From Prevotellaceae bacterium (GTDB lineage Bacteria > Bacteroidota > Bacteroidia > Bacteroidales > Paludibacteraceae), in the NCBI GenBank assembly GCA_031270065.1, contig JAISYF010000005.1, forward strand, positions 1-39,825: DNA of 39,825 nucleotides. The letters are read 5' to 3'. This document shows, one piece after another, positions 1 to 39,825 of this stretch. Within the stretch, counting starts at the first letter, position 1, and each line of letters starts with the position of its first letter. Under the pieces are notes generated by a model that worked only from the letters and a program-made list of their open reading frames with translations, searched no databases and was not told the DNA's origin. Both the position numbers and the translations under genes were made by a program.

Positions 1-34
1 AATTGAGAATTGAGAATTGAGAATTAAAAAATGC

Positions 35-364
35 AGACACAAGTAATTAGACACAAGACACAAGTTAAATGCAATAACTATTCCGTTAGGAATAATATAT
101 CAATAGAAAAAATACAAATTGCATTCTTAATTTCTTCATTGTTTTGTCCGCCACTGATAACCCTGCTCTCTCCTCTTTGATAAATGTTTCTAAATTTTTT
201 TTCTAAAGTTGGACGTTTTGTTGGTTTTTAGCGTTTTTTTTAAATTGCGGGCTCCGCCCGCAATTTAAAATTAGAGAGTACTCTCTAATTTTAAATTTTT
301 TTACTGGTTATTTTTTGTTTTTATAATTCGGCTGCAAAGGTAAGAATTTATTTTTATATTGCAA
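35..364 (-). repeat. Copy 1 of a conserved leader-like repeat with its own promoter
   Basis: Segments of this stretch recur, in the same order and orientation, at 36551-36903. On the minus strand it starts with a good Bacteroidetes promoter: TTG at 362-364, 19 bases, then TACCTTTG at 335-342. Transcription would run left through a perfect 36-base palindrome (262-297, half-site AATTTAAAATTAGAGAGT), then a 12-bp GC stem with a 3-base loop (241-252 with 256-267). The two share bases 262-267, so they cannot both form fully. A conserved unpaired block follows (about 133-195), and then the segment at 35-70. The gene it would serve lies beyond the left edge. Seen: the repeats and pairing. Inferred: that it is a 5' leader. 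Confidence 0.7.
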
Positions 365-419
365 TAGATTTGTTAAAAAAAAATATAAATATCCGCAAAT
401 CCAAGCAAAAAAATAATTA

Positions 420-450
420 GATTGCGGGGCAAAGCCCGCAATGACAGGGT
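420..450. repeat. Dispersed GC palindrome (copy outside genes)
   Basis: A short palindrome with arms GATTGCGGG and CCCGCAAT, followed by GACAGGGT. In reverse complement it matches 29719-29748 inside the ygiQ gene, differing by two substitutions and one base of length. It is therefore a member of a dispersed palindromic repeat family in this genome. Confidence 0.75.
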
Positions 451-476
451 GCTGCAATGAAAGCAGGGTATAACAA

Positions 477-662
477 AGAACAAAGAACAAAGACCGCTAC
501 GCTAAAAGAATAAAGACAGGAAGTGGAAATTTAGAAAATTAGAAAGGAGTGAAAATTTTTTTTAGAACAAATATTTAACAACAGATACAACAAAGACAGA
601 ACTTTAAAAATTCTTGCACAAGTCTTTGTTCTTTTAGCGTAGCGGTCTTTGTTCTTTGTTCT
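477..662. repeat. Inverted repeat with 41-base arms
   Basis: Bases 477-517 and 622-662 are reverse complements with one mismatch, separated by 104 bases. The arms carry AGAACAAAGAACAAAGACC and CGCTACGCTAAAAGAA. The element lies just 3' of the mltF-like gene and has no coding potential. It could end transcription or be a small non-autonomous mobile element; nothing distinguishes these. Confidence 0.75.
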
Positions 663-705
663 AAAAATGTTTAGCGGACAGCAATATTTTTTTATCTATT
701 TTCTA

Positions 706-2067
706 TTAATTTTTCACGCCCATATATTTGTCAAAAGACCTTTGTACATCGCCAACATAGCGGATTGTATGCGAGGCTCGGAAGTAGCCGAGTTTGCATG
801 CTTCGTCGCTGTAATATTCGTGCTCGGATTTGAGCATAAGGTATTTTTCAACGTTATTGTTCCAAATTTCAGGGTTTGCACCATATTTTTTTGCAAGGGC
901 TATTGCGTCAAAAATATGCCCCTGACCCGCATTATAAGCCGCAAGTACAAACTTTATGCGTTCCTCTTTGTTATCAACAAAATTGAACATTTTGTCGAGG
1001 TTTGAAAACAATTTCGCGCTCGCTGTTATATTTTCATTTGGTTCAAAAAAAGTTGAGTCGTTCAGCCCGAATTTTTGCCCTGTACGCGGCATTATTTGCA
1101 TCACGCCAAGCGCGCCCGCACTCGAAACGGCGTCAGGGTTGAAACGCGATTCGTTCCACGCCACCGCAGCCAAAAGCCGCCAATCCCAACCGACAACGCC
1201 CGCAACTGCCTTAAACACAGAGTCATACGGCGAAACCGAACCTTTTGGAATATTAATCGTAAAATTGTCGTTATAATAAGAATTTTTGTTAAAATAAGTG
1301 CTCTCCATTCGTTTAAAAAAGCGCGAATTTTCGATTGAATGATACCAGGCATCAAGCGTGTCGGTGAGTTGCGGCGCATTTTTGCGCACGAGCCACGACT
1401 TTGCTTGCGACAAACCAACCGCCACCGAACAATCAAGGTTTTTGAAAAATTTGCGCCCAAGTTCCGCCACATCGTTATCGGCAATGGTGAGCGGAATTTC
1501 GCGCTTTGAAACCTCGTACATTATTTGGTCAATAGTCAGAGTATCAGGTGCATAGCAGATATTTATTCCGCCGCCTATTTCCTCGTTTAAATGCTGCAAA
1601 CGCCGCAGATATTTTGAATTGTTTTGCACAAAAACATCTTTTCCGACAAGTTCGGTTACGTCTGTAACTCGCTGATTATCTTTGGGCTGCACCAAAACCA
1701 TATTTGACATAAACATCACATCGGCGGTGTTGAACATTTCTCGCGTCTGCTGATTGCACGACATTTGATACGCCGCAAAATCTGCCTCGCCGTTTAGCAA
1801 AAGTTGTTTGAGTTCCTCAACCGAAGCGGCAACAATAATTTTAAGCGGCAAATCAATATAATCGGCGAAATTCTGCGCCAAGTCATAGTCAAACCCCATT
1901 TGGTCTTCGCCCGAAGTGTAGTAACTGATAGCACTCTCGATGGTAATGACGCGCAACTCACCGCGCTCTAAAATCTTGTCGAAATCGTCAGCAGTTTGCG
2001 GCTCGTAACGCTTTGGCGTACAAGAAATTAGAACGAATAAAAATAATATGGTTGAAATTTTTTGCAA
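706..2067 (-). CDS. mltF: MltF-like membrane-bound lytic murein transglycosylase
   Basis: A 453-residue lipoprotein expected to cleave peptidoglycan glycan strands, forming 1,6-anhydro-muramyl ends, from the periplasmic face of a membrane. The N-terminus has a short hydrophobic signal and a lipobox ending at Cys16 (LISC). Residues about 35-250 resemble a family 3 solute-binding domain (RGELRVIT, GFDYDLAQNFADY). Residues about 280-430 are an SLT domain with the catalytic Glu306 in WNESRFNP, then SAGALGVMQIMPRTG and AAYNAGQGH. This two-domain order and length are those of MltF. It starts 40 bases after the Rpn-type gene ends, so the two may share a transcript. The name rests on architecture; the lytic activity is family knowledge. 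Confidence 0.9.
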   Translation of the reverse strand: MQKISTILFLFVLISCTPKRYEPQTADDFDKILERGELRVITIESAISYYTSGEDQMGFDYDLAQNFADYIDLPLKIIVAASVEELKQLLLNGEADFAAYQMSCNQQTREMFNTADVMFMSNMVLVQPKDNQRVTDVTELVGKDVFVQNNSKYLRRLQHLNEEIGGGINICYAPDTLTIDQIMYEVSKREIPLTIADNDVAELGRKFFKNLDCSVAVGLSQAKSWLVRKNAPQLTDTLDAWYHSIENSRFFKRMESTYFNKNSYYNDNFTINIPKGSVSPYDSVFKAVAGVVGWDWRLLAAVAWNESRFNPDAVSSAGALGVMQIMPRTGQKFGLNDSTFFEPNENITASAKLFSNLDKMFNFVDNKEERIKFVLAAYNAGQGHIFDAIALAKKYGANPEIWNNNVEKYLMLKSEHEYYSDEACKLGYFRASHTIRYVGDVQRSFDKYMGVKN

Positions 2068-2107
2068 AAAAAAGTTGCATTTATTTTTATATTTTTTTTT
2101 GAAAAAT

Positions 2108-2983
2108 CTATTTCAAATTTTCAATTTCTTTTATAGACAACCCTGTACCTTTGGCAATATTTTCTAATGAAATACCGAGTTTCAAGAAGTTTTTTGCTAT
2201 TTCTATTTCTTTTTCTTTTGCACCTTCTGCTTTTCCCTCTGCTTTTCCTTCTGCTTTTCCTTCAAGTTTTGCATCCAATATTACACTTTTGGCTGTCAGC
2301 GTATTGATAAGCCATTGGTCGTAATTGTCCAATTCTTCTTGATTATATGCACTGATTTCAGAATATCTCACCGCCTCGCTAATATCGCTGTTTTCCAAAA
2401 GTTCAGGCGCAACATTTTCCGTACTATTCTGTATTTCCGTCAAAAACCGCAGCCATAAATCGTGCAATTTCCTTTCAGCGCGGTTTTGAGGTTTAAATTT
2501 AGGCAGTTCAATAAAAACAAATTCAAGCCCTTTTATCTGCCTTTCTGTATTTTTTATATTCACTATTTTGTAGTGATGATAATATACATCTTGCATTTCA
2601 GGCAATTTTTCGTAAATTTCATTTACAAAAGTCAGTGCATAAACAGGTGTTAAAAATTGAAATTCCTTACCTTTTTTCAACTGATTTACATAAACTTTTG
2701 AGGCATTAAACAAGACGCGACTTGTGAAACTTTTTGTCCAATACATCTGCATTTCCACAATGAATTGCCGTTTGTAATTATCTGTACAACGTACATCAAC
2801 TATTGAATTTTTGAGCGCATCGGTATCAGGTACAATTTCGCTCGGATTGTACTCTATTGAAACAATTTGCTGCGTTTCTTCCAACGGCAACATACTGTTC
2901 AACAAACTGATGCACAGATTTTTATGTTCGCCAAAAATGCGTTTAAAAACCAAATCGCTTTTAGGGTCTAAATAGTGCGCCAT
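2108..2983 (-). CDS. Rpn family PD-(D/E)XK nuclease / putative transposase-like protein
   Basis: A 291-residue protein of the Rpn (recombination-promoting nuclease) type, once annotated as transposase. The N-terminus has the family's opening (LDPKSDLVFKRIFGE). The nuclease core is visible as Asp in SIVDVRC and the E-x-Q pair in QFIVEMQMYW, about residues 80-105. The C-terminus carries a tandem GKAE tetrapeptide repeat, encoded by near-identical 12-base units at about 2223-2266, followed by a helical segment (LGISLENIAKGTGLS). Variable repeats near the C-terminus are common in this family. It has its own promoter (3016-3045). No terminal inverted repeats were seen next to it, so current mobility is not supported. 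Confidence 0.85.
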   Translation of the reverse strand: MAHYLDPKSDLVFKRIFGEHKNLCISLLNSMLPLEETQQIVSIEYNPSEIVPDTDALKNSIVDVRCTDNYKRQFIVEMQMYWTKSFTSRVLFNASKVYVNQLKKGKEFQFLTPVYALTFVNEIYEKLPEMQDVYYHHYKIVNIKNTERQIKGLEFVFIELPKFKPQNRAERKLHDLWLRFLTEIQNSTENVAPELLENSDISEAVRYSEISAYNQEELDNYDQWLINTLTAKSVILDAKLEGKAEGKAEGKAEGAKEKEIEIAKNFLKLGISLENIAKGTGLSIKEIENLK

Positions 2984-3015
2984 AGTTGTAAATTTTTATT
3001 GCTTAAAACTTTCTG

Positions 3016-3045
3016 CAAAAGTATAAATTTATTTTTAATCAACAA
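3016..3045 (-). promoter_or_regulatory. Promoter of the Rpn-type gene
   Basis: On the minus strand, TTG (plus-strand CAA at 3043-3045), 19 bases, then TACTTTTG (3016-3023). This fits the Bacteroidetes housekeeping form, and the start codon is about 33 bases downstream. Confidence 0.65.
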
Positions 3046-3080
3046 AATATTTCTGCATTTTTTTAAAAAAACAATATTTT

Positions 3081-3812
3081 TCAAACTATCTCAATTTTTT
3101 TCTCATCAATCATCGGCAGCGAATTAAGTTTTTGATACAACCGCGCCGTTGCAATTACGTCTTTTTGGCAATAAACCGAAATTCGCTCAATATTGCCCTC
3201 TTTGTAAAAAACATCTGCAACTTGCGAGCCGTCAATATCTTCTTTTGGCGTGGGAATATCGAAAACCGCAGTGAGCAGTTTTAGCGAAGTATAGTTTTTG
3301 TAATCACCAAAACGCCAAAGTTCCAACGTATCTACAAAGGAGGTTTCCCAAGGTTTTTTACCCGCTGCATTAATGCTGTCAGGAATGACTAAACCATTGA
3401 TTAACAGCCGTCTGCAAATAAACGGAATATCAAATTCTTTAATATTGTGTCCGCAAACTAAATGTTCTTTTGTAGTCATAAATTTGCGCAACATAGCCGA
3501 AAAATCGCTCAAAAGCCGTTTTTCGTCTGCTCCTGCAAACGATTTTACGCGGAAAAACTGTTCATTATTACTTTTTCTATAAAAACAGCCAACTGATATA
3601 CAGATAATTTTTGAAAATTCAGAATAAACACCTGCGTTTTTGAAAAAATTTTCATCATCAGAAAAATTTTCAGGAAATTTATCAGGCATTCTTTGTTTTA
3701 ACGTTTCCACCTTTTCTTTCCAAAGTTTTTGCAAATTTTCAGGCAATTCTGCCAAAAATTCCGTTTGAGGCGCAGTTTCTATATCAAGAAACAGGATTTT
3801 TTCAAGATTCAT
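3081..3812 (-). CDS. Predicted DEDDy 3'-5' exonuclease (PolB exonuclease-like)
   Basis: A 243-residue stand-alone exonuclease of the ribonuclease H fold, expected to remove nucleotides from 3' ends using two metal ions. The DEDDy residues can be read in order: Asp10 and Glu12 in FLDIET, an Asp in CGHNIKEFDIPF, and the Tyr/Asp pair in YCQKDVIATA near residue 215. There is no polymerase domain, so it belongs with the small PolB-exonuclease-like proteins found in many Bacteroidota. It follows lpxD on the same strand with a 29-base gap and is probably co-transcribed with it. The substrate is unknown. Confidence 0.8.
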   Translation of the reverse strand: MNLEKILFLDIETAPQTEFLAELPENLQKLWKEKVETLKQRMPDKFPENFSDDENFFKNAGVYSEFSKIICISVGCFYRKSNNEQFFRVKSFAGADEKRLLSDFSAMLRKFMTTKEHLVCGHNIKEFDIPFICRRLLINGLVIPDSINAAGKKPWETSFVDTLELWRFGDYKNYTSLKLLTAVFDIPTPKEDIDGSQVADVFYKEGNIERISVYCQKDVIATARLYQKLNSLPMIDEKKIEIV

Positions 3813-3841
3813 ATTTATTTATGATTTACAAATTTTAGTTT

Positions 3842-4873
3842 TTAGTTTTTAAGTTTTAACTCTCTTTCCATTTGATAAATTTTTTGCAATGTTTCTGGCA
3901 GTTGTTTAAGTGCGATTGAGGAACGGCGGAAGTTGCCTACGGGCATATGCGGCGAGCCTTGATAAACGCCTCCTGCCTCTTTGATATGGCTCGTTACGCC
4001 TGTTTGCGCTCCGAAAATAGAACGTTCGGCGATATTCAAATGCCCCGCTACGCCTACTTGTCCTGCAAAAACACACTTTTCTCCGACTTTTGTAGAGCCT
4101 GCAATGCCTGTCTGTGCAGCGATTGCGGTGTGTTCGCCAATTTCTACATTGTGCGCAATCTGCACAAGGTTGTCGATTTTCACGCCGTCAGCAATCACAG
4201 TAGAACCTATTGTGGCTCGGTCGATAGCAGCATTTGCGCCAATTTCTACGTCATTGCCGAGAACAACGTTGCCGATTTGCGGAATTTTGTTATAACGCCC
4301 CTGTTCGTCAGGCGCAAAGCCAAAACCGTCAGCCCCAATTACCGCTCCCGAATGAATAATATTTCGCTCGCCAACAACGCAATTTTCATAAATTGACACA
4401 TTTGAATAAATCGTAGAATTATCTTTAACTTGCACATTATCAGCAATTTGCGTGTTGGGATAAATTTTTACGTTATTGCCGATTTTGCAATTTTCGCCGA
4501 TGGTAACAAACGCGCCGACAAAGACGTTTTCGCCGATTTTCGCAGTTTCTGCAATGTCAGACTTTTGACTGATTCCCGTTTTTGTGGGTTTAATACTTTC
4601 TGCAAGCGAAAGCAGTTTGCTGAGAGCCTGATAAGCATTTTCAACTTTAATTAAAGTAGCGGAAATTTCCTGTTCGGTGGTAAAATCTTTATCAACAAGC
4701 ACAATATCGGCTTGCGTGGAATAAATAAAATTGGTGTATTTTGGATTGGAAAGAAAGGTTAACGTGCCTTTTTCGCCTTGTTCGATTTTTGAAAAATTAT
4801 TAACAGTAACATTTTGATTACCAACTACTTCGCCGTTTAAAAACTCGGCAATTTGCTTTGCTGAAAATTCCAT
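3842..4873 (-). CDS. lpxD: UDP-3-O-(3-hydroxyacyl)glucosamine N-acyltransferase LpxD
   Basis: The third step of lipid A synthesis: transfer of a 3-hydroxyacyl chain from acyl carrier protein to the 2-amino group of UDP-3-O-acyl-glucosamine, in the cytoplasm. The 343 residues show an N-terminal uridine-binding domain (about 1-100), then a long left-handed beta-helix of hexapeptide repeats ([20 protein letters not shown], and on to about 300). The probable catalytic His241 lies in [11 protein letters not shown], and the C-terminal helices end at ELKLKN. Length and layout are typical. In many Bacteroidales lpxD is followed by lpxC-fabZ and lpxA; here it is followed by an exonuclease gene, so those genes must be elsewhere. 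I found no clear promoter directly upstream. Confidence 0.95.
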
Positions 4874-5016
4874 TTTATTAAAATAATTTTATTAAACATT
4901 AAAACTTTTTACATGTAAATAAGACGTAAGAAAGTTGAAAATGTTGCATCGTGTTGAAAACTTTTTTATTGAACCACTAACTACATGAATAAAATTCTGT
5001 GTGTTTATCAGTTGTG

Positions 5017-5192
5017 GGGAGTTCTAAAATTCAATTTGAAAATTTGAAAATTTGAAAATGCAAAAATACAATTTGAGGATTTGAGGATTTGAAAATTCAA
5101 TTTTAAAAAAATTATTAATTATTAATTATATTTCGTATTTTGCATTTTGTATTTTGCATTTTCAAATTTTCAAATTGAATTTTAGAACTCCC
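5017..5192. repeat. Hairpin-forming inverted repeat built from AT-rich octamers
   Basis: The ends are reverse complements over 35 consecutive bases, starting GGGAGTTCTAAAATTC and running into AATTTGAAAA units. One arm then has one extra unit. The interior holds more AATTTGAGG/AATTTGAAAA units and an AT-rich centre. It fills most of the 326-base gap between lpxD and the TPR gene, both on the minus strand. The rest of the gap (4874-5016) shows nothing recognisable. Confidence 0.8.
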
Positions 5193-5199
5193 ATTGTAT

Positions 5200-7440
5200 T
5201 TATACTTTATGTTTCGGCACTTTGCTCATTAGCAGCGTTTCGATAACGAGGTCAAGGTCGTATTGCTGCACGCCGAGTGTTTTTAGCCGTTCCATATCTG
5301 CGTTGAGCAAGTCCAAAAACAACTTAATATCTGCCGCCAAAGCGATTGCCTTGTGATAATATTCAAGCGCAGTTTGAAGTTTGTGTTGCGCCAAAGCGAC
5401 ACCTCCTGAAATTATAAAATCTTGAATATCAGGGCTTTCCGCAAGCACTCTTTGCGACAATTCTGCCACCTGCTCAATTTTTCCCGCACAAAAAGCGCAC
5501 CAAAGCAGCACGCTTTTGATTTTTGGAAAATTCGGATTTACATAGTCAATTTTGAAAAGCAGCGGCATTGCGTCATCATATTTTCCCGCCTCAATATAGC
5601 ACTGTGCCTCGCGGAAAAGCAGTTTTTCATTTTCGGGCATCAACTCCAAGAGCCTCCTGTAACAGTTCGCCGCCAAAAGCGGTTCGCCCGCCTGCCGATA
5701 ACAAAACGCCATTCGTTTCAAAGTCCATGTGTTGTCTTTGCCACCGCTGTCAGCAATGGTGTAATATTGCAGCGCAAGTTTAAAATTGTCAATTTTTTGA
5801 TAACAATAACCAATTTTCCGCGCAATTTCGTAATTCGGCTCATCGGTTGAAAATATTTTTTTGTAGAGTTTAAGTGCCTGATAATAATGATTATAAGCAA
5901 AAAAAGAACTTGCAATTTTAGTTATAGTTTCCTCTTTTTTAAAAATTTTATCAAAAATATCGTAATGAATAATTTTAAATATTTCGAGCAACGGATTTTC
6001 AAACTCTTTCGCCCTCGGATATAGTGTGTAAAACCTGTACAGGTCTTGAATGTATTGATTAGCAACGAGTTTTGAATCGGGATTTGAGGAGAGTTTTTTC
6101 TGTTCTTCAATAATTTCTTTCAATTGGCTTTGCTGCGCCTCAAAACCTTTTTTTGCAGCCGCTTTTTCTTTTTCAGGCAAATAAATGAGCGAAAGCGCAA
6201 AGGAATATTTGTCGGAATTGCACATTGCAGGGTTGTTCAAAAGCAGCGCAGCAATCGAGCCTTGCTTATCGAAAAAAGCGTTGAAGTGCGGGTTGTCTTT
6301 TGAAAACGGCATAAACCAATTTTCTGTATAATAGAAAAACGGGTAGCCTTTCATACTCGCAAAAGTACCGATATTCACGTCAGAGCCGTTCATTTGCATC
6401 TCGCCGAGTTCGTGGAGTTTATCTGCAACGCCGCTATTTTCAAAAAATTCCTGCCAATTTGGATTTTCGTCATCATCGTCATCATATTTTTCTTTCTCTT
6501 TTTGCGGTTTTTCGCCATATTTTTCCTTAAATTGCTGTTTGAGTTTGCCAATTTCTGGAATAATATCTTCTACAATCCGCTTGTTGATTTTTTCGTTTTC
6601 GGAAGTCCTAATTATCTGAAAAACAATGCTTTCAAGTTCTTTCATAATATTTTTTTTATCACAAAAAGCAAGAAATTGATTTTTCAAATGTTCGTCAAAA
6701 TGCCATCGGTAACCATATTTTGTTAAAGCGAGCGCAATTCCCACAAGTCCGCGCTGGCGAAGTTGCATCGGTGCGCCCTGTGTGTAATTTAACAAAAATT
6801 CAATTTTTTTAGCGTCAAAATAGCGCAAAAGATTGAGAGTGAGGGCTGAAATTGTGATATATTTTGTATCGTTTCCAATATTTTCGTCAGATAAAATCGC
6901 TGATATTGTATCAAAATCACTATTTTCAAGGTCTGTTTTTAGCCAGATATAGTGAAAAACATAACCCAAAACCTGTTGATGTTTTTCAAAAAGTTTTTGA
7001 CGTTTTTCAGATTCCAATTCGCCTGTAACCAACTTATTAACCTCAATATCAACGTAATGCGACTGCAAATTTTGCGGTGATTGCGCAAAACTCAGCGGAT
7101 TGCACGCGCCAATATTTGCCAAAAAAGTGCGAATTTGCGAATATTCAAAACGCGAAGATTGCTTGACAAAAAGTTTTTCTCTGATTTCCTGCGCAAGCGA
7201 AAACATACTGTCAATGAAATGGTAGAAAACGGTTTTTTGCTTGTCTTCTTTTATGCCTAACATCTTATAATTCAGCATATTAGAATAAATTCCTGCAAGT
7301 TCTTCATACTGCACAAAAATATTCCAGTCTTTGAGTTCGATTACAAGTTGGTTAATTCCAAAAAACGCAGCCGCAATTTTTTGCGCTGCAAGTTGCTGAT
7401 TTACAATATTATAAATTTTTGATATTTCGTTTGTATCCAT
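5200..7440 (-). CDS. Large tetratricopeptide-repeat protein, function unknown
   Basis: A 746-residue protein with no signal peptide, probably cytoplasmic. The C-terminal third (about 510-700) reads as consecutive TPR helices (YYQALKLYKKIFSTDEPNYE, ALQYYTIADSGGKDN, ANCYRRLLELMPENEKLLFR, ALEYYHKAIALAAD), a protein-interaction scaffold. The N-terminal two thirds are helical with no recognised domain. A run of five Asp (KYDDDDDENPNW) near residue 325 marks a probable linker. It is transcribed divergently from gyrB and has its own promoter. No partner or pathway can be named. Confidence 0.8.
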   Translation of the reverse strand: MDTNEISKIYNIVNQQLAAQKIAAAFFGINQLVIELKDWNIFVQYEELAGIYSNMLNYKMLGIKEDKQKTVFYHFIDSMFSLAQEIREKLFVKQSSRFEYSQIRTFLANIGACNPLSFAQSPQNLQSHYVDIEVNKLVTGELESEKRQKLFEKHQQVLGYVFHYIWLKTDLENSDFDTISAILSDENIGNDTKYITISALTLNLLRYFDAKKIEFLLNYTQGAPMQLRQRGLVGIALALTKYGYRWHFDEHLKNQFLAFCDKKNIMKELESIVFQIIRTSENEKINKRIVEDIIPEIGKLKQQFKEKYGEKPQKEKEKYDDDDDENPNWQEFFENSGVADKLHELGEMQMNGSDVNIGTFASMKGYPFFYYTENWFMPFSKDNPHFNAFFDKQGSIAALLLNNPAMCNSDKYSFALSLIYLPEKEKAAAKKGFEAQQSQLKEIIEEQKKLSSNPDSKLVANQYIQDLYRFYTLYPRAKEFENPLLEIFKIIHYDIFDKIFKKEETITKIASSFFAYNHYYQALKLYKKIFSTDEPNYEIARKIGYCYQKIDNFKLALQYYTIADSGGKDNTWTLKRMAFCYRQAGEPLLAANCYRRLLELMPENEKLLFREAQCYIEAGKYDDAMPLLFKIDYVNPNFPKIKSVLLWCAFCAGKIEQVAELSQRVLAESPDIQDFIISGGVALAQHKLQTALEYYHKAIALAADIKLFLDLLNADMERLKTLGVQQYDLDLVIETLLMSKVPKHKV

Positions 7441-7464
7441 TTTTTTCTGTTATAAAAAGAATTG

Positions 7465-7495
7465 CAAAAGTACAATTTTTTGTTTAATCACGCAA
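7465..7495 (-). promoter_or_regulatory. Promoter of the TPR gene
   Basis: On the minus strand, TTG (plus-strand CAA at 7493-7495), 20 bases, TACTTTTG (7465-7472). It is back to back with the gyrB promoter, with about 30 bases between the two. Confidence 0.65.
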
Positions 7496-7524
7496 TTTTT
7501 TTTCTATTTTGTTCATAAAAAAAT

Positions 7525-7555
7525 TTGCCTGTTTCGCAATTTTTTTGTACCTTTG
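7525..7555 (+). promoter_or_regulatory. Promoter of gyrB
   Basis: TTG at 7525-7527, 20 bases, TACCTTTG at 7548-7555: one of the best matches in the window to the Bacteroidetes promoter form. The predicted start near 7562 gives a leader of about 87 bases. Confidence 0.75.
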
Positions 7556-7579
7556 CACTCTTTTTTAACAATTCAAAAA

Positions 7580-9613
<2,034 letters not shown>

Positions 9614-9791
9614 AAGTTTAGCACGCTAATGACGCAGATTGAACAAAAAAACGCAGATTTTTTTAATATAAATACCAATATTGATGCAATATTTAACATT
9701 TTCAAAAAGTTGGTTAAGGAAAAAATCAAAGAAAAAGTATAGAAAATTTTTGTTTTCAGTTTTTTTGTGCGTAATTTTCAAAAAAAATTAC

Positions 9792-9799
9792 TATCTTTG
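9792..9799 (+). promoter_or_regulatory. -7 box of the M23 peptidase gene
   Basis: TATCTTTG fits TAnnTTTG. The nearest TTTG upstream (9764-9767) is 24 bases away, longer than usual, so this is only a partial match. The ATG at 9837 lies about 37 bases downstream. Confidence 0.45.
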
Positions 9800-9836
9800 C
9801 GCCTTTCATTAATTGTATTGTGTATTAATTTTTTTT

Positions 9837-10799
9837 ATGGCTCGCGAAGAAAAATATCATTTTAATAAGGAAACACTGTCGTTTGAACGTATTGAAACTA
9901 CCTTTGTACATATTATAAAAGTAGTTGGCATTCAACTGATTACAAGTATCATTATCGGTGTTTTGCTTTTTTTTGTAATCTCTTGGCTGTTCCCTACTCC
10001 GCTCGAAAAAAGCCTGCGTAAAGACAATGAAATACTGAAAAACAATTACGAAATGCTTGACAAAAGGATTGGCGAAATGGGCAAAATCCTTGACGGATTA
10101 GAACACCGCGACAACAATCTTTACCGCGTAATTTTCCAGGCAGAGCCAATTGAAAACGAGGCAAGGCATTTGCATAACAGCCTCTACGAAAATATTGACA
10201 AAATGAGCAATACCCAACTGCTCAACACCGCGATAAACAAAACTAATGATTTGGCAAAACAGATTTATATTCAATCAAAATCCTACGACGAACTTTTTAA
10301 TTTATCGAAAAAACAGGAGGAGCGGTTACTTTGCATTCCCGCCATTCAACCTGTGCTGAACAAAGATTTGAGCCGCGTTGCCTCTGGTTTTGGTTACAGA
10401 AACGACCCTATTTACCACACGACCCGTTTCCACGAGGGAATGGATTTTACCGCGCCCACAGGAACAGACATCTACGCCACAGGCTACGGCACAGTGTCGT
10501 TTGCAGGCTGGTTGCAGGGCTACGGCAACTGTGTAAAAATCAATCACGGATTTAATTATGAAACTTTGTATGCTCATCAAAGCAAAATTCTTGTACGCGA
10601 GGGGCAAAAGGTTAAGCGGGGAGAAATAATCGGGCTTGTGGGCAGTACAGGCAAATCTACCGCTCCGCATCTGCACTACGAAGTACATTTTAAAGGCGTG
10701 GTGCAAAATCCTGCAAACTACTATTTTGTGGATTTACCGCCTGCCGATTATGACAAAATGATAGAACTTTCGCAAAATTCTGGACACGTTTTAGACTAA
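9837..10799 (+). CDS. Membrane-anchored M23 (LytM-type) metallopeptidase
   Basis: A 320-residue peptidoglycan hydrolase or hydrolase-like regulator. The ATG at 9837 is preferred to an in-frame TTG eight codons earlier. A cytoplasmic N-terminus (MAREEKYHFNKE) precedes one membrane segment at about residues 26-50 and a coiled-coil region to about 165. The C-terminal M23 domain has His199 and Asp203 in HEGMD, His247 in LYAHQS, and His280 in the APHLHYEV motif. All zinc ligands are present, so it should be active as an endopeptidase on cross-links. Similar membrane-anchored M23 proteins are common in Bacteroidales; cutting specificity cannot be read from sequence. It converges on the glucan locus, with a bidirectional terminator between. 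Confidence 0.9.
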   Translation: MAREEKYHFNKETLSFERIETTFVHIIKVVGIQLITSIIIGVLLFFVISWLFPTPLEKSLRKDNEILKNNYEMLDKRIGEMGKILDGLEHRDNNLYRVIFQAEPIENEARHLHNSLYENIDKMSNTQLLNTAINKTNDLAKQIYIQSKSYDELFNLSKKQEERLLCIPAIQPVLNKDLSRVASGFGYRNDPIYHTTRFHEGMDFTAPTGTDIYATGYGTVSFAGWLQGYGNCVKINHGFNYETLYAHQSKILVREGQKVKRGEIIGLVGSTGKSTAPHLHYEVHFKGVVQNPANYYFVDLPPADYDKMIELSQNSGHVLD

Positions 10800-10807
10800 A
10801 AAAAAAA

Positions 10808-10897
10808 ATCAATTTGAAAATTTGAGGATTTGAAAATTTGAAAATCAAAATTCAATCCTCAAATTTTCAAATATTCAAATATTCAAATTTTCAAATT
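10808..10897. repeat. AT-rich octamer array between convergent genes
   Basis: AATTTGAAAA/AATTTGAGG units on the left half are mirrored by CAAATTTT/CAAATCCT/CAAATATT units on the right, so the array can fold on itself. It lies just after the M23 stop codon. It belongs to the same family as the arrays at 5017, 23579, 30951, 31301 and 39094. Confidence 0.7.
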
Positions 10898-10991
10898 ACA
10901 TTTTTGCCCAGACTTTCCTCTGTAAAAAAACTTTTTTTCATTTCATGCGCTTGGAAAACCGATGTTTTTCATCTAATTTTCCTCTGTAAAA

Positions 10992-11035
10992 AAAAACTAA
11001 AAGTTAAGACATATTTGCCAAAACTTTTAGTTTTT
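10992..11035. terminator. Bidirectional intrinsic terminator
   Basis: A perfect 14-bp stem (10992-11005 with 11022-11035) around a 16-base loop. The left arm is A-rich and the right arm ends in TTTTT, so a T-tract follows the stem on either strand. It would stop both the M23 gene (plus) and the glucan-utilization operon (minus, ends 11053). Confidence 0.75.
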
Positions 11036-11052
11036 AACTGTTAACTATGAGT

Positions 11053-12588
11053 TTATTTTTTAGTAAATTGCAGCCAGTTAATATGCAATCTGCCTGATTT
11101 AAGCCTTAAACGGAGAGTGAGATGTCCCGATGCAAGATTGTTCAATGTGATTTTTTCTGTTTTCCAGATATTAAAATCGCCTGTTTTTTGCAGCAGGTAA
11201 TCGACAGGATTTGCGCCGTCAATAGTTATTTCCACCCCCGAATCATTAAAATTTGCATACCTTACAGCAAGGTCATAATTGCCTGCCTCTGCCACATTAA
11301 TTTGATATTCAATCCAGCGATTTGGCAAAAAATCTGAGATTTCCAAATTGCCGTTAACATCTGTTGTAGGCAGATAGTGAAAGTTATTGATTTCACCTGT
11401 ACGACCATTATCAACATATTCATTTACACTGCATTTTGTAAAATGTTCAGCCTCAATTTTTTCGCCTGCGTTTGCCCAAATCGTTTTATCCTGTGATGAC
11501 GCACCTATATAAACCTTACCGAGAGGCAAAAGTTCCGAACCTGAAAATTTCAAAAGTTTATTCCATGGTTTTACATTATCGCCTTCGTTGCCACGAGGTA
11601 TAAACCACGCATAACGTTCCATCATCGGTTCTGCTTCCAAAAAGTTAAGTATTTCGGACATATAAACCATTTGCCCGCTAACACCACCGTTGAAGCCATC
11701 CCAAGCACAAAATTCAGTAAGCCAAATTGGTTTATTATATTTTCTAAATTTATTTATATAACCAATAACGGATCCAGAACTCGGCATATAGCAGTGAATA
11801 GCAATAGCATCTACGCTTGAAAGAGGCACAAGTTGAAAAAATTCGTCAAGCCACCTTTCAGGGTCGCTATAACCAGACAGAGTACCGTAATTCATCGCAG
11901 GCGATACAAGTTTCATATCAAGTTCGTCTGCCAAAGTCATAAGTTGCCGCCATTTTGGAGCGCACTGAGCGGGGGTCATATTTGCCTGGTCTGTAAGATT
12001 AGGCTCGTTGAAACCAAGAATATACTCCAATTCTGGGTGGCGTTGTTTGTAGGCACGGACACGGTCTGAACCGCCTGCATCTACACCGTTCCAAAACATT
12101 GGGACAAACATTACATCGTTTTCGGCTATAACAGCCTCTAAATTGGAACTTATACTATTGCCCCAAGTGTAGAACCACGAAACGCCCTGTCCGAGCACTG
12201 GTACATCACTGGGATTTGAAAAAGAGAAACCTACTCCGCGTTTTACGCTTTTGGGTTGCTCTGCCACAACAGGCGGCGCGGTAACTGTAACTCGGCAAAC
12301 AGCAGAGTCTTTGCCTACTTTTGCAATTACATTACAAATGCCGATTGAACGTCCTGTTACTCTGTCCAAGAACACCGTTGCAATAGCATCATCGGAGGAG
12401 ATATACTGCAAAGTACCTTCTGTCCCATCGCTAACAGTCGCCTTCAACTGAAAACTTTCATCAACAGAAATTGAATATTCTGTGTAATTTAAAGTAACGC
12501 TACCTTTGGGGGAATTGACCTCTCCCTGTTTGCAGCCGTAAGTTGCCAACATTAACATTGACAAAAAGAGAAACATTGTATTTTTCAT
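11053..12588 (-). CDS. GH128-like endo-beta-1,3-glucanase lipoprotein with Ig-like domain and CBM6
   Basis: A 511-residue surface or periplasmic lipoprotein (lipobox ending at Cys19, ATYGC). Residues about 28-105 are a bacterial Ig-like (Big_2) domain. Residues about 115-365 are a glycosyl-hydrolase catalytic core of the GH128 type: the probable acid/base Glu195 in LGFNEPNLTD, LVSPAMNYG, AIAIHCYMPS, and the probable nucleophile Glu292 in PIWLTEFCAWDGF. Residues about 385-511 look like a family 6 carbohydrate-binding module (IEAEHF at the start, then WIEYQINVAEAGNYDLAVRY and LHINWLQF). GH128 enzymes act on beta-1,3-glucan. It is the last gene of the locus, 35 bases after GH16. Confidence 0.85.
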   Translation of the reverse strand: MKNTMFLFLSMLMLATYGCKQGEVNSPKGSVTLNYTEYSISVDESFQLKATVSDGTEGTLQYISSDDAIATVFLDRVTGRSIGICNVIAKVGKDSAVCRVTVTAPPVVAEQPKSVKRGVGFSFSNPSDVPVLGQGVSWFYTWGNSISSNLEAVIAENDVMFVPMFWNGVDAGGSDRVRAYKQRHPELEYILGFNEPNLTDQANMTPAQCAPKWRQLMTLADELDMKLVSPAMNYGTLSGYSDPERWLDEFFQLVPLSSVDAIAIHCYMPSSGSVIGYINKFRKYNKPIWLTEFCAWDGFNGGVSGQMVYMSEILNFLEAEPMMERYAWFIPRGNEGDNVKPWNKLLKFSGSELLPLGKVYIGASSQDKTIWANAGEKIEAEHFTKCSVNEYVDNGRTGEINNFHYLPTTDVNGNLEISDFLPNRWIEYQINVAEAGNYDLAVRYANFNDSGVEITIDGANPVDYLLQKTGDFNIWKTEKITLNNLASGHLTLRLRLKSGRLHINWLQFTKK

Positions 12589-12623
12589 ATTTTTTAAAAA
12601 TTAGAAATTAGCAGTTAAAATAT

Positions 12624-13664
12624 TTATTGTCTTTGCCAAACTTTTACATAATCAACTTTCATTACAACTGGTTGGGCAAAAATATTGTCGTTTATTGTTC
12701 CACCCATTGTGCCTCCTATTGCGAGGTTTAAAATAATAAAATTTTCATCAACAAAGGGCCAGTAAGAATGGTCGCTTTGATTGTGTCCTTCCCATATTTC
12801 TGTGGTTTGCACCCCATCTACAAAAAACTTTATGCAGTCGTCCCCAGAGGCATATTTTTCTTCCCATTCAATTCCGTAGGTATGAAAATTGCCCTCTATG
12901 CCTGCTTTTTCGTTTTGGGAATACCAATTTGTACCGTTCTGTCCATTTTTTCTTTGTGTATGAACAGCGTGAGAAACCATTGTTGGGCGCGAGCCTATAT
13001 GCTCCATAATATCTATTTCGCCGCACGATGGCCAGCCGCCGACAGTGCCGAGTGTCCAAAATGCAGGCCATGTTCCCTGTCCTTGTGGCAGCGAAATACG
13101 AGCCTCAAATTTGCCATATTTGAACTGTTTTTTACCTTTGGAGTTGATTCTGCCAGAGGTATATGCTTTTCCGTTGTAGATTTCTTTTAAACACTCTATC
13201 ACAAGGTTGCCGTCTTCAACTCTAAGGTTGCGGGGAAAATTAGTATAATACTGCTTTTCTTGATTTCCGCCGCCATTGCCATTAACTTCAATAGTCCAAT
13301 TATCTGTATTGAGAGAATTGCCGTCAAAATTTTCTTCCCAAACAAGCACATAATCTTTACGGGACACTGTAACTTTGCAAACGGCAGAGTCTTTGCCTAT
13401 TTTTGCAATAATATTTGTCTGCCCAACGCTTGTGGCGGTTACACTGCCGTAGAAGACTGTGGCAACGCTGTTGTTTTCTGAACGCCATACAACAGCCTCT
13501 GTTGCGGGCGGATTTGACGTTGCTTTGAGCAAATGAATATCCCCCACGCCCATAACCACTTCGGTATCATTCAACGACACTGCACCTGTTGGGTTGTTGT
13601 TTGGATTGTTGCAGGCAAAAAACGCCGCTGCGAATAATAAAATTACTGATTTTTTCATTTTCAT
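12624..13664 (-). CDS. GH16 beta-glucanase (laminarinase-like) lipoprotein with Ig-like domain
   Basis: A 346-residue lipoprotein (lipobox ending at Cys18, AFFAC) with a Big_2-type Ig domain at about 28-102 and a GH16 beta-jelly-roll catalytic domain at about 105-346. The GH16 signature is complete: GEIDIMEH with nucleophile Glu216, Asp218 and acid/base Glu221, plus GTWPAFWTLG and ASGDDCIKFFVDG. The extra Met in the active-site motif (ExDxxE) is the arrangement typical of laminarinases and related beta-1,3-glucanases. The protein probably cuts beta-1,3-glucan internally at the cell surface. Its Ig-like domain is nearly the same as that of the GH128 protein. A second in-frame ATG two codons in is equally possible as start. 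Confidence 0.9.
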   Translation of the reverse strand: MKMKKSVILLFAAAFFACNNPNNNPTGAVSLNDTEVVMGVGDIHLLKATSNPPATEAVVWRSENNSVATVFYGSVTATSVGQTNIIAKIGKDSAVCKVTVSRKDYVLVWEENFDGNSLNTDNWTIEVNGNGGGNQEKQYYTNFPRNLRVEDGNLVIECLKEIYNGKAYTSGRINSKGKKQFKYGKFEARISLPQGQGTWPAFWTLGTVGGWPSCGEIDIMEHIGSRPTMVSHAVHTQRKNGQNGTNWYSQNEKAGIEGNFHTYGIEWEEKYASGDDCIKFFVDGVQTTEIWEGHNQSDHSYWPFVDENFIILNLAIGGTMGGTINDNIFAQPVVMKVDYVKVWQRQ

Positions 13665-13764
13665 ATTTTTTTTCTTAATAAACCCCTGAAGCCCTGCGCT
13701 ACATTTTGTTTCGTGCCGCCTGTTTTTTTTCGAAAGAGAGAGGGTTTTGCATTATTTTATTAGT

Positions 13765-13794
13765 TACGGGGCAGACGACCAAGCCCACCCCGTA
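13765..13794 (-). other. Short GC-rich stem-loop inside the glucan operon
   Basis: A 7-bp stem (TACGGGG with CCCCGTA) in the 148-base gap between the surface lipoprotein gene and GH16. No U-tract follows on the minus strand. It could be an mRNA-processing or stabilising element that sets different levels of binding proteins and enzymes; this is inference. Confidence 0.4.
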
Positions 13795-13812
13795 TAAAAA
13801 TTGACACCTTAA

Positions 13813-14841
13813 TTATTTTTTGTAAATAAATACTGCATCATACTCAACAGTTGTGCCTTCTGGGTTGTTTTCTCCAAGAGTAAGGAATGCAAAAATGTTT
13901 TGACCTACAGGTGCTGCTTCTGTAGAAACAAAATCTCCTCTGAAAATCCAACCTTGGTTAATAAATACCGACATTGGAATATCGTAGTGATACCACTCGT
14001 TGTTTGCAATAAAGCCTGGGTCGTAGCAAGTGCCGCCACCATCAACTGCACCTTGTCCAAGAGCAACTTTTGGAGCAGGATCTGCGCCATAAGGAAGTTG
14101 GAAAATGGTGTTTCTGCCTGCTTGTCCCGATTGGTAAGCAATGTGCAAATAGTAGCCTTCTCCATTAGCATCAGAGATAGTTTTAAGAGAATTAACCAAA
14201 GCGGCATCGTAGCAGCAGTATGCGCCGCCAGCCCAGCCGAGCAGTTTTTCAAACTTCATCCAGCCTTCTGATACGCCGTAAGAATTTATTCCAGAAGTTG
14301 CTACAGCTCCATAGGTGCTCTCCCAAATCCAAAGACGCATTGCATTGGGGTCAGTACCTTCTTCTCCGTTAGGTGTAAAATCTGCAACAATTTTGTCTTG
14401 GATTTTAGCCTTAGGACTTGTGCTCATATAAATTACATAGTAATTTGAGCCTTCCAAAGATTCGTGTTCAACGGGTACAACAGGTTCCGTTACTGTTACG
14501 TTAATAAATACAGGTTCAAGAGTACCGTAAGAAACGGCTATTCTTGTCTGTCCCTCTGCAACACCTGTGATTTTGCCTTTCACAACTACTGCCGTAGATG
14601 GAGTTTCCGACTGCCAAACGATGTCGGCTTCTTTGCCGTTGCTTGGTTCGAGTTTGGCTGTTACGGTAACGTCTTTACCTACCTCAACCTGTACACTGTT
14701 TACAGAAAGAACAATAGCAGTTGGCACTGCATTTGGATCGTCGCAATTGTCTCCTTCACAACCTTGTTTGCAAGATGTAAAAGAGAAACTTGTTACTAAT
14801 GCCGCTGCAAGAGCGACTGAAAAAAAATTTTTTGTTTTCAT
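13813..14841 (-). CDS. Surface lipoprotein with Ig-like domain, probable glycan-binding protein (SGBP-like)
   Basis: A 342-residue lipoprotein (lipobox ending near Cys24, FTSC). Residues about 38-118 form a Big_2-type Ig domain (TAIVLSVNSVQVEVGKDVTV). The rest (about 130-342) has no recognised catalytic motif and is rich in Trp, Tyr and Gly in a pattern that suggests a beta-sandwich binding domain. Its place directly after susD is where most polysaccharide loci encode the second surface glycan-binding protein. By analogy it would hold beta-glucan at the surface for the SusCD transporter. Function is inferred from position. Confidence 0.7.
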   Translation of the reverse strand: MKTKNFFSVALAAALVTSFSFTSCKQGCEGDNCDDPNAVPTAIVLSVNSVQVEVGKDVTVTAKLEPSNGKEADIVWQSETPSTAVVVKGKITGVAEGQTRIAVSYGTLEPVFINVTVTEPVVPVEHESLEGSNYYVIYMSTSPKAKIQDKIVADFTPNGEEGTDPNAMRLWIWESTYGAVATSGINSYGVSEGWMKFEKLLGWAGGAYCCYDAALVNSLKTISDANGEGYYLHIAYQSGQAGRNTIFQLPYGADPAPKVALGQGAVDGGGTCYDPGFIANNEWYHYDIPMSVFINQGWIFRGDFVSTEAAPVGQNIFAFLTLGENNPEGTTVEYDAVFIYKK

Positions 14842-14895
14842 TTGTTTGTTTGTTTTTTAAGGTTAGTATTAATGAAAATTTAAAAAATGCTTTGT

Positions 14896-14942
14896 TAATT
14901 ATTAATTATTAATTATTAATTATTAATTATAAATTATTAATT
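14896..14942. repeat. 7-bp AT tandem repeat
   Basis: About six tandem copies of TTAATTA, one imperfect, between the surface lipoprotein gene and the susD stop codon. This is a simple repeat prone to length change; no other signal is visible. Confidence 0.7.
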
Positions 14943-14946
14943 GAAT

Positions 14947-16491
14947 TTAGTATCCCGGATTTTGTTCTGTCCATTTGTTTCTGTCCATTTCATATACGGG
15001 TATTGGCAATAATTCGTGCTTTCTTGCCTGAAATACGCTCATTTCTGCTTGTACTTCGGGTGATTCTGATTCACGGTAAGCGTCCATTGTTTCTTTTGCT
15101 GTTCCCCAGCGCAGCAGGTCAAACCAACGGTGTCCTTCCATTGCAAGTTCGCAGCGGCGTTCGTGTCGTATTGCAGTTTTGAGGTCTGTAATGCCATAGT
15201 TTGGAAATTGGGGGAGCATTGTTGTGGGGTCAGAGGTCATAGCCCTTGCTCTTGCACGAACTTCTTCCAACGCCCATTCTGCCTCCGAGGTATTGCCTGT
15301 TTCTACGCAAGCCTCAGCATACATAAGCAGTACATCTGCATAACGTATCTGCTTGATATTTAGCGGACAGCGCGATTGGTGGGCAAGTTTTGTAAAAGTA
15401 CCGTCAGGGTTAATCCACATTGTTTTTCTATTCAAATAGGCATTGCCGAGATAGACCTCAGAAGGACTTGGACTAACGCCTGCGGGCAGTTGCCAGATAG
15501 AAAAATCTCTGCGCGGGTCGCCGTTTTCAAACTCGTCATAAAGGTTTTGTGTCGGGTGGTTGAAACCCCAGCCGTTGCCATATTCTGGATTACGCGAGCG
15601 GGTAAGAATACCTGTAAAATTGCCAGACGATTTTCCCCAACCATAGTCGCCGAAACCTTCGTAGTTGTATTGAATTTCAAAAATTGACTCTGCGCCATTT
15701 TCGCCGTCAAGCATAAATTGAGATTCGTAATCTGCAACAAGAGTATATTCGCGAGAATCAATTACTCTTTTTCCATAAATTTCTGCATTTGGATAGTCGT
15801 GCAGATTAAGATAGGACTTCAAAAGCATTGCTTGCGCTACGCCTTGTGTTGCTCTGCCCAAATCTTCGGGCGCGTATTCGCTTTTCTTTGGCAACCACTC
15901 TTCTGCTTTTTTAAAGTCAGAAACCACAAATTCCCAAAGATCAGCCACGTTTGCTCTCGGTTGTATCCACTGTTCCGAATTTTCGACAACAAAATCCACT
16001 TTTGGCACTTTGCCGAAAATTCTTACAAGTCGAAAATAGTAGAAACCTCTAAGAAAATGAATTTCGCCTTTGAGCCTTGTGCGCATAGCATCTGTAAGCA
16101 CACCGTCAGCAGGTATATCGTCCACAACTCTAAGTGCAAGGTTACAACGTTGAATACCAAGATATTGCGCTTTGTAGTACGACCAGATAAAGTTGTTGTC
16201 GGAATTGATTTTAAAGTTATCAAGTTCGTAATACTGTCCGCCGTCTGCTATACTGCCACCGCCTTTTAGCGCGTCATCAGACATAATATCGCCTATATAC
16301 CACTCTGGATAGTAAGTGTCGTTTTGCTCATACATAAGCGGGGAATAACAACCTGTTGTCATAGCAACAGCGTCTTCGCCTACTACAAAAGCATCTTCGA
16401 GGGTTTTGGTTGTTGGCGGAAATTCCCTCAACCAATCGTTGCAAGCGGTTAATAAGCAAGCCGCCGTTAATATATAAATATATTTTTTCAT
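14947..16491 (-). CDS. susD: SusD/RagB family surface glycan-binding lipoprotein
   Basis: A 514-residue outer-membrane lipoprotein (lipobox ending at Cys17, LLTAC) that forms the lid of a SusCD transporter and binds the oligosaccharide. Family features are the N-terminal CNDWLREFPPTTKTLEDAF, helical TPR-like parts (LKGEIHFLRGFYYFRLVRIFG), the RYADVLLMYAEACVETGNTS block, the RRCELAMEGHRWFDLLRWG block and the C-terminal HELLPIPVYEMDRN. Length is normal. It begins 28 bases after susC ends, so they are one operon. Specificity for beta-1,3-glucan is inferred from the GH16 and GH128 genes downstream. Confidence 0.95.
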   Translation of the reverse strand: MKKYIYILTAACLLTACNDWLREFPPTTKTLEDAFVVGEDAVAMTTGCYSPLMYEQNDTYYPEWYIGDIMSDDALKGGGSIADGGQYYELDNFKINSDNNFIWSYYKAQYLGIQRCNLALRVVDDIPADGVLTDAMRTRLKGEIHFLRGFYYFRLVRIFGKVPKVDFVVENSEQWIQPRANVADLWEFVVSDFKKAEEWLPKKSEYAPEDLGRATQGVAQAMLLKSYLNLHDYPNAEIYGKRVIDSREYTLVADYESQFMLDGENGAESIFEIQYNYEGFGDYGWGKSSGNFTGILTRSRNPEYGNGWGFNHPTQNLYDEFENGDPRRDFSIWQLPAGVSPSPSEVYLGNAYLNRKTMWINPDGTFTKLAHQSRCPLNIKQIRYADVLLMYAEACVETGNTSEAEWALEEVRARARAMTSDPTTMLPQFPNYGITDLKTAIRHERRCELAMEGHRWFDLLRWGTAKETMDAYRESESPEVQAEMSVFQARKHELLPIPVYEMDRNKWTEQNPGY

Positions 16492-16519
16492 ATTATTTTT
16501 ATTTTAAAAGATTAATAAT

Positions 16520-19500
16520 TTAAAAATCAAAATTCATACCGAAAGTGAAAGTTCTGCATTGTGGATAGTTACCATAATCTACACCGCCACCAACTTCTGG
16601 GTCAAAACCTGTATATTTTGTAATTGTAAACAGGTTTGTAGCCTGAACATAGAACCTTAGTCGGCTAATTTTCGCCTTACTGATAAGTTTTGTGGGCAAA
16701 CTGTAACCAAGTTGCAGATTTTTTAATCTCAAATACGAGCCGTCTTCAATAAATCTGGTTGAAACAGAACCATTTACAGAGTGGTACGGATTTGGAATTG
16801 AGCCATCTACGTTTGCATCTGGATTTGGGTCGGTAGAGCCTTTATAAAATTCCGCACGATATACGTCTGTCATTTGGCTACCAAGAGCAAAGTGTCTGCC
16901 TGTACCCTCTAATTGCAACCTTTGAGCGTTATAAATTTTATTTCCATAAACACCTTGGAAGAAGAGTTGCAAATCTATTCCTTTCCATTCAAAAGAGGCA
17001 TTGAAACCGTAGGTGAGTTTCGGAAAATTGTGTCCAATAAATGTACGGTCGTCTTCTGTAAATTTACCATCGCCGTCGAGGTCTGCATATTTGGCATCGC
17101 CTGCTACAAACTGGTTTGCCATATTGTGTTCTGAACCATCTACAACGCCATCTTTATTTGCATCTATGTCATCGAAACCATCAGAGTCAGCATCTACACC
17201 GCCCGCGTTGTAATAACCGGGAAATGCAGCCCAAGCCTCTTCGTTTGTTTTATAAACCCCTTCATACTCATAGCCAAACATAGAGCCAACAGGCAAGCCT
17301 GGTGCAGTCCAACGGAAAGATTCGATTATAGGATTACCTCCATTGAGTGCCTCAAATCTGTTTCTTACAATAGATAAATTGCCGTTCAAGATGTAGTTGA
17401 AATCGCCTTTTTTACCTCGATATTCCAATGTAAGTTCTATGCCTTTGTTTGAAATAAGACCAACATTATCTTGTGCGGCATACATTGAACCTACTATAGC
17501 TGTACCTTCTTTTGCCATAAGAGCATCTATTGTATTTCTTTGATAAAGTTCAACAGTACCCGTAAGAGTGTTTTTCAAGAATCCAAAATCTATACCAATG
17601 TTGTATTGTTCGTTGGTTTCCCAACTAATATTAGTATTTGCCCAAGAGATAACCGCGCCTCCACGAGTAATTATCTGGTCGGTAATAGTAAAATCATTAT
17701 AATTTACATCATATCTTGTTCCAAGAGGATAACTATAGAAACTGTAAGTGTCGAATCCAACTTCTGTTAATCCAATGCCGCCTACGCGAGCGTTACCTGT
17801 ACGTCCGTAACCAAAGCGAAGTTTGAGGTTGCTAACAGCCTTAACGTCTTTCATAAATTTTTCTTCGTTAATACGCCATCCCAAACTAAAAGATGGAAAA
17901 GTTCCCCAAGGGTGAAAATTAAATGCGCTTGAGCCGTCTGCACGGAAATTTACAGTAGCCATATACTTGTCTCCATAGGAATAGAAGGCTCTGCCGAGAT
18001 AAGAAATTTTTCTGGTTCTATCTACTCCGTCTGATTGCTTATTAAGAAATTGTGTTGCCTCAGTAACATACCAGTTGTTCGGTATCGGATTCAAAATATT
18101 CTGTCCAGATGTATTTACTCCGTCATAACGCCACTCGTTGATAGAATTACCCACCATAATAGAGAAATTGTGTTTGCCAATTTCGCGTGCATAGGTAATG
18201 GTATTTGTCAAATCAAGAGTACGGTATCTGCTCTGCGAGTGAGAAACACTGTTTGTTGGCACTACGTCTGCATTTGAAAATTCATAAGATTCCTGAAAAG
18301 AGCGGTCGTCGTTGTTTGATAAATCCATAGCCAAATCAGAACGCAATGTAAGCCCTTTTATAGGAGTGATTTCCAAAAATACATCACCTACCCAACGCTC
18401 TGAATATCCCATTGGGTGAGAATGTTCCAAAAGAACAAATGGATTGCGAATGTCCGACTTGTCGTTGATTGTAACAGCGGCAGGATTGCCCGAAATATCT
18501 TCTCCTTTGTTGTTGTAGGTGTCTTTTGGATAATGAGTTGGGTCCCAAGGAGCCATAGAAAGTGCACCATTAATAACAGACGCACCTCCACTTGCCTGAT
18601 TGTCACCCATAAACGCTCTTGAACGCGAATGTGTGAATGAAAAATTTTCTCCTATTTTCAACCATTTGCGAACTTGATACGAAGTATTTAAACGAATTGT
18701 AAAACGTTTGTAAAAAGAGCCGATAATTACGCCTGTCTGGTCAAAATAGTTTGCCGACATCACATAATTAAGTTTGTCTGTTGCACCATCAATACTAATA
18801 TTGTGGTTATGAGTAAGTGCATTTTTTACAAAAATTTCGTCTTGCCAATCTGTTTCCTGCGCCTCATAATCAAAATTAATAGGATAATATGAAGCGGGAG
18901 TCATACTATACACTTTTAACCATTGCGAAAATCCGTTGTTTTTAAAAAAATCTTTTTCAGTTTTTGGAACATCGTCCATCGAAAGCATAACTTTAAGGTA
19001 ATCTGCTTTGTTTAGCACATCAAGTTTGCGATATCGGTTTTGCAAACTTATAGAACTGTTGATAGAAATGTTCGACTTTCCTGTTTGTCCCTTTTTAGTT
19101 GTAATAACAATAACTCCGTTTGCACCGTCTGCACCATAGATAGCCTGAGAAGAGGCATCTTTTAAGATGTCGGTGGATTCGATGTCGTTGGGACTAAGGA
19201 ACGAGATGTCGCTTACTCTCATTCCATCAACAATGAAAATTGGGGCGGTACTTCCGTTGGCGGAACCAATACCGCGCACTTTAATATCCGCGCTTGCGCC
19301 AGGACGTCCAGAGTTGGCATTTACGGTAACGCCGGCAGCGCGACCTGACAAGGCTTGGTCAATGTTGGCAGCGGGAGTTTTTTTCAAATCTTCCGCCCGA
19401 ACAGACGAAATTGCACCTGTAATGTCTTTCCTTTTCATTGTGCCATAACCTACGGCTACAACTTCATCAAGCACAGTTTGATCGGGTTCGAGATTCACAT

Positions 19501-19771
19501 CAATCACAGAGGAATTGACAGTGCGCTCATATGATTTGTAGCCTACATAAGAAAAAACAAGAACATCACCTTGATTGGCGGTAATTGAATACCTGCCATC
19601 AATGTCGGTAATTGTTCCATTTTTTGTGCTCTTTACAATAATGCTTACTCCTGTAAGCCCAGATGAGTCGTCTGCATCGACAACCCTGCCTGTAACTGTA
19701 ATGCTTTGCGCTGCAATAAACTGCGCAAAAGCAAAAAATGTAACGATAATAATAGATAGACGTTTCTTCAT
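16520..19771 (-). CDS. susC: SusC/RagA family TonB-dependent outer-membrane transporter
   Basis: A 1083-residue outer-membrane barrel importing oligosaccharides with energy from TonB. A signal peptide (about 1-21) is followed by a carboxypeptidase-regulatory-like domain (VTGRVVDADDSSGLTGVSII to YVGYKSYERTV), the TonB box region and plug (DEVVAVGYGTMKRKDITGAI; ALSGRAAGVTVNANSGRPG; GANGVIVITTKKGQ) and a long beta-barrel ending in FTFGMNFDF. A calcium-binding-like loop (DLDGDGKFTEDDRTFIG) and the nearby DADSDGFDDIDANKDG stretch are typical of SusC barrels. It is the first gene of the locus. No anti-sigma-interacting N-terminal extension is visible, which fits control by a one-component regulator rather than by a sigma/anti-sigma pair. 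Confidence 0.96.
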   Translation of the reverse strand: MKKRLSIIIVTFFAFAQFIAAQSITVTGRVVDADDSSGLTGVSIIVKSTKNGTITDIDGRYSITANQGDVLVFSYVGYKSYERTVNSSVIDVNLEPDQTVLDEVVAVGYGTMKRKDITGAISSVRAEDLKKTPAANIDQALSGRAAGVTVNANSGRPGASADIKVRGIGSANGSTAPIFIVDGMRVSDISFLSPNDIESTDILKDASSQAIYGADGANGVIVITTKKGQTGKSNISINSSISLQNRYRKLDVLNKADYLKVMLSMDDVPKTEKDFFKNNGFSQWLKVYSMTPASYYPINFDYEAQETDWQDEIFVKNALTHNHNISIDGATDKLNYVMSANYFDQTGVIIGSFYKRFTIRLNTSYQVRKWLKIGENFSFTHSRSRAFMGDNQASGGASVINGALSMAPWDPTHYPKDTYNNKGEDISGNPAAVTINDKSDIRNPFVLLEHSHPMGYSERWVGDVFLEITPIKGLTLRSDLAMDLSNNDDRSFQESYEFSNADVVPTNSVSHSQSRYRTLDLTNTITYAREIGKHNFSIMVGNSINEWRYDGVNTSGQNILNPIPNNWYVTEATQFLNKQSDGVDRTRKISYLGRAFYSYGDKYMATVNFRADGSSAFNFHPWGTFPSFSLGWRINEEKFMKDVKAVSNLKLRFGYGRTGNARVGGIGLTEVGFDTYSFYSYPLGTRYDVNYNDFTITDQIITRGGAVISWANTNISWETNEQYNIGIDFGFLKNTLTGTVELYQRNTIDALMAKEGTAIVGSMYAAQDNVGLISNKGIELTLEYRGKKGDFNYILNGNLSIVRNRFEALNGGNPIIESFRWTAPGLPVGSMFGYEYEGVYKTNEEAWAAFPGYYNAGGVDADSDGFDDIDANKDGVVDGSEHNMANQFVAGDAKYADLDGDGKFTEDDRTFIGHNFPKLTYGFNASFEWKGIDLQLFFQGVYGNKIYNAQRLQLEGTGRHFALGSQMTDVYRAEFYKGSTDPNPDANVDGSIPNPYHSVNGSVSTRFIEDGSYLRLKNLQLGYSLPTKLISKAKISRLRFYVQATNLFTITKYTGFDPEVGGGVDYGNYPQCRTFTFGMNFDF

Positions 19772-19846
19772 TTGTTTTTCAGATATTAGTTTTTTATTTA
19801 AGGTTTAAAAATTTATTAATTAAGAATTTTCGTCAGAAAATTTCTG

Positions 19847-19879
19847 CAAAATTAACTGTATATTAAATAAAAATAACAA
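19847..19879 (-). promoter_or_regulatory. Promoter of the glucan-utilization operon
   Basis: On the minus strand, TTG (plus-strand CAA at 19877-19879), 22 bases, TAATTTTG (19847-19854). The spacing is slightly long, as might be expected for a promoter that needs an activator. It lies 76 bases before the susC start codon. Confidence 0.5.
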
Positions 19880-19942
19880 AAAACGATTACACACAATTAC
19901 TACAAAGCCCATAAAAATCATTTTAACAATTCTCAATAAACA

Positions 19943-22900
19943 CTACCAATTTTCGTCAAAGTACTCATTATCAATACTTTCCAAGTTTTCAAGTTTTTTA
20001 TAATTTTTATTGTCAGACATTAAATCATTGTTGAAAGTTTGAAAAAATACTTCCAAGTCCTCCGTTCTGCCCAAGTCCATTTTTTTGCGCATACGGTATC
20101 TCATCATCTCTACACCGCGAATCGAAAGGTTCATCAAAGGCGCAATTTCCTTAGTAAGCAGACCCATTTTGATATAGATGCACAGTTTGCGTTCATTCTT
20201 GTTAAGCCACGAAAACTGCTCTGCAAGCCGTTTGATAAAATCATCATTTACAATGTCGAAATTCTCTTCAAAACGATTCCAATCTATATCCTGTTCTATA
20301 TTTCGAGAAATTTTTCCTTGCAAAACAACAATTTTCCGCACTCCCTGCTCAATGTTTTTTTTCTGCAAATCACTCTGAATATTCTTTAAATCAACTTTTA
20401 ATTCCTGCAAAAGTTCTTTTTTATTTATATGATTTAGCAAAATATTCGCCAATTCCTGACTTTTATTTTTGAGTTTGAACCTGATATTTTCGGCTTTAAG
20501 TTCGAGCATTTCTTTCTCTTTTTCATGTTTTTCGAGTAAAAATTGTTGCTCCTGCTCTTTTATTGCAACCTCTTTTTTGCGTTCTTCGCGGACTTTATTT
20601 CTGTGAATTTTTATTTTTATATAACGCAAAATCCAATAAATAAGCGCGTAAATCAGCAACGCATATATTATATACGCCCACCAAGCACGGTAAAACGGCG
20701 GTTGAATTTCAAAGACAAGTTCGGTGCGCTGCACTACGTCAGAGTTGTTGCTGCGCATTTCTACAACGAACCTGTATTTTTGCTCCCTTAATGACGTATA
20801 TTCTTTTGAGTTTGACGCACCCCAACTTCCGAAGTCGTCATCAACAGGCGAGAGATAATAACGGTACTCTTGATAACCGTTTTCGCTTATTGCTCCGCCA
20901 AAGATAATGCGCAAAGAATTATGCTTATGGGGGATTTTGATTTTCTGCGGAATTTTTGGAAAATTTTCGCCATAAATCACTGAATCTCTGACGTTTGTGG
21001 TATAAAGAGCGCGAATAAAAAGTTCGCGGTTTTCGGGCGCACTGCGTACATTATTCAAATTTCCGAGCGAAAAACCCGATACGCAACCCGCAATCGCGCA
21101 GTTGTTGCCGATTGGAGTAAGCGAAGCAAACCCGCCGATAAAATAACCTCTAATATTCCAAATGGTAACAGGTTTTGACGTATAAGATTTTTTCATTTTG
21201 TCCCACGCAAGCACTTTCAGTCTGCTATTTGAAATATACCACACATTATTATCTATATCTTTTTTAATAATTGAGTATTGCCTTACGCCATCAAGTGAAT
21301 TGAAAAATGCAGTATCTTCTACAAATTCTTCGCTTTCATTTGATTTCAAACAAATGTGTTGATTGCTTACAATCAATGAGTTATCTATTTTATTCAGGCT
21401 AAAATAGTCGTTTGAGTTGTGCGCATGACAAATAATTTCTGACGTAGTGTTTTCGAGGTTTTTGTCGAATGTCAATCGCTCTACTCCTTTGCTCGAAAGT
21501 ATTACGACACGATTTTTTCTGTCAATTTCAAAAATACGTGCAGCATCTTTGTAAGTTTGTATTCTGTGTTTGACTATCCAATTTTTGCCCTGTTTTTCCA
21601 TCAGATACAATCCTGTGTATGCGCCTGCAACGGCAAAATTTTTGTTTTTCATTTCGCGTACCTGCCAAAAACCGTCTTCCTCCGAAATTGGTTCTAATCT
21701 GTCGCCTACTACGGCAAAAAGTCCGCGGTTGTGGCTGCAAATCAGTGTGTTGCCCAATGTATCAATGTTCCAAACCTGCCCTTGCGAACCGCTTATGAGA
21801 GTTGCCGTTGTGCGCCTTTCGCTGCTCTGCATCAAGTACGATGTGTAGAAAAGTCCCTGATTGGTAGCCATATATAGCCGACTGTCGTAAATCAACGAGC
21901 AGTAGCCGGATCCGCAGGAATTGAGTTTGCCGTAGAGTTCCATTATCGGCGATTCGGTTACAACATAGTCAATTCCATTGTCGAGACCGAGCCAAAGATT
22001 GTTGCAGTCGTCAAAGCAGAGAGAGAGGATTGTGTTGTTTTGCAAGCCGTTTTCGGTGTTGGTGTAAGTACATTTGCGCGTCTTTATATCAATGATTATC
22101 AAGCCATTAAGCACTGTGCCAACCGCGATAGAGTTTTTTGAAACCGCCAAAGAATAAAGTTGGTTTGTGCATATAAAATTGTCGCCCTCTGTTGTGAAAG
22201 GCGTGATTTTATCTCCGTCAAAAATATACAATCCATTGCGTTCTGTGCCGATTAAAATATTATGTTCACCAAATTGCGCAATTTGCTTAATTTCTTTGCT
22301 ATTGAGAACGTCAGAATTTTTGAGTGCGTTCAGGTGCGAGCCTGCCAATAAATAGATGCCGTCTGAGGCTGCGACGTAAATTCCTCCGCGAATTTTTGCT
22401 GAAGTGATAATTTTTGACTTCGATTTTATAACCGCAATTTCGCCGTCTGAGGTAAATTTGAAAAGGAAGTAGTTTGTTTGGAAATACAAGTCGTTGTCGA
22501 GGCTGTGAATATTCCACACTTCGCCGAAATTATTTTTGTACTCCTCAGGCAGTTTTGTCGAAAGCGGAGAGTAGGTCAGGCTGCCGAGCGCGTTGCTTTT
22601 AAATTGCCCAAATTCATTTGACCCGCCAACGTAGATTGTGCCGTCTGAACCGATTTCCACACTGCGCAGAACGGTCGAGTTCCAAATTCCGTAGTGCCGC
22701 CACATATTGCCGTCAAATTCGAGCAAGCCGTAGTTGTTTGCAGTATAAATCCAGCCGCGTTGCGATTGCCTTACCGCCCAATTCTGCGTACCGGCGTTGT
22801 AGGTCTCCCAACTATAATTCGACACAGGCAGTTGCCAAGACGCTTGCACTGAATACACATTAATTATTAATGCAAGTAAAATAAAATTTAATTTTTTCAT
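19943..22900 (-). CDS. Membrane-spanning one-component regulator: beta-propeller, Y_Y_Y domain, LuxR-type HTH
   Basis: A 985-residue sensor-regulator. The N-terminal signal (about 1-20) is followed by a periplasmic two-component-regulator-type beta-propeller (repeats such as SLAVSKNSIAVGTVLNGLII and ILSLCFDDCNNLWLGLDNGI) and a Y_Y_Y-like domain near residues 650-730. One membrane segment (about 735-762, AWWAYIIYALLIYALIYW) leads to a charged coiled coil (770-850) and a C-terminal LuxR/GerE-type HTH (about 890-945; LNKNERKLCIYIKMGLLTKE, then LSIRGVEMMRYRMRKKM). The histidine kinase and receiver domains of hybrid two-component systems are absent. It probably senses a glucan breakdown product and acts on the susC promoter 171 bases downstream. 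Ligand and target are inferred from position. Confidence 0.85.
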   Translation of the reverse strand: MKKLNFILLALIINVYSVQASWQLPVSNYSWETYNAGTQNWAVRQSQRGWIYTANNYGLLEFDGNMWRHYGIWNSTVLRSVEIGSDGTIYVGGSNEFGQFKSNALGSLTYSPLSTKLPEEYKNNFGEVWNIHSLDNDLYFQTNYFLFKFTSDGEIAVIKSKSKIITSAKIRGGIYVAASDGIYLLAGSHLNALKNSDVLNSKEIKQIAQFGEHNILIGTERNGLYIFDGDKITPFTTEGDNFICTNQLYSLAVSKNSIAVGTVLNGLIIIDIKTRKCTYTNTENGLQNNTILSLCFDDCNNLWLGLDNGIDYVVTESPIMELYGKLNSCGSGYCSLIYDSRLYMATNQGLFYTSYLMQSSERRTTATLISGSQGQVWNIDTLGNTLICSHNRGLFAVVGDRLEPISEEDGFWQVREMKNKNFAVAGAYTGLYLMEKQGKNWIVKHRIQTYKDAARIFEIDRKNRVVILSSKGVERLTFDKNLENTTSEIICHAHNSNDYFSLNKIDNSLIVSNQHICLKSNESEEFVEDTAFFNSLDGVRQYSIIKKDIDNNVWYISNSRLKVLAWDKMKKSYTSKPVTIWNIRGYFIGGFASLTPIGNNCAIAGCVSGFSLGNLNNVRSAPENRELFIRALYTTNVRDSVIYGENFPKIPQKIKIPHKHNSLRIIFGGAISENGYQEYRYYLSPVDDDFGSWGASNSKEYTSLREQKYRFVVEMRSNNSDVVQRTELVFEIQPPFYRAWWAYIIYALLIYALIYWILRYIKIKIHRNKVREERKKEVAIKEQEQQFLLEKHEKEKEMLELKAENIRFKLKNKSQELANILLNHINKKELLQELKVDLKNIQSDLQKKNIEQGVRKIVVLQGKISRNIEQDIDWNRFEENFDIVNDDFIKRLAEQFSWLNKNERKLCIYIKMGLLTKEIAPLMNLSIRGVEMMRYRMRKKMDLGRTEDLEVFFQTFNNDLMSDNKNYKKLENLESIDNEYFDENW

Positions 22901-22930
22901 TGTATTTTTTTTAATATTAATTTTTTTTTG

Positions 22931-22938
22931 TACTTTTG
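22931..22938 (+). promoter_or_regulatory. -7 box of the sRNA candidate
   Basis: TACTTTTG fits TAnnTTTG and would place the start near 22944-22946, exactly where the first paired segment of the RNA begins. The -33 position is only a T-run, so the match is partial. Confidence 0.55.
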
Positions 22939-22943
22939 CAACA

Positions 22944-23092
22944 TCTCACGCAAAATATAAATATGCAAAACAGAGTGGTGCTACACTCCAAAGGCTTTTT
23001 GCCTTCGGCTTGGTGTAGCACCACCTTAATCATTTGCCAATGCGTGAGAAACTTGGCAAATGAAGTTGAGGGTTTTTTATTTCCCTCTTTTT
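22944..23092 (+). ncRNA. Candidate small RNA with a pseudoknot and its own terminator
   Basis: Four pairings can be read directly. Stem 1 is a perfect 12-bp pair, 22975-22986 with 23013-23024, topped by AAGGC-TTTTT-GCCTT. Stem 2 is a perfect 10-bp pair, CATTTGCCAA (23031-23040) with TTGGCAAATG (23053-23062). The 12-base loop of stem 2 contains TGCGTGAGA (23041-23049), which pairs over 9 bases with TCTCACGCA at the 5' end (22944-22952), making a pseudoknot. A terminator follows (GAGGG/CCCTC, then TTTTT). With the -7 box in front this is a complete RNA gene of about 149 bases. It is divergent from the glucan regulator. A 62-codon reading frame across it has no protein-like character. It might be a divergent 6S RNA or a known Bacteroidales RNA family; I cannot tell. 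Confidence 0.75.
23068..23092 (+). terminator. Intrinsic terminator of the sRNA candidate
   Basis: GAGGG (23068-23072) pairs with CCCTC (23083-23087) and is followed by TTTTT. Confidence 0.7.
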
Positions 23093-23375
23093 ATGTAAAA
23101 AAAATCGTTTTTTATTGGGTATAAGTGAAATGATTTTATATACAATCGTATATTTTTTTTACTACTCACACCAAATATTTTTAATTCTACAAAAATAGTA
23201 AAGTTTTTTTATTTTTTTGCGTAATAAAAAAATTTTTTTAGCGTATCAGTTTTTTTAATTAAAACATTGATAATCAATGCTTATTGCTATATAAATAGAA
23301 TAAATGACGTAATAACTTTATTCAATAAGTGTATTTTTGTGTGCTAAATTTCGTCAGATTTTTCATTTTCTGTTG

Positions 23376-23471
23376 TAATTTTGCAAAAAGTTTTTTTGTA
23401 AAAAATTTTGGTTAAAAGGTTAAATTTGTTCAAGTGTTTGTGAAAAGAGGTTTGTGAAAGCCTCTTTTTTT
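23376..23471 (+). other. Possible second short transcript ending in a terminator
   Basis: A -7-like TAATTTTG (23376-23383) is followed about 60 bases later by an 8-bp stem, AAAAGAGG (23443-23450) with CCTCTTTT (23461-23468), and a T-run to 23471. This could be an 80-base RNA or simply a terminator. No -33 element or other structure supports it. The rest of the gap, 23093-23375 and 23472-23564, is AT-rich with nothing recognisable. Confidence 0.35.
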
Positions 23472-23564
23472 GTTTTTTGCTATTTGTAGAACAGAGATAA
23501 TGTAGATTTGGCAGATTTACACAGATTTTTTTCTTGATAAAGAAATTATTTGAAAAAAAAATTG

Positions 23565-23572
23565 TATCTTTG
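23565..23572 (+). promoter_or_regulatory. -7 box of hutU
   Basis: TATCTTTG fits TAnnTTTG; no TTG lies at the expected spacing. A start near 23579 would make the octamer array the whole 5' UTR. Confidence 0.45.
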
Positions 23573-23578
23573 TATTCC

Positions 23579-23668
23579 TTTTCAAATTATCAAATCATTC
23601 AAATTATCAAATTTTCAAATCATTCAAATCATCAAATCATCAAATCATCAAATCATCAAATCATCAAA
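23579..23668. repeat. 8-bp tandem array in the hutU leader
   Basis: Five exact tandem CAAATCAT units (23625-23664) preceded by degenerate CAAATTAT, CAAATCATT and CAAATTTT units. The array ends about 10 bases before the chosen hutU start codon and is open in the same frame, which explains an apparent 43-codon N-terminal extension. It belongs to the same octamer family as the intergenic arrays. Confidence 0.8.
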
Positions 23669-23678
23669 CTCCAAAACC

Positions 23679-25775
23679 ATGACAGACTTTCAAAAATCTA
23701 TTACCGAAGGCATACCCGATATTTTGCCTCAAAAACAACAATATGAGTCGAATATCGACCACGCGCCAAAAAGCAAAGATATTCTTACAAAAAAAGAGGA
23801 AAAAATGCTTGCGGTAAAAAACGCTTTGCGCTATTTTCCAAAGAAATTTCACGAGGAACTTGCGGCGGAATTTCTTAACGAATTGCAAACTTACGGCAAA
23901 ATTTATATGTATCGCCTGCGCCCAAATTACGAAATAAAAGCGCGCCATATTGACGAATACCCTGCAAAAAGTCGGCAGGCGGCGGCAATAATGCTGATGA
24001 TTAACAATAATCTTGATTACGCTGTGGCGCAGCACCCGCACGAATTGATTGTGTATGGCGGCAACGGCGCGGCGTTTCAGAATTGGGCGCAATATCGGCT
24101 CACAATGCAATATTTGTCGAAAATGACTGATAATCAAACTCTTGTGCTGTATTCGGGACACCCGCTCGGCTTATTCCCCTCGCACCCTGATGCGCCGAGA
24201 TTGGTTATTACCAACGGAATGGTTATTCCAAACTACTCTAAACCAGACGATTTGACAAAATTCAACGCGCTCGGCGTGTCGCAATACGGACAAATGACGG
24301 CGGGTTCATTTATGTATATCGGACCGCAAGGCATAGTTCACGGAACGACAATAACGATAATGAACGCAGTGCGTTTGCTGGACTCGCGGCGCAAAAACAA
24401 TGTGGCTTCGACTACGCTCAGCCACCGCGAGTTGAACAATGTAGCACAGTCGATGAGCGAAGCCGAAGCGACACACCCTGAAAATCGCAGAAAATTGTTC
24501 ATTACCGCAGGTCTTGGCGGAATGTCGGGCGCACAGCCAAAAGCCGCAAATATTGTGGGCGTAGTTAGCATTACGGCGGAAATCAACGAAAAAGCAGCGT
24601 ACAAACGCCACAAGCAAGGTTGGGTTGATGAGGTGATTGACGATGCCGAAACCGCCGTCAATACCGCACTCGAATGGCAGCAAAAGAATGTTCCGCACTC
24701 AATTGCGTATCTCGGAAATGTGGTTGATTTATGGGAATTTCTGGCGGAAAAAAATATAAAAGTCGATTTGGGCAGCGACCAAACTTCGCTGCACAATGCT
24801 TGGGCAGGCGGCTACTACCCTGTCGATTTTTCGTATGAAGAATCTAAGAAAATGATGGCGGAAAATCCCGAAGAATTTAAAGAGAAAGTTAAAAAATCGT
24901 TGTGCCGTCAAGTTGCTGCAATAAACAAATTAGCCGAAAATGGAATGTATTTTTTTGATTACGGAAATGCGTTTTTGTTGAAAAGCGGCGAGGCGGGGGC
25001 AGATGTAATGTTGAAAAGTGCAGATAATTCTCAATACCGCTACCGCTCTTATGTGCAGGACATTATGGGACCTCTCTTTTTCGATTACGGCTTTGGACCG
25101 TTCCGTTGGGTTTGCACTTCGGGCGATGAAAATGACTTGGCAATGACAGACAAAATTGCTTCGGAAGTTTTAGAAGAAATTATTAAAACCGCTCCTAACG
25201 AAATTATTAATCAAATAAAAGATAATATTCTTTGGATTAAAGAGGCGAAGGAAAACCGCCTTGTTGTCGGCTCGCAGGCGCGGATTTTGTATGCCGACAG
25301 CGAAGGCAGAATGAAAATTGCGCAGGCGTTCAACAAAGCCATTGCAGAGGGTAAAATTTCCGCGCCGATTGTACTCGGTCGCGACCACCACGATGTTTCA
25401 GGCACCGACAGTCCCCATCGCGAGACCTCGAATATCAACGATGGTTCCTCTTTCACTGCCGATATGGCGGTGCAAAATGTTATCGGCGACAGTTTCAGAG
25501 GAGCAACGTGGGTGTCGCTGCACAATGGCGGTGGCGTTGGTTGGGGAGAGTCCATAAACGGCGGTTTCGGGCTTGTGATAGACGGCTCGCAAGACGCAGA
25601 ACGGCGGCTCAAAAATATGCTTTTGTTTGATGTAAATAACGGTATCGCGCGGCGCAGTTGGGCGCGAAATTCAGGCGCAATGTTCGCTATTCAACGCGAA
25701 ATGAGCAGAACGCCAGAGTTGCAGGTAACAATGCCGAATATGGTGGAGGAAAATATTTTAGAACGGTTATTCTAA
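23679..25775 (+). CDS. hutU: Urocanate hydratase
   Basis: The second step of histidine degradation: urocanate plus water to 4-imidazolone-5-propionate, in the cytoplasm, using NAD+ as electrophile. The chosen ATG (MTDFQKSITEGIPDILPQKQ) gives 698 residues, the long form found in Bacteroidota and animals rather than the roughly 550-residue proteobacterial form; the 43 codons upstream are repeat DNA. Family motifs include LVLYSGHPLGLFPSHPDAPR, ITAGLGGMSGAQPKAA, the NAD+-binding region LGSDQTSLHNAWAGGYYP, and FDYGFGPFRWVCTSGDENDL. No hutH, hutI or ftcD is within the window, so the pathway genes are split. Confidence 0.95.
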   Translation: MTDFQKSITEGIPDILPQKQQYESNIDHAPKSKDILTKKEEKMLAVKNALRYFPKKFHEELAAEFLNELQTYGKIYMYRLRPNYEIKARHIDEYPAKSRQAAAIMLMINNNLDYAVAQHPHELIVYGGNGAAFQNWAQYRLTMQYLSKMTDNQTLVLYSGHPLGLFPSHPDAPRLVITNGMVIPNYSKPDDLTKFNALGVSQYGQMTAGSFMYIGPQGIVHGTTITIMNAVRLLDSRRKNNVASTTLSHRELNNVAQSMSEAEATHPENRRKLFITAGLGGMSGAQPKAANIVGVVSITAEINEKAAYKRHKQGWVDEVIDDAETAVNTALEWQQKNVPHSIAYLGNVVDLWEFLAEKNIKVDLGSDQTSLHNAWAGGYYPVDFSYEESKKMMAENPEEFKEKVKKSLCRQVAAINKLAENGMYFFDYGNAFLLKSGEAGADVMLKSADNSQYRYRSYVQDIMGPLFFDYGFGPFRWVCTSGDENDLAMTDKIASEVLEEIIKTAPNEIINQIKDNILWIKEAKENRLVVGSQARILYADSEGRMKIAQAFNKAIAEGKISAPIVLGRDHHDVSGTDSPHRETSNINDGSSFTADMAVQNVIGDSFRGATWVSLHNGGGVGWGESINGGFGLVIDGSQDAERRLKNMLLFDVNNGIARRSWARNSGAMFAIQREMSRTPELQVTMPNMVEENILERLF

Positions 25776-25926
25776 AATATAGGGACAAAAAAGAGGTATA
25801 AACAAATATTTGTAGAAAATTTAAGCAAACTCTATGTTAAAACTAAAAGTTTTTTAAACTGCAAAATTACAAAAAAATTATTATCTATTGCACACTAAAA
25901 AATTTTTACGAGTTAAAAAAAAAAAA

Positions 25927-26589
25927 ATGAACGAAATAGAAAAAAACATACAGGAAATTCGTGCGAAACTGCCTGAAAATATAAGGCTTGTGTGCGTGTC
26001 GAAATTTCATTCGGCGGACAGCATAATGCAGGCATACAACGCTGGCGAAAGGGATTTTGGCGAAAGTCGGGCGCAGGAACTTTGTACAAAAGCGCAAAAC
26101 CTGCCGAGCGACATTCGCTGGCATTTTATTGGACCGCTGCAAAGTAACAAAATCAAACAAATTGCACCACTTATCTATCTGATACAGAGTATAGAAAGTG
26201 AAAAAATGCTGTCGCAAATCAACTTTTGCGCCGAGAAAATTGGGCGTAAAATTTCAGTTTTACTCGAAGTTCATATAGCCGAAGAAAAGCAAAAACACGG
26301 CTTTTTAAAATCGGAAATTCTTGACTTTTTTACACAAAAAAAATGGCAAAAATTTCCATTTATAGAAATTTGCGGATTAATGGGAATTGCCACTTATACT
26401 ACTGATAATGAGAAAATTATGCAAGAATTTCATGTCATAAAAACGCTTTTTGACGAACTCAAAACCGTTTTTCCAAACTCGAATTTCAATACGCTTTCTA
26501 TTGGAATGTCAGACGATTTTCCGCTTGCAATAGAGCAAAACAGTACAATGATTAGAGTGGGCAGCAGAATTTTCGGCAGCAGAAATTAA
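25927..26589 (+). CDS. YggS/PLPBP family pyridoxal-phosphate homeostasis protein
   Basis: A 220-residue single-domain PLP-binding protein of the alanine-racemase N-terminal fold, thought to buffer PLP and amino-acid pools, with no known catalytic activity. The PLP lysine is Lys26 in LVCVSKFHS. Other family motifs are GERDFGESRAQEL, WHFIGPLQSNKIKQI, and the C-terminal LSIGMSDDFPLAIEQNSTMI followed by RVGSRIFG, which binds the phosphate. The ATG at 25927 is chosen; 13 codons upstream are lysine-rich and poorly protein-like. Length is typical. Confidence 0.93.
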   Translation: MNEIEKNIQEIRAKLPENIRLVCVSKFHSADSIMQAYNAGERDFGESRAQELCTKAQNLPSDIRWHFIGPLQSNKIKQIAPLIYLIQSIESEKMLSQINFCAEKIGRKISVLLEVHIAEEKQKHGFLKSEILDFFTQKKWQKFPFIEICGLMGIATYTTDNEKIMQEFHVIKTLFDELKTVFPNSNFNTLSIGMSDDFPLAIEQNSTMIRVGSRIFGSRN

Positions 26590-26657
26590 CATTTGCCCCT
26601 TTATTAACATTAAAGAGAGTTAAATATGTTAAATTTAACAATTTTTATTGTCAAAAA

Positions 26658-26689
26658 TTTGCATGTTTAACAAAAAAGCAGTAATTTTG
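26658..26689 (+). promoter_or_regulatory. Promoter of htrA
   Basis: TTTG at 26658-26661, 20 bases, TAATTTTG at 26682-26689: a full match to the Bacteroidetes form. Confidence 0.7.
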
Positions 26690-26690
26690 C

Positions 26691-26728
26691 ACCGCTTTTG
26701 AGAGGTAGTTTTATCTTTTAAAAGCGGT
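26691..26728 (+). promoter_or_regulatory. Stem-loop at the 5' end of the htrA transcript
   Basis: A 9-bp stem, ACCGCTTTT (26691-26699) with AAAAGCGGT (26720-26728), begins directly after the -7 box, so the mRNA would start with or in this hairpin. It is about 80 bases before the start codon. A stabilising 5' hairpin or a temperature-responsive element would suit a heat-shock protease; neither is shown. Confidence 0.5.
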
Positions 26729-26807
26729 AAATTATTTATAATCAATCGTTTAACTAAAAACAAAAACAAGAAAAATTTTAACATTTTAAAAATTAACATT
26801 TGTAAAA

Positions 26808-28313
26808 ATGAAAAGAAAAAAATTATTATTAGTATCTGTTTTGATTGGCGTAAGTTTCGCCACAAGTTTATCTACTGTGCTGATTTACAACAGAATAAGT
26901 AAAAATTCTGCGCACAATTTTTCAGTAGAGCAGCAAAATATTCCAACCTCGTTTGCCTCAATGAGCGAAGTTAATTTTGCACCGACAGACTTTACTGCGG
27001 CAGCCGAAAAATCGGTGCATAGCGTTGTTCACGTCAAAACAAAGTACAAAATTAAAGGGCAAAGTTTGGGAATGGGCAATCCTTTTAACGACCCTTTTTT
27101 CGAGTATTTTTTTGGACAACCGCAAGGCAGAGGCAGGCAGCAAGTGCCAGAACAGGAGCAGCAGGCATCGGGGTCGGGCGTGATAATTTCAGATGACGGC
27201 TACATCGTTACAAATAATCACGTTATCGAAAAAGCCGATGAAATTGAGGTTACGCTCAACGACAAACGTACTTTTTCGGCGAAAGTTATCGGCGCAGATG
27301 CCAACACTGATATTGCGCTGATAAAAATTGATGCAAAGAATTTGCAGCCAATCGTATTCGGCAATTCCGACAATCTGCGCGTGGGCGAATGGGTGCTTGC
27401 GGTGGGAAATCCGTTTAACCTCACATCGACCGTTACGGCGGGAATTGTGAGTGCTAAGGCTCGGAATATCAACATTTTAAATGCCGAAATGAAAATAGAA
27501 TCGTTTATTCAGACCGATGCCGCGATAAATCCGGGAAATTCGGGCGGAGCGTTGGTAAATATAGCGGGCGAACTTGTGGGAATTAACACCGCAATCGCCT
27601 CGCAAACAGGCAGTTACGCAGGTTACGGCTTTGCTGTGCCAACTTCGATTGTGCGCAAAATTGTGTCCGACATCAAAGAATACGGAGTGGTGCAAAGGGC
27701 TGTTCTCGGCGTGCAAATTTCTGATATTGAAGACAAACTCGCCAAAGAAAAAGGGCTTGAAACGCTCAACGGTGCCTATGTTGCAGCCGTAAATGACAAC
27801 AGCGCAGCCAAAGACGGCGGAGTGAAAGAGGGAGATGTGATTACCGAAGTCAATGGCGTAGCGGTGAAGTCTGTGGCGCAGTTGCAGGAACAGGTCGGTC
27901 GTTTCCGTCCTGGCGACGAGATAAAAATTAAAGTTGTCCGCAAAAATAAAGAAATTGAGTTGAATATAAAACTTAAAAATCGTTCAGGAAATACAAATAT
28001 TGTAAAGGGCGCAGATATTTCAACTCTCGGCGCAGAGTTTGAGGAAGTGAGTGCAACCCTCAAATATCGGCTTGGATTTAACAGCGGTGTAAGCGTAAAA
28101 AGCGTGTCAAAAAACGGCGCATTTGCAAAAGCGGGCATCGAAAAAGGCTTTATCGTACTGAAAATCAACCGTCAAACAATTTCCTCCGCCAACGAAATTG
28201 AGGCTGCATACAGCAACGCCCTCAACTCCGAAGACGATGACGACAAAGTGCTTTTCGTTTCAGGCGTGTATCCAAATGGCAAAGTGGTACATTATATTGT
28301 AAATTTAAAATAA
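26808..28313 (+). CDS. degP: HtrA/DegP (Do) family periplasmic serine protease
   Basis: A 501-residue envelope quality-control protease and chaperone. A signal anchor (about 6-26) is followed by a trypsin-like domain with the full triad: His138 in IVTNNHVIEKADE, Asp168 in ANTDIALIKID, and Ser245 in AINPGNSGGALVN. The LA loop is Gly/Gln-rich (GQPQGRGRQQVPEQEQQASG). Two PDZ domains follow at about 300-390 (GAYVAAVNDNSAAKDGGVKE) and about 400-500. Length and the two-PDZ layout match DegP/Do. The strong promoter and 5' hairpin suggest separate, perhaps stress-related, control. Confidence 0.95.
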   Translation: MKRKKLLLVSVLIGVSFATSLSTVLIYNRISKNSAHNFSVEQQNIPTSFASMSEVNFAPTDFTAAAEKSVHSVVHVKTKYKIKGQSLGMGNPFNDPFFEYFFGQPQGRGRQQVPEQEQQASGSGVIISDDGYIVTNNHVIEKADEIEVTLNDKRTFSAKVIGADANTDIALIKIDAKNLQPIVFGNSDNLRVGEWVLAVGNPFNLTSTVTAGIVSAKARNINILNAEMKIESFIQTDAAINPGNSGGALVNIAGELVGINTAIASQTGSYAGYGFAVPTSIVRKIVSDIKEYGVVQRAVLGVQISDIEDKLAKEKGLETLNGAYVAAVNDNSAAKDGGVKEGDVITEVNGVAVKSVAQLQEQVGRFRPGDEIKIKVVRKNKEIELNIKLKNRSGNTNIVKGADISTLGAEFEEVSATLKYRLGFNSGVSVKSVSKNGAFAKAGIEKGFIVLKINRQTISSANEIEAAYSNALNSEDDDDKVLFVSGVYPNGKVVHYIVNLK

Positions 28314-28451
28314 TGGTTAATGATTAATTGATTATTTTAAAAAAGACCTAAAAATAAAATTTTTTTTATAGTTTCTTCATAAATGTGGGTTTCGTCTTCC
28401 GATTGTTCGGCGGGCGAAATCTCATTTTTATGCAAAATCAAAATAAATTAT

Positions 28452-28459
28452 TACCTTTG
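28452..28459 (+). promoter_or_regulatory. -7 box of the small membrane protein gene
   Basis: TACCTTTG lies 24 bases before the start codon. No clear TTG is at the -33 position. Confidence 0.5.
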
Positions 28460-28482
28460 CAAAAATTTTAAAATTAATCATT

Positions 28483-29007
28483 ATGAAAAAACAATTTTTA
28501 CCTCTAATTGCTCTGTTTATCTGCATTGCAAGCATTTCGGCGCAAGATACTACGGTTGTTGAAATCAATGAAAATCTGAAAAATGATTTTTATCAAATTA
28601 AAAATGATGACGCCGAAGTGTTGCAATTTTTCAAAAAAAACAACTACACAGAGTATTACAACTCTTTTGACAAAGCGCGCCGTATTCGGAAAGTTGGGCA
28701 CGGACTGTTGATTGGCGGACTTGCGAGCATTGGTGCTGGCGGTATTTTTATTACAGCAGGAATATTGTCGTATGCAGGTATTTTTCCTGACAATATGATT
28801 TTTGCCACTGCCTTTCTTATTACAGGTGCGACATTGGCGTATAGCGGTTCTTTTGTAACTATTGCGAGCATTCCTGTGTTGGTAGTCGGCAAAAAACACA
28901 AACAACGCATTAAAAATAGTTTTGAAAAAGAATATTTAACGCAATATCAACCGCAAATAAATTTTGGTTTAAACACAGGCGGAATAGGTTTTGCAGTGAA
29001 TTTTTAA
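28483..29007 (+). CDS. Small exported membrane protein, function unknown
   Basis: A 174-residue protein I do not recognise. It has a signal peptide (MKKQFLPLIALFICIASISA, cleavage near Ala20), a polar segment to about residue 70, and two glycine-rich hydrophobic segments (about 73-100, GLLIGGLASIGAGGIFITAG; and about 105-135, IFATAFLITGATLAYSG). A basic stretch (KKHKQRIKN) and a C-terminal part rich in Gly and Asn that may form beta-strands (INFGLNTGGIGFAVNF) follow. The pattern resembles small Bacteroidota envelope proteins of unknown role. It has its own -7 box and stands alone between htrA and ygiQ. Confidence 0.75.
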   Translation: MKKQFLPLIALFICIASISAQDTTVVEINENLKNDFYQIKNDDAEVLQFFKKNNYTEYYNSFDKARRIRKVGHGLLIGGLASIGAGGIFITAGILSYAGIFPDNMIFATAFLITGATLAYSGSFVTIASIPVLVVGKKHKQRIKNSFEKEYLTQYQPQINFGLNTGGIGFAVNF

Positions 29008-29013
29008 ATCCAT

Positions 29014-29066
29014 TTAACCACAAATAACACTGTGTCTTTCTGACTTTTTGCGTTCTTTGTGGTTAA
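29014..29066. repeat. 11-bp inverted repeat before the ygiQ gene
   Basis: TTAACCACAAA (29014-29024) and TTTGTGGTTAA (29056-29066) are perfect reverse complements around 31 bases, immediately upstream of the ygiQ start codon. It could be an operator or part of a dispersed repeat. Confidence 0.5.
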
Positions 29067-29077
29067 GAATATATATG

Positions 29078-30961
29078 ATGTCAGATTTAACAATTTTTTT
29101 GCCAACAACAAAAAAGGAACTTGAAATTCGCGGCTGGAACGAGGTTGATGTGGTACTGTTTTCTGGCGATGCCTATATTGACCACCCCTCTTTCGGCGCA
29201 GCGGTTATCGGCAGAGTGATTGAAAATCAGGGACTTAGAGTGGCGATTGTGCCGCAGCCGAATTGGCGAGACGACCTGCGCGACTTCAAAAAAATGGGTG
29301 TTCCGCGCTTGTTTTTCGCAATTTCGGCGGGCTGTATGGACTCGAAAGTCAATCACTACACCGCCAACCGCCGACTACGCTCAAATGACGCCTATTCGCC
29401 TGATAATCAGGCAGGTTTCCGCCCCGACAACGCTACGATAGTTTATTCAAATATTCTCAAACGTCTTTACCCGAACACGCCTGTGATAATAGGCGGAATT
29501 GAGGCATCGCTGCGCCGTTTTTCGCACTACGACTATTGGAACGACAGGTTGGAAAAGTCGATTTTGATTGATTCCAAAGCCGATATTCTTGTATATGGAA
29601 TGGGCGAAAAACCGATTATTGATATTATAAATGCGTTGAAAAACGGCAAAAAAATTGAGGATTTGCGCGATATTCCGCAAATTGCATACGCAGTTTCAAC
29701 CCTGCCTGCCCTGTTTCAACCCTGTCATTGCGGACTTGACCCGCAATCCCCTGAAAAAAAGGAAATTCCTACTTTCACGGGAATAACAGAGGTGATAGAG
29801 TTATTTTCTTATGAACAATGTTTGAAAAATAAGAAAAAATCGGCGCAAAATTTTAGAATTATTGAAGAACAATCAAACAGTTTTTCGGCAAAAATTCTTG
29901 TGCAAAAAACTGATAATCAATATGTTATCGTTAATCCGCCGAATGTGGTAATGACGAGCGCGGAGTTAGACAAAATTCACGCTTTGCCTTTTACGCGCCT
30001 TCCGCACCCGAAGTACAAAGGCAAGAGAATTCCTGCCTACGAAATGATAAAATTTTCGATTAACACGCATCGCGGCTGCTTTGGCGGCTGCTCGTTTTGC
30101 ACTATTTCGGCGCATCAGGGCAAGTTTATCGTATCGCGTTCAGAAAAATCAATTTTAGAAGAAGTAAAAAAAGTATCACAACTGCCTGATTTTAAGGGTT
30201 ATATATCGGATTTAGGCGGTCCTTCAGCGAATATGTATCGCTTGGCAGGCAAAAATTTTGAGTTGTGCAAAAAATGCCGCCGCCCGTCCTGCATTTTTCC
30301 AAAAATCTGCAACAACCTGAATATCAGCCACAAACCATTGCTCGAACTTTACAAAAAAGTTGATTCGCTGCCTCAAATCAAAAAAAGTTTTATCGGTAGC
30401 GGAGTTCGTTACGATATTCTGTTGCACCGCACAGACGACAAAATGCAAAACGCTGATTTAGAGCAATATACGGAGGAGTTAATTAAAAATCACGTTTCGG
30501 GGCGGTTGAAAATTGCGCCCGAACATACATCAAAAAAAGTGCTTGATTTGGTGCGCAAGCCCAATTTTTCACTGTTCAAAGATTTTAAGGAAATTTTTGA
30601 TAAAATAAATACAAAACACTCTCTAAATCAGCAACTTATACCTTATTTTATTTCGTCTTTACCCGAATGTTCGCCCGAAAATATGGCGGAACTCGCAGCG
30701 GAAGTCAAGCACTTGAATTTTCGGCTCGAACAGGTGCAGGATTTCACGCCCACGCCGATGACTTTGGCAACCGAAATGTTTTACACAGGGCTAAATCCCT
30801 ACACTTTGGAAAAAATTTTTATCGCCAAAAATCCCAAAGAAAAAACCGAACAAAAAATATTTTTCTTCGCTTATAAAAAAGAATATAAACAGCAGATTTA
30901 TAATATTTTAACAAAATTAAAAAGGTTTGATTTGATACAAAAATTCAAAAATTCAATTTGA
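29078..30961 (+). CDS. YgiQ family radical SAM protein with a repeat-derived insertion
   Basis: A 627-residue radical SAM enzyme of the YgiQ family (activity unknown). It has the family N-terminus (LPTTKKELEIRGWNEVDVVL, FSGDAYIDHPSFGAAVIGRV), the iron-sulfur Cys triad in HRGCFGGCSFC (Cys334, 338, 341), AHQGKFIVSRSE, the DLGGPSANMY motif, a Cys-rich segment (CKKCRRPSCIFPKIC) and LKIAPEHTS. ATG 29078 is chosen over 29075 and an upstream TTG. Residues about 211-239 (29708-29794) do not fit the family: they are an in-frame copy of a dispersed palindromic repeat, read as HCGLDPQS and flanks, between the normal blocks DIPQIAYAVSTLP and IELFSYEQCL. The frame is intact, so the protein may still work. 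Confidence 0.93.
   Translation: MSDLTIFLPTTKKELEIRGWNEVDVVLFSGDAYIDHPSFGAAVIGRVIENQGLRVAIVPQPNWRDDLRDFKKMGVPRLFFAISAGCMDSKVNHYTANRRLRSNDAYSPDNQAGFRPDNATIVYSNILKRLYPNTPVIIGGIEASLRRFSHYDYWNDRLEKSILIDSKADILVYGMGEKPIIDIINALKNGKKIEDLRDIPQIAYAVSTLPALFQPCHCGLDPQSPEKKEIPTFTGITEVIELFSYEQCLKNKKKSAQNFRIIEEQSNSFSAKILVQKTDNQYVIVNPPNVVMTSAELDKIHALPFTRLPHPKYKGKRIPAYEMIKFSINTHRGCFGGCSFCTISAHQGKFIVSRSEKSILEEVKKVSQLPDFKGYISDLGGPSANMYRLAGKNFELCKKCRRPSCIFPKICNNLNISHKPLLELYKKVDSLPQIKKSFIGSGVRYDILLHRTDDKMQNADLEQYTEELIKNHVSGRLKIAPEHTSKKVLDLVRKPNFSLFKDFKEIFDKINTKHSLNQQLIPYFISSLPECSPENMAELAAEVKHLNFRLEQVQDFTPTPMTLATEMFYTGLNPYTLEKIFIAKNPKEKTEQKIFFFAYKKEYKQQIYNILTKLKRFDLIQKFKNSI
29719..29788. repeat. Dispersed palindromic repeat inserted in the ygiQ gene
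   Basis: Bases 29719-29748 match the reverse complement of 420-450, with palindrome arms CATTGCGG and CCCGCAAT. A second small hairpin follows (ATTCC with GGAAT, about 29765-29785). The extra stretch relative to the usual family protein is about 29 codons (29708-29794) and keeps the reading frame. Confidence 0.8.
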
Positions 30962-31031
30962 AAATTTGAGGATTTGAAAATTTGAAAATTTGAAAATGCA
31001 AAATGCAATTTGAAAATTCTCAAATTGCATT
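30951..31031. repeat. AT-rich octamer array, left flank of the large palindrome
   Basis: AATTTGAAAA/AATTTGAGG units begin inside the last codons of the ygiQ gene; its stop codon (30959-30961) is within the array. The array runs up to the 269-bp palindrome and is mirrored by the array at 31301-31460. Confidence 0.75.
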
Positions 31032-31300
31032 TATGCCGTAGGCATTTAATATCGGTAGAAAATGCCAATTTCCCCCACGCTGCACGCCGTAGGTGTGCAA
31101 CAAAATACACACCGCAGAATTATGAATTATAATTTGGGATTGGGATTGTAGGGGCGAACCTATGTGTTCGCCCCCTACACAAAGGGCGAACACACAGGTT
31201 TGCCCATACACAAAATATTCTTCCTCTTGTTGCACACCTACGGCGTGCAGCGTGGGGGGGGAATTGGCATTTTCTACCTATATTAAATGCCTACGGCATA
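31032..31300. mobile_element. 269-bp near-perfect palindrome, MITE-like
   Basis: Arms 31032-31102 and 31228-31300 are reverse complements with two substitutions and a two-base length difference in a C-run. Each arm carries its own small palindromes (TATGCCGTAGGCAT; TGCACGCCGTAGGTGTGCA). The 125-base centre includes two GC-rich hairpins (GTAGGGGCGAAC with GTTCGCCCC, 31148-31177; and GGGCGAAC to GTTTGCCC, 31184-31205). No gene is inside. It lies between convergent genes and is flanked by octamer arrays. It looks like a non-autonomous mobile element or a composite of dispersed palindromes; no target-site duplication was clear. Confidence 0.7.
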
Positions 31301-31460
31301 TTGAAAATTTGAAAATTTGAAATTAAAATCCCAAAATCCTCAAATTCTCATTGAATTTTCAAATTTTCAAATTGCATTTTCAAATCTTCAAATCCTCAAA
31401 TTTTCAAATTGTATTTTGCATTTTGCATTTTCAAATCCTCAAATCCTCAAATTTTCAAAT
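31301..31460. repeat. AT-rich octamer array, right flank of the large palindrome
   Basis: About 160 bases of CAAATTTT, CAAATCCT, CAAATCTT and TGCATTTT units reaching to the stop codon of the metalloprotease gene. In reverse complement it resembles the left-flank array, so the whole 30951-31460 region is a nested palindrome between two convergent genes. Confidence 0.75.
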
Positions 31461-33298
31461 TAATAATTAATTGTAAATTTTTCTATAAAATTGCCTGCTT
31501 TTAAAATGTAAATTCCTTTCGGCAAAGCAGACACATTGATTGTTGTTTCGCCTGTTGAATTTTGGGCAACTGCAATGATTTCCACTACTGTTTTCCCTGA
31601 AATATCAATAATTTGCACAACATTGTTTTCTTTTAAGTCTAAATTTTTAATTTTTAGTTCTCTTGTTGCGGGATTTTGGTAAATAGTTGTTTTTCCTGCG
31701 TTATTTTCGTTGATGTTTGTTATAATAGAGCGATTTACATTTATCTTGTAAATGCGCGGACTGCCGTTCTCCCAAGCATTTTGTACCGAAAGAGTTATAA
31801 TATTTTCGCCATTCTGCAAGTTGGCAACGCCGTTGCCGTCAATTTTTGCATATACAAAATTCGGAACGCCTGTTACTTCAATGCTCGTTACGTTGTTATT
31901 TACAGAAACGCTGTATTGCTTTATTTCAGGGCGGAATGCAGGCGAGAGCGTTCCTTCGCTTATTTGAATATCTTTCAAAAAATTGTCCATATAATCAAGT
32001 TCTCCATTAGGGTTGGCGTATTCCGACACTAATTGTCTGGTTTGTTTTAGCGTTTTTGCGTTGTCCATTGTTGCGGCATCGCCTATCGCTGTGCCTTCGA
32101 TAACGGTGTTCGGCGAAGAAAAGTAAGGTATGCGCGAATGCTGTACATACGGCTCATTAGTGTAACGGCTGTTTGTTTCGTATGACATTATAGAACTGTG
32201 TTTTGTTCCTTGCGTTGTTGTGCCGCGCCACCCTGCCGAGTAGTCGTAGAGGCGGTTGGAGTCGATTTCTCTGTGGTGTCCGCAACCCATATTGTGCGAT
32301 AATTCGTGCGCGAGGGTGTATGACGCCGCTGCAACGGAAATTTTTACTACCGAAAAAGCATTTAAAGGACTTCCTCCGTATGAATCATTTTTTAACACAT
32401 AAGCAACTCCTGTAACGCCGCTTGACGAAATATCGCCGCCGAGCAATGTTACCATATCGGCGTTGTATTGACGGCGCAAGATATGAATTTCGTCCATATA
32501 ATCGTCATTGGTATTTCTCAACCTGCTCAAATCTGTATTCGGGTTTCCGCTTTCTGTATAATTTACCTCGTATGTATGCACTACATTGAGCGCGATGCCT
32601 GTTTGCGAGTTTGCATAAGCGAGGTTTGCAGCAGCAACGGCATTTGCTATTTGCACCTCAATACCGCCGTTTGCCTCTGCCCATTGGCGCGCTGAGGGCG
32701 TAAAGGCAACAAGCAGGTTGATGGTTACAGCAGCATCGTTGCTGATTTGCGGAGTGCGTTGTTGAGGCGGAGAATTTTTTGCCTCTGCGGTGTTGTCTGT
32801 TTTTGGCGCGTCTATGGCTGCGCAAAAATTGTCCTCAATCACTTCCGACAATTTTTGCTCCAACAAATAATTTTTTCCATTTATTTTTTTAATAGAAAAA
32901 TAATTATCAGATTGCGGAATATCCGCTGAAACTGCAATTTGTCTGCCCTTTACAGAAATATAACAATACGCAAGTCCCTGTTTGTCAATCTGCGCTGCAA
33001 TGCTTGTAACTCCGTCATTGGTTTTTGAAACCTGCTTAACTATTGCCTTATAGAGTTTATCTCCAAAAAAATTGAGCAAAAGGGTATCGCCGATATTGCT
33101 TTGAGAAAAATTTTGCAATTCTGGATTTGCCTCAAAAATTCGAGATTGTAGGGATGCAGACTGTATGGACGAAATATTTTTTGCCTGTATGGCGTATTCC
33201 GCATCGCTTTTGTTGATGCTGACGCTTTTTTGCGCCGAAATATTAGAAATTCCTGTCGTAAGAATAATCAAACTTAATACTAAATTTTTACTTTTCAT
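31460..33298 (-). CDS. Secreted reprolysin-like zinc metalloprotease with T9SS sorting domain
   Basis: A 612-residue secreted protease (start at ATG 33298, since the six codons before it need a TTG start). After a signal peptide (ending near ISAQ) comes a pro-region (to about 180) and an M12-type metalloprotease domain with the zinc motif HELSHNMGCGH (His331, Glu332, His335, His341) and a Met-turn in SIMSYE. A cadherin-like beta-sandwich (about 435-520, LKDIQISEGTLSPAF) and a C-terminal type IX sorting domain (TTIYQNPATRELKIKNLDL to GIYILKAGNFIEKFTI) follow. The tail predicts export by the type IX system and surface attachment or release. The substrate is unknown. Confidence 0.92.
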   Translation of the reverse strand: MKSKNLVLSLIILTTGISNISAQKSVSINKSDAEYAIQAKNISSIQSASLQSRIFEANPELQNFSQSNIGDTLLLNFFGDKLYKAIVKQVSKTNDGVTSIAAQIDKQGLAYCYISVKGRQIAVSADIPQSDNYFSIKKINGKNYLLEQKLSEVIEDNFCAAIDAPKTDNTAEAKNSPPQQRTPQISNDAAVTINLLVAFTPSARQWAEANGGIEVQIANAVAAANLAYANSQTGIALNVVHTYEVNYTESGNPNTDLSRLRNTNDDYMDEIHILRRQYNADMVTLLGGDISSSGVTGVAYVLKNDSYGGSPLNAFSVVKISVAAASYTLAHELSHNMGCGHHREIDSNRLYDYSAGWRGTTTQGTKHSSIMSYETNSRYTNEPYVQHSRIPYFSSPNTVIEGTAIGDAATMDNAKTLKQTRQLVSEYANPNGELDYMDNFLKDIQISEGTLSPAFRPEIKQYSVSVNNNVTSIEVTGVPNFVYAKIDGNGVANLQNGENIITLSVQNAWENGSPRIYKINVNRSIITNINENNAGKTTIYQNPATRELKIKNLDLKENNVVQIIDISGKTVVEIIAVAQNSTGETTINVSALPKGIYILKAGNFIEKFTINY

Positions 33299-33314
33299 AA
33301 TACTGTTTTTTTTC

Positions 33315-33391
33315 AATTTGTTAATAATTTGTTAATAATCTGTTTTTAATCTGTTTTTAATTTGTTTTTAATTTGTTTTTAATTTGTCGAT
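33315..33391. repeat. 11-bp tandem repeat upstream of the metalloprotease gene
   Basis: About seven units of AATTTGTTTTT with variants (AATTTGTTAAT, AATCTGTTTTT) end to end, starting 17 bases before the start codon. The period is close to one helical turn, so each unit faces the same side of the DNA. Confidence 0.8.
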
Positions 33392-33683
33392 AAAAAATAT
33401 TTATGCTTTTGTTTAGAGGCTGTTTAAATTAATTAAAACTCATTTATTACCAGAGTACAGTATAATTTTAATATGTTTTTGTAGATGTTTTTCTACTGCG
33501 TATGCGCACAAACAAAACTAAAAAGGCAACCGTAAGAATTTTGAGGACTGTAAAAGTTTTTTCCGTCAAAATAAATACCTACTAAATAATCGCCTCTTCT
33601 GCCTCTGTATATCTCCTGCTATTATTCATTTGTTACATACGGCAAATTTAACACTCTGTACATTTTGTCTTCCCTGGTTCTCG

Positions 33684-33709
33684 GTAGGGGCGCGGTTTTG
33701 CGCCCCTAC
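33684..33709. repeat. GC-rich dispersed palindrome
   Basis: A perfect 10-bp stem, GTAGGGGCGC with GCGCCCCTAC, and a 6-base loop, between the frameshifted gene and the metalloprotease. Its GTAGGGGCG core recurs in the centre of the 269-bp palindrome (31148). The remaining part of this gap, 33392-33683, shows nothing recognisable. Confidence 0.6.
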
Positions 33710-33730
33710 GGCGTACTAATTATTTATTAA

Positions 33731-34199
33731 TTAATCTAATTTTTTAAAAAAATTTAATTTATCACACAAGCCCCTGGCGGCGTTGTAGTAATAACTTTCT
33801 ACCCTGCTTATTCCGTAGCACAATACAGGAACGCTGGGGTTTTCGATTTTGAATGTTTTGTCAAGGTCTGAAACCGAATTGAACTGTTTTGTATAATAAG
33901 AATAACCATTGTTGTTTGTCCAGCCTGAACTAACCGCTGTGTTGTTGATTTTTGTCTGCGTTTTTGTTGATATTTTTGTAACAACAATAGCGTAGTGCGA
34001 AAAGTTTTTGATATGTTTTTGTATGAGTTTCGCCAAAAAAGTCTGTGCCCTTGGTATTAATGTCTGTACATTTTTCAATTATTTCAGGGTACATCTGCGG
34101 TATGCAGGGCGTATCTGCCATTTGCACTTTAATATTTTGTGCAGAAAAAAGTACTGCACACAAAATTATTATTCCTAAAATTATTTTTACTTTTGTCAT
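33731..34199 (-). pseudogene. Small exported protein, frameshifted
   Basis: Two overlapping frames make one sensible protein. The first supplies a signal peptide (MTKVKIILGIIILCAVLFSA) and QMADTPCIPQMYPEIIEKC. The second supplies the rest (AKLIQKHIKNFSHYAIVVTK to ARGLCDKLNFFKKLD). The join falls at a run of six A on the plus strand (34035-34040). Removing one base gives a continuous 155-residue secreted protein; each frame carried past this point loses protein-like character. I do not recognise the family. It could be a real lesion, a sequencing error in the homopolymer, or slippage-based control of expression. Confidence 0.6.
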
Positions 34200-34466
34200 C
34201 TGTTTGTATTTTTTTTTGTTTTTGAATGTAAAGCCGCTAAGTCGGAAAGACACGAAGTTTGTATATGCTTTGCGTTTTTGATATTTTATGTGTTTGCGTT
34301 CAAAAATTACTTGTCATCTGTTTAAAATTTTATTATTAATTATTAATATATTTGTTAGTACAATATTATTATAATCAATTCCTTTGTTGGTTTAGACTAA
34401 ATAAAATATAAAAGGTTTAATTTAAATTTTATTTAACTAAATTATTTTATAATATTTTTTATAAAA

Positions 34467-34536
34467 TTTTGCACAGAACCCGTCCATCATGGTGCTGCCT
34501 GTGCAAAAATGCGGCGTACCACGTTTCTACAACGCC
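34467..34536. other. Two GC-richer hairpins 3' of the FISUMP-like gene
   Basis: TTTTGCACAG (34467-34476) pairs perfectly with CTGTGCAAAA (34499-34508), and GGCGT (34513-34517) pairs with ACGCC (34532-34536). They directly adjoin the terminator at 34542-34581. This island stands out from the AT-rich surroundings and may be a 3' UTR element or a small RNA. The rest of the gap, 34200-34466, is AT-rich with no recognisable signal. Confidence 0.45.
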
Positions 34537-34541
34537 CTGCG

Positions 34542-34581
34542 AAAAAAGGACTGCCCCTGCAAGCAAGACAACTCCTTTTTT
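34542..34581. terminator. Intrinsic terminator 3' of the FISUMP-like gene
   Basis: A perfect 9-bp stem, AAAAAAGGA (34542-34550) with TCCTTTTTT (34573-34581). It gives a T-tract on both strands and lies 22 bases after the stop codon of the minus-strand gene. Confidence 0.7.
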
Positions 34582-34602
34582 AATTGACAATTTAATCTAA
34601 TT

Positions 34603-36462
34603 TTAATATTCCGCAACGCAACGTATACACGCACCATTCACCTGACCACCGAGGAATGCTTCTTTTTCTTTTCTGCCTGTTGATATCTGAGTTTTATTGA
34701 AGGATAAATTGTACGCGGCGGCGTCACCGTTGTGCGTACCACTCCAATAGAATCCGCTACGGCCTATGAGGTACGCCTTCGAATCGGAGCGGCGTAGACC
34801 AGAAGCGGGCAGTATGGCTACGTATTTTTTGCCTGATACAAATTCAACAGTGGATACAACAGTTGTAGAACCGTAAAGGCTACCGCTACCCCAAGGATAA
34901 CGATAAAGAACAGTGTTTTGGGCACCTCGACCCGAAATTGAGTTATCTGGCCAAGGAGCACTAATGCTTGTGCCGATAGTTAATTTTAACCAATCGGAGA
35001 AATCTTCGCCACCATTAGAAGGAAGACGCCAAGAAGGATTGCGGAATACGCAAGGGTCAGTAGAACCATTGCCCTCTTCTCCCCAATCTGTTTCATAATA
35101 TACTGCTCTCCAAGACTCGTCCGTTTCTTCGACTAATATGAATTTCCCGTAAGCATCGCTGCCGACGGTTGCTTGCTCATCTGCAATTGGACCCATGTAT
35201 GGAGGGCTAATAAAAGTTGTGTTATCGTCTAAATCTGCCCAATTAGAATACCGTCCTTCGTATTGTCGGCGTTCGTGTCCGTCTTCGTCTCGCGCCCATT
35301 GGAAAAGATTGCCGAGTTCGCCAGCGTCGCGGGTTTTAGTAGAACCGAGATTGGCGTGAGCGATTTTCAAAGAGGCATTTTCCGTACCATAAAGAACGGG
35401 AATAAAGTAAATATGACCGTCAGCCTTTGTATTATTGTTTCCCTCAGCAGCAATAGAGTCGGTTTGCCACTGCGCTTTGGTAATCAACATGTTATCGCGG
35501 CTTGCATCGTACAAATCCTCCACGCGCACAAGAATAGAGTCGACAGATACTGTGCTGTTTTTGCCGAATGCCTTGCAGTAGAAATAATATGTGCCTGCGC
35601 CCGCATATTTATCATCGGAATAAGGGTCGAAAGTGTAAGATGATTGATTTGCGCCGACAATAATATCGGCTGCCTCGTTTCTGGCAGGTTTGGTTGAAAG
35701 TGCTGCGCCCTGTTCCGCATAACCGTCGTATTTCATATACCACTGATAGCCCAAAACAGTACCACCTTCAGTAGCCACATACGTTGCCAATTTTGCAAAC
35801 TGATAAGAATACATCACATTGTTAAGTGTCATAATCTTCAATGCAGGCGGTTGCACCACCTGAACGGCTTCTGAATTTAGAGCCTCAACAAGAAGCGTAT
35901 TAGAAACCTTGTTGATGCAGCCGTATGAAGTAGCACGTACAAGGTAACTGCCGACAGAGGGGAATACGATACTGTTGGAAGAGCCTGTACCTTCGGCATC
36001 AGTCCACGTTGTGCCGTTGTCGTTGCTGGTTTGCCACTGGTAGTCTCCCTCATGCAAAGCCGTAAAAGGCACATTTTCGCCAACTACGCAGGCAAAGAGA
36101 GGAGAAGTGATTGCAGGAACGGGAACATTGCTGCAATCCATACACTGCTCAATCCACTTCGTTCCGTTCCACGTTTCAACGCAAAGCGTAGAGGTGTTGA
36201 AAATCTGCAAGCCCAGTGCCTTGTCTTTTTTTTCGTCTTTAAACGCCTGAGTATCCATCATTGTGTTGCGCTGAACGCTGTCCATTTGAGGCAGTCGCAA
36301 ACCCTTTGTGTTGTTGCTAATCAGTTCGAGAACTGAATAAGACTGCGGTTCAAGGTTTGCACCGATAGTAACCTGCGCGCGGGCATTGCCCGACATCGCC
36401 AAAGCCAACGTAAGCATCAAAATTGATGCAGTTGGAAAATTAAAACATTTTGGTTTTTTCAT
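34603..36462 (-). CDS. Large cell-surface protein with Ig-like region and FISUMP-like C-terminal domain
   Basis: A 619-residue exported protein (signal peptide MKKPKCFNFPTASILMLTLA, to about ARAQ). The N-terminal part has the pattern common in Bacteroidota surface proteins (VTIGANLEPQSYSVLEL, NNTKGLRLPQMDSVQRN, CVETWNGTKWIEQC). Residues about 120-190 and 200-315 look like Ig/PKD-type beta-sandwiches (DYQWQTSNDNGTTWTDAEG; YQWYMKYDGYAEQG). The C-terminal 250 residues resemble the Fibrobacter succinogenes major domain (NPSWRLPSNGGEDFSDW, GFYWSGTHNGDAAAYNLSF, GACIRCVAEY). No lipobox or type IX tail is seen. The role is unknown, perhaps adhesion. It sits behind a repeat-type leader of about 420 bases also found at the left edge. 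Confidence 0.75.
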   Translation of the reverse strand: MKKPKCFNFPTASILMLTLALAMSGNARAQVTIGANLEPQSYSVLELISNNTKGLRLPQMDSVQRNTMMDTQAFKDEKKDKALGLQIFNTSTLCVETWNGTKWIEQCMDCSNVPVPAITSPLFACVVGENVPFTALHEGDYQWQTSNDNGTTWTDAEGTGSSNSIVFPSVGSYLVRATSYGCINKVSNTLLVEALNSEAVQVVQPPALKIMTLNNVMYSYQFAKLATYVATEGGTVLGYQWYMKYDGYAEQGAALSTKPARNEAADIIVGANQSSYTFDPYSDDKYAGAGTYYFYCKAFGKNSTVSVDSILVRVEDLYDASRDNMLITKAQWQTDSIAAEGNNNTKADGHIYFIPVLYGTENASLKIAHANLGSTKTRDAGELGNLFQWARDEDGHERRQYEGRYSNWADLDDNTTFISPPYMGPIADEQATVGSDAYGKFILVEETDESWRAVYYETDWGEEGNGSTDPCVFRNPSWRLPSNGGEDFSDWLKLTIGTSISAPWPDNSISGRGAQNTVLYRYPWGSGSLYGSTTVVSTVEFVSGKKYVAILPASGLRRSDSKAYLIGRSGFYWSGTHNGDAAAYNLSFNKTQISTGRKEKEAFLGGQVNGACIRCVAEY

Positions 36463-36550
36463 ACAAAATCAAAATTTAGTTAGTTAGTAAATAATTTTTG
36501 GTATATATTTTTTTGCCACTGAAAACACGGATAATTTCTTAATTTTTAAA

Positions 36551-36903
36551 CAGACACAAGTAATTAGACACAAGACACAAGTTAAATACAAATTGCATTT
36601 TTAATTTCTTCATTTCTTAATTTCTTAATTTATTTCACAGAGTTTTCACAGAGAAACACAGAGTTTTTTTAATTTCTTCATTGTTTTGTACGCCACTGAT
36701 TACCCTGCTCTCCCCTCTTTGATAAATGTTTCTAAACTTTTGAAAAGTTTTTGAACTTTTCAAAAGTTGTGCATTTTGTTGGTTTTTAGCGTTTTTTTTA
36801 AAAGCGGGCTCAGCCCGCTTTTAAAAATTAGAGAGTACTCTCTAATTTTTAATTTTTTTTATTAGCTATTTTTCGTTTTTAAAATTCGGTGCAAAGGTAA
36901 TAC
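36551..36903 (-). repeat. Copy 2 of the conserved leader-like repeat, upstream of the FISUMP-like gene
   Basis: On the minus strand, TACCTTTG (36892-36899; -33 position only T-rich) is followed by a perfect 32-base palindrome (36821-36852), a GC stem of 15 bp with a 3-base loop (36795-36809 with 36813-36827) and a third perfect 15-bp stem with loop TTTG (36735-36749 with 36754-36768) that copy 1 lacks. The conserved block at 36673-36736 matches 133-195. The segment at 36551-36587 matches 35-70. Between those blocks the copies differ by unrelated insertions, here including CACAGAG repeats. The GC stem differs from copy 1 at both arms in a paired way. The gene start is about 420 bases from the predicted transcript start; 36463-36550 shows nothing else. 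Confidence 0.75.
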
Positions 36904-36960
36904 TTTTTTGCGAAATAAAAAAATATTTCCTGCACGATTTTATTTTTGCATAAAAATTTG

Positions 36961-36968
36961 TAACTTTG
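36961..36968 (+). promoter_or_regulatory. -7 box of the OstA-like gene
   Basis: TAACTTTG fits TAnnTTTG and lies 24 bases before the ATG at 36993. No TTG at normal spacing. It is divergent from the leader promoter at 36892-36899. Confidence 0.5.
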
Positions 36969-36992
36969 CACAAAATAATTTTCAAAAAGTTG

Positions 36993-39083
36993 ATGAAATA
37001 CAAACTTATAATATTATTTATATTTTTTGCAGCGGGAGTTTCTGCGCAAAATTGGTATGAGTATCCCCCAAAAACAGCGCAAGATACTGTGTTGAAACCT
37101 GTTGTGCCTCAAAAATATGAGCCAAAAACCGCACAAAAACCTGATAATAAAAAAAATAAATCGTCAAAAATTACTTACATTTATATCGAAAATGCCAATA
37201 TTTGGGAATATGACCAAGTAATGCGTCCCGGTGCGCAACTGCTGCAAGACAGCGTGATTTTCCGCCACGACGGCGTATTTCTATATTGCGACAGCGCGTA
37301 TTTTTACGAGGCAGACAATTCTTTCAACGCCTACGGCAATGTGGTCATAAATCAGGGCGATACGCTGTTTTGTTACGGCGATGTGCTTTATTATGACGGC
37401 AACACCAAACTTGCCCGCCTGCGCCACAATGTAATGATGGACAACCTTACCGCGACTTTGATTACCGACTCTTTGAACTACGACAGAGCAAAAAACATCG
37501 GTTATTATTTCAACGGCGGCGTAATTCAAGACACGCTCAACACACTCTCTTCCGAAACAGGCTACTACTACCCCGCCACAAATATCGCGCTTTTCCGCCA
37601 CAACGTAACGCTCGAAAACCCCGATTTTACAATGACTTCCGACACATTAAAATATAACACCACAACCAAAGTCGCCTCAATAGTGGGACCAACCAACATT
37701 ATTTACGACAAAGAAACGCATATTTATTCCGAATACGGTTGGTATAACACTGAAAATGAGCAATCTAAATTGCTGCTAAACTCGTGGGTAATGCATAATT
37801 CTGGGAAAAAACTTGTGGGCGATACCATTTTTTATGACAAAAAAAACGGCAAAGGCGAAGGTTTTTCTAATGTGGAAATTGTTGATACCGTAAAAAAAGT
37901 TACTTTGGCGGGAAACTACGGTTATTATATTGAGCAAAACGAAATCGGTTTGGTTACAGACTCGGCAATGATGACCGAATATTCCTCAGAGGACACGCTT
38001 TTTTTGCACGCCGATACGCTTTACACGCACGCCGAAAATTATCAGGTTTTTTTGTATGATACTGTTTTATTTGTAAAAATTGATACTGCATTAGTGGAAA
38101 GTAAAACGTTGAAAGTTGAAAGTGATACATTAGCGAAAAGTGAGGTACAAAAAATTGACAGTGTAATGCCTGTTGATAAAGATACGCTTTTATCGGAAAT
38201 TGATACAATTTTTGAATTAAAATTCGACACAGTTCATATTTTCAGATATGATACGATTGCCTACGACAGCACATTTAATATTTTTGAGGGTTACCCCAAT
38301 GTGAGATTTTTCAGAACAAATGTGCAGGGAGTTTGCGATTCTTCTTATTACGATACGCGAGACTCGGTGCTGCATTTGTTGAAAAAACCGATAATATGGT
38401 CTGATAATCGGCAACTTACAGGCGACACAATTCGGATTTTTCCAAAAAACGGCGAAGTTGAAAGAGCGGTTGTAACGCAAAATGCTTTTGTGTGCGAATT
38501 TGTTGAGGAAAAGCATTACAATCAACTTTCGGGCAAAGAAATTACAGGCTATATCGTTGAAAATTTATTGAAAAGAGTTGATGTAAAGGGCAATGCCGAA
38601 ACGCTTTACTACGCGCAGGAGGAAGCGGACAAATCAATAATAGGTCTTACAAAAATGGTCAGTTCAATAATGAATATGCACTTTACAAAAGAGCGTGAAA
38701 TTGAGCGGATTGTGTGGCTGCCGAAACCTTCGGGCAGTATGTTTCCATTAAAAGATGTTAAAGACGACATGCTTTATTTGGGTAATTATTCGTGGCAAAT
38801 TTCAAAAAAACCGATTTCAAAATTTGATATTTTTCGCGATACAAACGCAAAATTGATTGCAGACAGCATTGATAATCAGGACAATATCATTGTTCCAAAG
38901 AAAAAAACCACTCGCCGCGAAGATGTGAAACCGATTGAAGACTCAAAAACGGCATCAAAGGACAAAAAACGCACCAGCAGCACCGACAGCAACCGCCCGT
39001 CAGGTTTTGCTACGCCGAACTTGGGCAGCGACAGCGGAAATTTCGGAAACAGAAGCGGAAGCAGCACTTTGAGAAAACAATAA
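36993..39083 (+). CDS. OstA-like (LptA/LptD N-terminal family) envelope protein
   Basis: A 696-residue exported protein of the OstA/LptA beta-jelly-roll family, expected to bind or carry lipopolysaccharide between membranes. The ATG at 36993 starts a clean signal peptide (MKYKLIILFIFFAAGVSAQ). Repeated OstA-type strands follow (YCDSAYFYEADNSFNAYGNV, VINQGDTLFCYGDVLYYDGN, TSDTLKYNTTTKVASIVGPT). Around residues 345-420 there is an Asp-Thr-rich low-complexity stretch (VESKTLKVESDTLAKSEVQK) that looks added to the family core. The C-terminus (about 640-696) is Ser/Gly/Asn-rich and disordered. The partner LptD-type barrel is not in the window. It converges on the flotillin gene. Confidence 0.85.
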   Translation: MKYKLIILFIFFAAGVSAQNWYEYPPKTAQDTVLKPVVPQKYEPKTAQKPDNKKNKSSKITYIYIENANIWEYDQVMRPGAQLLQDSVIFRHDGVFLYCDSAYFYEADNSFNAYGNVVINQGDTLFCYGDVLYYDGNTKLARLRHNVMMDNLTATLITDSLNYDRAKNIGYYFNGGVIQDTLNTLSSETGYYYPATNIALFRHNVTLENPDFTMTSDTLKYNTTTKVASIVGPTNIIYDKETHIYSEYGWYNTENEQSKLLLNSWVMHNSGKKLVGDTIFYDKKNGKGEGFSNVEIVDTVKKVTLAGNYGYYIEQNEIGLVTDSAMMTEYSSEDTLFLHADTLYTHAENYQVFLYDTVLFVKIDTALVESKTLKVESDTLAKSEVQKIDSVMPVDKDTLLSEIDTIFELKFDTVHIFRYDTIAYDSTFNIFEGYPNVRFFRTNVQGVCDSSYYDTRDSVLHLLKKPIIWSDNRQLTGDTIRIFPKNGEVERAVVTQNAFVCEFVEEKHYNQLSGKEITGYIVENLLKRVDVKGNAETLYYAQEEADKSIIGLTKMVSSIMNMHFTKEREIERIVWLPKPSGSMFPLKDVKDDMLYLGNYSWQISKKPISKFDIFRDTNAKLIADSIDNQDNIIVPKKKTTRREDVKPIEDSKTASKDKKRTSSTDSNRPSGFATPNLGSDSGNFGNRSGSSTLRKQ

Positions 39084-39093
39084 ATAATTGCTT

Positions 39094-39257
39094 TGAAAAT
39101 TCAATTTGAGGATTTGAAAATTTGAAAATGCAAAATGCAATTTGAGGATTTGAAATTAAAATCCCCAAATATTCAAAAATACAAAAATTCAAATTGTATT
39201 TTTGTATTTTTGTATTTTTGTATTTTCAAATTCTCAAATTGTATTTTAAAATTTTAA
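39094..39257. repeat. AT-rich octamer array between convergent genes
   Basis: AATTTGAGG/AATTTGAAAA units on the left and CAAATT/TGTATTTT units on the right (TTTTTGTA repeated four times near 39196-39222), partly complementary to each other. It fills the gap between the OstA-like and flotillin genes. Confidence 0.7.
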
Positions 39258-39259
39258 AA

Positions 39260-39825
39260 TTACTCTGCGTTCTCTTTTTCTTCGCCCAAATACTTCGGCA
39301 AATCCATTCCTGCCTGCTTAAACAAATCGTTCAAGGGAGGAACGGACTTCATTAAGCCCGCAAGAAAATTTGCGGTGGAAGTTGCGCCATTTTCGCTGTT
39401 GCCGTTGTCCCAAACGGTGATTTTGTCGATTTTGATGTTCTTAATCGCTTCAACCTGCGTGCGCACAAGTTCGGGCAATTTTTCAATCAACAAAAGTTGA
39501 TAAGCCGATTGCGCATCTCCGGCGGCTTGCACCATTTTTTCGTAACCCTGCGCCTGTTTTGTCAAGATTTCAAAATAACCGCGCGCTTCGGCGTCCATTT
39601 TGGCGAAAATTGCATCTGCTTCGCCCTTTGCATTGACACGTATTTTTTCTGCCTCCGCCTCAGCATCAATGATACGGCGTTGTTTCTCAATCTCTTCCTG
39701 AACTATAATGTTCGCCTGCTGTGTAGCACGTTCACGTTCTGCGCGTGCAATTTCGGCTTTTTGTTCCGCTGCATACGCCTCTTGCAAAGCCTTTGCCTGC
39801 TGCACTTTTTCGGCGGTAACTGCAA
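39260..39825 (-). CDS. Flotillin-like protein, C-terminal part (cut by window edge)
   Basis: The last 188 or so residues of a flotillin/SPFH protein. The frame stays open to the right edge (AVTAEKVQQAKAL reads upstream without a stop), so the start and the SPFH domain lie outside. Visible are the Ala/Glu-rich coiled coil (EAYAAEQKAEIARAERERAT, IDAEAEAEKIRVNAKGEADA), the conserved AQGYEKMVQAAGDAQSAYQL block and the C-terminal region (LPELVRTQVEAIKNIKIDKI, VWDNGNSENGA). Flotillins form membrane microdomain scaffolds. Identity is clear from the coiled coil and C-terminal pattern. Confidence 0.88.
   Translation of the reverse strand, partial: AVTAEKVQQAKALQEAYAAEQKAEIARAERERATQQANIIVQEEIEKQRRIIDAEAEAEKIRVNAKGEADAIFAKMDAEARGYFEILTKQAQGYEKMVQAAGDAQSAYQLLLIEKLPELVRTQVEAIKNIKIDKITVWDNGNSENGATSTANFLAGLMKSVPPLNDLFKQAGMDLPKYLGEEKENAE

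Follow-up and report, generated by a model that had tools for sequence, protein, structure and literature searches.

A predicted double-pseudoknot RNA of Mu-like phages and its probable capture by a Prevotellaceae chromosome

The RNA gene between a regulator and hutU

What lies in the DNA between a large regulator gene and the urocanate hydratase gene (hutU) of a Prevotellaceae bacterium, and how did it come to be there? In the window (the whole stretch of 39,825 nucleotides that was analysed), the complete signals of an RNA gene were found on the plus strand at 22931-23092: a promoter, two hairpins, a pairing between the 5' end and a hairpin loop, and a terminator. The divergent neighbour is a 985-aa regulator (19943..22900, minus strand) whose C-terminus weakly matches a LuxR/GerE HTH. 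It starts about 38-40 nt from the RNA and adjoins a SusC-like gene. The downstream neighbour is hutU (23679..25775, plus strand), and both genes lie outside the RNA. A first-pass annotation had placed here a small RNA gene with a promoter, pairings of 12, 10 and 9 bp and a terminator hairpin, and direct reading found each of these elements in place.

The -7 promoter box TACTTTTG (22931..22938) is of the Bacteroidetes type TAnnTTTG, and from its position the transcript is predicted to start at about 22940-22944. The 5' end of the transcript, TCTCACGCA (22944..22952), is the 5' strand of helix P1 (by direct reading and covariation) and forms nine perfect base pairs with TGCGTGAGA (23041..23049), which lies inside the loop of hairpin H2. 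Hairpin H1 consists of GTGGTGCTACAC (22975..22986) and GTGTAGCACCAC (23013..23024), paired over 12 bp and recognised both by direct reading and by covariation. H2 was read directly as CATTTGCCAA (23031..23040) paired over 10 bp with TTGGCAAATG (23053..23062), both arms being seen in the comparison of homologues as well. Covariation added two further elements, a helix P3 between GCCTTCGGCTT in the apical part of H1 (23001..23011) and AAGTTGAGGGT immediately 5' of a U-tract (23063..23073), and a small apical hairpin in which AAGGC (22991..22995) is the alternative partner of 23001-23005. The first U-tract, TTTTTT (23073..23078), is the probable 3' end of the transcript. A terminator-like hairpin (23068..23092), with GAGGG at 23068-23072 and CCCTC at 23083-23087 followed by T5, overlaps P3.

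The helices of the window copy thus measure 9 (P1), 12 (H1), 10-11 (H2) and 11 bp (P3), and the folding energy of the single strand is -57.5 kcal/mol vs -31.9 +/- 3.6 kcal/mol for dinucleotide shuffles, i.e. it is 7 sd more stable. Every helix, the promoter and the terminator are intact, so that the window copy shows all features of the family described below (P1, H1, H2, P3, a TAnnTTTG promoter and a U-tract after P3), and it scores 117.8 bits with the first covariance model (R1) and 100.8 bits with the second (R2).

The DNA just upstream of hutU (23582-23668) consists of about 10 copies of the short tandem repeat TCAAATCA; a listed ORF with a TTG start reads through these repeats, and the likely start of hutU is the ATG at 23679. 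Similar repeats of the type AATTTGAA occur in the window at 5033, 10811, 30955 and 31354.

The window gave no match in Rfam 15 at the gathering threshold, and a permissive search of the RNA region returned matches at chance level only (E 0.05-9); the weak ones (SQ2397, SNORA68 and others) were discarded as chance, being far below gathering scores. Eight homologous loci likewise gave no Rfam match at E<=0.5. The RNA therefore does not belong to a known Rfam family. The phage records of Peternella_1 and hankyphage p00, which carry homologues, leave the RNA without annotation, and the family is not described in the open-access papers that were searched, though others could exist. As far as these tools show, the RNA family and its fold are new, the broad kind 'phage sRNA' being known.

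Homologues, covariation and fold

A DNA search of 60 relatives revealed two copies in one genome of the same family, 76% and 84% identical to the window RNA over part of its length; each adjoins a phage-type DNA methyltransferase, and one also adjoins a tape-measure gene. From there the search led through a viral contig to Winogradskyella phage Peternella_1 and, via pattern scans, to many IMG/VR contigs and genomes. The first DNA pattern scans of contigs returned mostly chance matches in unrelated bacteria, which were weeded out by checking whether the H1 complement was present. BLASTN with the window RNA as query found no match among 50,697 phage records, Peternella_1 being reached only through a relative (L003), and two later BLASTN queries gave no matches. 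Forty-three homologues were collected for alignment, and many more were found by covariance model, the E-values of which are rough. With R1, copies turned up in 8 of the 300 family genomes and in 1 of 395 genomes of the phylum, namely the genome of the window itself; R2, built on 44 sequences, gave 16 positive genomes among 393 at the level of the order and 4 among 395 at that of the class. Several genomes possess two copies, the window genome a single one. Such a sporadic distribution, together with the double copies, points to a mobile element and not to a housekeeping gene.

The alignment of 44 sequences was made with MAFFT from sequence alone, and the structure tested was read from this alignment and its members; within it, the four-helix structure pairs 92.7% of cells, and 26 of the 35 pairs show double changes, so that homologues with compensating changes, by which the first-pass annotation had proposed to judge the RNA, do exist. 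The covariation score was 0.433 vs 0.186 in shuffles, none of 500 shuffles reaching the observed value, and a control with partners slid by 1-3 columns lowered pairing to 37-49%. H1 is paired in 98.4% of cells with double changes at 10 of 14 pairs, and the arms of H2 vary in sequence among homologues while their complementarity is kept.

P1, which the first-pass annotation had thought hard to explain by chance, changed on both sides at all nine column pairs; 83% of cells are paired vs 25-54% when slid, in a region where several alignment columns (of P1 as well as H2) are imperfectly aligned. It is represented by 35 distinct helices with a mean of 8.3 contiguous Watson-Crick pairs vs 5.4 after strands had been exchanged among the sequences, e.g. 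TCTCACGCA/TGCGTGAGA in the window, TTTCGCAGGCA/TGCCTGCGAAA in L004, CTACCACA/TGTGGTAG in L013, CTCCTAC/GTAGGAG in L192 and GCAAACGTAC/GTACGTTTGC in L181. Compensatory change at every column pair, with no shuffle reaching the score, shows that P1 is not due to chance. Since the H2 loop usually holds little besides the P1 strand, P1 can be seen as a helix of the loop (kissing) type. The 5' end had also been read as closing a long outer stem, which would give the RNA two forms. This 'outer stem' and the P1 pseudoknot use the same two strands, and an alternation between them is possible; however, the surrounding hairpin is preserved in almost all homologues, which favours the form with the 5' end docked in the loop.

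The pairings first proposed did not include a fourth long helix, the second pseudoknot P3, in which the 3' half of the H1 apex (23001-23011) pairs with the stretch before the U-tract (23063-23073). P3 is paired in 97.2% of cells, 5 of 9 pairs show double changes, and the base pair at alignment columns 86-152 occurs in six combinations. With P3, the alignment predicts a compact RNA that contains two pseudoknots and has both of its ends paired. The apical hairpin 22991-22995/23001-23005 (89% paired, double changes at 4 of 4 pairs) competes with P3 for part of one strand, and because both covary, they should be alternative or sequential states. That the fold is kept through an almost complete turnover of sequence signals a strong structural function.

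The wobble pairs of P3 (93 G-U vs 1 A-C cells) identify the plus strand as the functional one. They bear on the reading that the other strand, or the DNA itself, acts, e.g. as a bidirectional terminator or a leader of the late operon, the plus-strand promoter being incidental. This would suit the antisense location of the element, which in almost all phages is the end of the tail operon, yet the 93 G-U cells would be 93 mismatches on the minus strand, and the promoter is conserved: in all 42 homologues whose upstream sequence is long enough, TAnnTTTG, with one TG variant, precedes P1 by a few nucleotides. This count is somewhat biased by the start-locating pattern, which favours the box, but the bias does not touch the constant spacing between box and P1. 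We regard action of the other strand or of the DNA as very improbable, and the minus-strand reading was rejected on the G-U/A-C count. No -33 element was clearly evident. A U-rich tract comes after P3 in almost all homologues, and the CCCTC (CCCC) arm of the terminator is missing or weak in several of them, so that the 3' end of the family may more generally consist of P3 and the U-tract. The predicted length of the RNA is about 120-145 nt. The promoter and terminator signals and the strand bias support a discrete sRNA gene, as the first-pass annotation had proposed, with transcription and termination predicted from these signals.

Phage setting and origin of the window copy

Nearly all relatives reside within Mu-like transposable phages, among them Winogradskyella phage Peternella_1 and Bacteroides hankyphage p00. 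Peternella_1 has transposase genes of the MuA/MuB type, a Mu-type gpG and a methyltransferase as its last gene, and its Mu-like structural or transposase proteins find matches near many other copies. In the phages, the RNA is oriented antisense and has the final gene of the tail operon on one side and, usually, a DNA-modification gene on the other; the stop codon of the tail gene is usually at +126 to +180 from the RNA promoter, and the divergent gene on the other strand usually starts about 10-70 nt from it. Most phage copies immediately precede the modification gene, at the phage's right end; the window copy, which has no phage neighbour, does not. Of 36 divergent neighbours, 24 match the D12 N6-adenine methyltransferase in Pfam, and the others include a GNAT+ABC fusion, a thymidylate-synthase-like protein and a holin. 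A Mor-like gene (hankyphage), small HTH-like proteins and tail genes also occur as neighbours.

Several of these neighbours deserve mention in their own right. A protein with matches to ABC-ATPase and GNAT domains takes the methyltransferase slot at L175:7963-9111(-), L179:1-689(-), L197:9761-10900(+) and L212:1-1133(-), and is perhaps a Mom-like DNA-modification enzyme. In L181 and L200 the divergent neighbour is a small related protein (about 100 aa), starting 23-41 nt from the RNA promoter, which looks like an HTH of the DnaA C-terminal type. A phage holin adjoins the RNA at L205:2682-3170(-). In a Winogradskyella genome, a thymidylate-synthase-like gene (L062:4732-5394(+)) lies between the RNA and the methyltransferase, a gene pair as in hankyphage that perhaps serves thymidine hypermodification.

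Hankyphage p00 is a transposable Bacteroides phage with a methyltransferase at its right end, and directional RNA-seq of its lysogen in B. thetaiotaomicron jmh43 has been published (PMC12135933). Its homologue of the RNA, without annotation in the record, is at BK010646 complement(40550..40688), corresponding to L273:2551-2689 on the minus strand (R2, a rough E of 1.3e-5). Its primary sequence differs, and all four helices are present, including a P1 of up to 14 bp, an H1 of 15 bp and P3 as GCCCCCGGTC/GGCCGGGGGC followed by T6. It is situated between an ORF on the side of the DGR and a Mor-like gene (named so in the related phage BX-TP2), and downstream of it are this gene, thymidylate synthase and the N6 methyltransferase. 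The DGR template-repeat RNA is a non-coding RNA of the same phage as well, but it lies 2 kb away (BK010646 38419-38534) and is not related to the homologue.

The window copy is not borne by a prophage, its neighbours being the regulator and hutU, and phage proteins tested against the window gave no match except one 29-aa chance match over the RNA itself. In a genome of the same genus (G001), an orthologous regulator (71% identical) adjoins an intergenic region without the RNA, where a covariance-model search was negative; further out, the intergenic DNA is recognisably the same as in the window. On the simplest reading, the lineage of the window probably gained the RNA without the phage; loss of the RNA in G001 is possible, and so is a former prophage around the window copy that has since been deleted. 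The window copy would thus probably be an intact phage-derived RNA captured by the host chromosome. Elsewhere in the window genome (G000), weak matches to a Mu-like transposase (G000:C152:20379-20642) and a D12 methyltransferase (G000:C104:43-732) were observed, possibly remains of a Mu-like prophage.

These results bear on the suggestions that the host uses the RNA for housekeeping or as a kind of 6S RNA, or that it regulates the polysaccharide genes nearby. Its position about 40 nt from a regulator that adjoins a SusC-like gene, which was the sole basis for the link to polysaccharide use, and the long closed hairpin would be in line with them. The RNA resembles 6S RNA in size (about 130-150 nt), mostly double-stranded form and possession of its own promoter. 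But no 6S match was obtained even at E<=10, nor any other relevant one in Rfam, and a 6S RNA would be expected to form a long duplex with a central bubble and to be kept as one copy across the clade. Instead, the RNA has two pseudoknots, is phage-borne and sporadic, and is absent beside the orthologous regulator of the sister species. We consider a host RNA of any of these kinds hardly credible.

Function and comparison with known systems

We are reasonably confident of the identity and anatomy of the RNA as a new family of Mu-like phages, taken together with its reading as an autonomous RNA and with no specific target assigned. As to the mode of action, we rank first, tentatively and at somewhat less than even chances, a stable, autonomously expressed RNA that would act in trans, most likely as a scaffold or decoy that binds protein. 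The reasons are that base pairing involves almost the whole RNA, that the structure withstands changes in sequence, that the phage has no long stretch complementary to the RNA outside the RNA's own locus, and that the window copy has persisted with no phage genes beside it. A resident prophage would make the RNA as part of its DNA-modification/anti-restriction region; the 5' end docks into the H2 loop (P1) and the apical region of H1 onto the 3' end before the U-tract (P3), and the paired ends would confer stability. The apical strand can pair either locally or with the 3' end, probably resulting in two-step folding or two-state switching. The window copy, probably acquired without the phage, has kept its promoter and all helices, which suggests that it can act without phage neighbours. 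The RNA has no match of at least 12 nt to the rest of the Peternella genome, which speaks against a simple antisense target in the phage and was also the ground for rejecting an antisense RNA of the immunity type, as in phage P4.

A cis regulator in the slot of Mu's com, ranked second for the striking constancy of the arrangement and for the DNA-modification genes nearby, is a less probable, though still appreciable, alternative. The RNA or its transcription would control the divergent gene, usually a DNA-modification gene, by antisense pairing with the leader of the late mRNA or by transcriptional interference, and the window copy would have been recruited for control of the regulator gene at 19943-22900. 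The conserved distances to the tail gene end and the divergent start speak for it, as do the unrelated types of the modification genes and the same geometry in the window copy (regulator start 38 nt away). In the Haemophilus Mu-like phage SuMu, furthermore, the translational regulator com occupies the matching slot and is followed by a D12 methyltransferase. However, antisense action leaves the conserved pseudoknots and the G-U pairs of the RNA strand unexplained, and the Mor-like, holin, small HTH-like and tail neighbours indicate that there is no single cis target. The com-mom region at the right end of Mu itself shares the order of tail genes, small regulator and DNA-modification gene in the same genome slot, but the slot is filled here by a structured RNA on the opposite strand and not by a small protein, with control of the neighbouring gene being putative.

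Among other phage RNAs, the pRNA of phi29 and further structural RNAs are short and highly structured, with loop pairings and sequence drift under a conserved fold. The new RNA shares these properties with the pRNA, but it adjoins DNA-modification and not packaging genes, and no relation was found through Rfam. The Mu-gpT-DE motif is an RNA element of Mu-like phages located downstream of the head gene gpT; it is likewise a structured RNA candidate of such phages, but differs in that position, and the new RNA gave no Rfam match.

The trans-acting reading remains the one we prefer. A bolder proposal, that Mu-like phages of Bacteroidetes, including hankyphage, replaced protein control of the com type with a double-pseudoknot RNA switching between two folds, and that at least one bacterium captured this RNA beside a chromosomal regulator, seems to us rather unlikely in its entirety. 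The RNA constitutes a new family without an Rfam entry, in phages of a main gut and marine phylum. Hankyphage, widespread in the gut, offers in B. thetaiotaomicron a cultured and genetically tractable system, and because the RNA lies next to DNA-modification genes of the phages, a role in anti-restriction, or in its timing, can be tested directly.

Follow-up and report, generated by a model that had tools for sequence, protein, structure and literature searches.

Why does the YgiQ protein encoded at this locus carry a loop of 34 residues where nearly all of its relatives have a short one, and what is the origin of the extra sequence? The gene lies in the window, the 39,825-nt stretch of DNA analysed here, which belongs to a 239-contig draft genome of 2.77 Mb (G000). 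A first-pass annotation had proposed that a dispersed palindromic repeat is inserted in frame in this YgiQ-type radical SAM gene, and both the length of the loop and the 66-nt copies found elsewhere bear this out. The locus and its relative within the window are organised as follows.

29075–30961, + strand: ygiQ, the YgiQ-family radical SAM gene that carries the insert (TIGR03904, 810 bits for a cut-off of 462).
29693–29724, + strand: 12-bp direct repeat GTTTCAACCCTG, copies at 29693–29704 and 29713–29724 with a 20-nt period, directly preceding the insert.
29723–29788, + strand: in-frame REP heterodimer of 22 codons, CHCGLDPQSPEKKEIPTFTGIT; full 66-nt copies with identical ends occur elsewhere, and it is absent from 108 homologues.
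29723–29747, + strand: REP-A, with tag TGTC (29723–29726), stem ATTGCGGA (29727–29734), loop CTTGA (29735–29739) and stem CCCGCAAT (29740–29747), 7 of 8 positions paired; about 120 copies in the genome.
29765–29788, − strand: REP-B, with tag TGTT (29788–29785), arms at 29765–29772 and 29777–29784 (stem ATTCCTAC/ACGGGAAT) and loop TTTC (29773–29776); intact versions in genomes G001 and G025.
30077–30100, + strand: CxxxCxxC cluster-binding motif, CFGGCSFC, intact by its sequence.
412–449, − strand: intergenic relative of REP-A with a 6-nt loop (covariance model, 42.4 bits).

To place the insert, the window protein was aligned with YgiQ homologues, 29 of them taken from whole genomes and 80 from named genomes. 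Judged by YgiQ, the closest named relatives are largely Paludibacter and Paludibacteraceae. The loop that follows the IPQxAY motif, up to the next strand, has 10–15 residues in 108 homologues; it has 34 in the window gene and 36 in its congener G001, whose YgiQ is 82% identical to the window protein. Removing the 22 insert codons leaves a loop of 12 residues, a common length in the family. What had been described as an interrupted conserved stretch is conserved in its length, while its sequence is variable. The insert is translated in silico, exactly on codon borders, as C H C G L D P Q S P E K K E I P T F T G I T (peptide stretch at the site: CHCGLDPQSPEK). Since 66 nt is a multiple of three and frame 0 is open, YgiQ becomes 22 residues longer without being broken. 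The frame is indeed kept and the catalytic motif is intact, as first noted: the three cysteines of CxxxCxxC, invariant in YgiQ (60 homologues), lie more than 90 residues downstream of the insert. In an AlphaFold2 model of the protein (mean pLDDT 77.7), the insert corresponds to residues 219–240, between the strands 205–209 and 242–245, and falls almost wholly within a low-confidence loop with pLDDT below 50, a value that may stem from the lack of homologues there. We found no solved YgiQ structure, only a weak match to MgmA (9ccb, E = 0.004), and the fold neighbours are B12-type radical SAM enzymes.

The limits of the unit could be fixed at 29723–29788 because full-length copies in G001 and in G025, which belongs to a different genus of the family, start with TGTCATT, end with AATGACA and mostly measure exactly 66 nt. 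The window copy keeps both ends, its right end reading AATAACA. The insertion itself stands as proposed, with 66 nt and 22 codons instead of the 29 codons and the limits 29708–29794 given initially. The TGTCATT/AATGACA ends form short terminal inverted repeats, and no target-site duplication was seen when the surroundings of full copies were inspected by eye. The unit is made of two CGTC/TGTC-tagged REPs placed head to head. The second small hairpin noticed at the outset is REP-B, which is partly decayed: 2 of its 8 stem positions are unpaired and its end tag is TGTT, not TGTC. Compared with shuffled sequences, the window 66-mer folds as DNA with a z-score of −4.4 (−1.9 and −0.6 for the neighbouring 66-mers), and a less decayed copy from G025 reaches −5.1 with both 8-bp stems visible.

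These traits are those of the CGTC REPs described by Di Nocera et al. (2013, PMC3733652). CGTC REPs are tagged by CGTC, often by TGTC or CCTC, have stems of 8–9 bp starting with AT and loops of 4–5 nt, and are mostly arranged as head-to-head dimers, some of them intragenic; no transposase was found for them, and RPE-4 and RPE-6 of R. conorii are counted among them (PMC3733652). The window element resembles the CGTC-1 and CGTC-2 families, with a TGTC tag (29723–29726; CGTC in G004 copies) and 8-bp stems starting with AT: ATTGCGGG/CCCGCAAT around the 5-nt loop CTTGA and, for the second hairpin of a less decayed copy, ATTCTGAC/GTCAGAAT around the 4-nt loop TTTC. It is likewise a head-to-head dimer with many copies, some of them intragenic, and no dedicated transposase was found beside it in the loci around 12 Y1_Tnp genes. 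The tails observed at REP copies are CCCC, CTCC and CTCA, where CGTC REPs mostly have CCA. The window element belongs to the CGTC REP superfamily and works like an RPE. As Rickettsia palindromic elements do, to which it is likened by its mode of insertion, it places a selfish palindrome in frame in unrelated and apparently functional genes; it differs from them by its host, a Bacteroidales genome and so of another phylum, and by its size, 66 nt versus about 100–150 nt for RPE-1. With bacterial MITEs (reviewed in PMC10969869) it shares its non-autonomy, short terminal inverted repeats and fusions with host frames, but it is smaller and shows no target-site duplication.

We then asked how widely the repeat is dispersed. 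A pattern search for REP-A in the window's own genome, allowing at most 3 mismatches, returned 22 copies (0 for the reversed control), and a covariance model retrieved 120 copies of the REP-A family. A DNA search with the 77-nt repeat region gave 49 matches in G000, 64 in G001, 48 in G004, 68 in G025, 2 in G003 and none in G002; REP dimers are present in the first four of these genomes. The 66-nt unit is 83–93% identical to many copies elsewhere. The repeat at 420–450, of which the insert had been called a copy, is a relative from a different subfamily; the element there (412–449) has a 6-nt loop.

The surroundings were read for 114 of the 120 covariance-model copies, a copy being called genic when the open frame around it spans 180 codons or more and extends for more than 30 codons on either side. 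By this definition 20 of the 24 copies with a 5-nt loop are genic, versus 1 of the 90 remaining copies, mostly with a 6-nt loop (Fisher p = 2e-17), a test limited by the fact that gene-breaking insertions cannot be counted where an open frame is demanded. Of random positions, 58% fall in genes in the fetched loci and 77% in the window, so that the genic share of the 5-nt-loop subfamily is close to that of the genome as a whole. Gene targeting by this subfamily was considered and rejected, its genic share only mildly exceeding the coding background; what stands out strongly is that the other copies are almost never found in genes, and we do not claim targeting. These other copies behave like an ordinary extragenic palindrome. 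Several intergenic copies with a 6-nt loop (e.g. loci L202–L219) share a longer and nearly identical unit, TTATACCCGACTTTCGATGTTGTG-CCCTGTCATTGCGGGCTTTGACCC..., so that they look like a young, purely extragenic subfamily; the upstream extension TTATACCCGACTTTCGATGTTGTG is not shared by genic copies and was not retained as part of the element. The IMG/VR contig IMGVR_UViG_2820487239_000001 (L365:4100–4180) also holds a REP dimer, whose two arms have loops of 6 nt and 5 nt, and may represent a carrier or a host flank.

As had been advised, other genes with such an insert were looked for, and about a dozen further core-gene hosts were identified: dapF, aroB (with two REPs), mnmG, prfC, pheT, dus, mtaB, metH, alr, nqrA, aroA and an OmpA-like gene. 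The names of dapF, prfC, mnmG and aroB come from PDB matches, and the others were read from sequence. Alignments with orthologues or PDB entries place extra residues at the REP: 57 in MnmG, lacking in 15/15 relatives, 26 in AroB, 9–10 in DapF, 13 in PrfC, 12 in PheT, 10 in MtaB, 8 in Dus, 9 in the OmpA-like protein and 32 in Alr (25 of which are also missing in G001). Extra residues at the REP are also found in MetH and AroA. None of these extras exists in G002, a genome with no detectable element, wherever an orthologue was found, although G002 and G003 are nearly free of copies and an empty site there could also be read as a loss. G001 and G025 have in-frame copies of their own, for example CHCGLDPQSPEEKGIPAFAGMT in a G025 frame of 460 codons that reads like a ketoacyl synthase. 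Three candidates were discarded: MnmE (+2 residues) and a glycosyltransferase (+5 residues), for which the matches were too weak, and a match on contig C10 that precedes the probable start of its gene. In the metH frame (L198, G000:C12), TAGADFQSV and THCCGLEQSNQSNNDREEH stand besides EIAGQARND and look like further repeat-derived peptides.

Among the 20 genic 5-nt-loop copies, 18 by our own count use one of two hydrophilic frames, HCGLDPQS or IAGQARND, out of four open ones (p = 2e-4). This bias suggests that the peptides are produced and then filtered by selection; alternatively, it may reflect a target preference tied to the frame. Annotators should be aware that peptides like CHCGLDPQS and EIAGQARND derive from repeats.

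In the congener G001, the YgiQ loop has a similar length and an unrelated sequence. This was the very observation proposed as the sign of a natural variable loop, and it concerns G001 alone. Its 36 residues are themselves encoded by dispersed repeats, unrelated to the window REP: the DNA reads TGTAGGGGCGCGATTAATCGCGCTAC..., with the first 22–23 nt recurring exactly at several other places in G001. Next comes an inverted pair, CGCCGATTTGCAATCGG...; relatives of this pair are frequent in G025 and also occur in G000. Given that the G001 loop is built of dispersed repeats and that 108 homologues are short-looped, the site is a permissive loop entered by repeats and no natural long variable loop. 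Twelve host genes have a G001 orthologue, and in 8 of them the G001 protein is longer by at least 4 residues at the exact REP gap; five of these gaps (YgiQ, DapF, MtaB, MetH and Alr) hold another sequence: a different hairpin whose motif is also in G025 (DapF), an AT-rich tandem repeat (MtaB), a REP-B dimer with arms recurring in G001 (MetH) and a short AATTACG tandem (Alr). The gaps of PheT and AroA contain REPs of the same family, possibly inherited, and that of PrfC four residues. By our own tally, G001 has some 21 extra stretches over 5415 anchor positions of the host genes, hence a chance expectation at REP sites of about 0.05, or of about 0.5 if only one-tenth of the positions accept insertions, for 5 to 8 observed; this estimate is rough and applies to a chosen set of genes. 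The simplest reading would be that a few loops tolerate insertion and get refilled.

The insertion, its frame, its dispersal, its host genes and the same-site occupancy in the sister species are direct observations, and they are very probably explained by a short non-autonomous palindromic element, a head-to-head CGTC/TGTC REP dimer, that inserted in a permissive loop of ygiQ in this lineage. It would have entered about a dozen other core genes in the same way, and tolerant sites would be visited repeatedly by different repeat families. The added segment has been retained in the reading frame. Most probably it is translated, has no ordered structure and is nearly neutral, so that a selfish repeat would have become part of YgiQ in the manner of an RPE. 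Functional adoption, in which the peptide or the mRNA hairpin has acquired a role in YgiQ such as metal or partner binding or translational pausing, would account for the preserved frame, for both hairpins being still recognisable and for the two cysteines brought by the insert. We consider it unlikely: the same peptide occurs in unrelated enzymes, these cysteines are lost in other genic copies (SHCG, CNCG, CYCG), the second hairpin is decaying and relatives work without the insert.

In other systems, hairpins are known to be bypassed during translation, and the strong hairpins found here would also suit an element spliced out of the RNA or skipped by the ribosome, which would never reach the protein. 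Such a removal requires neither a multiple of three nor a stop-free frame, whereas the copies in genes have no stops and are read mostly in two hydrophilic frames, which makes it very improbable. Ordinary divergence of a fast-evolving loop that resembles a repeat by chance could invoke the variable sequence of this loop in all YgiQ homologues, G001 included; it is contradicted by the 66-nt match to many copies elsewhere at 83–93% identity, by the narrow length range of the homologues and by the dispersed-repeat nature of the G001 sequence. This last reading is hardly credible and is already refuted by copy number and length distribution. Finally, a draft assembly might raise the suspicion of an artefact or a pseudogene, which is next to inconceivable given frames open for hundreds of residues, intact motifs, many core genes concerned and the same architecture in G001, G004 and G025.

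In-frame REPs were already known, and recB of two Xanthomonas species has been reported to hold different REPs at about the same position (PMC3733652). Our literature search found HCGLDPQS in no paper and, apart from the general survey of CGTC REPs, no report of in-frame palindromes in Bacteroidetes. The extent of the phenomenon in this Bacteroidales genus and the turnover of unrelated repeats at the same sites go further than the reports found. Compared with the CGTC REPs previously described, the intragenic share is much higher here for one subfamily, REPs are replaced at the same site by non-REP repeats and the host belongs to the Bacteroidales. The known range of in-frame insertion of selfish repeats, best documented in Rickettsia, thereby comes to include many conserved enzymes in a Bacteroidales genus whose genomes measure 2–3 Mb. 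Corresponding protein loops that hold different repeats in sister species constitute a natural experiment, in which one can test whether tolerance is due to the site (loop permissiveness) or to the element (length in threes, open hydrophilic frames). A bolder proposal, plausible although we lean slightly against it, is that particular loops of core enzymes are recurrent landing sites where one selfish repeat is displaced or followed by another, unrelated one without loss of protein function, and that the 66-nt REP dimer with a 5-nt loop persists mainly through its coding-compatible length and open frames.

As for mobility, the small non-autonomous hairpin would be moved in trans by an enzyme, HUH-type or other. 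A Y1 transposase (RAYT) was rejected as the driver: the gene is found in 24 of 37 genomes, is not associated with the element in the flanks read and is absent from the copy-rich G004. The 3.3-kb loci around 12 Y1_Tnp genes, that of the own genome included, contain no copy of the element. The only Y1_Tnp gene found in G000 (L187; G000:C74, 3660–4004) has other repeats beside it, the direct repeat CGCCCCTACGGGGCTTTTTGTAGGG...TTCCTAACGGAACAG occurring on both sides, so that this gene may drive a GTAG-type family. The window element resembles GTAG REPs associated with RAYT by its short hairpin repeats, and the first repeat of the G001 YgiQ loop begins with TGTAGGGG; it differs from them by its CGTC-type tag and by not lying beside a Y1 transposase gene.

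Other repeats were noticed in the window. Just past ygiQ, at 31014–31318, inverted arms of 63 nt (87% complementary) surround a GTAGGGGCGAAC...GTTCGCCCC palindrome, in what resembles a MITE enclosing a GTAG-type repeat. A two-part direct duplication, 93% and 88% identical, links 124–302 and 36666–36859, 36.5 kb apart, and contains a GCGGGCTC-GCCCGC palindrome. Finally, 41-nt inverted arms (AGAACAAAGAACAAAGACCGCTACGC...), 98% complementary and 104 nt apart, lie at 477–517 and 622–662, beside the REP copy at 412–449.
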